Positions 1-64,000 of a stretch of 64,000 nt of DNA are shown piece by piece. How positions within the stretch are numbered: position 1 is the first letter of the stretch; every line of letters starts with the position of its first letter. The DNA comes from Epinephelus fuscoguttatus (taxonomy: Eukaryota; Chordata; Actinopteri; Perciformes; Serranidae), in NCBI RefSeq assembly GCF_011397635.1, contig NC_064756.1, positions 21,816,907 to 21,880,906 of the forward strand. Direction: 5' to 3'. Below the pieces are notes generated by a model that made no database searches, was not told where the DNA came from, and was given only the letters and a program-made list of their open reading frames with translations. Made by a program: the position numbers and the translations under genes.

Positions 1-120
1 CGCACTTGTACATCTATCTTTGTAAGAACCAATTTCAGTATAAGACCTTGAGAGTGAGGGCATTTTGGCTGGTGTTGACTTTCGTACAGACCCTCAGACC
101 TGTTGGAGGCTTCAGACTTG

Positions 121-211
121 GTTTTAGGGTTAAGGTTATAATTAGGTTCAGATATGGGTTAGGGTTTGGAGTTAGACATTTAGTTATGATGGTTGAGGTT
201 AGGGTTAGGGG
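121..211 (+). repeat. Degenerate telomere-like GGTTAG repeat tract
   Basis: The tract holds several imperfect copies of GGTTAG / GGGTTA, for example TTAGGGTTAAGG and GGTTAGGGTTAGGGG. It is an interstitial minisatellite resembling the vertebrate telomere unit. Copies are diverged and short, so this is not a chromosome end. Confidence 0.5.
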
Positions 212-353
212 CAAGGAAATGTACCGCATCGAATCATGTCCTCACAAGTATGAAGTATAAGATTGTGTGTGCGTGTGTATGCATGTGCAAAGGCTGTCGG
301 AAAATCATGTAGTCCAATGTAACTGAGTAGAAGTAAGTCTATTTTAAAACAAT

Positions 354-2131
354 TGTACTCAAGTTAGAGTAAAAAATGTTTTGCAAAACAACTACCCTGC
401 AGTATAATTTGTTTAAACAAAAATATCCACAACATGTAACGGAGTAAATGTAACACGTCATACCCCTTGGTGTGCAATACCGACAGCAAAGACACCCTTG
501 GTGTCTCTCTAAGACACGCCAGGCTTTTTATGTTTTATTTTTCCTTTTTTGCAATTTTTATTGGTTTGAAAGGCTCGGTACATGGCATACATATATTATT
601 ATATCAGGGCATACAAGAATACAAGGCACATATTTTTTATAATATGGATTTGGACTCCAGAGCATAAAGAAAAATGAACACATAAGTCTAGAACGAAAGA
701 GAAGAAAACAAACAAACAAACAAAAACATGTCACACCTACGTCCTCATACATCACCCTACAGGGTCACATAATCACAGAGCAATTTCATAATTATGTAGG
801 TTTAACGTCCATTTTGATATGAGTCCAGAACCGATCCCAAGGAGAAACTTCTTTCTCCTGATCGCCATTTATTCTACTAAGCATACATTCATAATATGCT
901 ATTTTCACCATTGCATCAACCTAATTTCGTCATCCAGTGTCTTAGAATAACTCCACAGACAGTTATCAGACCCAAAATAATGACAGAAAATGCACATTTG
1001 GATAAGTTTGGTATTTGCGACAGATCCCCCAGTAAACACAACTTAGGACTTAAAGGGATTTCTGAACCAAATCAGCAACTTAAAATTTCTAATATTGTAA
1101 TCCAGAGTGGTCCGACCACACTGGATTACAGTATTAGAAATTTTAAGTAGTTGGTTTGCCTTATACTGAGCTAATTTCAAGGTAAACCCATCTGCTGTAA
1201 CATTTGACACTTAGAGCAACTGACGTAGTATAGAGCGAGAAAGTCCGCATAGGATGAGTGGATCAAACAAACATAGAATTTCATCCAGGAAATCCACTGT
1301 TTATGTGCCATATGACACCAAAGGTCCGTCCCAATACTCACACTTCCCCTCAAAACTAGCCCTAGTCCTTGTTTTTGCGTGTTCCCGTGAAGGGAAATTC
1401 GCACAATCGCATCATCATCATCGCACAATTTAAGTACTATTTTCGCAAATAAGCACGCAAAAATTCCAAAATATGTCAGAATGTGTCATGTTTCCGCATA
1501 TCTGTAATGCTGAGTTAGAATATATATGTTTGAAAAACGCTTATTCATGATGTAGCCAACATGAGTATCTACAGAGTTCTCTGTGCAAGAAGCCTACGTC
1601 GACGATACACGTGATGTTAGTGAACACGTCCGTTATGCTAATTTGCGTGAAGTGGCGTCCCAATTCATAGGTAAAATTCCCTACCGCTCAACACTACCCC
1701 TTCGTCGTTGAGGGGAATCTATCTGGCGAGTGCTGTTGAAACCATGGCGTAAGGTCTGTCCATCACACATATTTACATCACTTTACGTACTTATTTTAAC
1801 CCGTAACATGATGTTTTGAATATACCTAACCAAGTGGTTATGTTGTCTCAACCACGACCATTTGACAACTATATCACATGTTACAATGAGTCTCACCCAG
1901 GAGACAGCTGTGCGTACCATAGAGACTCCAAAGGGTGCCTTCACCATTGGTATCATACACTGAGGGGAGTGAAAAAGCGCTAGTATTTGTTGACCTGGGA
2001 ATGAAAATTGGCTTTAGTAACATGTTACATTATTCCATTACATGTACTTGGGGTTTTTTTTATAAATTGTACCTCTAACAGTCATTGTTTTGCAGAATAA
2101 GTTTTACTCTTACTCCAGTGCACTTGCTACA
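354..2131. mobile_element. Non-autonomous DNA element with ~100-bp inverted ends
   Basis: The stretch at about 354-459 is an imperfect inverted copy of about 2017-2131. Shared blocks include AGAGTAAAA, TGCAAAACAA, ACATGTAA and ATGTAACA in matching order. This geometry fits a non-autonomous DNA transposon of about 1.8 kb. The TACTTTTACTCC-like motifs resemble fish hAT derivatives, but I could not fix the exact termini or a target-site duplication. No transposase-like reading frame is visible inside. A separate 71-base palindrome lies in the middle. Confidence 0.5.
1078..1148. repeat. 71-base near-perfect palindrome (34-bp stem, 3-nt loop)
   Basis: The left arm 1078-1111 is the reverse complement of 1115-1148 except for one A/A mismatch and one G/T pair. 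The loop is CCG at 1112-1114. It lies inside the inverted-repeat element and is probably part of its foldback structure. The very short loop argues against a microRNA precursor. Confidence 0.75.
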
Positions 2132-2149
2132 AAATATATGAACTACTAC

Positions 2150-3279
2150 TTATTTCTTATATTCTGGAATATTTAATATTCTGTCTGTATTTTACAACTT
2201 GGGATGAGAACGTGTCGGTTACAACCCACCACTGCCAGCTGGTTTCTCTGTGATTGGACATGGTATCAGACTTATTCAGAGAAGAGTTTTCTCAATAAAA
2301 CTTTCAAAACCAATATGCAAACAGATTTGGAGTGTTATCGTCCACTGTGTGGCCACAATACCAAAACAATTCAGTTTAACCAATCAACAAAAATCTAGAC
2401 CAAGTCAAAATATTAATGTTCATCATTTACAGATCTTAACTGAGTATAAATTGCCTCAAATTGTGTTGGAAATCGATTTTAATACTTTGCTGGCAGAGCT
2501 CCTGCATTCATTATGCGCACATAAAGTATCTGCTGTGACACTCGCTGGAACTGAGCTGCATTTCTCTTATTTCTCTCATTTACAGTCAGTCTGGCTTGTT
2601 GTCCCTGCTCTGTCTAAGACACAGAGAAAACACAATGAGATTAACAGCTTTCAAACTGAGTTGTGTTTGGAGGCTTGTTGTTTGCAACAGAAAACAAGAG
2701 GGGAATTATTTTCTTTTGTCCCTGTGTTTGGAAAAAAAAACCGTTTTTGTTTTTAGTTAAAATTAGCTATGCGTCATTCCCTGCTGCAGCTGATCACGTG
2801 ATTCATTTACAGCACTGTAAATTGATCAATAATTAATTCAGATGAATAGTAAATCTAGCATTGCTGCAAGCTGACTTTGAGTGTCTTTTCTGATGGTGTA
2901 GGGACTGTGATGTGTGAACGGCACCCATTTCAATTCCCAATGTGTCAAGACATTTATTGCCTTCTACCTTGACACTGGACCTCGAAATCGCAGACTTTAT
3001 CTTTCTGCATCATTAAAGAAGGGTGTTATCTGAGGGAAAAGATTTAAACTGCCTGGCTTATGTGAGAGGATTACAGTAACAGGGAGCTCATACAAGAAGA
3101 TGAGGAAACAAAGATGCCCTTTACCACCTCCCCTCTTACTCCCACCTGCTGTTCTTTTTTATAGGTTCCTCAGTTATATTCTACCACAACTCATCGCCTT
3201 TTACAGCTGAATTTATCTGGGGACATGAGGTGTTTTGCTGCAAAAGTAAAGAAGGAGATAAACTCTGATAAGCACATTT

Positions 3280-3335
<56 letters not shown>

Positions 3336-5179
3336 TTATATAAATATTTGGGCCATCTCCCTTGTGTTTTTGATTCCTGGCAGATAGCACATTTAGATTC
3401 AGTATGGTCCCTGCCGAGAGCATGACGCAAATCTCCATCATAAACTCACAAATGTGTGCAACTCTCACCAGGCAGCTGTCCATCTTCTGTTGTCTCTGTC
3501 TTTCTCTCACTTTTCTAAAACATAAAAGCAAAAGCAATTCATTATGAATTCGGTCCATAATATATGTCTCCTGAGAGGGCAACCACTGGTCAGGATTCTG
3601 CAGTCATATCTTCTCTCCTTCTTTGCTCCGAGGTGACTCTGTGTTCAGGCTTTCATTTCAAACAGACCTTGAGGAGATTGTATTAATAATTCTACTTCAA
3701 TGGGATTTTCCACTCTCATTGCTCCTTTTAAGCCTGCTGGCTCACCGTGCAGGACTGTGGTAAAGAGAGGATGCACATCTGTAGAATGATTTGCATTTAG
3801 ACATTTCCAGTGTTCTGTATGTTGGTGATGTGATCCACTTGCACGTGCCCTAAATAGAAAATGCTGTGAACACATTTAATTAGTTTGCAGCACACCGCTA
3901 CTCTCTGGATCATTACGATGGGCTGTCATAATATTTTAGCTAATAGGTGAGACGATATGAGCAGAATACCCTATCTCACAAATATGAAACAGCTTCGTCA
4001 TTAGACACTGTTTCCTTAAATGCTTTTCTCCACACAGGCTTTACACATCAAAATATGCACTGAATCTGCACTGTCTGGTATTTCTAACAGGTGATATGCA
4101 TTAGATTTCTCTAGTTTAATTGTCACCTCCTTGCAATACAATGTTTTCCCACACCTCCTTACCGTTCAGCTCTCTCTGTCTCTCTCTACTGTATGCATGC
4201 GGGTGCAGTAATTTAACATTCACTGGCAGCCATAGTTTCATGCTTCGCTAACTCACAGTATTATTTAAGACAGACTCATGGATTGATGTTCCAATGAAAC
4301 CCAGGCACTCGTGATCAGATTCCTGATAGGTTACCTGAGGGGAGAAGTCCGTCTTCATTGATGGAACCTGCATCTCACAGCTTAGCCAATCGCATTAGCA
4401 GGCTCCACCACACTTGGCGAGTTGACTTGCTGGAGCCAAAGGCTTTTCCATTGCCCCTCATGTCCTCTAATAACTAACAAGCTTAACTCCAGTGTCTCTG
4501 ATCCATATTCTGTGAGCATAGAAGGCGCTAAATGTAACCCAACAGAACGAAAGATCGGGGGGCACTGAGGAGAACGGATTGCCTTGTAATCTGTACTGTG
4601 GTAAATGCCTGTGTATCTACACTGTGTGTTTCAGACTAGAACATTAATTGCTTTCTGCGTATCTCTCAAGAGCATTGAATGTTTTTCTAATCAAATCCTT
4701 ATCTTATGCAAATATTTTACCACTTGTATTTCCCCAGAATTATGTACATGCGAGGTATGTGAGAGAGCCCAGTAACACAGTGAATCATGATCTAGTCAGT
4801 AGAGGAACAGGATGTCTAGGATTTACTTGTGAGAGGGAGGAATTGCAATATGATAATGTATTCCTATTTTATGCACTACTTCAAATCTATGTCATCTAAT
4901 TTTAAAACCTTTGAAATGTAAACCTCACTTAATACAGCCTACAGCAGTGTCTGTTGTGATTTCCCTTGATATAAATATTTTTCGACAAATTTTTTGCTGT
5001 TGCGGGATGAAAATCTTCACTCACTTGTTCTTAGACTCTCACCCACAGTGTTCGTAATTCCCAATTAATGACAGCAGCAATCTCCAGAATTGAAAATGAA
5101 ATAGGCACCAGGAGCAACTAACCTGTCTCAGTACTGCATTCACCTTTTTTGTTGTTCACATTCACCTCCTGTTGTGGGC
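2150..5179. other. Intergenic DNA, no gene recognised
   Basis: No open frame here matches a known family or has splice sites joining it to a neighbour. The longest open frame (2250-2756) has a composition that looks like chance. Apart from a CA microsatellite, the stretch holds AT-rich unique-looking sequence. Confidence 0.5.
3283..3332. repeat. (CA)25 microsatellite
   Basis: A perfect CA dinucleotide run of 50 bases. Confidence 0.97.
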
Positions 5180-5182
5180 TTA

Positions 5183-5718
5183 AGCCTAGTTCACATTACA
5201 CGATTTTCACCACGATTTTGACGACACAAAGGATCTTGAGAGCCACCTTGGATCGGAGGTGAGTCGCCAGATAGTCTGCCACGACGAGTCCTCGTGAGTG
5301 AACAAGCCTACGAGCAAGTCGCCCCCTCGTCTGTGACTGGGACTGGATATCTGGCATGCTAGAAAACTGGAGAAGTCTGACACGACTGACAAAGAGCATC
5401 AGCGGGATATGTCCCACAACAACAACAATGGCGGCATCCACAGGATCACGGGGAGCGCATTGTGTTTGGACACAGGATAATAAAGAATATCCATGCCTTT
5501 ATGATGTGTCGTCTCCAAGTTTGGTGACGTCAACGCATTATCTGGGGCTCTGTCGGCGAGGGCTCGGTGGAGAAATCTTGTGGTGTGCATACGTCGTAAT
5601 GCAGTTGGCGAGACTCCCGCTGACAGAAACACACGTCACCAGGTATGAACACTCAAAAGATTACAATAGTCTCCATGACGCAAAATCAGGGTGAAAATCG
5701 TGGAATGTGAACAAGGCT
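5183..5718. mobile_element. PIF/Harbinger-like MITE with TTA target duplication
   Basis: The left end begins AGCCTAGTTCACATTACACG and the right end is its inverted near-copy, AGCCTTGTTCACATTCCACG on the other strand. The terminal inverted repeat continues for about 40 bases through the CGATTTTCACC block. The element is flanked by TTA on both sides (5180-5182 and 5719-5721), the 3-bp duplication typical of the PIF/Harbinger superfamily. At 536 bases, with no transposase, it is non-autonomous. Confidence 0.8.
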
Positions 5719-6059
5719 TTAGTTGAAAATGTCCTCCTAATGTTTTGTTTGCTTTGATTTCTACTCTCTACTCTTGCCACCATTGTTTCATGGACTTGAA
5801 ACACACTCTAACACACAAACACTCTCCTCTGAACATCATCACACCACCTGAGGACAGATGGCAAATACATACACCATTTTCTTTTAGCTCATATCTAGAG
5901 TAATAAAAAATATTTATGATTAGCAATGATTATACGTTAATTACTTCTAATCAATAGAAAATGAGTAAATATTTCTCACACTTAATGGACTGATTTAGAG
6001 TAGATTTATTCATTTCTGTGGTGATGATGTAAAATATCTCTGAATTATTATTCTGCCAC

Positions 6060-6700
6060 AAGCAGTTCATTTAAGTTAAACATTCTGGTGCTGGTAGCAA
6101 CCCCTACTTCTTCTACCGCACAGTCATAGAAAGTGTGTTGCCCAGCAGCGGACAGAAAAGCCCTACAAAGGTTTGTAAATTCAGCCTCAAAAATCAAAAG
6201 CCTCTCCCCTCACTTGAAGACATTGTTGGCTCCCGATACCTCTCCAGAGCAAAAAGGATCACTGAAGACAGTTCTCACCCCGGCCATCACCTCTTTGACC
6301 TTCTGCCTTCAGGGAGGAGGTACAGGTCAATCAGGTCGCACACCAACAGACTTTTAAACAGTTTTTTCCCCAGAGCCATCCAATCTCTCAATAAACAAAA
6401 TAATCACTCAGTAATTCTGTAACCCATCCCACAATCCTCAACACGTGCAATATTTATTTATTACTTATTTATATATTTTATACATCGGGTCTGTGGAATT
6501 ACTGTCATGCATCAGTGCAATTTCATATATATTTTATTTTATCTTGTGTTAGTTGTTGTATGAGTAGGGGTGTGTATGGGTGAGTATGTATGAATTCACA
6601 TAATGTATGTAAAGTTTTAAATGGCACTGTGAGGGCACTTGAAGTTTCACTCTATCACTGTATATAGTGACAATAAAGGCATCTTATCTTATCTACTAGC
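6060..6700 (+). mobile_element. 3'-terminal fragment of a non-LTR retrotransposon (Rex1/CR1-like)
   Basis: The open frame at 6135-6422 ends with LLPSGRRYRSIRSHTNRLLN followed by SFFPRAI. This closing motif is typical of reverse-transcriptase proteins of fish CR1/Rex1-type LINEs. It is followed by an AT-rich 3' UTR, GACAATAAAGGCATC and a short TTATC-type tail near 6690. Only the last few hundred bases of the element are present, a typical 5'-truncated insertion. The family name is inferred. Confidence 0.7.
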
Positions 6701-9176
6701 ACAGTGCTATAGATTAGAAGATGACTTTACTGCTAACCAAGCTAGCCATTATGTTAGCTATCTAACGATAGGTTAATGTGTTGCAAATATAACATTTTTA
6801 CTAACTTGTTAAAAGCAAAATTCACCACCTTTATTGTGGATGTCCAATCAGTGTTGAAGGTAAGTGTAGCCAACTGAAGCAGTAAATTCTTGTTCTATTG
6901 TTCCTCCTGCATCCAGTGACATCATTGGATGTGACAGTGACATAGTTGGAAGCAGGAAGAACTACAGGTTGGATTCAGGACGCCAGGAACGCTCCTCAGC
7001 CTTGCAGTATTTTTTTTCCCAGTGGAAACTCGCGGTATTGCAGCTAAAAAAATCCCCTGCAGCCCAAAAAGCATTTTCCCCACAGACCAACATTACAAGA
7101 GACACGTCTGTAAAACTGTTGGCAGGACACCTCGAACTGCAAAGAGGGTCAGTTATGACTCTTTCTGTTATCATTGTTTTATCCATGGAGGTTTTATATT
7201 TGTAAAGCCTTCTGGAGCCATGAATAGTGACTAAAAAAAATCCATGACGTCATCACATTGTAAAGTCTATAAGCCGAGCAGGAACTCATGGGTGGGGCCA
7301 GCAGGAGAAACACTACTGTGTATATTCAGAGGGCTGCATACCACAGAAGTAAACCTGGAAGCTAAAATCTCTTTTTGGTGTTTGCACTAGGTGACCAACT
7401 CCATTGCAATGAAGAGATACCATCTTGGCATCCAGTATCTAGCTATCATATTATAAATCTATGGTTGGATTTCACCTTCCCATAGCGGGGGGGTGATCTA
7501 GAAAAACAGAACTTCTTGTTCTCTTTGCTTGTATTGCAAACTAGCTTAGTTTTCAACAGCGAAAATGCATTTTATAGTGTTTTGGCTGGCTCAGATATTC
7601 AACCATATTTATTTGAGCAATAGGATACAGGTGAAGAAATGCAGCAGAGAGAGGCCGAGGTTGAGGTTGAGGCTGAGGCTGCTGCAATGGTGAAAAAGGA
7701 TATAGGTGGTGAGGACCCTGCAGAATCTGAGCTGCTGAGAGTAAACAGCAACTGTTAGTGCCTTGGCTAAACTTGCCCTTCAATGCAAAAAAAAACCCTG
7801 AATCATTCTGCTGCAATACAGCTTTTATTGGATGTTGGTACAGACACCTAGAGCACCCAGAGAGAGCCTGTGTGTGTAAATTAACTATGCGTGAAAGTTT
7901 TACCCCTCACTTGGACAAATGGGTGCTGGAGACCTTCTTCAGGGTCCTGAAGATAAACTGGTAAAGAGGGCAGATGCCATCTGAATAAGTATTTTTGTCA
8001 CCTAACACTATTTGGCCAACAAAGTAATAGCTGTGGGCGTCAGAAACTCAAATGCAATGCATCCTGGTATATGTATGCACTGCTAGCAGGAGAACTCAAG
8101 CTTTCTCTGTCAGTATATCATGCACTGATTCATTGCTCCATTCAACTTTATTTAACATCAATACTGTCTTCTTGACGTAAAAATAAAATGATAGTCAGGC
8201 TAACGAATGTAATGTATGTTATGATTTACTTCTGGAGACTGCTTTAATTACTAGAATGATGAATGTGTTGCTGCTCCCATGGAACTTAATTTCGAACCTT
8301 TAACGTGGGGAAGGTGTGAAGGGACGGGGTTTCTTAAACCATGTATAACACTGGTGCCTTTGGTCTATATTTCTTTATCTCAGTTTCCTTGTAACTGATT
8401 TTTGCAACAGCTTCAGTGTAAGTCTTTTTAAGAGAATGTCATTGTTGTCTGATTTGTTATCACTATGGCTGAATTTGTTGTCAGAGACTGTTGTCATAGT
8501 TTCACAATCGCCACCAGGAACTGCTGCATCCAACCTCTGCTGCATAGTTGTGTGCCCACACATAGTGAGGGAAGAAGAATGGCAGTGTCATAAGTTAATC
8601 ATGTTCTTTCACTGATAACTTACATGTAGTAATGGATAAAGGTATATGATGTGAGAAATAACAGAAACAGACATCTTTTCTCATTATATATACTTTCATT
8701 GCACTGCTCAAGGATCCAAGTCAGAGATACAGAGCATGGATTAAAGTCAAAGTTAGTAATGATCAAGAATTCCTCCCAAGAGAACTGCTATATCTATATA
8801 TTCATTCAGTTATTAAATGGTGGACAATGATTAATGATCAAGTTACATTGCTTGCCAAATCATATTATGACATACTGATGCAATATGATTTGTCATTTTG
8901 ATTGGACATTTAAATAGATAGCCACCATTGCAGGGGGTTTATGTACATTCTCTTGTGATAATAGATGCGCCTGAATTTTCCTAACCCGATGGGAGACATT
9001 CTCCCTAAACAGTCGATCACAGCGGCTCAATATAACTGTCAAGCCACGAATGCATACATTATATTAAACCAGTATTAACGAGCTATCAATCTCAAAGTGG
9101 GAGACAAAGTGTATCGATTTGTTGCCACTGAGGGAAAATAAAGGGATCAGAGCAGCTTTTCTATTTTAGGATGGTG
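6701..9176. other. Intergenic DNA 3' of the ZP-C gene, no gene recognised
   Basis: AT-rich sequence with no recognisable coding exon. Some blocks, for example around 7250-7340 and 8030-8200, read like old interspersed repeats, but I could not define ends or a family. Confidence 0.45.
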
Positions 9177-9182
9177 TTTATT
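9177..9182 (-). terminator. Candidate polyadenylation signal of the ZP-C/mucin-like gene
   Basis: AATAAA on the minus strand, about 250 bases downstream of the stop codon. It is the first canonical hexamer I saw there. Cleavage position not verified. Confidence 0.5.
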
Positions 9183-9433
9183 TTCAGTGAATGATAATAG
9201 ACTGTCAATGGCTAAGAGTGAATTCAACTGCAACAGCTGTGTCACCTATGAGAGGAGGTGTGAATTGGATTGCACCTCATCATCTAGTCTGGCCTGTACC
9301 GGCTGATGCGACTGTCCGCCTCTGCTCTACGGTTAATACGATTGACTGCTCCACTGTCTGTTGACTAATGCAATTGTCGGCAGCTATTTTGGTGGGGACA
9401 TGATCAGTGTAATTGGCAGTGGATCCTCCTTGG

Positions 9434-9624
9434 TCACGGTAGGACCAGGTCACCTCCTCCTGGGTGCAGGCAGCCGCAGCAGGCTCGTGGCGGAGCTGCA
9501 GAGTGGAGCAGCCAGATTGCACGGCGACGGTAGGCCAGCCACACCAGCAGCAGCGTCACTGTGACAAGAGAGGAGCCAACCACCAGGCTGACGATGACCA
9601 GAACCAGGTCCAGCTCTGGGGGGT
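9434..9624 (-). CDS. ZP-C/mucin-like gene, exon 6 (transmembrane helix and tail)
   Basis: After a TTTCAG acceptor this exon encodes PPELD, then a 25-residue hydrophobic helix beginning LVLVIVSLVVGSS. The stop-transfer sequence YRRR and a tail with ACCGC and GGGDLVLP follow, then TGA. The positive charges on the C-terminal side and the N-terminal signal peptide predict type I topology. The tail cysteines could be palmitoylated (inference). Confidence 0.8.
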
Positions 9625-12600
9625 CTGAAAGTCAAACAGAGAAATCATCGGCCATGAGGCTGCAGCCATGACTTGTTTGTGCACTATTACAAAAGTGTGT
9701 TGTTTTGCACACTAGAGTATTGCTTCCCATGATAAACCCAAGGACACACAAAGAGACACTTACATGTCTCATCTCGTCACATGCTAAAGATAAATGGCAT
9801 GGTCATCGCTCATTTCCTGTCTTGCAGCATCTCCCGTGTGCGCTCTGTTATCTCAGATTGATTATTTGTGTTTTAAGGCACAGCAAATAATTACCTATCT
9901 CCTCCAAGGAGGTCGAATTCTTAACTTCTTTCAACATGGGACCGAAGGATATGCGATTCCTGAGATTGGTGACAACAGCCTCTGGATCCTCTGAGGGAAA
10001 TGCACTCCTCTGCTGGAGGCATTGCTATAAAAAGACAAGGGAAACGTGAGTGGCTAACAGGTGATTAACTGTTTTTGGAAGACGGATGGTGTTCCTGTTT
10101 ATCATCAGAAATAGCAAGGACAATGCACAGAAATAGTCGTTGAAATAATACCTCTATGATAAGTATGTCTAAACATTGTTTTCCTGTGTGGTATCCTTTT
10201 TATTTGTATAAAAGGGCAGCAGTGGAAACATCTATTTCAAACAAGGATCTAGAAGTAGGATCTCACTTGAAAGCAACACTCTTTCTTTTAATCTAAACGG
10301 GCCCACTCTGAGCTGGAGTAGTTCAAACACGGCAGTACACTTTTATTGTATAGCTTTTAATGTGTCAAGAAAAAATATGTAGCCTGACATCAAGTGCCAA
10401 GAAAGAAACACCATATCCAAGAGCAAAGGGGACAAATGATCAAAAGATGCACACAAAAGAAGTTGCACATTATGTGGAAGAACGTGAACACCAATGCAAA
10501 CACCTACTACGAATTTAAACTTACCATTACACACGGCAAAAACAGAGAGGCTTTACAATACAAGAAAACACAAGGAGACACTAGACACATCATAAGAGAG
10601 CTGTAGACGTGCTCCACAAAGGCAGACATCAAAATGAGTCTCCTGAGTTTACCCTCTGTTTCACCTCTGCCCTCTAACGGGTACTTGTCAGATGATTCAG
10701 TTTTCCCATTAAATCAGAGACCTTGTTCTCACAACAGCAGGAGACGGCGTCCTTTGCTGCTCTGCCAGTGTGTTCTATAACTTTGCAAAGACCTTATCTG
10801 ACCCTCGGAGTGCATAATGACATGACAGATGTTTTAGGTTGCGTGTCTTTGCCTGTCAGACTCAGTCTCAGTCACTCAGTATACTTGTCACATTTAGAAA
10901 GCGGTCCTGCACCTATGGCAGGATCTTTCAATCACACAACACCCTTCCCTTTCACTTGTAATTCTTGCTCGCAAATAATCCTTCCTCTCCTAGTTTTCCT
11001 ATCATATTCAGCCATGTCCTCATTTACCTTCTCCCCAGTCCCTCACTCACCTTGGTCTCCCTTCTTGCTCCTCTCCCCAGCTCATTTACATCAGCCTGCT
11101 CGCTCCTCATCTGCCTCCCTGTTTTCACAGTGTCACACCCCGTGTCACTAAATTTAAATCACTCTCAGCCGCTCATTCTCTCATGCTCTCGCATTTATTA
11201 CACCCACTGCAGTCTTACCCTTTCACAGTCAGAGCGGTTTCTCAGGCAGACACTGAGATCACAGTGTAGGTACACTACTGAGTAATTAATCATTTGGAAG
11301 AGACTGATGGTGAAGCTGGCACTGGTTGACAGGGCACTGGGCAGCAGCGTGATCCCCGCTGGCTCTGCTGCTAACCTGAGGCACCAAAAAGAACACACAG
11401 TATAACCTTAGCACAGTCATGTTTGCCTTGAAAGAAATAGTGAAATTTCTAAGCAAAAATGGTAAAACTGAGACTATCCTGTAGGAGAAAAAAGTCTCCA
11501 TACAGTACAGCTGCCTAAAGCCGTTAAAGCTGTATTCATCAATAACAACGACAACAGGGAAAAAAGTAGCGTGCCATTAATCTCTTATATTGAATTGAGT
11601 TGGAGGCTTAAGAGAAAGAAGTCATGTTAGGTAAAGGTCAGCTTTTATTTAATGTTGCTGTCAGATTAGTATCATTGCTCACTGTGCATAATGTAAAGGA
11701 TCATCATCGAGAATCTATTCACCAGTATGCTGATGTTCTGCCAGTTTACTTTTACGATTTCAGGGTGACGTTGAGCGTTTTCTCGTCTCTTTCATTCCAC
11801 CTCACAGACATACATATTAAAAAGATTTGTCCCAGGTGTTCCCACCTTTTAAACAAGTGTTGTGTTCAGATACACAGTAAAACTCAAACAGCCAGCCTTT
11901 TCACAGTCTGATATATTTTAGAGGTTGTGCGTTTACACTGCTCCCTCTCTGAGTGTGCAGGACCGTGCTGAATTTCTATCTATCAGAGTGATGCTGGCTC
12001 GGAGAGATAACGCCATCAACCTTTGGCAGTCGTCTGTTTACTGAGCAGAGAGTATTCAGCTTTTAAAAATGAATCTGCAACTCACTGGATTGATATGAAT
12101 TACAACAACTGTTTCTCTAGTAAATACGTTTGTGAGCAATGGCAGTTGAGCCAGGATGTGTTAAGGCTTTTATGGAGGTTGAAAAGTTGCATTATTCATG
12201 GATGTCTTTCTAATATATGTTTAGAAAAAGCAAAAGTCAGGTTGCGACTATTTATTTTGAGAACCTCAGTCCCATTTCTACCATATAAGGCTGCATATGA
12301 AATAAAAAGCCTACAATAAAAGACTGAGTGCTTGCATTTCTTTTCATGATATGCAGTCCAGATGGCTGCTCATAAATCAGTAAATGTACTGTAAATTTCC
12401 CACTGTGTACATCCTGTAGTTGCTGCCTCTGCTCATCTATATTTAGTTTTTATAGTACACATTTTCTGAACTGCTCTTTCTCCTATTACTTTGCCTGAAT
12501 TAAGCCTTTCACACACTGAAATGAACAACACAGCAAACTCTACCCCTCTTAACATGAAAAAGAAAACCTCTTACCAGTCACTTTATTTCATACTTTCTTG

Positions 12601-15600
12601 TGTACCTGGAGAAAAGGCAGCAGGTGGAGTTGATGAGGTCAGGCTTAGTGGTCGGGGACAAGCAACAGGAGGTGACCCCGAGGTTTATCCGACTGTTATT
12701 TGTCTTCAGGTTGATAACCACTCTGAGGTTCCCCAGGGCAGGCACAGCATCACCAGGCTCTACACCTCTTCCCAGGTTCAGACTCATCTCTGCTGTGTAG
12801 TTCCCACTGCCACACAGGTCATCTGAAACTTCTGTTACACTGGCAATGGCGATTTGTAAAGGGAAACTGAGTGATAAAACCATTCTAGTAATTTTACTAC
12901 AAATTGCACATGTTATATAACTGCTGGCAAGAACATGTTTCAGTCAAATTTTAAAGTTCTGAGATTGATTTCATATCTCCCAGGCAGCAATTTGTTTCCA
13001 TCTATTTTGCTGTGCAGCAAAAATCAACTGTAATTTGCTAGAGACTCTTAATCCATCACGGTAAACAATTTCACTGCTTGCATCTTTTGTCAAGGTTGAG
13101 CAGGTACTGTTTTGAAAACTGCCTTCCTATTCAGTCTTGGTGCATTTGAGGACGCTCTGACATCTGACAATAAAGAATAGCTGCCAAACATCATATCCAA
13201 AGTAAACAGTCGGCTCTGTGAGGCTGCACATATGCACAGTGGTGCTTTGAGCTAAATGCTAATGTCGGCATGCTAACATTTTCTAATTAGTAATAACACA
13301 AAGTACACTTGGGGCTGATGGGGATGTTATTCATTTTTGGAGGTCTTTAGTCTTTAGTCATGACCAAAGTCCCATATTTTTCGACTGTGTGTCACCTCAT
13401 CCGTGTTTGCTTATTGTCTCTCTTCTAGGATTGATCCTCCAGCACCATATCTCATAACTGCAATGCTTTGCAGACTCCAAAAAATTGGATTTTGGAGTGG
13501 CCTAAATGCATCATCAGGAAGCATTTTCAGAACTGTACCTGCTCATAACTGCATTACCATGTGACAATATTAATTTAGGGAAAGTATAAAGCAGTTCTCT
13601 CTGATGGATTATCTACTTAATAGCATAACTCATGCCAAATCACCAGCATGCTTCTTTAATTTAATGCATGATTAATAGATAACGCTAGAATAATAGGGTT
13701 ATACAATAAGATTACCCAGAGAGATACAGATGAGGTGAGGTCCGTCTCCTGTGTTTCAGCAGCTCTGACTCAGACTGTGGCTCCAGCAGTAACAGCCTGC
13801 GCCCCGACTCCTGTACTGCCACAGCACGTGCTGACCTGGTGGCATTTTGTGCCTCGAATATCTCAGCTTTGGCTGCTCCTCTATTTAATTGAGTTTTTAT
13901 ATGTTTTTCAGCAAGCAGTATCCGCTCAGTTGTCTTTTCTGTGGTCTGCACAGTAGTTGGTGCAGGTTCAGATAGTGTGACCTCTGTTGCCACTGCCTCC
14001 TGGGCTTTAGAGGTCTGTCTGTGAGGGTGTGTTGTTTTTTCTACAATCTGAGCCTGCTCAAGTTCCTCATGTCTCTCTAAATGATCCGTTTCTGTTCTTG
14101 TTGAAGTTTCATTTGTCATACTCTTGGCATTTTGTGGCGTACTCTCATCAACAGTGGCGTGGTCATCAGATTTACTGGTGGCTGGTGAAAGAGCTGCATA
14201 GTCGTGGTAGATGGCCTGTGGTGTGGCTTCTTCAGGTACACGGCAGTCAGTGCCACAGCTGCCATTTCCTAGTTTTGTGACAGGAGCGTGTGCCGCATTA
14301 AAACGATCTCCCTCTGTGTTTCCGGCCTTCGTTTTATACATTTTCTCTAGAGCGGTATGATCAATCTCGCCTGCTCCAATTGTTGTTTCACTTGTCACGC
14401 CTGAGTTAGCGCAGCCAGTTCTCCTACAGCTGGTTTTATTCTCTCTAGGTGTGATCCCTGTGGGTTTTGCAGAATCAGTCACAGCCCAAAGTATTCTTTG
14501 ACTTATTGAGGTCTTTTCAGGTAATGCATGCAGCTCTTGTTGTTCTCCTCTGACCAGTACTGTAGGAGTCTTCTCATGTGGAGGGTGTTCAGCTTCAGAA
14601 GCGCTCTTTGTTGTCAATGCTTTGATCTCATCAAATGGTGAAGATTCAAATTTTTCAGCCAAAGTAGATGTTGTGTTATATATCCCTCCATCTCTGTGGG
14701 CAGCTTTTAACAAACCTGTTTGGATGCTCTGTGCCGGGTCCTTGATAGCACGTGTTATTGCAATCATACCAGGTTGGGCATGCTGGCTCGGTTCTATTGC
14801 TCTTACAGAAATTTCACGCTCTGTTGTGTTTCTTCTTTTCACAGCAGGCATGAGTTTGCCAGTATTGCCGGTTATGAGAGGCTCCCTCAGGGGCAAAGGC
14901 CCAATATAACTATTGGGCTGTACCATAAGGTCAGTATGTGCAACCTGAGATGATCTCTCAATAACAACTTGCACACTCTTAGGAATAGTCTGTGCTGATT
15001 CATGAACTTCTCTGGAGACAATAAGACTGCTTACGCTGGCAGTTGGTCCAAGTGACACAAAATCATTGGTTTTAGTTGTGGTTATTTGAATTTCGGAAGT
15101 AACATTCATTATGTGGTCAGCAATCTGCTGTGTGGTTATAATAGGGACCTTAAGGTCATTTTCAGAATGGATTTGTGGAAGAGAGACAGCGCTGTTACCT
15201 GCAGTGTCTTGTGGTGTGGAGGGATCATGCTGCTTTTCAATTGTTTTTGCTGTGTGATGCTCTATATCAGAAATAGCATTGTTAGTCACATCATTAGCCT
15301 GAATTTGGGGTATTTCTGGCAGACTATCTGACTCGACAAATGCAGTGGTGCCAGTTGGATCATTTGTGTCAAGCACAGGGACAGCAGAATCATTTGTAAC
15401 AGACCAAAAATCCTCATTTATTGCCTCCTCCATCTTGTGGGTGGTCTGAATTGCAAGCATGATAAGCTGAGCACTTGTTTTTTTATAACCTCCTAACTGA
15501 GAATGATTACTGTCAAGGGTAGCTTTCACTGTCTTGTTTGAAACATCATTGCCATCTACACTGAACAGGTCATTGTGTTTGTCCTCATTAGTGCTTAATA

Positions 15601-18600
15601 CTGCAAGTTTCTCAGCAGACAAAGAGTTGAATCCCTCAGTGTTACTAGCATAGCGTTCACCCTTGCCAGTGGTTTGTTCTTTTAAAGGGAACCCGCTCAT
15701 TTCATCTCTGCTCTCTGACATTTGCTTTGTGACTACATATGAATGTTTTACTCCCGAGGTCACCATATTTTGCATGCTGCCATTCTCAGTTTGATTTGTC
15801 TCCTCAGCAGTTCCTAACAAGATCTCAGCATGGCCACTTTCACTATTTGCATATCCTGCATCGGAGTTGGCCCTCAGTATCTCTTTGTCAGAGGCTGATC
15901 TTGTTAGTCCTGTCAGGGTATAGGTGCCAGGTAAACTGTCATCTCCAAACAGCATGAGATTTGGCAGCAGTGACATGCTGCTGAGAGGAAATTGATTGTT
16001 CTCCGCTTTAGGGCTCATCGATGCCATTAGGGTCTGCACAGATCTCTGCTCGTTATCATCAACAGGACCATGCAAAGCATCTGAGTGGGCTGTCTGCGCT
16101 GACAGTTTAAATGAGCGTGGCTGGCCTGAAGTCATGCCAAAGGCGGAGGAGGCGGGCTGATTTGTCTGAGGGGCAGATTGCCTTTGGTGAGGCAGGTCTA
16201 TGGAGGTGTGGGCCACAGATGATAAGGCTTTGGCTGTGGGTGGCTTGGCAGATGAGTCATTATACATCCGCTGGGTTGGTGTGGAATTCATTGAAGTGGA
16301 TGTATTTACTTTCTCAATCATCACAGAGGTTAAAGGGTCCTTGACATTGGATTCAGATACACGTGCTGGCATAATGTATACACGCTCGCTCTCATTCAGA
16401 TTCTGTAAAAGTGAATTTGCCTCTGAATCCAAAGTACTGAATTTATTCCTATGATCTGAGATGCTGTAAAGAATTGATAGACTGAGAGTAGAGCTATTTA
16501 CTGTAATGTGGGGCTTGGCTCTGAGGAGCTCTGCCGTGATTGCCAATCGTGGGGTGGTGGGTGGCAGCATATTACTTTTTAGTACAGTTGATTTAGATGC
16601 ACTGCTGTGCAGGGAACTTGTCGGCTTCAGTGCATCGCTGATCTTTGAGGTGCTAATTCCAAACACCAGAGAGAGTTTTGGGGCCAGTTTTGGTATGGCA
16701 GTCACAGAAAATGGAGCCTCAACAACTTTGACCTGAGTACTTCCTTTGGTAAGTGAAGACGTAGGGCTGTGCTTTGTAAACATATGGGTGGACAGTTTAA
16801 TCCGTGTGCTTGTCTCTTTGGGGAAAGATGTCACTCTTGATAGTTTCGGGCTTTGAGATCTCAGAGTTGAGTGCAGTGGTCTGTGATTGCTTGTCACTTT
16901 GTAGGAAAATGGCTTATTTTTCATTTCCACAATTTGTGCAACATGTTCACTGGGATGAATGCCATTGTGTTCAGGGACTCTCAACTGTTTAATCAAACTA
17001 TGGCAAGAAGACAGGTTTGCAACAGTGTGCCCTTTGTCTCTCATAAGATCTTTCGAATTAGTAGTAGGTCCAAGGGGAACATTTGTCATGTCCTCTCTCC
17101 CAGTTTCCCTGTTACATTTGGTGTCTTGCTTGCTTGCTGCTTCCTGTCTTCTAGCCTCTGCTCCCTCTTTTGTCAAAGGCGCTCTCTGCTTCTCAGCTAG
17201 ATCCTCTGTGAAATTCTTTGTATTTTTTTTAGTCACACCTTTTCCAGCACCTTCCTCATCTCTAACTTCCCCATGTCTTGCATGTTTCTCTTGTCTCAAA
17301 GTTATATCTTCCTCTCCTATGGTCCCTCCACCTCCCTCTCTACTTGTTTCGGCCTCATGCACTTCCATTTTAACCTCCTCCCGCTCTCTGTTTTGATTTA
17401 TCTCTGCGCCAGTGCTAATTATTTTTTCTTGTTTTCCACTCTCCATCTTATCTGATCTAAATAGTTCTTCTCTTTTGTTCCCCAACTTTTCATTATCCCT
17501 GCTCTCGCCTTCGTCCTGCAACTTTACTATCTCTTCTGTCTCTTTAATTTCTTCACCTTGCTCGCCCTCCAACTTGATTATCTTTTTGTCCTCATCTTCT
17601 GCAACTACCATCAACACCTGATCATTTTTATCTCCTGGCTTCAGATTGTGGACTATTAGTGAATCTCTGCTATATTTTAGAAAAGACTGGCGTGTCGGTG
17701 CCACATTGATATCATTGCTAACATCAAACAATCTCTCCTGAGTGATTTTTGATTGACTTCCTGAAAGTCTGCTCGCTGTCATTCTCTCAAAGAATGTCTT
17801 GCTTGATATTGTTGTCAGAGTTGAAGTGGACACGTCATCATCCAAGTCTTGTTTTGATTCAGAAAGAAACAACTTCACAGGCACAACAACTTTTGTCATT
17901 GTCAAGGTTGGAGTTTGTGGTTCCTTCACAACTGGTTCACTCGCTGGCCCTGAGGGATCAACAAAGTACTGTTTAACAATGCTGTTTACACTGTTAACTG
18001 TCTGAGAATCCTGCTCATCTGTCAGGTGTCTCTTTGTTGTTACAGATGTAAACTTGATGCCAGAATCCTTTAGTAACAAAGTCAATATGGGGTCTTTGGT
18101 CTTGGAGCTTTGTTGAGCTGGCGTTTGGCTCTTCAACACAGTGAACAATGAATCACCCCTTCCTGTCAGAGAGTGAGACTCCGGATTTTTGACTTCAGAA
18201 GTGGTTGGCCTACTAAGACTGAAGGATGCTGTTGTGCTACGAGCTTCAATCAACCTCATTCTTGCAGTTGGATGTGATGCAGTGCTGTGATCACTACCTT
18301 CTGGAAAAACACTTTTCTGACTGCTGTGTGGAGCTTCAGTGACGTCAGCTGGTTTGCCTACTGACCCGCTTTTGAAGTCCAAAGGTTTGTTTTGGACAAA
18401 TGCAGTTTTGAAGTTTGTTGAGAGACTGTGGGAAGTGTTGTTATGCTTACTGAAATGTGTCAGTTTTGACTGTGGGTCCCAGATGCTCACCTTTTTTCTG
18501 AACGTTTCTTGTTTCCCCAGAGTATAGTCTGACTTTGATGAGCGATAAAACTCTGCGGTTGTTGAAATCAGCCTCAATTGTTTCAAGGTGTTTTGTTGTG

Positions 18601-21224
18601 TTGCTGATGGCATCTCAGCAAGAGATAATGTGTCAAACGCATCTGTTTCAGTATCTGAGAGAAAAGATTTGATTTGGGAGTTATTGAAAATGTTTTGACC
18701 ATGATTCACAGTTTTATTGGGGGGTGAAGGGAGAAAAGTCAGGTTGTAAACTGGTTGTTCCCTCACTTCAGAACTGAAGTGCTTGGTAATGCTTTTCTGA
18801 ATGATGTCTTTGTTCAGCATTTCTTCTTGTTGTTCTCCTACCGACTGCTGATGTAAACTGGGTAATGAGGTTGTAAATTGACTGAAATCGAAAGTGAGCC
18901 CCTCTATACGAGGAGAGTCTGAGGAGCCATCAGGTGACAGTGCAGGCAGAGTCACAGATTTCTCAGTGGACACTTCTCTTCGATCTCTCTGGCAGGTCAA
19001 ACACAAGTTTGTCACAGTGTTTCCTCTCACTGAATCTTCTGCTGTATTGCTTTGGAAAATGGATTGCACAGTACTGAGCGGATACCCGTTTCTATCCAGG
19101 TTTGAAATCCCCTTATTATCCTTGTCTTGAGATCGTTTGTCATCATTGTTATTACGCAGCACAGCCAGGTTATCAATTACACGAGGATGAGATGCAGATA
19201 GGATTGGAACTCCCGGCCCTCTGTCAGCAGATGTGAGAGTAATAGAGTCAGTGTTTCTCTGATTCCTGTTATCAAGCAGAGTGTGAAGCCAAAGGGACGC
19301 TTTCACTGCATCTGTGGACAAATAGACCCCTGGCTCGAAGGTCCCATTCATCTTTGATTCAAATGCAGCTCGTGTAGAAGAGTAAACGATTTTGTCATAA
19401 TCAGAAATCAATGGGGGTTCTGATTCATTGTGAAACCTCGTGGCTGATGGATTATCTCGTGTTGATGTGAGAGAGGTTTGCCCATTTCTGGAAACAAAAC
19501 TGCTCACTGAGCCAAATATATCTGATGCTTTTGTGATTTGTGTTCTCTCATATGATGGCGTTGGTCTGGTGTCAAACAAGACCGCCTCTGGAAACTTGGC
19601 AGCCACTGCCACTGCAGTGTGATGATGTGTATTCTCTGTAGGTACTGCTTCTATGCCCTGACCAATTGTGTTTTCCTCTTTCAAAAGCAGATCTTTTGTG
19701 ACAGTTGTGCCTTTTGTTTGTTCTGCGTGGTAACCTTGAAAATCTTCTTTTTCTGCCTGGACTACAAAGAAAAAACATCATGTCACTCAGATTTCTTCCC
19801 CACAAGCTGTCCTTTCCAAAATGATCATGTAGCATAGAGCACAACTGAGATTCATTAGATCCATGCTGCACTGTCACATTTACTACATTTCAAGAGTTCA
19901 TTCAAATTAAAATTCTGCACTATTTCAGATATTTACTCACATTAGTCACAGTATTATAAAAGGATTGCCAGATTGCTCTTGCTGTTTGCTGTATTGCAAG
20001 ACTGAGAATGTGGGGGATGGGAGGTTATTATCCCAAATAAACAGTTTATCAGGAGGTCAATTAAAATTCAACACAAATAAGAGTCAGGTTACTCCACAAA
20101 CTCACATTAAAGAGACCGGATGCATTTCTAACACTGTTGTGGTGATGGAAGGGAGCAGTCTTGCCGGCACTTAATTTGTGCTCATCTCTGTCAGTGATTG
20201 TGGAAACTTGGAAAGAGCGTTGTTAGCTGATAAATTAGGATGCTTACTAATTAGGCACTATTTTTAGATGTCTGTATTTGCATCAAGCATTTCAGCCACA
20301 GTACAAAAAGTACAGTCTATTTGCAGATAGGAGTAACAATATGATGGAGACAAAAAATAGTTATCAGTGCTGGTTGTTATTTATTTGTACCAAATATAAC
20401 GCACCCCCAGACTCAACATGTGCTGTTGGGGGGCGGAAGCACAGTAATTCAGTGATGCACCAATAATCAATGTTGTATTTGCATAAACATTTTGCAAATG
20501 TTCCCTGTAATGTCTCTGACAGTCAGTTAAACGCAAGCAAAATTGATGCTTTACATTCAAGCCTCCACAGGGTTCCTGTAATAATTTGAACCCTGTTGTG
20601 GCAGATACAAAGTCGAGGGGGGAAAGTTAATGATGTTGACACCCCTTAGTGTGTGACTGATGGCTGAGATATAAAATGTTTAAGTCAGATGTTTTTACGG
20701 TTTCGGTTTGCCACTTAAATGAATCTGCGAAGGTGATTTCACGTCTCATCATGTCAGTTATCACTTTAGATGATGACAACACCTGTAATGTACAGGATAT
20801 TAAAACATAAAAGAAATGATCAAAGACAGCGTGGTAGGCAAAAGAAACCAATTATAATAACAGAGCAGTATGCGGTTAGTTTTTTCTTTATGTTACATAC
20901 TAAAGAGACAAGGTAGTAGTCTGCCACACTGGGAAGAAGACTTAGATTTACTCTGTCACTTAGTGGAGCTGTTTATTTCTGTTCTTTTGACATCACACAA
21001 AATTAGTAGAAATTTGTTGGAAATATTTCTGCTTGCATGCCTTACTTTTGAAGTGAACATGATAGCTATTAAACTATTTTAACTTTAAGATGCAAGTGAA
21101 AAAGAAATCAAAGAGAATTCAGAAAAATGTCCTCAGCACTTTGTGTCACTGCAGATAAATACAACATTTATCTGCAGGGTTGTGTACTTCATAACAGACT
21201 GAGAAATATTAAAAAATTCCAGAA

Positions 21225-21287
<63 letters not shown>

Positions 21288-21401
21288 ATGTGAATCAAAT
21301 ATTTACCAGTAGTGTGCTGTACCTAAAACAATAAACACAAAAAATGAGCACATACCTGAAAGCAGGAAAAATCCTACTGTGAAACAGTAAAGCCTCCCCA
21401 T
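9434..21401 (-). CDS. Large mucin-like, ZP-C-domain single-pass membrane protein (2267 aa, six exons)
   Basis: Exons in transcription order are 21401-21356, 19761-13716, 12839-12606, 11375-11219, 10024-9895 and 9624-9434. Every junction has GT-AG ends and the phases close (6804 coding bases including the stop). Residues 1-18, MGRLYCFTVGFFLLSVQA, form a signal peptide. Residues about 19-2031 are a Ser/Thr/Asn-rich, Cys-poor ectodomain with many N-glycosylation sequons and a Glu/Lys-rich island (about 733-906). Residues 2032-2204 are a ZP-C module with the expected paired cysteines (VTSCC, STCC, HCDLSVC, DCERQC) and an ISFGPML patch near its end. Residues 2211-2235 form a transmembrane helix, followed by YRRR and a 30-residue tail with ACCGC. 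ZP-C modules mediate polymerisation or ligand binding in uromodulin-, endoglin- and betaglycan-like proteins. No ZP-N half was seen. Function is unknown; a cell-surface or matrix mucin is the inference. I do not recognise a named orthologue. Confidence 0.85.
9895..12839 (-). CDS. ZP-C/mucin-like gene, exons 3-5 (ZP-C module)
   Basis: Exon 3 (12839-12606) carries GSGNYTAEMSLNLG through GVTSCCLSPTTKPDLINSTC, matching the start and first cysteines of ZP-C modules (YxLIxxxC pattern). Exon 4 (11375-11219) carries FTISLFQMINYSVVYLHCDL and SVC. Exon 5 (10024-9895) starts QCLQQ and ends with ISFGPML, equivalent to the external hydrophobic patch / cleavage region of ZP proteins. Introns between them are 1.2 kb each, with no gene inside. 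The phases (2, 0, 1) match across all joints. Confidence 0.8.
13716..19761 (-). CDS. ZP-C/mucin-like gene, exon 2 (6046-base mucin-like exon)
   Basis: One uninterrupted frame of about 2015 codons runs from a TTTGTAG acceptor to a GG|GTAATC donor; without splicing it would hit TAA at once. Composition is dominated by Ser, Thr, Asn, Glu and Lys. No clear tandem repeat unit is visible, unlike classical tandem-repeat mucins. Rare cysteines come in close pairs (CLTC, SCRRTGC, SCGTDC). A basic KHRRR at about residues 2018-2022, just before the ZP-C module, could be a proprotein-convertase site. Open frames on the opposite strand over this exon are shadows. Confidence 0.85.
19762..21355 (-). other. 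Intron 1 of the ZP-C/mucin-like gene
   Basis: The intron has a GTATG donor and a TTTGTAG acceptor. It contains an ATCT microsatellite and otherwise nothing recognisable. Confidence 0.7.
21225..21287. repeat. (ATCT)n microsatellite
   Basis: About fifteen perfect tetranucleotide units inside intron 1 of the ZP-C gene. Confidence 0.95.
21356..21401 (-). CDS. ZP-C/mucin-like gene, exon 1 (signal peptide)
   Basis: ATG at 21401-21399 opens fifteen codons plus one base, ending at a GTATG donor. The hydrophobic run YCFTVGFFLLS is completed by exon 2 as VQA before the predicted signal-peptidase site. This start was chosen because it is the only upstream ATG that supplies a signal peptide in phase with the 6-kb exon. 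Confidence 0.8.
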
Positions 21402-22539
21402 TTCTGTTCGGTCTTGTTTACAATCACTCAAGCCCCAGTGAATAAGTGCTCTTATTACTGTTTAATCCAACTGAGCAGAAGGTATCAGTAGTTTGCAGAC
21501 ACACACAGATGGTGTGATCCCTTACAGGGAGCTTTTGTCCTCTGCAGTTCATTTATACATGGATTAAATTTCTCAGAAACCGTTCCTTTAACAGCCACTG
21601 CAGGTACCTCGTAGCCAACAGGTAGAAAGATGTTAGGAGCAGTAAATCTATATTGGATAACGCCTCTGTTTGATTTATTCATTTATGATGTTAGTATGAT
21701 ATTGATAAACCATTGGTGTGAACGTTACTGACATCATTGCTAAATAATTAGGATACACCTTCTCATCTGTTCTTTGAAGGGTAACTTCAACCTGAAACCT
21801 ATTCCCCTATGTTTGTGTGTCTAAGTCACTAATAAGAACAACTATTTTTGAAACTGGTCCAGTATTGAATGACAGGGCTGCAGCCAGCAGTGGCAAAACA
21901 GACTGCAGTGTAATCACTGCGGATGATCGTGCACTGCCAATTTACGTCCACTAAACATGCTCATTTTTGTCACTGACAGGCTCAGATTGTCATTATGTGT
22001 CTGACAACATTATAGAAAAGATCAGAGGTCAATACTTTTGTAAAAGAGTAAGATCCTTTTTAAATCTTTTTAAATACAATGTCATTTTAACATGCTTAGA
22101 GAGAGCACATTTTTACATTTGGGTGAATTTAAGGTTTATTTTAATCAAACCAGCGCTTACAATTGTTGGGAAAATTGAAATAACCAAGAAGGTTTTTCGA
22201 GTTTTGCTTTGTTTCTGTCATCTCTGAATAAAGTGTGTTTTACAATGATAAAATTACTGTTTGTTTAAATGCAGGTTGGTGGGACTGGTGATAGCAATTT
22301 CAGGGCTGTTTCTGGTTAAACAAAAAGGATCATTCTGTTTAACAAAAAAAGTCTGTCCCTGTAGGGATCTGCTTCATAATGTCACAATAACAATCAGAGC
22401 CTGTCAGTGGCAAAAACGACGACTTTCAGTGGATGTAAATTGACTGGCATATTTGCCCCAAGTGATAACACTGCAGCCTGTTTCACAGCTGCCGGCTGCA
22501 CCACTATCACTTGGTGCTGGACATTCATTCTTTAATTTC

Positions 22540-22865
22540 TGTAACCACTTATCCTGTTGGGGGTTGCAGGAGGCTGGAGCCTATCCCAGCTGACATTGGG
22601 CGAGAGGCAGGGTACACCCTGGACAGGTCACCAGACTATGGCAGGGCTGACACATAGAGACAGACAACCATTCACACTCACATTCACACCTACGGACAAT
22701 TTAGAGTCACCAATTAATCTGCATGTTTTTGGAATGTCTTTGGAGTACCCGCAGACACGAAAAGAACATGCAAACTCCACACAGAGGGGCTCCCCCACAC
22801 TGGGTTCAAACCAAGAATCCTCTTGCTGTGAGGTGACAATGTTAACCACTTAACCACCATGCCAC
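22540..22865 (+). repeat. Interspersed SINE-like fish repeat
   Basis: The stretch carries the widespread fish motifs GAGCCTATCCCAGCTGACAT, GGTACACCCTGGACAGGTC, CAATTTAGAGTCACCAATTA and CATGCAAACTCCACACAGA. A diverged shorter copy in the same orientation lies at 45865-45990. I do not assign a Repbase name. Confidence 0.7.
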
Positions 22866-22927
22866 CAAGGTACTGGACCAAAAATTTGCCTTAATGAGTC
22901 ACTTAGACACAAAAAATAAGAAAATAG

Positions 22928-23469
22928 TAGCCTGGTTCCAGACCATAGACCCCGCCCACTCAACTGAGTAGGCTTGCATCTCTGGTCTGGCATACTTCAA
23001 TGAATTTGCGATTTATCTCGTCCAAATGCTGGACGGACCAATGAACGGCGGGGGTCTAACGATTCGCCAATCAGCGCCACGCTGATGTCAAGCTGTACGC
23101 CGGTGGGTAACTGGTGAGGATAGCAACAATGGCGACTGCTACAGATCCTACAGACCACATTGACGATGCTATCAAGGTATTTCGCCACTACTCGCGTTAA
23201 TGGAGGACCAAATTAAGGAAGCTGCTAAACTGGATTTAACGGCGATGCAGATGGGCGTGCACGACGACGGAGACATTTTAAACGGGCAATGCTCGCTTGT
23301 TTTCGGCACCCCCGAGGCATGGATACTAATGACGTCAGGTTCTGGGTGAGTCGTTGATCTCTACTGATTGGTTAGGGAAAAAATCAAATTCCCTCCCCCT
23401 TGTAAATCGCTTCAATGGCGGCGATGTCAGACTGAAGGTTGTGGGAGCTTCAGTCTGACACTCAGGCTA
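22928..23469. mobile_element. 542-bp DNA transposon with flanking direct repeat
   Basis: The element starts TAGCCTGGTTCCAGACC and ends CACTCAGGCTA, giving short terminal inverted repeats (TAGCCTG). It is flanked by AGAAAATAG on both sides (22919-22927 and 23470-23478), extendable to an 11-base match sharing TA. A 9-bp duplication would suit a MULE-like element, but the superfamily is not settled. Inside is a short open stretch (ATGGCGACTGCTACAG) without recognisable homology. It is nested in the older foldback element. Confidence 0.7.
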
Positions 23470-23980
23470 AGAAAATAGGGTCCAAGGTGAAAATTAGTTA
23501 TCCTTTTACTCTTTAAGTGATCCCGGAGTCATTAATAGGGAACAGAAACTTTGTAGAACCTGAAATTCATTTCTGCTTAAATTTAATTGCAATTAAATAC
23601 ACTTCCTCTGTCATTCACACCTGTGTGCTTAACACTAGACTCACAAGTCAGACTTTAGACACTTTGCTTAACTAAAGACTGATGTGTTTCTCCCTGATTT
23701 TGTGTTTAGATGGGCGGATACAATTTCAGAGTTTAAAAAACTCCCTACGTTGCAGAACCAACAGTAAATCTGCAGGGCGGTCCTTCGGTGGCTCGCTGAA
23801 CTCTTGTGCTTGTAAACATAGTCTGACTAGAAACACGTGTAGCGGTACAAAATGGCTCAGTCGTGCTCTCAGAAAACGCCATCAAAGTTAGTGGATGTTT
23901 GTTGCGTTTGCGGCAACACATTCTCACCAACTAAAAGAAACAAACATAATCTTTTACAAGGCCATGACTCATCCGTCCAG

Positions 23981-24037
23981 CCGGACTATAGAGGGAATTG
24001 CCTTGTAAATAACAAGGCGATTCTCTCTATAGTCCGG
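23981..24037 (+). repeat. 57-base hairpin, 25-bp stem
   Basis: Left arm 23981-24005 and right arm 24013-24037 are complementary at 23 of 25 positions. The two exceptions become G-U pairs in a plus-strand transcript, so the RNA stem would be fully paired around a 7-base TAAATAA loop. Confidence 0.8.
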
Positions 24038-24051
24038 GTAGAAAACCAGCA

Positions 24052-24052
24052 G

Positions 24053-24102
<50 letters not shown>
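24052..24102. repeat. (AT)n microsatellite
   Basis: Alternating TA run of about 50 bases with one interruption (TAAAT). Confidence 0.9.
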
Positions 24103-24104
<2 letters not shown>

Positions 24105-24286
24105 CATATATATTACACATTACACATTACATACACATTTTCACATCACTGTATCACCATTTAGACTAATCCGATGTTTGTAAAGTCTATAAACACAATG
24201 ATTAAACAAACATTACTATTTCTGTGTGCACGTTTAGCTGGGCTTACCATTAGCGGTGTCTGTATTAGGTAATAACTCATTAAATG

Positions 24287-24562
24287 GTCCGTAAAAAAAA
24301 TATCTTTTCCAGCGGATATCTTAGTTACAACATGATTGAACTAGCAAAGCAGTTTTGTGTTGCTATGTGTGGTATTTATTCAGTTTTGGGAAATCACGAT
24401 GTCTAGGAAGCATCAGTGGACAGCTAACACTAGCAGCAAAGCTAGCATCAGGACGTCATCTGTTAAAAGCCTCCCGTTGTTGGATACGACATGAAACTAC
24501 TCCAGTTAGCTCAATCATGTTGTAACTAAGACATCCGCTGGATAAAATATTTTCTTCACGGA
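24287..24562. repeat. Inverted repeat with ~57-bp arms
   Basis: The arm 24287-24343 (including CCAGCGGATATCTTAGTTAC and AACATGATTGAACTAGC) is the inverse of 24506-24562 with a handful of mismatches. The roughly 160-base spacer has no coding sign. Confidence 0.75.
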
Positions 24563-24829
24563 TGAGCACACGTTTGATAAAACGGAGTTTAATCTCTCGG
24601 CATCCATTTTCAAGCTCTCTGTGTGTTTGTTTCCTTGCGGACGAGAAAAGGGGGAGCGCACATTTCTGAGTAGGCGTGTCCTTTTCAAAAATGCAAGAGG
24701 CGCTGCTTTGTTGCTGGCCGTTTTCGCCGGTGTGTTAAATACACTTTAGAAAGGAGTGTCCCCAGACTATCAGAAGGCGGAGATCTCTGATTGTCTGGTG
24801 GCGAGACTAGCTTAACACTAATGAGACCA

Positions 24830-27800
24830 TTTGTTAACCATCTTAGTTTAGCATACACCAGTTTCTAAGTAACACCAAACATGAAGTACAGCTAAAGCTA
24901 ATGAGAGGGTCTTTAGTATTATGTCTCAATTAAAGTAATGGACCATCTGAAGATGGTGCAAGATGAGGAGTTGATCAAAGTTTTATTCGTTCTGAGGGGA
25001 GCATGATCGTTTGATCGTTTTGCTCCCCCCTAAATTTAATGGTAGCACCAGTAGGAGTCAGGAGATCACCAAAGTTATCAGGATTAGGATTTATCCTTTG
25101 AGGATCATGAATGTCTACACTTTTGTTTTCTTTTTGTCCTCTTTACAGTAAGTCCTCCTGTAGATGTTGAGATATCTGTAACAAATTTTATGGCAGTCCA
25201 TACAATATATGCACATACCCCCCAAAAACACTCACTCACCTAAAACCACAACCTCTACCATCAGACCTTTTCGTAATATAGAGTAGCTAAGGTAACAGCA
25301 AACATCACTCCAGTTCCACTTGTCTCTCCAAGTTTAGACTCCACATAACAGTGGGTGTGCAAACATTTTGCTAGCAGAGTTATAACTCTGACCTTCTCAT
25401 AGTGGCTGTGCTCAGCATTCAAGGAGTGTTTCGAGCTGTTGTCACACAGCTGCATTAAATTCCTGGGCGCAGCCACCTCTGTGAGACATGCAAATCAAGC
25501 AGATCCCAAACTGTTAAGTCTTTAAAATGCAAATGCAAATTTATTTTGAGATGACTGTCCTTTTGGTATTTCTATCCAGAGAATCCAAACATAGCTAGAA
25601 GTCGTTTTTTTTTTTTTTTTTAAATCAGTGATAAATACACTCAGCTGTCCCATTCTGGATATTAAATCCAAAAATAAACAAACCACACACCTGAAAAACC
25701 GTAAAATAAGAGATATACCAAAGGCTGGTGTGAAGTAAAATGACCCTTTAGGACACACACTTAATTACTTCTGCCAAGGAAGTTGTGTTTTCTGATCAGT
25801 TTGTTTGTCTTTTTGCCCACAGGAAAAACTGCTGGTCTGTTTTTCATGAAACTTGGTGGAAGGTGAAGCACGGGCCAAGGAAGAACCCATTACATTTTGG
25901 AGCAGATCTGAACCGCAAGGCACATACACTTTTTTATTTTTTACTTTCGTTTACGTCATGAGATAGGGCATCTGGCCTTGGTAAAGTAAATGCCATACAT
26001 CTTCAAATCCAGTAGTTGAAAGCAAAGTTTAAAAGTGACAAACATCCAAAAATGATGACTCCATATCACAGTCCACATGCACAGGTACGATACCAGTTGG
26101 GTAACTTTCATGTGCAGTCATTATGCAGCACTCAGGCACGGTGGTTTCATGGGAGGACTGGTACAACTGTATCATCACATTTGTAAGTGTTATGTCACCA
26201 AATTATACTGCTTTGCATAACAAGGATTTTTTTTTCTATACTCAAATTTGAATTTGGCTCAAGAAAACATTTCGTCCTTGTGAACATACAGTTTTCGTAA
26301 CTGTTCTTGAACATGCTGCCATGTGCATGATATTATTCCAGCCTCAGCATTTGTTATTTGTACATAAAGTACAGTATATACATAATAACAAAGCTTTTTA
26401 ATAAAAGACTGAACTATTGGCCACGGCCGAGGTCTTCAAGTGCCCTTCTAGTTTAAACTTGTGATTATAGTCACATAAATAATGGACAGAAGTGCCAGTG
26501 ACACTAAGTGCTAAGCAAGCAGTGTATTCAGTTCTTTGCCTGTAACACACTTTTTTATTGTAAATTAATGAATGCCCTTCAAGATGAGTAAGAGCCTCTG
26601 TGAACCCTAACACTACAGGGATACATTGTTCTGATCTGTTCCTCACATCAATATGTAAATGCTGTCTGATCAATATCCGCCCTTCAGAACCAAACAATTA
26701 CAGTCTGTTTCACTGCATACGTGATCTTGGATGGATTTTGTCATATATTTATTTGCTTTGTAAAATAGAAAGTATTGATGAGAATGTGCAATTAAATATT
26801 ACTGATGTTTTCATCTAATAATAGACAATTAAAGATGGTAAAAATGAACTGAACATCACACTTATGTACGGTAATTGACCACATAAATTCATATGGGTTT
26901 GAAAAACAAGGACAGCCAAGAACATCTCAAATGTTTACGACCTTGTTTATGTAGATGAAGCAATTAAGAGGAGAATCTCATTCTTGAGTTTTATACTCTC
27001 AAGACAGCAAAAAAATCTATACTACTTAAAAAAAGACAGGTATCGATTGGAAAAGCAATTAATGCTCAAAGTTTTGAGAAAGAATTAGAAAGGAAAGGAA
27101 TAACGTAACTACCAGGATTGGTGTTTTTGAGTGAATTTTTGTTCTCCCTGAAAGGTGGGTAGGCGTCTAAGCCCAAAACAGAATACAGAGGAGAACCAAA
27201 CTGATGACAAGCAAAATGTGTTACTGGGTTCATGTGATGAGCTTCATACAGGAGTGCAGGATCTCAAGGCCGTGAAGTTCTCGAAGTTTGTTCATATGTC
27301 TGGAATTGAAGAGAGCAGCTCATTAAAAGAAAACACAGTGACAGGGTGTTCAGTGGGGTGGCACTGAATAGAAACAACAGTAGTGTGAACTAAAGATCAA
27401 GACATCTTCAGCACAGTCACAGCGGAGCTCTGTAGCCTGGAGGTACTGTGAAAATGTTCCTAGGAACAAACAGACATGTTTGCTGCTGCCCTCTTCCATT
27501 ATTGAGGACAGTGCAACATTATATGAAGGTGGCCTACAGCACCACATCATTGTTCAGTGATCACATTTTATTGAACCCATCTTTGAGTGTAGAAATAATA
27601 AGCTGTTCACACTTAAATCTTACCCTGCAGTACAAAATGAAACCCTTTCTAAATGAAAACACTATGGAAGTTCAAGGTCTGGTGTGTAGGTTGCAGAACT
27701 GAAACTTCTCCTGTGTGCCAAACTTGTAAGTAAGTAAAATTATGGTGGCCAACGAAAAAACACAAATGCCCCTATCTAGAGCCGGTATTTGTTTTGTCCA

Positions 27801-28140
27801 TCCTGGGCCATGATGGACTAAAGAGGACCTGCTTCGTATGTAGATATAAACGGTTTCATTCTAGGGTAACAAAAATACAATTCTTACATTCAGGTGATTA
27901 TAAAATAATGAAAACATTGTTATAAATATTATATGCCATTTGTGTCAATAGATGCCCCAAATTCTTTCATAGTGGACCTTTAATGTAAGAGGAGTTATTG
28001 TAAACCTGCAGGTAACGTACACTTGTGGCTTACATAAAGCACTATAATACGTAGTAGTAGTTTTTGTATAAGTTTTTGTTTTTGTATAAGATGCTGGAGA
28101 GATGGCTCAGATACCAAATGTCCTAGGTGTATATGGTAAA
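24830..28140. other. Intergenic DNA between the ZP-C gene and TTC12
   Basis: No gene recognised. Open frames of 60-100 codons here lack splice context and family resemblance. The stretch includes a T-run near 25606-25621 and one dispersed repeat. Confidence 0.45.
25775..25945. repeat. Dispersed conserved repeat (CATGAAACTTGGTGGAAGG core)
   Basis: The core CATGAAACTTGGTGGAAGG followed by GGGCCAAGGAAGAACCCATT matches, from memory, a repeat widespread in fish and other animals. Ends are not defined here. Confidence 0.5.
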
Positions 28141-28149
28141 CTCAGAAAA

Positions 28150-28640
28150 TATTGCTCTCGATTTACCGGTCGATCTAGGTTCCAACCCTCACCTATGGTC
28201 ACAAGCTCTGGGTAGTGACCGAAAGAACGAGATCCCAAGTACAAGCGGCCGAAATGAGTTTCCTCCGCAGGGTGGCTGGGCTCAGCCTAAGGGATAAGGT
28301 GAGGAGCTCGGACATCCTGGAGGGACTTGGAGTAGAGCCGCTGCTCCTCCACATCGAGAAGAGCCAGTTGAGGTGGTTCAGGCATCTGGTAAGGATGCCT
28401 TCCGGACACCTCCCTTGGGAGGTGTTTCGGGCATGTCCAACCGGGAGGAGACCTCGGGGCCGCCCCAGGACACGCTGGAGGGACTACATCACCCGGCTGG
28501 CCTGGGAACGCCTCGGGGTTCCCGTGGATGAGCTGACGGAAGTGGCTGGGGAGAGGACTGTCTGGGCTTCTTTGCTGAGGCTGCTGCCCCCGCGACCCGG
28601 GCCCAAATAAGCGGAGGACGACAAGTACGAGTACTAGTAC
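28150..28640 (+). mobile_element. 3' fragment of a non-LTR retrotransposon, copy 1
   Basis: The frame 28215-28610 encodes the C-terminus of a LINE reverse-transcriptase protein: TERTRSQVQAAEMSFLRRVA, then SQLRWFRHLVRMPSGHLP, RGRPRTRWRDYI and a terminal LLRLLPPRPGPK. Upstream sequence continues the homology in another frame (frameshifted near 28200). A diverged second copy lies at 43005-43580. The RTE/Rex3-like assignment is tentative. Confidence 0.75.
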
Positions 28641-29326
28641 GAGAAAATATTCAAACATGATCACCTCTTTCAAATTTTGTTATGTTGTTGTATAAAGTTT
28701 TCAAACCCTTTGCTATGACAGAATTTAGCTAAGGCGCCTCCCGTTTCCCTTTATGATCTCTGAGATGTTTCTACACCTTGATTGAAGTCTACCTGTGGTT
28801 AATTCATCTGACTCGATGTGATCTGGAAGAGCACCACCTAAAAATGATCACTCAGCTAACAATGTCAGCAAAAGCCAAGCCATGAGGTCAGAACAACTGC
28901 CTGAAGGACTTTCCTGCAATTCCTGGTGTGGCCAAATTGATATTCAAATATTTGTTTTATGACAAACTTAAGATTTGAAAAACTAGTTGGCAGATTACTG
29001 GATATTAAGAACAAGAAAACATCACTTGTAGCCCTAAAATATATCCAAGAGACAACAATTTTGATGGACAAATGCAATCAGCCTATCAAATAATGACTAA
29101 GCAGTAAATCAACCACAACTATTGGGAGAAAGTGGTGTGTTATGGCTATCACTGCGTATTAGTGTAGTTAGTCACACATTAGTGTGATATATTAATAACA
29201 TATAATGTATATAGTCATGTCAGTGTGAACCAGAAGTCATAAATTTCCTGAGCATTTGACCAACATCTTTAACCAAAGCCAGAATATCACATTATCTCAA
29301 TCTGCTGATGCATTTCATCTCATCTA
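28641..29326. other. 3' flank of TTC12
   Basis: AT-rich, with no coding exon recognised. No canonical AATAAA was spotted on the minus strand close to the stop codon, so the transcript end is undefined. Confidence 0.4.
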
Positions 29327-29965
29327 TCAACGCTCCTTCAGGCTAGTTTCTAGACTGTAATCAGCAGCATGTGGTTTATAGAGTGGGGTGAGAGGGCACC
29401 TGGGTTCAGATCGACACAGCTTCCCCAGAGCAATCGCTGCATTTTGCCGCACAGCTGTCCTCTTAGTGTCCCCTGCAGCGTGGCGCAGCAGCAGCAGCAC
29501 AATATCAGTGCCCAGCAGGGTGCTGGCAATTCCTTCCAATTCAAGGCAGTGGGCCAAGCAGAGGGCTGCATTTCCTGACACCATCTCATCACAGCTGGAA
29601 CCCAGCAAATGACGTAAAATAGACAGTTCTGTGAGGAATGATAAATGAACAGCAAATAAGAAGAGAATAGCATTCTTATATATGAACAAACAAACACATA
29701 ACGACATGAAAATCAACAGATATACTGCACTCATACATGCAGTATGTATACAAATGTAGACACATACACACACTTAATTTGCATATTAGGTCAAGCCTAA
29801 AATATTATTCATAAACTAATGAAAGAGCATCTTAAAGTAATGCTAACATGTCAATCATTTCTTACTTTTATCAGACTTCACCAGCTTCTCCCGTGCTGAG
29901 TGACTGGCAGCAGTGCATATTGTCAGAGTCTTAATGGCATACTTAGTGGCAGTCTGCCCTGTTCC
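29327..29965 (-). CDS. ttc12: TTC12 exons 19-20 (C-terminus)
   Basis: Exon 19 encodes [17 protein letters not shown] and the following helix. Exon 20 encodes [20 protein letters not shown] and [14 protein letters not shown], both strongly family-like. After SEPR the frame runs 25 more codons ([19 protein letters not shown]...) to TGA with no resemblance to the mammalian tail, although the length is similar. A donor-like AG|GTGCCC sits exactly at the point of divergence, so a further unrecognised exon is possible. Confidence 0.8.
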
Positions 29966-32900
29966 CTGGGTACGCACACAGAAATAAATCAAAAATGATG
30001 TGAGACAAGTTGAACAAACATCTGTAAACTCCAACTTTATGACGACACTTACTGTAGAGGTCAGAAAGACTGACCCGTAGTGGAATTAATAATAATAATA
30101 ATCGTCATCATTGTCATCACATTGTTTTTATAGCACCTTTCAAACAGAGTTACAAAGTACTTTGCATTAATAAATCTGAGACACATGTACAAATTATAAA
30201 ACAGGATAAAACGGTATAGGAAGTAACAATAAATACCATCCATTAAAAAAAAAAGCCAAATGATAACAGTGAATTTATGAAGAGAGTTGAAAGAGGTCAG
30301 TGAGTTTGTCTGCCTAAGGTCCTCTGGCAGGGAGTCTCCCAGCTGAGGGGCTCGGACAGTAAAAGCTCTGTCATCTTTAGTGACAATTCAAGATTTTGGT
30401 ACCATGAGAAGAGCCTCGTGGTAGGATTTCAGGCAGTGGTCAGACTCATGGGAAATTAACAGATCACAGATGTAGGCAGGAGCTTGACCATTCAAGGCTT
30501 TAAAAACAAGCAGTAAAATCTTAATATCAGTTCTTAAACTCACAGGTGATCAGTGAAGGGCGACAAGGATTGGTGAGATGTGGTAAATTGTCTTAGTACC
30601 AGCTTAGTACAAAGCATTTTGTATGAGTTAGAGTCTCAGACGTTATGTCTGTTGATGCCAGAGTAGAGGGCATTGCATTAATAAAGTCTAGTCATGTCTT
30701 ATCTTATCTTAGAGGAGATAAAAGCACAGATCACCTATTCTAAATCTGCAAGGGAAAGAAATGACTTGATTTTTGTTAAATGTCTCAGTTTGGTAAAACA
30801 GGACTGCACAACTTTATCCACCTGGACACTGAAAGACAGTGCTGAGTCAAAGATGACTCCCAGGTTACAGTCATCTTTTTGTATGTTTCTGATTTGTTGT
30901 TTTACTTTGATTTTGACAAATTAGTAATAGAACACATACACTATTACCTCAAATATAGATCCAAATTAGAGAGGCTAATACTTTTTACAAATAAGTTGCT
31001 TTTTCATGAGTGTGTTTTCATCATGTTTCTACATCATGATGATAGTTAATGTAGTTAATGTGTAAGGGTATACGTCTTCATGGGCTGTTTAGGAATAATT
31101 AGGATGTTTGGCAAACAAAAGAGCATTCCATGAGTAAAATACAAGAGTTGATGTATTCATAGATACTTGGCTCTTTGTACACTTACAGTACGTACCTTAA
31201 GCAGTCGGCACATGGCACAGACCACATCCCCCTGAATAACATGCTGAACAGCCTCAAGGGACTGAGGGAGAACAGTGCTTAGCACGCCTGTGGCTCTCTG
31301 GAAGACAAAGAAGAATGTTGGCATTAGAAGCGGAGATAACATAAGATAGAGAAGAGCAGAAACAGGAAGATAGATAGGAAAATAGCAGAGAAACAAGATA
31401 GCAAAGTATCAAGAGAAAACTTCTGGGGGGGAAGGAAAGTTAGGAGACAGAAAAACAAAGGAAAACAGCTCCTACCAGAGACAAAGAGAATGGGAGAGTG
31501 TAGTTGGAAGAAGGTGGAGAAAAGGAGAAAACGTGAAATCCGTTAGTGTTATGTGAGGTGCTTGCTGCAAAAGTGCAGAATGTCCATTATAAAGATGGTG
31601 AGGGAGTTGCTTGAAAACATGTCTGACTGAACATATATAATTACAGTGAACCTTAAGAATAGCATAAGAATAGAAGCAAACAAGAATTAGAGGTCACATG
31701 AGTGCTTGCTTTGTTTTGCAGGAGGGATCGGTTGATACACACCATTTACATAAATTCAAGGGCACAAATAAAGTAATTTCAGGGTATGAAATAGTCAATA
31801 AAGGCAGCAAAGTAAGTACGTTTAGTGAGCAAATTAGTTATTTCAAAGAATTATTTGTGGCCCTCATCAGCCACATTCATAGCAGCAGCAGGCAGCCATT
31901 TTCACAAAATAAGCTCTGATTAACCCACTGCGCACTGCATCCCCAGAACCAAATGGAAGACAGACAAATTGAGCTGAAAATAAAGATATTTTTTCTCAGG
32001 AGTTAGTGGAGAGCAAAGCTAAAGCTCAGAGCTAAGAGACGCTCCAAACCTCAGTACCAACGAGAGAAATTGCAAGAAAAAAAATGTTGGCATTTAACAT
32101 TTGAATACATTGAAAATTGAAGTTTCAACAGTGCTGTGGATAACATGTGTTTACATTTAGGCACAAAAACTACTTCGTTATGGTTTGAAAAAAATGTTTT
32201 AGCTTAAAATAACCTGTTTGAGTGCATAATGCCAACAGGAAAAGCAGCAATGTCTCGATAAAAAAACAATGGCTTTCCATGGCACTATCCTCTCTAAATG
32301 GAGCATAAAAAGCTGATGGTAAAACAGCAATGACTTGCTAAAAAAATCAACCAGTTTTGCTGTTTGCTGGTCTCAAACAGTAGTCTGCAGCTTGGCAGCT
32401 GTCTCACCGGGGATACACACCATCCACTGTCGCCTCTACCTTAGCTCATATATGACGTCACTTTAGAAACATTAACATGATATGTATGAAACATGCAGAT
32501 GTATGTATTGGCTGGTTAACATCAGCCCAGCAGAAATAATTAGGGCTTCAGGGCTTTGGTGTAACCATTATGATACATTAAAGACACAAGTGAAGTGAGG
32601 TCAACACAAGAAAAGAAAAAACAGAGCAGAAATTGACAAGAAAAAGGATGCTGACAAAGGTGACAATGAAGAAAAAGTTCCAGCCATGTAGTGAGTGAGC
32701 ACTAAAACAGAGTAAGGAGACAGATGGGTGGAAGTGTGTGACTCTGAGGGCATTGCATAATCAGTGTGAAACTGCTATAACAGCCATTAGCACAGACAAC
32801 AGCACCTGGAGCTGGAGTTTTAATCAACTGTAATGACGCATATATAGGATCCTCTGAACATTGTGAATTGCTGTTACCACCTTATGGGGCTCATTGAGAG

Positions 32901-35900
32901 TGAGCTCACAAGCCCTAGAAAAGGCGCATTATCCAGGACGAATGCCTTACATTTTCATCTAGTTACCTGAAAAGATGGTTTTATACTACATAGGATGTAT
33001 GAAAGTGTGGAAAACAAACAAAACAAAGTTTTTAACAAGCGTACTAATATTTTTCAAACCGGTCTTGATCTAACACAGCCAAACATGAAAACCTAATGGT
33101 TAGTTATTATACAGTAAAGCAGCTACATGTATGATGTGTTGGGGTTTTTCAACTCTCCTGAGTACTGTAGTGTAGTGCTCAAGTAAGGGTCTCTCACAGT
33201 TATGATTCCTCCATCACTATCCCTCAGCAGGCCCAGGCAGCAGTCGCTGAGTGAAACAGCTTGTTCCTAGAATAAGAAGATGGAAACGTAGCCAAACCAA
33301 TTTTCACATGTATTTCACCTCTGGATAGGTGGCACATCATAGTTCACACAATTGCCCCCTCTTATTCCCTTGTCCGTTGGCTTATAATATCTTTCCGATG
33401 CATATTATAAAGTGCTATGAAGCAAATTTTCTCTAAAAACAGATAAATCTATCACAGTGGCCCCCACACTGAACAACAATTCAGCTCAAGGTACAATATT
33501 ATCATATTATCAGTTGGTACAGTGCCCACTCTGAAGATAAGAAGAGATAAGGCAGAAGATCATTTTTGTACTCCTAACATATTCATGCATAACTGAACCT
33601 CCACTCCAGGTAAAGTAAACATCACACATTAAATATCACATATCACTTGTTTTACCTGAATGACTGGAGATGGAAGAGCTGAAAGGTTGATGATCAAACC
33701 AAGCATGCGGTAAATGACCTCTTCGTATTCAAATGCACTGCATTGCCTCTGTAATGACAGCCAATAAATTCTACACTCATAATCTGCATACGGTGAGTTT
33801 TACATATATATACATACATATATCATACAGTACTTACAATGGCAACCACAAAGGCCTTCCAGCATTCCGGATCATGAGCAAAACTGTGACGGATGGCATC
33901 ATCTTGAACCAGGCAGCCAACAGCTGATATCAGTGACGCAAGAAGAAGCTGATTGGACTCGCTGATATTTCTCTGGAAAATGAAGAAAACAGATGTGTAC
34001 ATTTGCCCAGAAACACGCACATAAACATATCTATACATACTCAATGCATGCTGTTTAGTATAAAACTTTGTATGTACATAACTTACCAGTATTGTTGTAA
34101 ATGGCACAATGACAGAGTCTGTGACCACGTCCCTTAACTGAATGCAAAATCTGTAGGAATATATGAAAATATTTCTACTGTACATGTAAAATAAACATAA
34201 TATGTATATCAGTATATATGTATAAATACACACAATAGTTCCACTATTAAAGAGAAGTAGCACTACAACATCACACTCATTGTTGTGTTACAATAAACAT
34301 GCATGAGTGAGGAGGAAGTGAGTAAAGTCAAATTTGAGCCTCCGTTTAAGTTCTTCACAGTCGAGCATGACATAACTCAGCAAAACTACCAGAATAAGAA
34401 TTACTGCCAACTGCATCAAAAACCACCGCATACTCATATCTACTTCTGAAAAATCCACTTACTGTCTGAGTCATAAAGGCTAATTGGTTATTGCAATTCA
34501 AAACAGCATTGATTGTCATTTCTCTGAAGATTCAGTTACGCACATTGAAGGCAGTAAAAGGCAGAGGGACTAAAAACAATAATTAAATATGCTGTATAAT
34601 GTGTATATGTATAAGTAGTGTAAAATACATAAAAGTATGTGTGCAAATGTCTATACCATTTGTAAATATTCTACCAGGAGCAATTAGTGAGATTTCAAAT
34701 AACTATGGAATTTTTTCAGAGCAGCTGTGTATTAATTTTTTCGACAAAAATACCTTTGAAAGCCCAACATTGAACCGTCTGAGCTTCTCAACTGAAGAGA
34801 AAACCTCTGTAGGATATAACACATTTTTGTAGAGTAACTCTCTTTGAGCTATAGACAGGGGAAAATTGATCTCCCATTTCACTGCTTGACACCTCGACTT
34901 ATTTCCCGCTGTGTTGGTGAGCCTGGGTTGTCCTTTCATGTCTTGTTTTCATGAGGTGCCAGAAAGGAAAACAGGTTGAGAACTGCCTTTTGCCTTCAAG
35001 TGACATTAACACTTAGATAGCACATGCTGAATTATTGAAGATGCCACACCATTCCTCAGAGGACCCCTTCTGACATAATGCGATGATGGATTTTGAAGTG
35101 CCTTTAATATATATGGATATGATGTATGGGAGGATAATAGATTGTCTGTTGAGTCATATTCTGAATTCTGCAGTGTATATGAAAATGTGTATTTCCTCAT
35201 CCAGAGATAAAATGAATCACTTTCTATGATGTGAGGAGAATAACTCTGCTGTTTCTGTTCAACTGCGTGTCAGTAATACTTGTTTTCTGCTGCGAAGTTC
35301 TCCAGAATCTTGACCGCTGTGTTCTCCTGCTGCTGCTTTGGCTTTGAGATGCACGCCATGAGGTTCCTCACTAACCTTTAGATCCAGATTTAGAGGAGGG
35401 CAAGATAAAGAAAAAGAGAGGGGGAAAGTAGAGAAAGAGAGATAGAGATAAAAAAAAAACATATCGGTGTGATAATAATACCAAAGAAGAGCAAAAACAT
35501 TTCTTCTTAATTTTCTGGAAATCCAATCAGCTGCAGCTCAGATAGTATCAGACCTGCATGAGAAATCACTTGGCCCACTATAATTTTTAATACTGTGTCC
35601 CAGAGCAATGGAACACAACTTCCTTGAAATCTCATTAAATAGAAATGGCAATTGCACTGACAATCACAAACATGTGGCCCAAGGTTGGCCTAAAGTCCCA
35701 TTCTGATTTCATTAAGGGGAGAATGTGAGATGCAAAATTATTTTAATACTTACTGGGGATGGGCGAAGGTAAAGGAAAAAGTATTATAAACAATTTGGTT
35801 CATTTGAACATACCATCTCTGTCCACACGAGCATATTTTGCCTCAAGCTATGCTGTTGCTCTCATCAATTGCATCTAATGGCAACATAAAAAAAAAATGT

Positions 35901-38900
35901 CTTACATGTGCACATTCAGGTTGTCAATGGCCAATCTCCTGCCATGTAGTGTCTGTGAGTATAAAGATATTAACAACAGGCATTCCTTCCGCACTGCAAC
36001 GTGCCCTGATGTTAACAAGGGAACAGTGGACTCTCTGGCGACTGGGCATGCCATCAACATTTTCTGGTTTTCATCTGAAAGCAAAAGGAAAACACTTTAT
36101 GTGAGCTCACCTGACACAGTACCCTGTTGTTTTCCCAAAGAACAACAACCTTGTCTGTTAACATTACGTGAACACTAAGCTGCTATACTAGCGTTGATAC
36201 TGAAGAAATGCTTGTTGTTCATGTGGCATTAACATACACAGACATGTAAATAGTTGAGTAAACAAACGATCACAGTTGGTGCAAACAGTTGACGTGCTGG
36301 AGCTCACACAGCTTGTGCGATTCAAAGGCAAATAAAGGCTTGACAAAGGGATGGCTTAAGTGTCACACTGAAAAGCTGCCGAGTAATGACACAGTGCAAC
36401 AGAGGATTATATTAGCATGTTATTTAATTTTTTCCCTGTTTCCTGCTAACTAAGAGCAAATTACTACATTGACACAGACAGAAAATGAAGAGTAACTCAG
36501 TTAACTACATACCGTTTCCAATACAAATAATCCTCCATAATTTCAGCACAGAGACACACAGCTCCTGGCTGTCTGGATCCTTTGTTTCCTGCAACAGGCA
36601 ACTGTAGAGAAGATAAAACGCAATAGAATTAGCTCTGTTCTCTTCTAGCTGACGTAATACAAATCAAATTCAAATTATTTCTTTCAGTTAATTAAATTTG
36701 TTAAGAAAAGTGTGTCTCCACAAAACTCACAGAATGGAAACAAAATTAAAACTACATACACAGAATATAAGACGTGACAAATCTCAAAGATTTACTTGTG
36801 GTCAAATATTTGGTGATTATACCAGACACAGGAAGCAATTCAATGCATTTCACAAAAGCAAGATGCCATTTCATTTAATATGGATGTTAAGCAAACTTAG
36901 TGCAGCAGCAAGACCCCATTTTGAGTTACCAAAGTGCACTCTAATGAACGAAGAAATGCATTTCAGTATAGCTACAGCAAGAAAATTAGGTGCAATAGGC
37001 ATAACAAATGTTTTGTGAGCATACTGATACTACACTTAATCATCATAATGAACAGTGCCCTTCCATTTATCTACATTTAATGTAGGTACCTTATGCGTAG
37101 ATCTGAATGATCAATCAAATTCAAACCGACATTTTGAGGTAACAAAACACAATTTTCAAATAGCAAAAGAAAAACAACCAAGACAGAAACCCCATGGGCT
37201 TCACCTGCACTGCCCTACATTCCACATAACATACAGTATGTATGTGCTATCCACATGTTTACACATTCCATAGTTTGTTGCAGCAAGTGTGTGATTGAGC
37301 ATTGAGAGATGTGTTGAAGAGCCCCTCGGCCATCAATGTCATTATAGAAGTCCTCTATTTTTTCCACTATGGTGTTTGCAACTGGCATATCACTGTAGTC
37401 TCTGCCCTGAAGAAGCTTGTATGTGCTGCTACTTGCGGGCTGAAGGTTACAGTCATGTTTTTTATTCTTCAATAGAAAAGTTTCTTTCTCTTGTTTGGCA
37501 ACCTGTGGGTCCAATACCAGGGAGCGCCATGAAAAACTTTTAATTTCTCCGACCCTTTTCCACTTTTTTCTTTAACTATTAATTTGGGATTTTCTATAGC
37601 AGGCAACAGTGACATGGCTCACATAGGTTTCAGTTGGTTGCATCTGGCTCATAACATTATCCTTGTTGGCTATTCTCGTCAAGCTCAGACTGCAATTTCT
37701 TCGCACTCTCTATTTTCAGGACACTGTGTTCTGACTTCAATAATGACAGTGCTAACAATGGACAATATGGAAAGTGCATGACAAGTTAATAATAACCTTA
37801 CTGATCTGACATGAGGGAGTCATAATTTGTATCTTGTACTAAACACCCCCTCTTTCAGGGACAAAACACAAGGCCTTTGCTCATTTCAATCCTCAGTGCG
37901 ATCATCTTTTTCCTCTTTGGGCTATCACACAAACAACCAGAGAGAGGGAGAGAGAGGGCGGAGAATGATCTCTCTAGTTTAGTCCGTCATTGTCTCTGTA
38001 TGCCCCTGTCTCTAGGTCCATCTGTCAAAGCTCCACTGAGGGCTGACAGCTAACTCTCCCTCTGGTCTCCTTACCTCCTCACCATGTCATTGCTGCTGAT
38101 GATACTAAAGCCATTGTTCAGTCTGAAAAGGGTCTGGCCTGTACCTGTTAGAGGAGAACATTAGATAGTGTAAGAAGACAGAAAACTACATATCATCACC
38201 AGGTAGCTGCAGGCTTTCAGAGAAACACAACACCTCTCGCTTTTAGTTTAGCTTTCCTTGTTCACTGGTTTATCGTCAAGGGCACAAGAGAAAAGAATAA
38301 ATAAAATATGTTGACAGAGGAAGGTACAGTGAGAAATGGTCTATTTTCCACTTATAATGAGACGCAGTATACAGAAAGTAGAGCAGGGTAGTGAGGGAAG
38401 AAAGCCTGTAATGTCAGCCCTGCTGAGATCCTTTCAGTTGTGAGTTATGTAAGTTTTGCCCTTTTCCGTTGAATGGCACAGTGGGACAGGCATTATATCA
38501 TTTGACAGAACACTTTTGTTCATCTAAATGAAGAAAAAAGAGTGAGTGGATAAGACATATTTGCCATGATTGTGCAGTGGACAACCAGTGCAAGAGAATA
38601 TGGTGTGTTACAAACAGTGGTACCAGTTAAAACAATAATAGGGAGTTAGCATTACACAGTGATGCTGGCTTTCTATAGTTTTATAGTTTACTGAAGGACA
38701 AGCTTCAAGTTTCACTCAGTCAATTCCATCAGTCTTGGCTGTGTGATCAAAGTACCTGATGTTACACAAGGCCTGAATGAGAGCAGCGATGAGGGGGGGC
38801 ATGTCAGAACTACTTTTTTACAGCTTCTTTTTTTAGCTGAAATATAACAAAATAAATACTCCTGAGAGGGCCATTGACCTTGATGAATTGTGCTGCTAGG

Positions 38901-41900
38901 TTGTTTTACAAAAGCAGCAATTTCAACCTTTTGGCAATAGCTAAAAAGAGTTAGAGTTGGAGTGGAGTTTCAAAGTCATTTCTTGGGTCAAAAACATTAC
39001 AAAAATATCAACAGCTGACAGAGGAGGGATGAACAACCTGGTGGAGAGCAGCTGCTGCTTGTAGACAATGGCCCTTTTTCATACAGTGGAGGACTTGGTA
39101 AACAAATATTTTGCAATATCTTGTGCCCAACAAGTTTTCCAAAAGCACAAGATCACAATGATCTTTTCCATGCTAAGAAGAAAAGGCTGTAAGGGCATGT
39201 TTCTGCCTCACCTGTTTGGTTCCATTCATCTGAAATGCTGAGCAACAAGCATTGTGCTTGATCTAAGCCTAAGCTTGATATAATTTATCACTTGGAACAA
39301 TTTATTCCATCATGTTGCAGTATCAGATTTGTGGTTTCTTGTTTTTAGTGGTACTTTGAAAAACAGCCGTAAAGCAGACGAATGCTCTTTTTCAGCTAAG
39401 TTTTATTTGCTGATTTTCTTGATCAGGGATGTTGCCAGATATTCTGGAACCCCTGACAACAACTCTCTAACTCCCTAAAATATATATAAGTATCGGTAAC
39501 ACCTGGTATGCTCCAGGGCCCCTGTCCATCTAGAGGACCTTAAGCTAGGCTGTCATAAATCTATAAAGCCAACAGACAGGTACCACCAATCACTAGCTAC
39601 CTACTCTAAATTTAACAGGGATGTGTGCAGGTATGCACTGAGGTTATGGAACAGACACCTGCCATCACAGGTGTTTCATTAAATTGCACCCAAGACAGCC
39701 CCAGAAGGCTTAATAGTGTTTGCTGTCATCCCATATCAACGCCCCTCTAAACCTCCTCTCAACACCACAAACAACTAACACAGCCTACCCAGTACTGTAC
39801 ACTTGAAGAAATAACTGTGCTGATAAGAACCAAAAAGGATTCTTCCGCTTGTTGGCAAAAAAGATCCCTTTTTGGTTCCTGCTAGAACGTTTTATAAAGG
39901 TGATGTACCAAGAACCCTTTTAAACTTTAAGGGTTTCACCTAGAACCCACCAGGAGGGCTAAAAAATAGTCATGGTACTCATGGTCTTAGGTGAACAGGT
40001 TAGCCTGGGGCCATGAGAACCACATTCAGCAGCATTGGGCTTTATGAGGCTCCTAAAGTTCTGAGGCCAGTGTGACCCACTACAATCATGGTTCACAAAC
40101 AAGTTTTTAGGGTTTTTAGATGTTGTGAATAGCCTTTACTATTGCAATAGTGCAGCTGAGTTGGAAACAGAGACAAAGGAGTTTGGTGTGCCAGTGTTGG
40201 ACGATGGGTCGCTGCTGCTCCTCGTTATATGTGCTCTCGTTTTATGGTTTTCGTCGTTTCATCACTACTACAAATGCAGCTGTAGCCAGTATCTCACAAT
40301 CACTATCCTCATTCATATTTTAAGAAGCTCCAAATTATATTAAGCCACAAGATAAGCCTGAAAAGCTACAGCACAGAGAGTTGTTGCATAGTAATGATAC
40401 ACTGTTTCATGTAGTTGCATTTGTGCGAACCGGCAGGTTTCTTGAACATTGCAGAACGGCGCATTGCAAGTAGTTGTCTATTTCAACTGGTCTCGTCGCA
40501 AATCTTTGGTCTGGACTGGGCTTTAGTCTTACATAGAACCATTAAGTAACCCTTTCTTCAAAAAAGGCATCTTTGGGTGAAAGGGGTTCGTTAATACAAC
40601 TCTTAATCTTACAAAGAACCCTCGACGAACCCTACCTGCGCTAAAAGCTATTGCAATGTCTTGATGTTATTAATTTCATTTTAAAATTACATTATTCATT
40701 ACAACATCACGGAACAGCTGACACTGCTGGCTTGGAACAGTCCACTCAGCGGTTCAGCAAACCAAATTACATCATCACTGACACATCAGGGGAATGTCTA
40801 ATTCTGCTAATCCGTGATCTTGATATGATCAAAGACAGATCACAAATCAAATCACATCTGCACTGGAGGTTTCACTCATCTACAGGCATTGGCAAATAAC
40901 AGACAACTTAGATAGATAAGATATTTTTTGGGCATTTTTAGCCTTTATTTGATAGGACAGACAAGTGTGAAAGGGGGAGAGAGAGAGGGAGTGACATGCA
41001 GCAAAGGGCCACAGGCTGGAGTCGAACCCGGGCCGCTGCGGCCCTGTACATGGGGCGCCTGCTCTACCACTAAGCCACCAATGCCCCAGACAACTTGTTT
41101 TTATTGATTTGATAAGGGAATAAAAATTTAAAAAAATGTTTTGCACAGCAATTTTTATGATGTTTGTCATTTCCTAGTGTTACATACGTAGTCAGAGTGG
41201 GGTATAACGCGTTACAAAGTAACTCGTTGCAGTAACGAGTAACCTAACGCGTTAGTTTGCTGTTTGAGTAATCAAATACTTAAGTACATTTTCAAACAAG
41301 AAATCAGTTACTTCCGTTACTTTTAGAACGCTGGTCCTTTAGCTCCGAAACAGCAACGGCTGTCGTTTGGTTCTAATAACGGAGATAACGTTAAACCTAC
41401 CAGTCTGAAAGAAGCCACGGAGCTTGTGGCTCGCTACGTGGTCGGAGAAATGCTGCCGTTGTCTACGGCGGAGTCTAAATAGGTGGACTAGGACTCGCTG
41501 ACAGACATATTTCAGACTCAGAACTTGCATTATGCCTAGTACACGCTACACGCTGGTACTCACCAATTATCCCCGGTCGTCGTTGGGGTGTTGTTGTCAT
41601 ACAGTTGTCTACGGCAGCAGATCATTCTGTGTTTCTACTGGTCAAAGTGACGGCTGTGATGGGAGAATTGGATCTCAGTGAAGGGCAAGTGGTCCATAAC
41701 TTTAATTTTGGCGACAAAAAAATGTAGGCTTAGCGCCCTGTGGTCCATTGCCCAGTAGGAAATGTAGAACACTCAAAAGTACTTTAAAAGTGCTTGAGTT
41801 ACTTTTCTCAGGGAGTAACGTTGGAAGTACTTTTAAAGTAATTTAGTTACTTTACTCAGGGAGTAACGTAGTAAAGTAACTGGTTACTTTTTTAGAAAGT

Positions 41901-44900
41901 AACACAGTAACGTACTTTGATTTAAAGTAACCCTTACCCAACACTGTACATAGTGTTATGGTATATATACCTATGCTCTCCACAATGGCTAACCACACCG
42001 TGCAGCATCTGATGTTTCGCTCTTTCAGTGTGGTTTTATACTCAATATTGAAAATTTGCTCGCTGTGACAAGCAAATGCAGCATAAAGAGATAGTGATCA
42101 GTGATAGACAGCGTTAGGTCTCAACACTATCTTCCTTTGTCATAGGACAAGATATGAAACAAGCAGCTTTTACAGTCCTACTCCACCTGTGTTCTAAAAT
42201 GTTCAGTGAGTAAACACTCCTTTTTTTCCTTCAAGTCTTTATGACCTTCCTATTTTGAAGGCTGATCTTTTTCTGATCACTTTAGCCACAGAACCGAGAA
42301 ATGCAGTCGGTGGACCAGTGAAGCAAGTTATTGAAGTCAGAGTGGGCACAAAGAGATTAAAAGAGAAAGATAATTGTGCAAAACTTCTCCCAAAAGAACA
42401 CTCACAGTCAGTGACTGCTCGTGACAGAATCTCCAATCCTCCACAGTAGTACAAGGGAATCTGGTCGGGCCTTGACAGCTTCCCCAGCACCTGGGGCACT
42501 CTTGTGGCATTCCCCTCTCCCTTGTCAAACTCTTGCATTGCATTCATTTCCTGACTCTCTCTTGCCTCTTCCAAATCTACCTGGGTCAGGTATTCTGTGG
42601 GGAGAAAACAAAGGAGATAAAGGAAGGAAGAGGAGAAAGCAGACTGTGATCTGACAGAAAGCTATTCCACAGCAGTAATGGAAGTTTAACTTTCACAGAA
42701 GAGTGAACTGAAATTCTTATAGTAGTATTGCCACAAGCATGCACTACCTGAGTACCTTAGGTAATTAGGTCTGCTGTCTAAGTATTTGAAATGTAATGTC
42801 ACATCACATGTGACAATAGAAAAGAGACTGCATAATTATGTAGATATGCATGAAAGCCACAAGGTAACAGAAGGTTCAGTTCTGACCAAACATTTATCTT
42901 GGTACAGAGCAACTTTAAGTGGGCTAGCAAGTTTATAGCTGGATTAATCAAGGGATTTCAAGGGTATTCAAGTATCTTAGGGTCTTGTTCATGAGTGAGG
43001 GTAGAATGGAACGTGAGATGGATTGGTGGTTTGGCGCAGCATCTGCAGTGATGCCACCACTGTGCCAGACCATCGTGGTGAAGAGAGAGCTAAGTCAGAA
43101 GGCAAAGCTTTCAATTTACTGGTCCATCTATGTCCCAACCCTCACCTGTGGTCGTGAGCTATAGGTAATGACTGAAAGGGTGAGGTCTTGGATACAAGTA
43201 GCCGTAAAGAGATTCCCCAGAAGGGGGTCTGGGCTCAGCCTTAGGGATAGGGTGAGGAGCTCAGACATCCGCAGGGAGCTCAGATTTGAGCCACTGCTCC
43301 TTTGCATCTAAAGGGGTCAGTTGAGGAAGTTCAGGCATGTCTTTAGGATGCCTCCTGGGCGTCTCCCGTTGAAGGTGTTCCAGGCACAGCCCACTGGTAG
43401 GAGGCCCTGGGGCAGACCCAGAACATGCTAGAGGGATTACATATCTCATCTGGCCTGGGAACGCCTCAGGATCCCCCAGGAGGAGCTGGAAAGCGTTGGT
43501 GGGGAGAGGGACATCTGGGGTGCTTTGTTTGGTCTGCTGCCCCTGCGACCCAGCAATGGATGTATGTATGGATGGATGACTTTAAATACAATAACTGTAG
43601 TGCAAAACACAATTCCAGTTATTGGGAAGAAAACAAGATTGTCTTTTGTCTTTGGCTGGGCAATAACAGAGGGACACTAAAGGGATTGTCAGTTATTGTT
43701 TGTAAACAAACTCGCCAGCGAAAGTGAGAGGCAAAGCCAACCCAGTATTTACTCTCGTTTGATATTTCATCTCACTACATGTTTTTGGCACTTTCTTTCT
43801 TGGATGCCTGCTGCTTCCAGTCTGTCACCTAGTCGTTATCTTTTTATAAAGCCTTGACCCCACCTGAGCACTGAGGAGAGTGTATGCCCATAAATATCCA
43901 GAACACAGTGAAAAACGAAAATGAGAAAATACAGGCAGAGGGCAGAGTCTCTACAGAAAATACAGGCCACAAACTTCCAGTGGGTCATAAGTGATGATTG
44001 AGTGTAATTACTTCTATACATTGTTTTTCAGGAAAATTCTGCATAATATATCTTTGAACGTAACATTGTCATGAAAGCCTTGCAATTAAATGGGCTGAAG
44101 TCAACAACCGAGAGTCTTCTCTTTACTTTGATGGGCTTCACTCTAACTGTAATTTGGGGCATATGTGACTAGACCATTCTCAACAATGTGTAAATGATTT
44201 CATGAAATAATCACAAAACAGAATGGTGTGAAAAAAGATGTGTACCAAACCTGAAAATGGTTTGACATGAGACATAGTCAAAAAGGGCAGTTATCACTTA
44301 AGGACATGAATACATTAGATTTTTTCAAACCTTACCCCTGGAAAAAAACTTCAATTATCTTTACCTGTCACCATCTTCTCCCTTGCGGGTTCAATTCCCA
44401 CAATCTTTTCAAAGCAGTTTCTAGCCTGAAAAAGAGAAGAATTTAGTTCATCACTGGTTATATGATGACATTCACCTCTAAAACCAATGAAAATCAATAT
44501 GATGTGGTCACTCCAAAGGACTGCAGTGTCTTAACACAAGGGTGTTGTAGATAGAAAACCATGATGAACTTTATTAATACTGGTATTAAACAAGATTTTT
44601 GCCAGATATCATGTAAGCCTCCGAATGGGCTGAAATGCCATTTAGAAAATATGATTTTACAGAGGATTGCTGAGATTAGGACTGCTTGTATGTTCATTCT
44701 CCATTCCAGAAATACAACTTTCATTATACAGCAGTGTTTCTGCTATAGTTAGATGAGATGTTATCTGCATACACAAGCAATGTCTAAAAAAGAAAAGAAG
44801 GAGTTATTAGATGTAATGATAGGTACTAATTCTCACCTCATTATATTTCTTTAATGCCTGGTACGCTTTCCCCATGTGTAGATAAGCTTTTATGCACCTC

Positions 44901-47900
44901 TCATCACACTGAAAGAGAGAAAATGATCATGGGAGTGTATTAGGTAAAGCACTTCATCATCAACACACCTACATAATGGTGATTTAATGTTTCTGCTTAA
45001 CACTAGCACAGCAAAAGAGAAATGTTCAAACTGAATTTCAGGGACACTCTCCACTTCAGCACAGTTCCAGTAATTCAAAAATCAACTATTCAAGATTTTT
45101 TTTCACTGTAAACTGCATTTGATTAAGTAACCTGAAGAAAGCATAACTAAATTTATAGGAACTCCTAAAAATTCATTTTAATTCTTCTTCACTATTTCAA
45201 ACACAGTGTTCTCTCTTGAGAACATTTCTGAGCTGCTGGTGACCTGTATCCTGCAGAACAGAGCAGGGCCCATTGTTAACCCGTCCAACCCATTTCCTAC
45301 CAAACACATCTCCTCTGAGCTCCAAGCTTCATGACACTATGACAAATGAGGCAGCAACTGACTGACCCCAGTTCCCAACGAGGTCTTACCTTCAGGGCCC
45401 ATTCACAGTCACTGATGGCCTCTGTGTACCTCCCCAGCTTGATGTAGGCCTAAGTAGATTTAAACATTGAACGGGTGGTAGGTGAGCATCAAAAACAGAC
45501 AAAACAAAAACATGGCCTCACAAAGTAAAAAATGTGATTAGTTGTGTAGCATTGTTTGGTTTTTAATATACCCACAGAGCAGACCTCTAAAATGCTGGGG
45601 ATGATGGGATCTTTGGATGGGAACATAATGTTTGTACAATTAACTTAATTGTATGTGGCTACAAACATATTCGAGTTAAAATAGCTGACATCCCTCAAGT
45701 TGCTTTAATACCTCTCTGAAACCAAAGGTTCATTTATTATAGAAAACAGTGATAGGCACACAAAAGCAGCTCTTTTTCAATTTTGTCTGAGGAACAAACA
45801 TTTTTTTAGTCACTTTTGCCTTAAACATTTTTTTAATGGCAGAAACGGAACAAGATACCCATCCATTTTTCATAACCTCTTATCCTATTGGTAGTCGCGG
45901 GGGAGGGCCATAGTGTGTCCCAGCTGACACTGGGCAAGAGGTAGGGTACACCCTGGACAGGTTGCCAGAATATTGCAGGGCTAACACATAGAGACCCTAT
46001 CTCTAAACTGCTTTATTCAGACTTTTTTGTGTGTTTGTTTAAATCACCAGGTCATTTGATTTGGAGAGGAAGAAACCTCTGTGGATATTTCTTAAATTAT
46101 CAGAGAAAAAGGTGAGCACACATTAGCAGGCGCTGTCTCCAACAAGCCGAACAGTATCAGAGAAATGCTTATTTGTAACATGAAAATACTTGTTTTGGAG
46201 AGGACAAGACCTCTGTGGATAATTCAGCTCCTGGGGAAAACTATCTAAACAATGAAAGAATCCTAACTGGGAGAAGTTTCATCTGATTGCAATCTACAAT
46301 CCTCACCACTAGGTGCCACTAAATCACCCTAAATCTTACACAGTGCTCCTTTAAAAGATGAAAAACATAGCTGAAGATATTCACTTGTGCTCGGTTGGTG
46401 TACAATGGCTGCATGTCCCGTAGTTCAGCCAAGCCGTCGCTGTAATACTTCACAGCAGTTTCATAGTCTTCTTGAGCAAACGCTTCATTCCCCTTTTCTT
46501 TGAGCGCTGCAGTGACACAAACAGTAAAACATTTAAAAGGATGAACTGTTGGCCCAACACAGCAGCAAGCAGAGTTTACCTCCAACAACATCTTTAAGGA
46601 ACACAGAATAACACACCAGTGGCCTTTTTTGCTTTTGCAATCCTCCTTACTCTCCTGTCTTCTGCATCTCTCTCCATAATCTTCATGAAATTATCTGGTC
46701 AAAAAAAGAAAAGCTCTTAAGCATTCATGCTAGATCAGAGAGAGTAAAGACATCTGTCATTAGGCAGTACTTTGGATTGCATGCAGTTTTTAACTTTACC
46801 GTCTCCCAGTCAGAGTTTTGCCACACATTTTAAATGAGAAAAATCCAATCATCAGCATACCAGTCTAATCAAAAGAGAAGTCCCAGTCAAAGAAAAAAAA
46901 GATCTTTTGTGACTATCCGTTGGATGTAATTTAAAAACAGAATTACTTTTTCGTCCTCATGTGAATTGAAGGTATGATGTGTTGATGAAAGTATTTTCCA
47001 ACCTGCACACTGTTTTCCCATGTTTTCATGTCACTTAGACAATGTCTTAAAACTGGTCTAGTACTGGGGGAGAATGCTGCAACCAGAGGGGCAAAACAGG
47101 CTGCAATGTTAAATCTATGGGCAATTGTGCATCTTCAATTTATGTCCACACTGACAGGCTTGGATTGTTATTAGAGGTGACTGACAACATTACAAAAGAC
47201 CCTGCAGAGACATTAAATGTTCTTCTTTACCTTTCACTTATCTGTTATTGTATCTAATTCTAACTCAAGAAGAAGTCTTGTTCTAAAATCTTGCAAGAGT
47301 GACTTGTTGCAGGAAAAGCAACGGTGGAAACGTTAATGAGATTTGAAGAAAGGAATAAGTTTGCATTATCTAAGAGATATTTATTGTCATGACTGATTAT
47401 TTAGCTGATTTTGACCAGGTGAAAAAGTCCCCAAGATTTCAGATGGAGACTTGCCCATTATAGAGACTTGGTTACACACACTAACAAACAGACCAGAGCA
47501 GCAAAAGGTAAGTGAAAGTGTTGAGTTTCTCTTATAATGGACGTAAATTGACAGTGCCCAATTGCCTGTAGGGATTACATTGAAGCCCCTTTCTCTGCTG
47601 CGGCAGGAGTGGTCTCTCTCAAATTTGGACCAAATTCAAAAACTGTTGTCTCCATCAGTCACTTAGACACAATAACATGAGAAAATTGTGTCTAGGTTTT
47701 AAAACACCAAAGTCTTCCTTTGATTTCAGTATCAGTGGCTTCATATACAGAGGTTTGAAAGGTTCAATTTTTTTGCAGCTTTACTGTGACTGATGAGTTT
47801 TACCACACAGAGAATTAAAAAGAAGTGTTAATGTGATGAAGTCATTTTATATGGTATACCTCATTCAAGGAGCTGGAATGAAATGGATCTGTATACAAAA

Positions 47901-49612
47901 GACATGATGAAAAAAGTAATGCCAGCTTTTAAGATCATCACAACTTCTCAGCACATACTTAATGTGCTGCACGCTAAACTTGAGCTAGCTCCTCTTCGTG
48001 TGGCTCTTCCCACATTGTATGCTGCATAAGTATTTCTATAGCGTAGGGCCTTGGTGGACTAAATAGTCAATATTACATGTCACCCTTCCACTAATTATTG
48101 TAAGAGGCCTCTAGACAAACAAACCCACAAAAACATATCAATCATGTCAAATTATTCATTTCCTCTAATCCACAGCAGCACTGTCCTCATCATGACAAGT
48201 GAGGTTGAAAAGACAGTTTGAGGGAGGGAAGAGTTCACTTCACATCCTTATTAAACCTCTGCCAACTAAACTGACAAAATTAGAGCAATTCGTGGGGCTG
48301 TCTAAACTGGTATGAGCAGGCAAGTGGTGGATAATATGGTCCCTCTTGAAACTAAAATCCAGTGTTAAGGACACACCTTGTACCGCACCACATCTCTCTT
48401 CCTAATATGGCACATGGTGAGTCACCAACCTGTCTAACAGATGCAGTTGATTAAAAAATCTCACTGTGCCTAGGGAAAATGTCATGTCTGCTTAACACAG
48501 AAACAGATACATAAAGGGTATATGGGTACATTCATTGTTAAATTTTGTTTGCCTCAAGGAAACTTTTCTTGCGTTGCACAATGAGGACATATAGTATGCT
48601 TAAACAATGCTTTAATTGAGTTTAAGAGATAGCCAAATAACCCACTCACCTGGACTTTCATTGTGCAGACTCTGTAAAACAGGAGAAGAACTATTAAAAG
48701 AAAGTTAACAAAAACCTACCTATAGAACCTTGACCCTTCTTACATGACAAGAAAAGAGAAAGTAGACAACACAACAAGTTGTTGTAGGTTGTGTACTGTG
48801 TATATCCTCTGTGCATTTGTGTGTTGTGTTGGAGAAATAGAGACAGCAAGAGAAGGAGAGAGAGACAGACAGACAGAGGCACAGACAGGATGAGAAAGAC
48901 TGAGACAAGTGGAGAGTGAGAGAAGGAGTGCAACTGGCTGACTGTGTGCATGTCTTTACTGAGGAAGGCTGAAGTGGTGGGTTTGTGTTGATTGTAGTCT
49001 TGCTGACTTTTGTCCTGCAGGGTTCATCCAAGGCAGCAATGTAACGATCTGCTTTCTCCATTGCTTCTTGCTGGACTTTAACCTCAGAGGACTTCAGATC
49101 CTTCACTAGCTCACCTGGAAATAATTCATGACATAGTTTGCTTTAGCCTTTACTCACATAATATGCAATATAAAATAACCACGTTGTAAAATGTGTGTGT
49201 TATAGCACACGTTGTTCATAAAGACCTGATTAAAGTTCTATACAATTCATACATAGTCTATATACTGTAATGTGCTTGTATTATGTTACAACACAAATTG
49301 CCATATAGAGAAACGTTACTTGTCTCCATTAAGGTGGACCACAATATAGCCCTTCCCCAACTAATGCTGTCAACGTTACATATACTTACAATATACGTAC
49401 TTTTATCTCTCATATGGGGTTAATGACAAAATACCTGTTAGGTAACGTTAGCGTAAAGTGGCACCGTCTAATATCTGGTTTCGTAAATACCATGGGCCGT
49501 TAGCCACAATAACTTGAATGAGCTAGTAACGTTAGCTAGGTTCGCCGCTATATAACTCACTTATTTTGTCCACATTCTCCAAAAAACGTTCACAGTCTTC
49601 AAGTTTGTCCAT
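29327..49612 (-). CDS. ttc12: Tetratricopeptide repeat protein 12 (TTC12), complete, 20 coding exons, 699 aa
   Basis: Coding exons in order: 49612-49561, 49114-48960, 48671-48650, 46694-46617, 46506-46385, 45449-45390, 44908-44837, 44425-44365, 42594-42406, 38144-38075, 36601-36513, 36074-35906, 35375-35280, 34150-34087, 33972-33838, 33748-33656, 33266-33198, 31297-31196, 29965-29866 and 29628-29327. All joints have GT-AG ends and compatible phases, totalling 2100 bases. The protein is close in length to the roughly 705-residue mammalian TTC12 and collinear with it throughout. It has an N-terminal helix ([17 protein letters not shown]), three TPR units at about 103-207 and armadillo-like repeats from about 255 to the end. 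TTC12 is a cytoplasmic factor needed to assemble axonemal dynein arms, and loss causes primary ciliary dyskinesia in humans. A candidate RFX X-box lies upstream. Only the last ~25 residues diverge from the family pattern. Confidence 0.95.
30090..30900 (-). mobile_element. Degenerate CR1/L2-type LINE 3' fragment in TTC12 intron 18
   Basis: On the minus strand the sequence reads [19 protein letters not shown] and [20 protein letters not shown], the C-terminal region of L2/CR1-clade reverse-transcriptase proteins. It is related to the 56228-56474 part of the large LINE but clearly diverged. Frames are broken by stops. An AAT microsatellite (about 30087-30103) marks its 3' end. Confidence 0.75.
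31196..42594 (-). CDS. ttc12: TTC12 exons 9-18 (armadillo-like region)
   Basis: These exons encode residues about 208-566. Landmarks shared with mammalian TTC12 are [18 protein letters not shown] (exon 9), [16 protein letters not shown] (exon 10), [14 protein letters not shown] (exon 11), [14 protein letters not shown] (exon 16) and [11 protein letters not shown] (exon 17). They form helical repeats of about 42 residues. Intron 9 (38145-42405) is the largest and carries a SINE and an hAT-type element; intron 17 (31298-33197) holds nothing recognisable. Confidence 0.9.
31298..33197 (-). other. ttc12: TTC12 intron 17
   Basis: A 1.9-kb intron, AT-rich and purine-rich near 31320-31500. No gene, clear repeat boundary or structured RNA was recognised. 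Confidence 0.6.
36602..38074 (-). other. ttc12: TTC12 intron 10
   Basis: Contains an unidentified open stretch on the minus strand (37215-37514) that does not fit the TTC12 frame or any family I know. Otherwise nothing was recognised. Confidence 0.5.
39830..40640. repeat. AGAACC/GGTTCT-rich interspersed repeat (tentative)
   Basis: Blocks such as AAGAACCCTTTTAAAC, TTTTTGGTTCCTGCTAGAAC near 39860-39950 and AGAACCATTAAGTAACCC, ACAAAGAACCCTCGACGAAC near 40540-40640 form loosely inverted or repeated ends. This suggests a non-autonomous element about 0.8 kb long. Boundaries are not determined. Confidence 0.3.
40905..41088 (-). mobile_element. tRNA-derived SINE
   Basis: On the minus strand the head reads GGTGGCTTAGTGGTAGAGC (RNA polymerase III A-box type) and, about 35 bases later, GGGTTCGACTCC (B box). 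It is followed by a tRNA-unrelated body and the tail AATAAAGGCTAAAAATGCCC. Box order and spacing are those of a tRNA-like promoter. It lies in TTC12 intron 9, in the same orientation as the gene. Confidence 0.8.
41193..41946. mobile_element. hAT-type non-autonomous transposon with 8-bp target duplication
   Basis: The left end is CAGAGTGGGGTATAACGCG and the right end, read inward, CAGTGTTGGGTAAGGGTTAC. Both continue into repeated AGTAAC/GTTACT blocks. Flanking 8-mers are TACGTAGT (41185-41192) and TACATAGT (41947-41954), matching at 7 of 8 positions. CAG...CTG ends with an 8-bp duplication are the hAT signature. At 754 bases and without a transposase frame it is non-autonomous. It sits in TTC12 intron 9. 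Confidence 0.82.
43005..43580 (+). mobile_element. 3' fragment of a non-LTR retrotransposon, copy 2 (TTC12 intron 8)
   Basis: This stretch is homologous to the element at 28150-28640, and about 140 bases more of the 5' side are visible. Shared landmarks are GGGCTCAGCCTTAGGGATAG, GGTGAGGAGCTCAGACATCC and GGCCTGGGAACGCCTC. The frame is broken by several stops and shifts, and a short ATGG-type tail follows near 43556-43580. It inserted antisense to TTC12. Confidence 0.75.
44365..46506 (-). CDS. ttc12: TTC12 exons 5-8 (TPR domain)
   Basis: These exons encode residues about 103-207, three consecutive TPR units. Diagnostic stretches are [26 protein letters not shown] joined to [20 protein letters not shown], and [20 protein letters not shown] joined to [13 protein letters not shown]. 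The G/A and Y/F positions of the TPR consensus are kept. In the family this domain is expected to contact partner proteins such as chaperones (inference). Confidence 0.92.
45865..45990 (+). repeat. Diverged copy of the SINE-like fish repeat
   Basis: The stretch shares CCCAGCTGACACTGGGC and GTAGGGTACACCCTGGACAG with the copy at 22540-22865, but is truncated after the CACATAGAGACC block. It lies in TTC12 intron 5. Confidence 0.65.
46617..49612 (-). CDS. ttc12: TTC12 exons 1-4 (N-terminal region)
   Basis: These exons encode residues 1-102. Exon 1 begins with ATG at 49612. Exon 2 encodes [20 protein letters not shown] and the KTTINTNPP segment. Exon 3 is a 22-base microexon (SLHNESP). Exon 4 encodes [18 protein letters not shown] followed by a basic IAKAKKAT linker into the TPRs. 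Intron 3 holds a dispersed DNA-element copy at 46967-47705. Confidence 0.9.
46967..47705. mobile_element. Old foldback DNA element, copy B (uninterrupted)
   Basis: Paralogue of the element at 21773-23513 without the two insertions found there. The AGTCACTTAGACACAATAAC segment near 47660 shows the pre-insertion state. It contains inverted blocks (AATTTATGTCCAC near 47138 and GTAAATTGAC near 47543). It lies in TTC12 intron 3. Confidence 0.6.
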
Positions 49613-49737
49613 CACTTCTGCCCTTTCAACGTGTTTTTATTATTTAATGAGCGAGGTGGCTCTATTTTATCTCAAATAACGCTGAATTTACTTCACACTA
49701 ACTTTCAGTTTCAAGTGGTTTCAAGTCTCTGCGTCGG

Positions 49738-49751
49738 GTCACCATGGAAAC
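49738..49751. promoter_or_regulatory. ttc12: Candidate RFX X-box upstream of TTC12
   Basis: GTCACCATGGAAAC matches the imperfect inverted-repeat RFX consensus (GTNRCC, a 0-3 base spacer, RGNAAC). It lies 126 bases upstream of the TTC12 ATG. RFX factors drive ciliary genes, and X-boxes usually sit within a few hundred bases of the start. The presence in a ciliary gene promoter makes this plausible; binding is not shown. Confidence 0.6.
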
Positions 49752-49759
49752 GTGATGCC

Positions 49760-51799
49760 TTCCCGACCGCTCGTAAACTCCTCTACTAAACGTGGAGCTG
49801 CACACACTGTCATTACGCCACAGTTACTTCGTATGAAAGAAAAATAGCTGAAGCCAGGTGAGTAATATATGCAGAGAGCCTAATGAACGACAATGTTATT
49901 TTAAACAGAGGTTTGTGATTGTGATCTGTCAACTGTTGCTCCATATATGTCGTGTTGTTATCAACACAATTTATAATATTGCCATTAGTGCATTGTGTTA
50001 CAAAAGTCTGCACTTATGTTTACGTGGTCGTCATGAAAGTACCTGAAGGCAGCACCTCTCACCCTGAATATTAAATAGATATAAATAGTCCCATTTTCCC
50101 ATTAAAAACCAGCAGGGCTGTCAAACTAATTTTTCTAGTAAATAAATAATTAAGAATTAGGCTGCTTTTACTTTCTGATATTTCGTTTAATTAGACTATA
50201 TAGTGCCTCAGGCCCTTTTTTCTGTGTATATAGGCCTACACATAGTGTCCATAGTGCTGACAGTCTGGTTCTGAGTGGCCAAAGGCGCTGTATATCTCCT
50301 CTACACATAGTGACCCCCCTTTCAGAGTGATCATCTTGAGCCTTCTCTTTCTTCTCAGCAACAGATCAACACTGCCTCCTTGTGGCAAAGACACATAAAG
50401 TGACAGCTTTGCAGTCACTTCTCTAAAAGCAGTTGATTGTCATTATAGTAGATGAACATTTGATGTTGTCATAACTTCAGGAAGGAGTAAGAGGTGACCT
50501 ATCTACATAGAAATGTTAATATATACAGTAAGCTAACAAAGAGTTGAATATGGCCTCAAAATGAGCAGAGAAAAAAAAACCCTCATCAGCTGAAGAGTGA
50601 ACCAAATTCTGTAGGTTGTTGTCATGTTGTATTGCATCACATTTTGTTTTCCATTGTCCTTCCTCTTATTCCAACTGTCAGGAAACAGTTGCAGCACCTT
50701 CTTACAGATACTGCATTTCTTCATACTGTGCCCGTTACAAGGTATGGGAAGGAGAAGACAGTAACATTAAAGAACCATTAAAGCAATAAAGGAGAGGCCT
50801 GTTTGATACACATGAAGTTGATTCTGAAAGCCAAGGTAGTCAGTTAAATTGTGCAATGTGACCAGAAAAAAAAACAAGATATTTACTCTTTCTTTTTACA
50901 CTTTTACTTTCTATTTAGGCGTCATGCTGCTGCAACTCTTAAAATCTTACTTGATTTCATGGCTTATAGTTTTACAACTCATGATTTTATGAATCACTTC
51001 TGTTTATACCCAGTCTGTCTATTTTCATGTGAAGCACTCAGTGCTTATAATTCCCTTATTATAAAGCATCTTTGTGCTGCATTTCTTGTATGAAAGGGGC
51101 AATGTAAATAGATTATTATTTCTGTGTGATATATGCTACAAAATTACAAAATGACTTTAAAACTTTCTAGTTTAAATCATGAACTCAATGTTAATGCCCA
51201 CCACAAACAAGATTCAGGCATGTATTTTTGTCTGGTTGGGGGAAGCTTCCTGTATTGGTGAAGCTGTTTTATTGGGGGCAATCTTTACGAGGGCAGTTCT
51301 TGGTTGTGAATTGGGGGTTGGAGCTTCAGTGGGGTATTAAAGTCTGTACCCAAGGGAACATTTAGGTCTTCTCTCCATGCTGCATGTATTAAAGAGACCT
51401 GATTCCTCATACTGAGTCAGTCACTTCTTCAGAGAGGAGAATTTCCCTCACAAATGTCATTTAGATTTGATATTTCCTATTGAAGCAGTTAGAGGGTATC
51501 TCATGAATTAAAGCTGTGTCCAGCCGGTATTTTTCAGAAAAAACATCACACCGTGTAATTTCTTGTATGAAAAATGAGAGCTCTCAAAAACACAGAAGAA
51601 AATTAACAATGGGCAACATCATTTGGAACAGTTAGACTTCTTGAAGTGTCCTAAACAGCAATGGGAGAGTTGACCTCACCCCTCAAGGGCCGCTGAGCTC
51701 ACAGCAAGACCCCAGTCAAAAACACAGTCACAGACAGTGAAGCTCTTTATCCTGATTTACACACAGCAAATGAGGATAACAACATTCCAGAGACACAAC
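49760..51799. other. Intergenic DNA upstream of TTC12
   Basis: No gene, divergent transcript or clear repeat was recognised. The stretch is AT-rich. Confidence 0.5.
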
Positions 51800-51807
51800 A
51801 CACAGAG

Positions 51808-52366
51808 CAGTGTTGTAGTCAAGACTTCCTAAACTGAGACCAAGTCATGACCGAGACCAGTGTATCAAGACTTTGAAGGGTTGAATACAAGACACAAACC
51901 AGACCAGAGTCCCACACTGCATGACACACTTTGATTAAACAAGGAACATGAAAAGCATAGGAGCTCCTCAAATTGACCTGAAAGCTCCACATTCCCATAA
52001 AAACACCCACAGAAAATAAATAAAAAATCATTTTACTGTCATGCTGTAGGCCTATATATGAGTGTGATATGAAAGTGTGCCATAAGAAATGTCTTGATAA
52101 AATGAAAGGGCATTGTAGAGGGGGGTTGTGTATGGTAATTTTTACTTTGTTGTCTATGAGCAAGCAACAAAAAAACACTAATATCAACTTAATTTTTATT
52201 CAACAAGCACTTTGGTGATATCCCCGTTGTGGTCTTGACCAGTCTTTAAATAAAGTCCCAAATCCTCTTTGTCTGAGACCGAGATAAGAGTAAAAATGCT
52301 TTCGAGTGCAAAGTGAGACCGAAAGTGTTCTTGAGACCAAGGGCAATCTCTAGTACTACAACAATG
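51808..52366. mobile_element. hAT-type MITE with 8-bp target duplication
   Basis: The left end is CAGTGTTGTAGTCAAGAC and the right end, read inward, CATTGTTGTAGTACTAGAG. GAGACC/GGTCTC-rich subterminal repeats follow. Flanking 8-mers ACACAGAG (51800-51807) and ACACTGAG (52367-52374) agree at 7 of 8 bases. At 559 bases with no transposase frame it is non-autonomous. Confidence 0.8.
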
Positions 52367-52468
52367 ACACTGAGCATCCTCCCTTGCATTCACATCCTGT
52401 GGTTGAAATATTAAGCTGTGGGTCAAGAGAGATCACAGGCAACACTTAGACAGATAGAAAGTACTTAA

Positions 52469-53204
52469 AGGGATAGTTCGACCTCAGATCAAAACTACAT
52501 ATTTCTCCTCTTACCTGTAGTGCTATTTATCGATCTATATTGTTTTGGTAAGATATTGATCATAGAGATGTCTGCCTTCTTTTGAATATAATAGAACTAG
52601 ATGGCAATCGGCGCTCAAAGCACCAAAAAACATACATTTAAAATACTGTGTCCTTCAACAAATAAAAGGTTACTCAAGATAATCCACCGTCCTTGTTGTG
52701 AGCAGCTTCATATAGAAAATATTGTCTTTCTGCTGAACTGCACCTGCCAACCGCATCTCAGCGCAGAGGGAAGTGTGCATCTACTGCAAGCTCAGCTCGC
52801 ACCACAGAGCTAACCAATGTTTCAGTTCATCAGATCTCACGCTGTCACAAGCACAGGTAGATGCACACTGCCTTCTGCATAGTGCTATGTTTGGCGGGCG
52901 TAGCTCGGTAGAAATAAAACAGTTGCTAAATGAAACTGTTCACATCAAGGTCTGTGGTCTGTGGATTATCTTGCGTAACCGGGTCATGATTTCTGGAAGG
53001 AGATATTGCTGTTTAGTTTTTCAAATGTATTCATTTTTGGTGCTTTGAGCTCCACAAGTCAAGTACCATCTAGTTCCATTTTATTGGAGAAAAAGCAGAC
53101 AAATCTCCAACACTTGGCAACTCACACCAAATCACTCTAGATTTACAAATAGCACGACAGGTAAGAGGAAAACATGGATTTTGATTTTGGGGTGAACTGT
53201 CCCT
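52469..53204. mobile_element. Kolobok/piggyBac-like MITE with TTAA target duplication
   Basis: The ends are AGGGATAGTTCGACCTCAGA and, inverted, AGGGACAGTTCACCCCAAAA. The terminal repeats extend about 65 bases (shared CTCTTACCTGT and GTGCTATTT). TTAA flanks both sides (52465-52468, 53205-53208). Inner inverted blocks (GGTGCTTTGAGC versus GCTCAAAGCACC) make it strongly foldback. The 736-base element has no transposase. Confidence 0.82.
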
Positions 53205-53208
53205 TTAA

Positions 53209-55443
53209 CAATGATGCAGAGTTTGATGAGAAGAGAAATGCGTAATTACTGAAGTTAAAATAAAGCTAGCATGGAGAATTCATCATCCAGCTGCTGTTTA
53301 TTCATTGTGTGTCAGATTAACAACCAGAGCTTGGAAACTTTACTGTGTCATCTTTAAAAGACTGATAACAGCTGCAACACTGCAGCATGTTTAGACTGAA
53401 GCAGGGTGGAATGTATAGCTATTTCTGTAAGAGCCTGCAGACAGGGGCTTTCTATGGCCAGACGCCAACCACAGTGGATTCCACAGTGTCGTGTTTCAGA
53501 GGATACAGGCAGCACAATGCTGTCACTGATTAAAAATGCTTTCCTCTTTATCTGCCTTTGCACATTTTATCGGCCCACGGCTCCAGTCTTCTGAGGTTAT
53601 CTCAAAAGATGAACCCCACTTCACAACTGCACTGCAAGCTAAAATTAGTTTGGCTATTCTGTTTTAAAACTTTTTACGCCGGTACAGAAAACATGAAAAG
53701 CCACTAACATATACTGGATGCACTGTCCCCATAACAATCTCTATTATGTGGTTTCATGCTAGAATGTACAGTAAGTCCAACAGGACTTGATGGACAATAA
53801 AAATGAAGCAGTCCATCCTTCTGTTTCCTCTTGTTCATCCATATTTAATGACTCATCTTATTCTTCCTGTCCTTTTGTTCCTGTGTGTAGGCGATCAATG
53901 ACGCCGATACAGGAAGACATCTCTGGCACTTTCCCTAACAAAGTTACACAGTGTTTTACCAGGAAAATCAAAACTTAAATGACAGATGCAAGTGAGAACA
54001 AGGAATGAAGGGTGATAAAAATAAGATGAAAACACAAAATGAACTGTTTTGGTATTAGTGCAAATTCAGTTTAAAAGACTCAGGTGAATTGTGTTGTATT
54101 TTATGATTAAACACCATACATCTTGTCCCCTATGTGTAAAATGGGTTTACCAAGGAGTCTTCTCGAAATCAAATGCATCACACCACGACCAGGTGATGTA
54201 AACTTGACTCTGAAAGCCCACTGTCACTGCCCACTACAGCTACTGCATCTTCTCCCTGGATAAATTGCCACCATGCTATTACTGGAACAGATAACGTCTG
54301 TATATGGTTCAGACATTATGCCTTGCACATCTGATTTACTGGCACAATAACTGAGACGTGATGACTGGAGGCAGTTTCGCTGCCATTGAGCCTGCTGTAC
54401 AGTCAGTCAGCTGTCCTCCCTCAGGGGAATGCTGCTGTAGTGTGCTCCAGCAGGCAGCCTATCTATTGCCACACACTCAAACATTAATTTGCAAGACAGT
54501 TGATTTATCAAACTATTCTTGATTGCTGTTGAGAATAATGTGAATCTATTGTGTTGGAAAAGAGCAAATCTGTTCTTCAATTAAGATGAGAATGAATCGC
54601 ATTAACACTGATTATGGTAGTTTGCTGTTGAGTAATCAGCCATGAAGATGATTCAATTTGGATCAATTCCAAAAACAAAAAAAGCAGATAAAAGAAACAC
54701 CAATACTTGAATGTCCACAGATCAAAAGTGAGATCTCAAACCTGCAAAGCTGAAAAATTATCATTTATTTGTCAGACAGCAGTTGCACTGCGACTGCCCG
54801 AGAAATGTTACTGGAAATGACATGATTGGATTTACCATGAAACACACGATAATGACTGCAGTTATTTCTCTTTAGCTCTGACGTACAGTATGTTTACCAA
54901 GAGCAAAGAAGTGGCAATCTATCATTACTGATGACAAACCCAGCTAAATGAGTGATTATAATTTAAACTGCGCTGCCACAGCTAATCAGACTGTATGTTG
55001 GTGATGAGACGACGACCTGACTTGCGGAGAAAGGAAAAGATCTGCAGAAGATGCTTAATGTTGTGGCTGAATGGTGCTGGTGGCGTGTAGTTTCTTTTAA
55101 TCAGTGTTACATTCATGATGCTCGGCGTAAATTGTTCCTTGTGTATGTAGAAAGATGGTCAGTTCAAGTTTTGAATTTTAATATGAAAAGATGAAGAACA
55201 ATTACAGTGTACTTATGTAGAGTTTAAATGTCAAAGATCTGTGTGCACACAGTGACATTACCATAAGCTATATATGTGAATTTCATGTTTTATTGTTCAA
55301 TATAGGATGATTTAAAGGTGCAAGAGGTAACTTTCTTTAAAAATAATTTTTGTCACATTTGCTGAAACTGCTGCTGTATCCTGGCTTATGTACATGAGAC
55401 TAAATGAAGTTTTATACCTAAATTCAGGAACAAGACCACGCCT
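53209..55443. other. Intergenic DNA, no gene recognised
   Basis: No coding exon, RNA gene or defined repeat was recognised. Confidence 0.45.
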
Positions 55444-55730
55444 TCAATTTCAATTCAATTCAATTTTATTTATAAAGCCCAATATCACAAATCACAATTT
55501 GCCTCACAGGGCTTTACAGCATACGACATCCCTCTGTCCTTATGACCCTCGCAGCGGATAAGGAAAAACTCCCCCAAAAAAACCCCTTTAACGGGGAAAA
55601 AAAACGGTAGAAACCTCAGGAAGAGCAACTGAGGAGGGATCCCTCTTCCAGGACGGACAGACGTGCAATAGATGTCGTACAGAACAGATCAGCATAACAA
55701 ATTAACAGTACTCCACATGACACAATGAGA

Positions 55731-55738
<8 letters not shown>

Positions 55739-55778
<40 letters not shown>
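55739..55778. repeat. (GA)20 microsatellite in LINE 3' UTR
   Basis: Perfect GA run inside the LINE; a second run lies at 56133-56162. Confidence 0.95.
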
Positions 55779-55782
<4 letters not shown>

Positions 55783-56129
55783 GGTAATGACAGTAGCTTA
55801 CAACATTATTGAAAGTAATAATATTATAGTTATAGTTCTGGCTACTGTGGTACAATATGTTGAAAGTATGTATTAATATCTGGCAGTATACAAGTGTGAC
55901 AATAGTCATATGTGTATAATAACAGTAGAAGTATGACTAATGACTAATGATGGCAGCAGCAGGAGGCATCTGGCAGGACCACGACAGCAGCACAACCACA
56001 CACGTCACGCTGTCCAGGCACCGCTGCGATATGAGTTAATCTGAGAGACAGTGGAACACAAAGGCTCCGGAGAAGAAGCCGAGTTAGTGACATCCAGAAT
56101 GGCCGAGTTAGCAAGATGCAGTAATAGAA

Positions 56130-56132
<3 letters not shown>

Positions 56133-56162
<30 letters not shown>
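56133..56162. repeat. (GA)15 microsatellite in LINE 3' UTR
   Basis: Second GA run of the same LINE copy. Confidence 0.95.
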
Positions 56163-56165
<3 letters not shown>

Positions 56166-56227
56166 AGAGAAGGTGCCCGGTGTATTATAGGGGGGTCCTC
56201 CGGCAGACTAGGCCTAAGTCAGCCTAA

Positions 56228-59223
56228 CTAGGGGCTGGTACAGGGCAAGCCTGAGCCAGCCCTAACTATAAGCTTTATCAAAGAGGAAAGTCTTAAGTCT
56301 AGTCTTAAATGTGAAGACGGTGTCTGCCTCCCGGACCGTAACAGGAAGATGATTCCACAGGAGAGGAGCCTGATAGCTGAAGGCTCTGGCTCCTGATCTA
56401 CTTTTGGAGACTTTGGGGACCACAAGTAACCCTGCGTTCTCAGAGCGCAGTGTTCTGGTGGGATAATATGGCACTATGAGCTCTCTAAGATATGACGGAG
56501 CTTGACCATTTAGAGCTTTATAAGTTAACAGTAGGATTTTAAATTCAATTCTGGATTTTACATGGAGCCAGTGCAGAGAAGCTAAAACAGGAGAAATATG
56601 ATCTCGTTTCTTAGTTCCTGTTAGTACACGTGCTGCTGCATTCTGAATTAGCTGGAGAGTTTTAAGGACTTACTAGAGCTACCTGATAATAGAGAGTTAC
56701 AGTAATCCAGCCTTGAGGTAACAAAAGCGTGGACCAATTTTTCTGCATCTTTTCGGGTCAGGATAGGCCTAATTTTCGCAATATTACGCAGATGAAAAAA
56801 TGCAGTCCGTGAGGTTTGTTTTAAATGAGAATTAAAAGACAAATCTTGATCAAATATTACTCCGAGGTTTCTTACGGTAGTGCTAGAGGCCAGAGCAATG
56901 CCATCTAGAGAAACTATGTCATCAGATAAAGAGTCTCTGAGTTGTTTGGGGCCAAGAACAATAACTTCAGTTTTGTCTGAATTTAACATCAGGAAATTGG
57001 TGCTCATCCAGGTTTTTATGTCTTTAAGGCAGTTATGGAGTTTAGTTAATTGATTACTTTCTTCTGGCTTCATCGATAAATACAACTGTATATCATCCGC
57101 ATAACAATGGAAATTTATAGAGTGATTTCTAATGATGTTACCAAAAGGAAGCATATATAGAGTAAATAGGATTGGTCCGAGCACAGAACCTTGCAGAACT
57201 CCAAAACAAACTTTGGTACGTAAGGACGATTCATTATGAACGTGAACAAACTGAAAACGATCAGATAAATAAGATTTAAACCAGCTCAGTGCAGAACCTT
57301 TTAGGCCAATTAAGTGATCCAGTCTCTGCAGTAGAATTTGATGGTCAATTGTGTCAAACGTCGCACTAAGATCTAATAAAACAAGTACAGAGACAAGTCC
57401 TTTGTCTGAAGCAATCAGAAGGTCATTTGTAATTTTAACTAGTGCTGTCTCAGTGCTATGATGCACTCTAAATCCTGACTGAAATTCCTCAAATAGATTA
57501 TTATCATGGAGAAAATCACACAGCTGGTCTGCGACTACTTTCTCAAGGATCTTTGACATAAAGGGAAGATTAGATATTGGTCTATAGTTGGCTAACACCT
57601 CTGGATCCAGGGTGGGCTTTTTTAGTAGAGGTTTAATTACAGCTACCTTAAAAGACTGTGGTACATAGCCTGTTAATAAGGATATATTGATCATATCTAA
57701 TATATGAGTGTTAACTAAAGGAAAGACCTCCTTAAGTAGCCTAGTTGGGATGGGGTCTAAGAGACACGTTGATGATTTAGATGAAGAAATCAATGCAGTC
57801 AATTCTTGAAGAGAAACTGGGGAGAAGCAATCTAAATATATATTTTTACAGCTGTGTTTGAGGTTTGATAGGTACTATCTGAGGACAGGAGGTCATGAAT
57901 TTTGCCTCTAATAGTTAGAATTTTGTCATTAAAAAGCTCATAAAATCATTACTGCTAAGGGCTAAAGGAATACAAGGCTCAATAGAGCTTTGACTCTCAG
58001 TCAGCCTGGCTACAGTGCTGAAAAGAAACCTGGGGTTGTTCTTATTGTCTTCTATTAATGCTGAGTAATAGTTTGCTCTGGCATTGCAGAGGCCCCTCTT
58101 ATAAGTTTTGAGACTGTCTGTCCAGATTAAGCAGAGATTCTTCCAGTTTGGTTAATGTAATTCCTTTTCAAAATTTTCGCGATATTTGTTTTAACTTACG
58201 GGTTTGAGAGTTATACCAAGGAGCGAACTTTCTTTGCTTTTTTAACTTCTTTTTAAGAGGAGCTACAGAGTCAAGTGTTGTTCGCAGCGAGCCTACAGCG
58301 CTATCGACAAAATGATCAAAGTCGGTACAGGAAACCTCTGTTACTGAGGGACTTGGTATTGAATTTAATGACGGAGTAATCTTTTCCTTAAATTTTGCGA
58401 CAGCACTATCTGATAAACATCTAGTATAGTAACTGTTGCTGAGTGGCGGTAATCGAGTAAAAGAAATCAAAAGTAATGAGATAATGATCCGATAGGGATT
58501 CTGTGGAAAGACTTTTAGATTATCAATTTCAATTCCATACGTCAGAACTAGATCGAGGGTATGGTTAAAACAGTGAGTGGGTTCATGTACACCCTGACTG
58601 AAGCCAATGGAGTCTAATACTGAGATAAACGCGGTAGCCAGGGAGTCATTATCAACATCGACATGAATGTTAAAATCGCCTACAATAACTTTATCTGATT
58701 TAAGAACTAAACTGGATAAAAACTCTGAGAATTCAGATACACATTCAGAATACGGCCCAGGAGCACGGTACACTATAAACAATAAAAGTGGCGTCTAGGT
58801 TTTCCTGGTCGGATGTAAAAGACTAAGAACGAGGCTTTCAAATGAATTATAATCTAGTTTAGGTTTAGGGCTGATTAACAGACTAGAGTTAAAAATGGCT
58901 GCAACTCCCCCTCCTCGGCCGCTGCCTCGAGGAATGTGGGTATTATTATGACTGGGAGGAGTGGACTCATTTAGACTGACATATTTATCTGGACACAGCC
59001 AGGTTTCAGTGAGACTGAGTAAATCAATATGATTATCTGATATTAATTCGTTTACTAACACTGCTTTAGACGATAGAGACCTGATATTTAACAGTCCGCG
59101 TTTAATTCTCCTGTTTTGTCTTTCTGTCACAGAAGAGGTTTTAATTTTTATGAGGTTGTTATGCACAACTCCTCTTTGTTTAATTTTAGATTTAAATAAT
59201 TTAGGTGGTCGGGGGACAGACAC
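56228..59223 (-). pseudogene. LINE ORF2 (endonuclease + reverse transcriptase), frame-disrupted
   Basis: Four open pieces are visible. 59223-58795 holds the apurinic-type endonuclease start (GLLNIRSL, LTETWL). 58782-58168 holds YRAPG, VGDFNIH and HTLDLVLT. 57802-56648 is the reverse transcriptase with NYRPISNLPF, LDLSATFDTIDH, LQGSVLGPILF, the YADD catalytic box and NSDKTEVIVLG. 56474-56228 is the C-terminal region with NHLPVTVREAD. Breaks near 58790, between 58168 and 57802, and near 56648 prevent one continuous product. Confidence 0.8.
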
Positions 59224-59325
59224 CGTTTGTATAAAACTATGAAAACTATGGCTGGGTAACTGAACTAGAAGCTCAGAGAGGCGTATAGGACTGCGAATCT
59301 GAGTCCTGGTCTCAACTCTGGGTTG

Positions 59326-60198
59326 TCAGGGATTTAAATTACTAATAAAGTTTGCCAGGTTCCTAGAAATGAGAGCAGCTCCATCCAAAGTGGGATGAAT
59401 GCCGTCTCTCCTAATAAGACCAGGTTTTCCCCAGAAAGTTTGCCAATTATTAATGAAACCCACATCGTTTGCTGGACACCACCTGGACAGCCAGCGATTA
59501 AATGATGACATGCGGCTAAACATGTTATCACTGGTCAGATTTGGGAGGGGTCCAGAGAAAACTACAGAGTCCGACATCGTTTTTGCATATTCACACACTG
59601 AGGCAATATTAATTTTAGTGACCTCGAATTGGCGTAACCGGGTGTCATTGACGCCGACGTGAATAACAATCTTACTGAATCTACGTTTAGCTTTAGCCAG
59701 CAGTTTTAAGTTAGATTCAATGTCGCCCGCTCTGGCCCCAGGGATACATTTGACTATGGCCGCTGGTGTTGCTAACTTCACGTTTCTCAGAATAGAGCTG
59801 CCAATAACCAGAGTTTTATCCTCAGCGGGTGTGTCGCTGAGTGGGGAAAAGCGGTTGGAAACGTGAACAGGCTGGTGGTGAGCCGTGGGCTTCGGCTTGG
59901 AGCTGTGCTTCTGGCGAACCGTACCCCAACCTCCCGGCTGAACGGGAGTTACCGGAGGACAGTTAGCAGAGGCTAAGGCTATGCTATGTGGCTCCGCACC
60001 GGCTACAGGGGGCTGGCTAACTACCGCAGCTACTGAATGGTTTTCCATGGTGCGGAGCCGCGCTTCTAATTCACTAAGCCTCGCCTCCAACGCAGCAAAT
60101 AAGCTACACTTGTTACAATTACCACTGTCGCTAAAGGAGGCAGAGGCATAACTGAACATTTGGCACACCGAGCAAGAAAGAGCAGAGGGAGAAGCCAT
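59326..60198 (-). CDS. LINE ORF1, SGNH-esterase type, intact (290 aa)
   Basis: The ATG at 60198 was chosen because the frame upstream has only a TTG. Residues about 8-33 hold CSVC ... CNKC, a zinc-finger-like Cys pattern. A short coiled coil ([18 protein letters not shown]) follows. Then comes a GDSL/SGNH-like esterase domain with block I VIGSSIL, block III GVND and block V DGIHP, so Ser, Gly/Asn and Asp/His catalytic-type residues are present. Esterase-bearing ORF1 proteins are known from CR1/L2 elements and are thought to act in ribonucleoprotein or membrane association. Confidence 0.8.
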
Positions 60199-60476
60199 CG
60201 CTAACTTTAAAGCTAATGTGGCTACCAAGGCTAGTAACGTGCAAACAACAGCTAAGAGATTAGCGAGAAAGTCGTAGAAAGGAGAGCTATAAGTGCTTAA
60301 ACAGAACTAGTGTGGGTTAAGACTTGAAGTAGACTTGAACACATCCCATTTCCGTTCAATAAGTATTTAAGCACACCTCATCCGTTTCCTACTCCTCTGA
60401 CTCAGTTTCCACATCTCCCCCCCCCCCAAGCCCCCTTTCTTTTTTGTTTTCTTTTCTCTCTTTTGTGTTATTACAG

Positions 60477-60545
60477 GAACCGGGGGCTATAGAGATTGAA
60501 GAGACGGCTCCCCCACCCAGAGTCTCAACTTCCTGGTTCCAACCA
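60477..60545 (+). other. Orphan exon-like segment behind a strong 3' splice-site motif
   Basis: A C/T-rich tract (60417-60470) ends TTGTGTTATTACAG. It is followed by an open stretch reading EPGAIEIEETAPPPRVSTSW. It looks like a genuine acceptor and exon start, but no donor or partner exon was found. It then runs into a CATCCCTT minisatellite. It could be a fragment of a gene or of an uncharacterised repeat. Confidence 0.3.
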
Positions 60546-60559
60546 CCAAGCATCCGTCC

Positions 60560-60760
60560 GTCCACCCATAACCCTCTTTCCTCCTCTCATACCTTCACCC
60601 CTTCTCCCCCTCATCCCTCCTTCCCTCAACCCTCATCCCTTCATCCCTCAAACCTCATCCCATTATCCCTTCATCCTCATCCCCTCATCCCTTCATCCCT
60701 CGACCCTCAAACCTTCATCCCTCAACCCCTCATCCCTTCATCCCTCTTCCCTCTCCTCCT
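60560..60760. repeat. CATCCCTT / CCCTTCATCCCTCA minisatellite
   Basis: Imperfect tandem units of 7-15 bases built on TCATCCCT and CAACCCTC repeat across about 200 bases. Confidence 0.85.
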
Positions 60761-60779
60761 CAGTCATGACTACTCATCA

Positions 60780-61590
60780 TCCATAACATGTAATAAATCA
60801 TTCTGAAAATACTATTGGTGTGGTCTTGTTAGTGAATCTGAGAAGAAAATCAGCTGCTAGTGCTCATGACGGATGTTGCAAGAATCCACCATGCCAACCA
60901 GTCAGAGCCAGGAAGAGTTTCTAACATGTGTCAATCACTGCTCTTGCACACGCTGCTCTTGCGCACAACAGCCTACGTGGCAAAGACAAACATCTAACAC
61001 ATCCAGGATACCTTTCACGTTCTATCTGGATGTGGAAGATCCATGACCAAATGTCGATATGCGACAAGGTCGGAGTTAGAATGCGTTGACAACAAAGTCA
61101 TTTGTTTGCAATGCAATGTTACTTGCAAAAAGTCATGTGCTTGTTTGAGTTTTTCACGGCTGCAACACTGCTTCTGGTGTCTTATGTGATTATACTTGTA
61201 AGTTTTGACACAATAAAGAACATACCTTACTAGCTGATCACAGTATGCATTGGATGAAACTGTTGCTATGCCTTACAATTATGCAAGCAGAATTAACTCA
61301 GCTACCATGTGTCAAACTGGATGTGAAAGCAGGCACTGAAGAAAACCAGAGATAAGGCTCTTCAAAGTTGTGAGAAGTAATATGAGAAGTTTCCCGGCTT
61401 GAGTTCCCCCCATTTAAATACAGAAGTTACTCCAGCCAGAAGAGCCCAAGTTACATGAGGCGCCCAAAAAGCCACCATTTCCTTGCAATCCAGATAGTGT
61501 GTTTTTTTCCCCCTCTCTCTCCCTCTCTCTCTATTGGCCACTCATATAGCTGTTAGCCTTACGCTGCACAACCCCTTAAACCACACCCAT
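60780..61590. other. Upstream region of the IFITM-like gene
   Basis: No coding sequence recognised. I found no convincing interferon-response (GAAANNGAAA) element, so interferon control is not supported by what I can see. A C/T-rich run lies at 61501-61532. Confidence 0.45.
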
Positions 61591-61594
61591 GAAG

Positions 61595-61602
61595 AATAAA
61601 AG
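61595..61602 (+). promoter_or_regulatory. TATA-like box of the IFITM-like gene
   Basis: AATAAAAG lies about 93 bases upstream of the start codon in an otherwise GC-balanced stretch. It is a plausible TATA variant giving a short 5' UTR. Confidence 0.45.
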
Positions 61603-61694
61603 GGTGTGGGTTGCAACCCCCACCAGCCATTGGACCTAAACACTGGCCAACAAAGCATAACTTTCATCCACTTAAAAAAAGACAGAGCACCACA

Positions 61695-62305
61695 ATGGAA
61701 GGAGGCCAGAACCGTGAAGTGGCTCCATCCTACCTAGGATGGTCCATCTTTAACACTTTGTGCTGTTGTCTGCCTATAGGGATTGCTGCTATCATCTGCT
61801 CCTGTAAGGTGGGTAACCTTTCCTGAGCATCAAACTTTTTTCACTCTTCATCTTCTAAGAAATGTGCAAATATCAAAAACTACACAAAGTATTGTTAGTG
61901 TTTTGCAGTGTTTTATAATCTTGCATGAACTTTAATGTTGGAGGCATTGGGAGGCTGCTTCATTGTGACTGAATATTGGCTGACTTGTGCTCATTATGTA
62001 ACCAGTCAGATTCATTTCGCATGTATATGGTGAAACTGTACAGTATGTTCCCGCCCAGATGCACAAGATTCAATTAATCTCCTTTTCAGTGTTTTTTTTC
62101 TTTCTTTCTCAGTCAAACACCTTTTTTCTAGCAAATTAATTTTGCTTCTTGCTTCTTAAAGGCACAGAATGCCAATGCTCTTGGAGACTCAGCTCGAGCT
62201 GCGGAGGCATCAAGGACAGCCAAGACCCTAAATATCATTGGACTTGTCTGTGGAATAATTTTGATCATCATAGTCATCGCTCTGAAAGCCACTCAGAAGC
62301 AGTGA
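61695..62305 (+). CDS. CD225/dispanin (IFITM-like) small membrane protein, two exons, 85 aa
   Basis: Exon 1 is 61695-61808 and exon 2 is 62162-62305 including TGA. The intron has AAG|GTGGGT and CTTAAAG|GCA ends and joins in phase 0. The protein starts MEGGQNREVAPSYLGW. A CD225 domain follows, with a first hydrophobic segment SIFNTLCCCLPIGIAAIIC, a polar loop (NANALGDSARAAEASRTAK) and a transmembrane helix at about 63-79 (IIGLVCGIILIIIVIAL), then a short KATQKQ end. The CCC triad at residues 23-25 sits where IFITM proteins are palmitoylated. Its closest resemblance is to fish dispanin-A/IFITM-like proteins. Mammalian relatives act in membrane fusion control and antiviral defence; the role of this one is inferred only from family. 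The N-terminus is shorter than in mammalian IFITM3. The single-intron layout is typical of the family. Confidence 0.88.
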
Positions 62306-62600
62306 AGACAGCACTGACGGTGCCAGTATTTGCCCGGAGATGTGTTGGAGTCTCAGCAAAGCTTTTGTCATGCTATAGACTTCCCCTCCTCCCCACACAG
62401 GACCACTAAATACAAACAGATGTCTCTATATGTGTGCACACACAGGTTGCACACATGTTTGTCTTTGTATATCTTTTAACCAGGCGCCTATATAAGCGTC
62501 CCAGGAATGTCATTATAATACACAGCTTGTGATGGTAAAAGCCAAAAACATGTATGATTTGTATAAGAAGAAATGTTGTGTTGTTTAAAACAAAAAAAAT

Positions 62601-62606
62601 AATAAA
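62601..62606 (+). terminator. Polyadenylation signal of the IFITM-like gene
   Basis: Canonical AATAAA about 300 bases after the stop, following an A-rich stretch. Confidence 0.6.
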
Positions 62607-62624
62607 CAGTGCAACATGAATGTT

Positions 62625-64000
62625 TTTGTGATCAGTGATTACCGGGATTGAAGTAAGGTTAGAGATAATGATACGGTAAGAGACAAAGCAAAGTAACTTT
62701 TCATAATGAGACACACCCATTTCCTGAAATCATCTAAAAATGCTGTTAATTGCCATTTTTGTCTCACAATTACATTTACTTTATCCTACTTCTTTTTGAA
62801 ACTCTTCATTTAAAGTATTTTTAGATGTTTAGACCAATACTTTATCATATTTCAATAACACCACTCAGTTTAAAGGTATAAGATCGGAGCTGTTGTTTTT
62901 TTTATTTGGATCAAAGTTACGTCATTCAAAATTTATCCTACCTCAGTATAAATGACAGCAAAGCATTAAAGCCTCACCCTTTGACTCAGAATTTATTAAA
63001 GTAATTTAGTAAGATGATCCTAGTATATTTGACGAAACTGTGCCAGTTGTGAAATGGTTAAAGATAACATTGACAGTGGAACATGAGGAGTAGGTTAAGG
63101 GTTTGATTTATGGATCACATTAGGATTAAAGTAATGGTTACTCACTGAAATCCAAAACAATGAAAAACAGAGTGAGTACGTACAGCCTTCTGTATACATT
63201 ATCCTTCAGTTCATTGCCTAGCCGTCATTTCCACTCTTCGAACTGATATCATCTTATCAAAACAGGCAATATAAAAATAGTAAACAAATTACATTAGAGC
63301 ATAAAGGTTTCTCTGCGGCTTCTGTGGGACAAACTGTTTTGCATTAATTGCATTTTTGCAGTCAATGCACTATATGCTCTGTAATGTATCAAAATGTCTT
63401 AGGAAAAAGAGGGAGTTACTGAGGGCGAGACAAGGCGTCTTGTGGAAAACAAGTTCTTATCGCACAGAGCTTACAGTGGTGTGCTTATTCCCTGGAAGAA
63501 AGGAAGTTCCTGTTTCAAAAAGAAAGAGGTTTTGATTCTGTCTTCCAGGAGATAATTTCCTCTGCAAAGCATCTGCCCATCCTTCACCCTTGTTTGTCTC
63601 TCTGGATTAAACGCCTGCATTTTCTCAGCCTCACAGAGAAACTGTAGTTCATCTATGACGTTTGCTCCTCCCATGCTTCTTGCAATAAAGAACTGGTTCT
63701 ATGTTGGGTGTGTTTTTTCTCTTTCAAATAGAAGAATTTCCCTCACGCTTCAGAGCTCTTCTCCTTTAAAAGTCCCTCAAGATGGGAGAGTAGAGATGTT
63801 TCCCTGTGCTTCCTCTGAAGTTCCTCAACGTCCTGTTCCCATAATCACAAACAGACACACAACAAGAGGTGTCCAAGACAGCTGTGGTTACTCTCCCACA
63901 CACAGAAAGTATCCTTGCACAACACCGTCAGACTAATAAATTAAAGATCAATCATGCTTCTATCTGAACAATCTGCAGCAAATGATCACAGTTAGAGGAA
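62625..64000. other. Downstream DNA, no gene recognised
   Basis: No exon, RNA gene or repeat of known type was recognised. A 67-codon open stretch on the minus strand (63471-63674) has no family resemblance and no convincing splice context. Confidence 0.4.

What the first reader, a model, noticed from the sequence alone, without database searches (positions are those of the whole stretch)
9434..21401. Apparently undescribed giant mucin-like protein with a ZP-C module and transmembrane anchor
Six exons join with GT-AG ends and matching phases into a 2267-residue protein: signal peptide, ~2000-residue Ser/Thr-rich ectodomain, ZP-C module, transmembrane helix, short Cys-containing tail. ZP-C alone without a recognisable ZP-N half is rare (betaglycan-like proteins are the known comparison). 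I know no named vertebrate gene that combines it with such an ectodomain. It could be a surface mucin, a filament-forming matrix protein or a decoy/co-receptor; the function is inference.
Basis: partly seen in the sequence, partly recalled or inferred. Interest (0 to 1): 0.85.

Follow-up and report, generated by a model that had tools for sequence, protein, structure and literature searches.

The report
Giant fish surface glycoprotein with ZP-C
A fish gene, lying among the genes of a well-known cluster around the dopamine D2 receptor, appears to encode a very long, mostly unstructured cell-surface protein that ends in half of a 'zona pellucida' module next to its membrane anchor; no description of it was found, and its job is unknown.

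Summary
The six-exon minus-strand gene model is in the sequence as described: GT-AG borders, compatible phases, 2267 residues, signal peptide, one 6,046-bp exon, ZP-C (Pfam E=4e-8), transmembrane helix, short Cys-bearing tail. No RNA evidence was available. Two readings change. (1) 'Mucin-like' is too strong: the ectodomain is 22% Ser+Thr and 5% Pro, without repeats or Pfam match; 50 of 1,915 windows reach 40% Pro+Thr+Ser. (2) It is probably not a betaglycan or TGFBR3L gene. This genome holds tgfbr3 and a TGFBR3L-like gene elsewhere, both with the ZP-C core in one exon. Our gene has the exon split seen in 15 of 23 other ZP places examined and keeps the hydrophobic-patch motif of ordinary ZP genes, but lacks a detectable ZP-N, the furin site and Cys6. 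A sequence tree leans weakly the other way. It lies between TTC12 and ANKK1 exons, inside the NTAD cluster. Best reading: a single-pass, non-polymerising surface glycoprotein whose ZP-C is a membrane-proximal binding module, derived from an ordinary ZP gene that lost ZP-N. An in-frame start before exon 3 leaves a short ZP-C-only product possible. Function is inference; a new variant of a known kind.

The parts
21356..21401 (-). Exon 1: start codon and most of the signal peptide (MGRLYCFTVGFFLLS...)
   Evidence: GT donor; Kozak-like context GAAATGG; signal peptide read by eye
13716..19761 (-). Exon 2, 6,046 bp: end of signal peptide and ~2014-residue Ser/Thr-rich ectodomain; 26 NxS/T sequons; no repeats; no Pfam match
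12606..12839 (-). Exon 3: first part of ZP-C (GSGN..AEMSL, Cys5 = first Cys of SCCLSP)
   Evidence: border phase 2 and 'GSGN..A.MSL' shared with ZP gene L008; Cys5 by alignment
11219..11375 (-). Exon 4: middle of ZP-C (VYLHCDLSVC); starts at the canonical Cys6 position, here Leu
9895..10024 (-). Exon 5: FG loop and external hydrophobic patch motif (ISFGPM); no furin-type site
9434..9624 (-). Exon 6: transmembrane helix (about 9545-9613) and ~31-residue tail with CCGC; stop
9177..9182 (-). AATAAA polyadenylation signal candidate
12840..12883 (-). In-frame ATG and signal-peptide-like stretch (MVLSLSFPLQIAIAS) directly upstream of exon 3; possible alternative start of a ~251-residue ZP-C-only product, or a by-product of the splice acceptor tract
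   Evidence: no profile or RNA support

Best explanation
A gene for a type I membrane glycoprotein. Shown by sequence: signal peptide, ~2000-residue Ser/Thr-rich ectodomain with 26 N-glycosylation sequons, ZP-C with the external hydrophobic patch motif kept but no detectable ZP-N, no furin-type site and Leu at the Cys6 position, one membrane helix, short tail. Inferred: it descends from an ordinary (uromodulin/tectorin-type) ZP gene that lost ZP-N and gained or grew the giant exon. Because the usual polymerising half (ZP-N) and the release site are absent, the ZP-C probably stays sealed and membrane-tethered and works as a membrane-proximal protein-binding or dimerising module, at the base of a long, largely disordered, glycosylated stalk that keeps other surfaces at a distance or displays glycans. 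What it binds is unknown; a TGF-beta-family co-receptor role like that of betaglycan/TGFBR3L is one option.
For: Gene model and features. ZP-C similarity to solved GP2, betaglycan and uromodulin, best five at E 4.2e-6 to 8.5e-5. No ZP-N: no Pfam match in 2014 residues of exon 2 at E<=1; a single-sequence AlphaFold2 model of its last 337 residues has mean pLDDT 46, no strands and one long helix. The only R.[KR]R is at residue 274. Patch-like ISFGPM against LLSYGPI, VSYGPI, LTIGPI in three canonical genes. Exon split: 15 of 23 distinct own-genome places with the [HQ]C motif have a phase-2 AG exactly before Cys6; the window gene has it too. The border phase of the first ZP-C exon matches the one gene compared (L008). 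Standalone ZP-C by loss of ZP-N is known in nematodes (PMC7456536, passages); ZPc of LET-653 acts without ZPn, and endoglin and betaglycan ZPc are suggested to dimerise (PMC7665627, passages).
Against: No RNA or protein evidence; exon 2 could be a separate transcript, and an in-frame ATG with a signal-like stretch precedes exon 3. The tree joins the gene to betaglycan (78/75, not significant; long branch 2.31) and the FG loop is nearer betaglycan's length (27 against 28 residues; 21-25 in three canonical genes, counted on the rows). Intron layout can change by loss. 8 of 23 places lack the phase-2 acceptor, and the phase-0 and phase-1 borders are shared with betaglycan, so only one border separates the two classes clearly. 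The 23 places are a part of the 75 Pfam matches plus later hits. Charge-hydropathy puts only 41 of 77 ectodomain windows on the disordered side. Orthologues could not be searched.
Confidence: 0.45

Rival explanations
1. It belongs to the betaglycan/TGFBR3L branch: a co-receptor that captures a TGF-beta-family ligand with ZP-C and hands it to signalling receptors.
For: ZP-C, membrane anchor, short tail, no furin-type site; FG loop length 27 against 28 in fish betaglycan (counted on the rows); tree joins it with betaglycan at 78/75, unstarred.
Against: tgfbr3 (C10, 58% to mouse) and a TGFBR3L-like gene (C19, 38% over 47 residues, E=0.003) are separate loci. Both hold Cys5 to Cys8 in one exon with a phase-0 start, read by eye; the window gene has the phase-2 split. 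The GP of the patch motif is kept here, changed in betaglycan. Residues whose mutation abolished TGF-beta2 binding of betaglycan ZP-C (N82, A158, I161; PMC11865472 section 8) read here as Ser or Arg (by alignment), Pro and Val, but this fish's tgfbr3 also lacks N82, so the test is inconclusive.
Confidence: 0.2
2. An apical-matrix protein: ZP-C alone is incorporated into an extracellular matrix, as ZPc of C. elegans LET-653 is, with the giant stalk as filler.
For: LET-653 functions via ZPc (PMC7665627, passages); canonical exon split and patch motif; a ZP-C exon of tectorin type (label recalled) lies about 82 kb away on the same strand.
Against: No furin-type site between ZP-C and the membrane helix, so release would need another protease; LET-653 has such a site and its cleavage promotes function.
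Confidence: 0.2
3. Two products: exons 1-2 are one transcript, and exons 3-6 are another (or a short isoform) that starts in intron 2 and gives a ~251-residue, TGFBR3L-like ZP-C membrane protein.
For: An in-frame ATG (A at -3, G at +4) and MVLSLSFPLQIAIAS, which looks like a signal peptide, run straight into exon 3. Exon 2 and exons 3-5 differ in GC3 (0.39 against 0.58-0.61). No transcript data.
Against: A pyrimidine-rich acceptor tract codes for Phe/Ser/Leu/Pro anyway. Exon 2 ends with a donor in matching phase 2, the phase at which the first ZP-C exon of L008 starts. No promoter was looked for.
Confidence: 0.15

Closest known systems
TGFBR3L (inhibin B co-receptor)
   Same: Membrane-anchored protein whose recognisable domain is ZP-C (PMC7795056 and PMC11865472 passages; domain limits recalled)
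   Different: 316 residues predicted; a TGFBR3L-like gene is a separate locus here (C19) with a one-exon ZP-C core; no 2000-residue stalk; window gene has the phase-2 split and the GP of the patch
Betaglycan (TGFBR3)
   Same: Anchored ZP-C without polymerisation; similar FG loop length
   Different: Betaglycan has an orphan domain and ZP-N; different exon layout; separate locus on C10
Uromodulin / GP2 / tectorin type ZP modules
   Same: Phase-2 split before Cys6; patch motif of the LSYGPI kind; LHC, Cys5, Cys7, Cys8, CysA, CysB positions
   Different: No ZP-N found, no furin-type site, Cys6 replaced by Leu, nine Cys in the ZP-C exons, giant stalk
Nematode standalone ZP-C proteins (T01D1.8, F46G11.6, CUTL-19)
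   Same: ZP-C without ZP-N; changed Cys patterns occur among nematode ZP-C domains (PMC7456536 passages)
   Different: Another phylum, independent origin likely; no such stalk in the passages seen
Membrane mucins
   Same: Long Ser/Thr-rich ectodomain, signal peptide, anchor
   Different: Ser+Thr 22%, Pro 5%, no tandem repeats, no Pfam domain such as SEA or EGF

Membership tests
ZP-C domain (PF00100) | Match over the curated score | tested here: met
   33.8 bits against 24.6, E=4.2e-8, profile 34-130 of 133
ZP-C domain (PF00100) | Cys5-Cys7, Cys6-Cys8, CysA-CysB | tested here: inconclusive
   Cys5 (2089), 7, 8, A, B positions present; Cys6 position is Leu; extra Cys at 2040, 2090, 2104, 2105 could substitute; pairing not testable
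Polymerising ZP module | ZP-N upstream of ZP-C | tested here: not met
   No Pfam match in exon 2; no strand in the AF2 model of its last 337 residues, low confidence; intronic look-alike without profile support
Polymerising ZP module | Furin-type site between ZP-C and anchor | tested here: not met
   Only R.[KR]R is at residue 274
Polymerising ZP module | External hydrophobic patch | tested here: met
   ISFGPM aligned with LLSYGPI, VSYGPI, LTIGPI; motif level only
Canonical ZP gene lineage (uromodulin/tectorin type) | Phase-2 intron directly before the Cys6 position | tested here: met
   15 of 23 other places examined have it, 8 do not
Betaglycan/TGFBR3L | ZP-C core (Cys5-Cys8) in one exon starting in phase 0 | tested here: not met
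   Fish tgfbr3 L020 and TGFBR3L-like L049 have it, read by eye; the window gene is split
Betaglycan/TGFBR3L | Phylogenetic grouping | tested here: inconclusive
   78/75 unstarred, long branches meet
Betaglycan/TGFBR3L | Binds inhibin or TGF-beta | not testable with these tools
   Needs a binding assay
Mucin | Dense PTS domain, usually in tandem repeats | tested here: not met
   50 of 1,915 100-residue windows at 40% PTS or more; BLASTP against itself gives only the full self-match

The most novel reading that the evidence does not exclude
A vertebrate standalone ZP-C protein of non-betaglycan ancestry: a canonical ZP gene inside the NTAD (NCAM1-TTC12-ANKK1-DRD2) cluster lost ZP-N, furin site and Cys6 and became a giant membrane-tethered glycoprotein, parallel to the nematode standalone ZP-C proteins, and is not among the genes by which the cluster is described.
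Probability: 0.38. Interest if true: 0.6.

Novelty: new variant of a known kind. Interest (0 to 1): 0.45.

Why it matters
ZP-C is usually treated as the regulator of ZP-N polymerisation; proteins that keep only ZP-C test what it does alone. A vertebrate case besides TGFBR3L, of separate origin, would be a natural experiment. The gene also sits between TTC12 and ANKK1 exons, in a cluster said to be conserved among vertebrates and studied for addiction (PMC8861280, passages; PMC7177674, start of abstract in the listing), so fish work on ankk1 and drd2 should know that a giant surface-protein gene lies there.

Tried and rejected
Orthology with TGFBR3L was an early idea; set aside after a separate TGFBR3L-like locus with another exon layout was found. 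The name 'TGFBR3L-like' for that locus rests on 38% identity to mouse betaglycan over 47 residues and on recall of the human sequence.

A missing ZP-N exon was looked for. An intronic 51-codon open frame at 12974-13126 (minus) resembles the end of ZP-N by eye (C.T...IVYRDGL), but neither Pfam nor the PDB chains support it and no good donor was seen; rejected as chance or at most an unproven relic.

A tree of 17 ZP-C rows did not resolve the gene's place; 7 of the 17 rows fill under half of the kept columns. A search of viral contigs for relatives found none, as expected. Betaglycan binding residues were compared but this fish's betaglycan itself lacks one of them, so no conclusion. A search of the own genome for other copies of exon 2 was asked for thirteen times (and, with no loci asked for, 104, 107, 109, 112) and never answered, so whether the stalk has paralogues is unknown. 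An earlier form failed on its frame.

Full report
What is there. The introns are GT-AG, phases fit, and the product has 2267 residues. Exon 2 alone is 6,046 bp and open throughout; 200 Markov copies of it never gave an open run over 230 codons. An AATAAA lies about 250 bases past the stop. No transcript data were available.

Anatomy. Residues 1 to about 18 form a signal peptide (read by eye, spanning exons 1 and 2). The exon-2 ectodomain is 11.7% Ser, 10.5% Thr, 5.3% Pro, with 26 N-glycosylation sequons where about 21 are expected from composition, a highly charged stretch around residues 700-900, no internal repeats, and 50 of 1,915 windows of 100 residues at or above 40% Pro+Thr+Ser. 41 of 77 windows lie on the disordered side of the charge-hydropathy line, so disorder is likely but not uniform. 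Pfam finds nothing in it at E<=1. A single-sequence AlphaFold2 model of its last 337 residues has mean pLDDT 46, no strands, and one long helix with block means of 71 to 92; without an alignment this is weak evidence. Then come ZP-C, a hydrophobic helix of about 23 residues and a tail of about 31 residues with CCGC. The ZP-C exons hold nine cysteines, the tail three.

The ZP-C. Against solved chains the best single-sequence matches are GP2 (4.2e-6), betaglycan (3.6e-5) and uromodulin (6.7e-5), which does not tell them apart. In an alignment with three own-genome ZP genes and two betaglycans, Cys5 (2089), Cys7, Cys8 and the A/B pair are recognisable, the external hydrophobic patch reads ISFGPM where the canonical genes have LLSYGPI, VSYGPI or LTIGPI, and no furin-type site follows. 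The naming of the cysteines follows PMC7456536 (passages); their placement is partly recalled.

Exon layout. In this genome I compared places that carry the [HQ]C motif of ZP-C. Of 50 loci held, 13 flanks and pieces of the gene itself were left out; of the 37 scanned, 24 gave a match and 13 none, plus the window gene. Two of the 24 are the same betaglycan place, leaving 23 distinct. In 15 of 23 an AG in phase 2 stands directly before Cys6; in 8 it does not (L001, where the open frame runs through; L002-L007, not further identified; betaglycan L020). 12 of the 15 also have a phase-0 GT[AG] 19-23 codons after the motif start. The window gene has both, with Leu instead of Cys6 at the exon start. 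The phase-0 border exists in betaglycan too (22 codons), and so does the phase-1 border after the patch, read in L008 and L029, so only the phase-2 split separates the classes. The border before the first ZP-C exon (phase 2) was compared in one gene, L008, and matches, with a shared GSGN..A.MSL. In betaglycan (L020) and in a TGFBR3L-like gene (L049) Cys5 to Cys8 lie in one exon that starts in phase 0. All borders were read as GT/AG, without transcripts. By layout the gene sides with canonical ZP genes. The protein tree leans the other way (78/75 with betaglycan, not significant, long branches), as does FG loop length (27 residues here, 28 in fish betaglycan, 21-25 in three canonical genes; counted on the rows). 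I give more weight to the layout but not certainty.

Copies. A search of the own genome with the ZP-C part gave 16 matches at E<=10: four are pieces of the gene itself; the other twelve have E 0.006 or weaker and 23-38% identity, and include canonical ZP genes and betaglycan. No close paralogue was found; the tool scores only the best candidates. The same search with exon 2 did not complete.

A possible second start. Directly upstream of exon 3, in frame, lies ATG with A at -3 and G at +4, followed by VLSLSFPLQIAIAS. This looks like a signal peptide and would give a ~251-residue ZP-C membrane protein. It may be a by-product of the acceptor tract. I cannot decide without RNA.

Place. Flanking DNA was fetched. 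Below the window, on the same strand, lie a kinase exon and an ankyrin exon (ANKK1 by architecture), then on the other strand a dopamine D2 receptor exon (PDB match 8e-24). Above the gene lie exons named TTC12 by recall, with weak HEAT matches below the cut-off. The gene thus sits between TTC12 and ANKK1 of the NTAD cluster, which papers describe as conserved among vertebrates (PMC8861280 passages; PMC5900934 passages). The passages seen mention no gene between them; a paper on the cluster's history (PMC3571431) is not held. NCAM1 was not searched for; I noticed no such exon in the list of long open frames, which would miss short exons.

Literature. Nine answered full-text searches brought no description of such a protein in a vertebrate; I saw listings and, for the papers cited, passages, one section or the start of an abstract. 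That does not exclude an automatic 'uncharacterised protein' entry in sequence databases, which could not be searched here.

Mechanism. Shown: anatomy, no ZP-N found, no furin-type site, kept patch motif, layout. Inferred: the ZP-C is not used for polymerisation, because ZP-N is the usual polymerising half and cleavage the usual trigger (PMC7665627 passages); it remains as a folded, membrane-proximal module for binding or dimerisation, as suggested for betaglycan and endoglin, under a long glycosylated stalk. An odd number of cysteines in ZP-C would leave one free for an intermolecular bond; this is speculation.

Verdict. An intact-looking and apparently undescribed gene; a new variant of a known kind. 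It is less mucin-like and, by layout, less betaglycan-like than first thought. Interest is moderate, limited by the lack of expression data and of orthologues.

Noticed in passing
window 12840-12883, minus strand: In-frame ATG plus signal-peptide-like stretch just upstream of exon 3; possible alternative start for a short ZP-C protein.
   Followed up: partly
L049 (G000:C19:35762500-35763900): A betaglycan-like ZP-C exon (RFSFILRPVYNDSMQFLHCSLRLC) with a long acidic insert; probably fish tgfbr3l.
   Followed up: partly
window 12974-13126, minus strand: Intronic 51-codon open frame that by eye resembles the end of a ZP-N domain, upstream of the first ZP-C exon; no profile support.
   Followed up: yes
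window 9283-9555, minus strand: Another frame of exon 6 stays open well past the stop of the model, so a one-base assembly error or alternative splicing could give a longer tail.
   Followed up: no
window 56265-60306, minus strand: Open frames that look like a LINE (reverse transcriptase and endonuclease), by recall.
   Followed up: no
window 28179-28607: Open frame resembling a retroelement fragment; a similar one lies at about -14 kb.
   Followed up: no
L012, about window coordinate 103,500, minus strand: A ZP-C exon of tectorin type (label recalled) about 82 kb from this gene on the same strand.
   Followed up: partly
window 21225-21287: Perfect (ATCT)n microsatellite of 63 bases in intron 1.
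   Followed up: no
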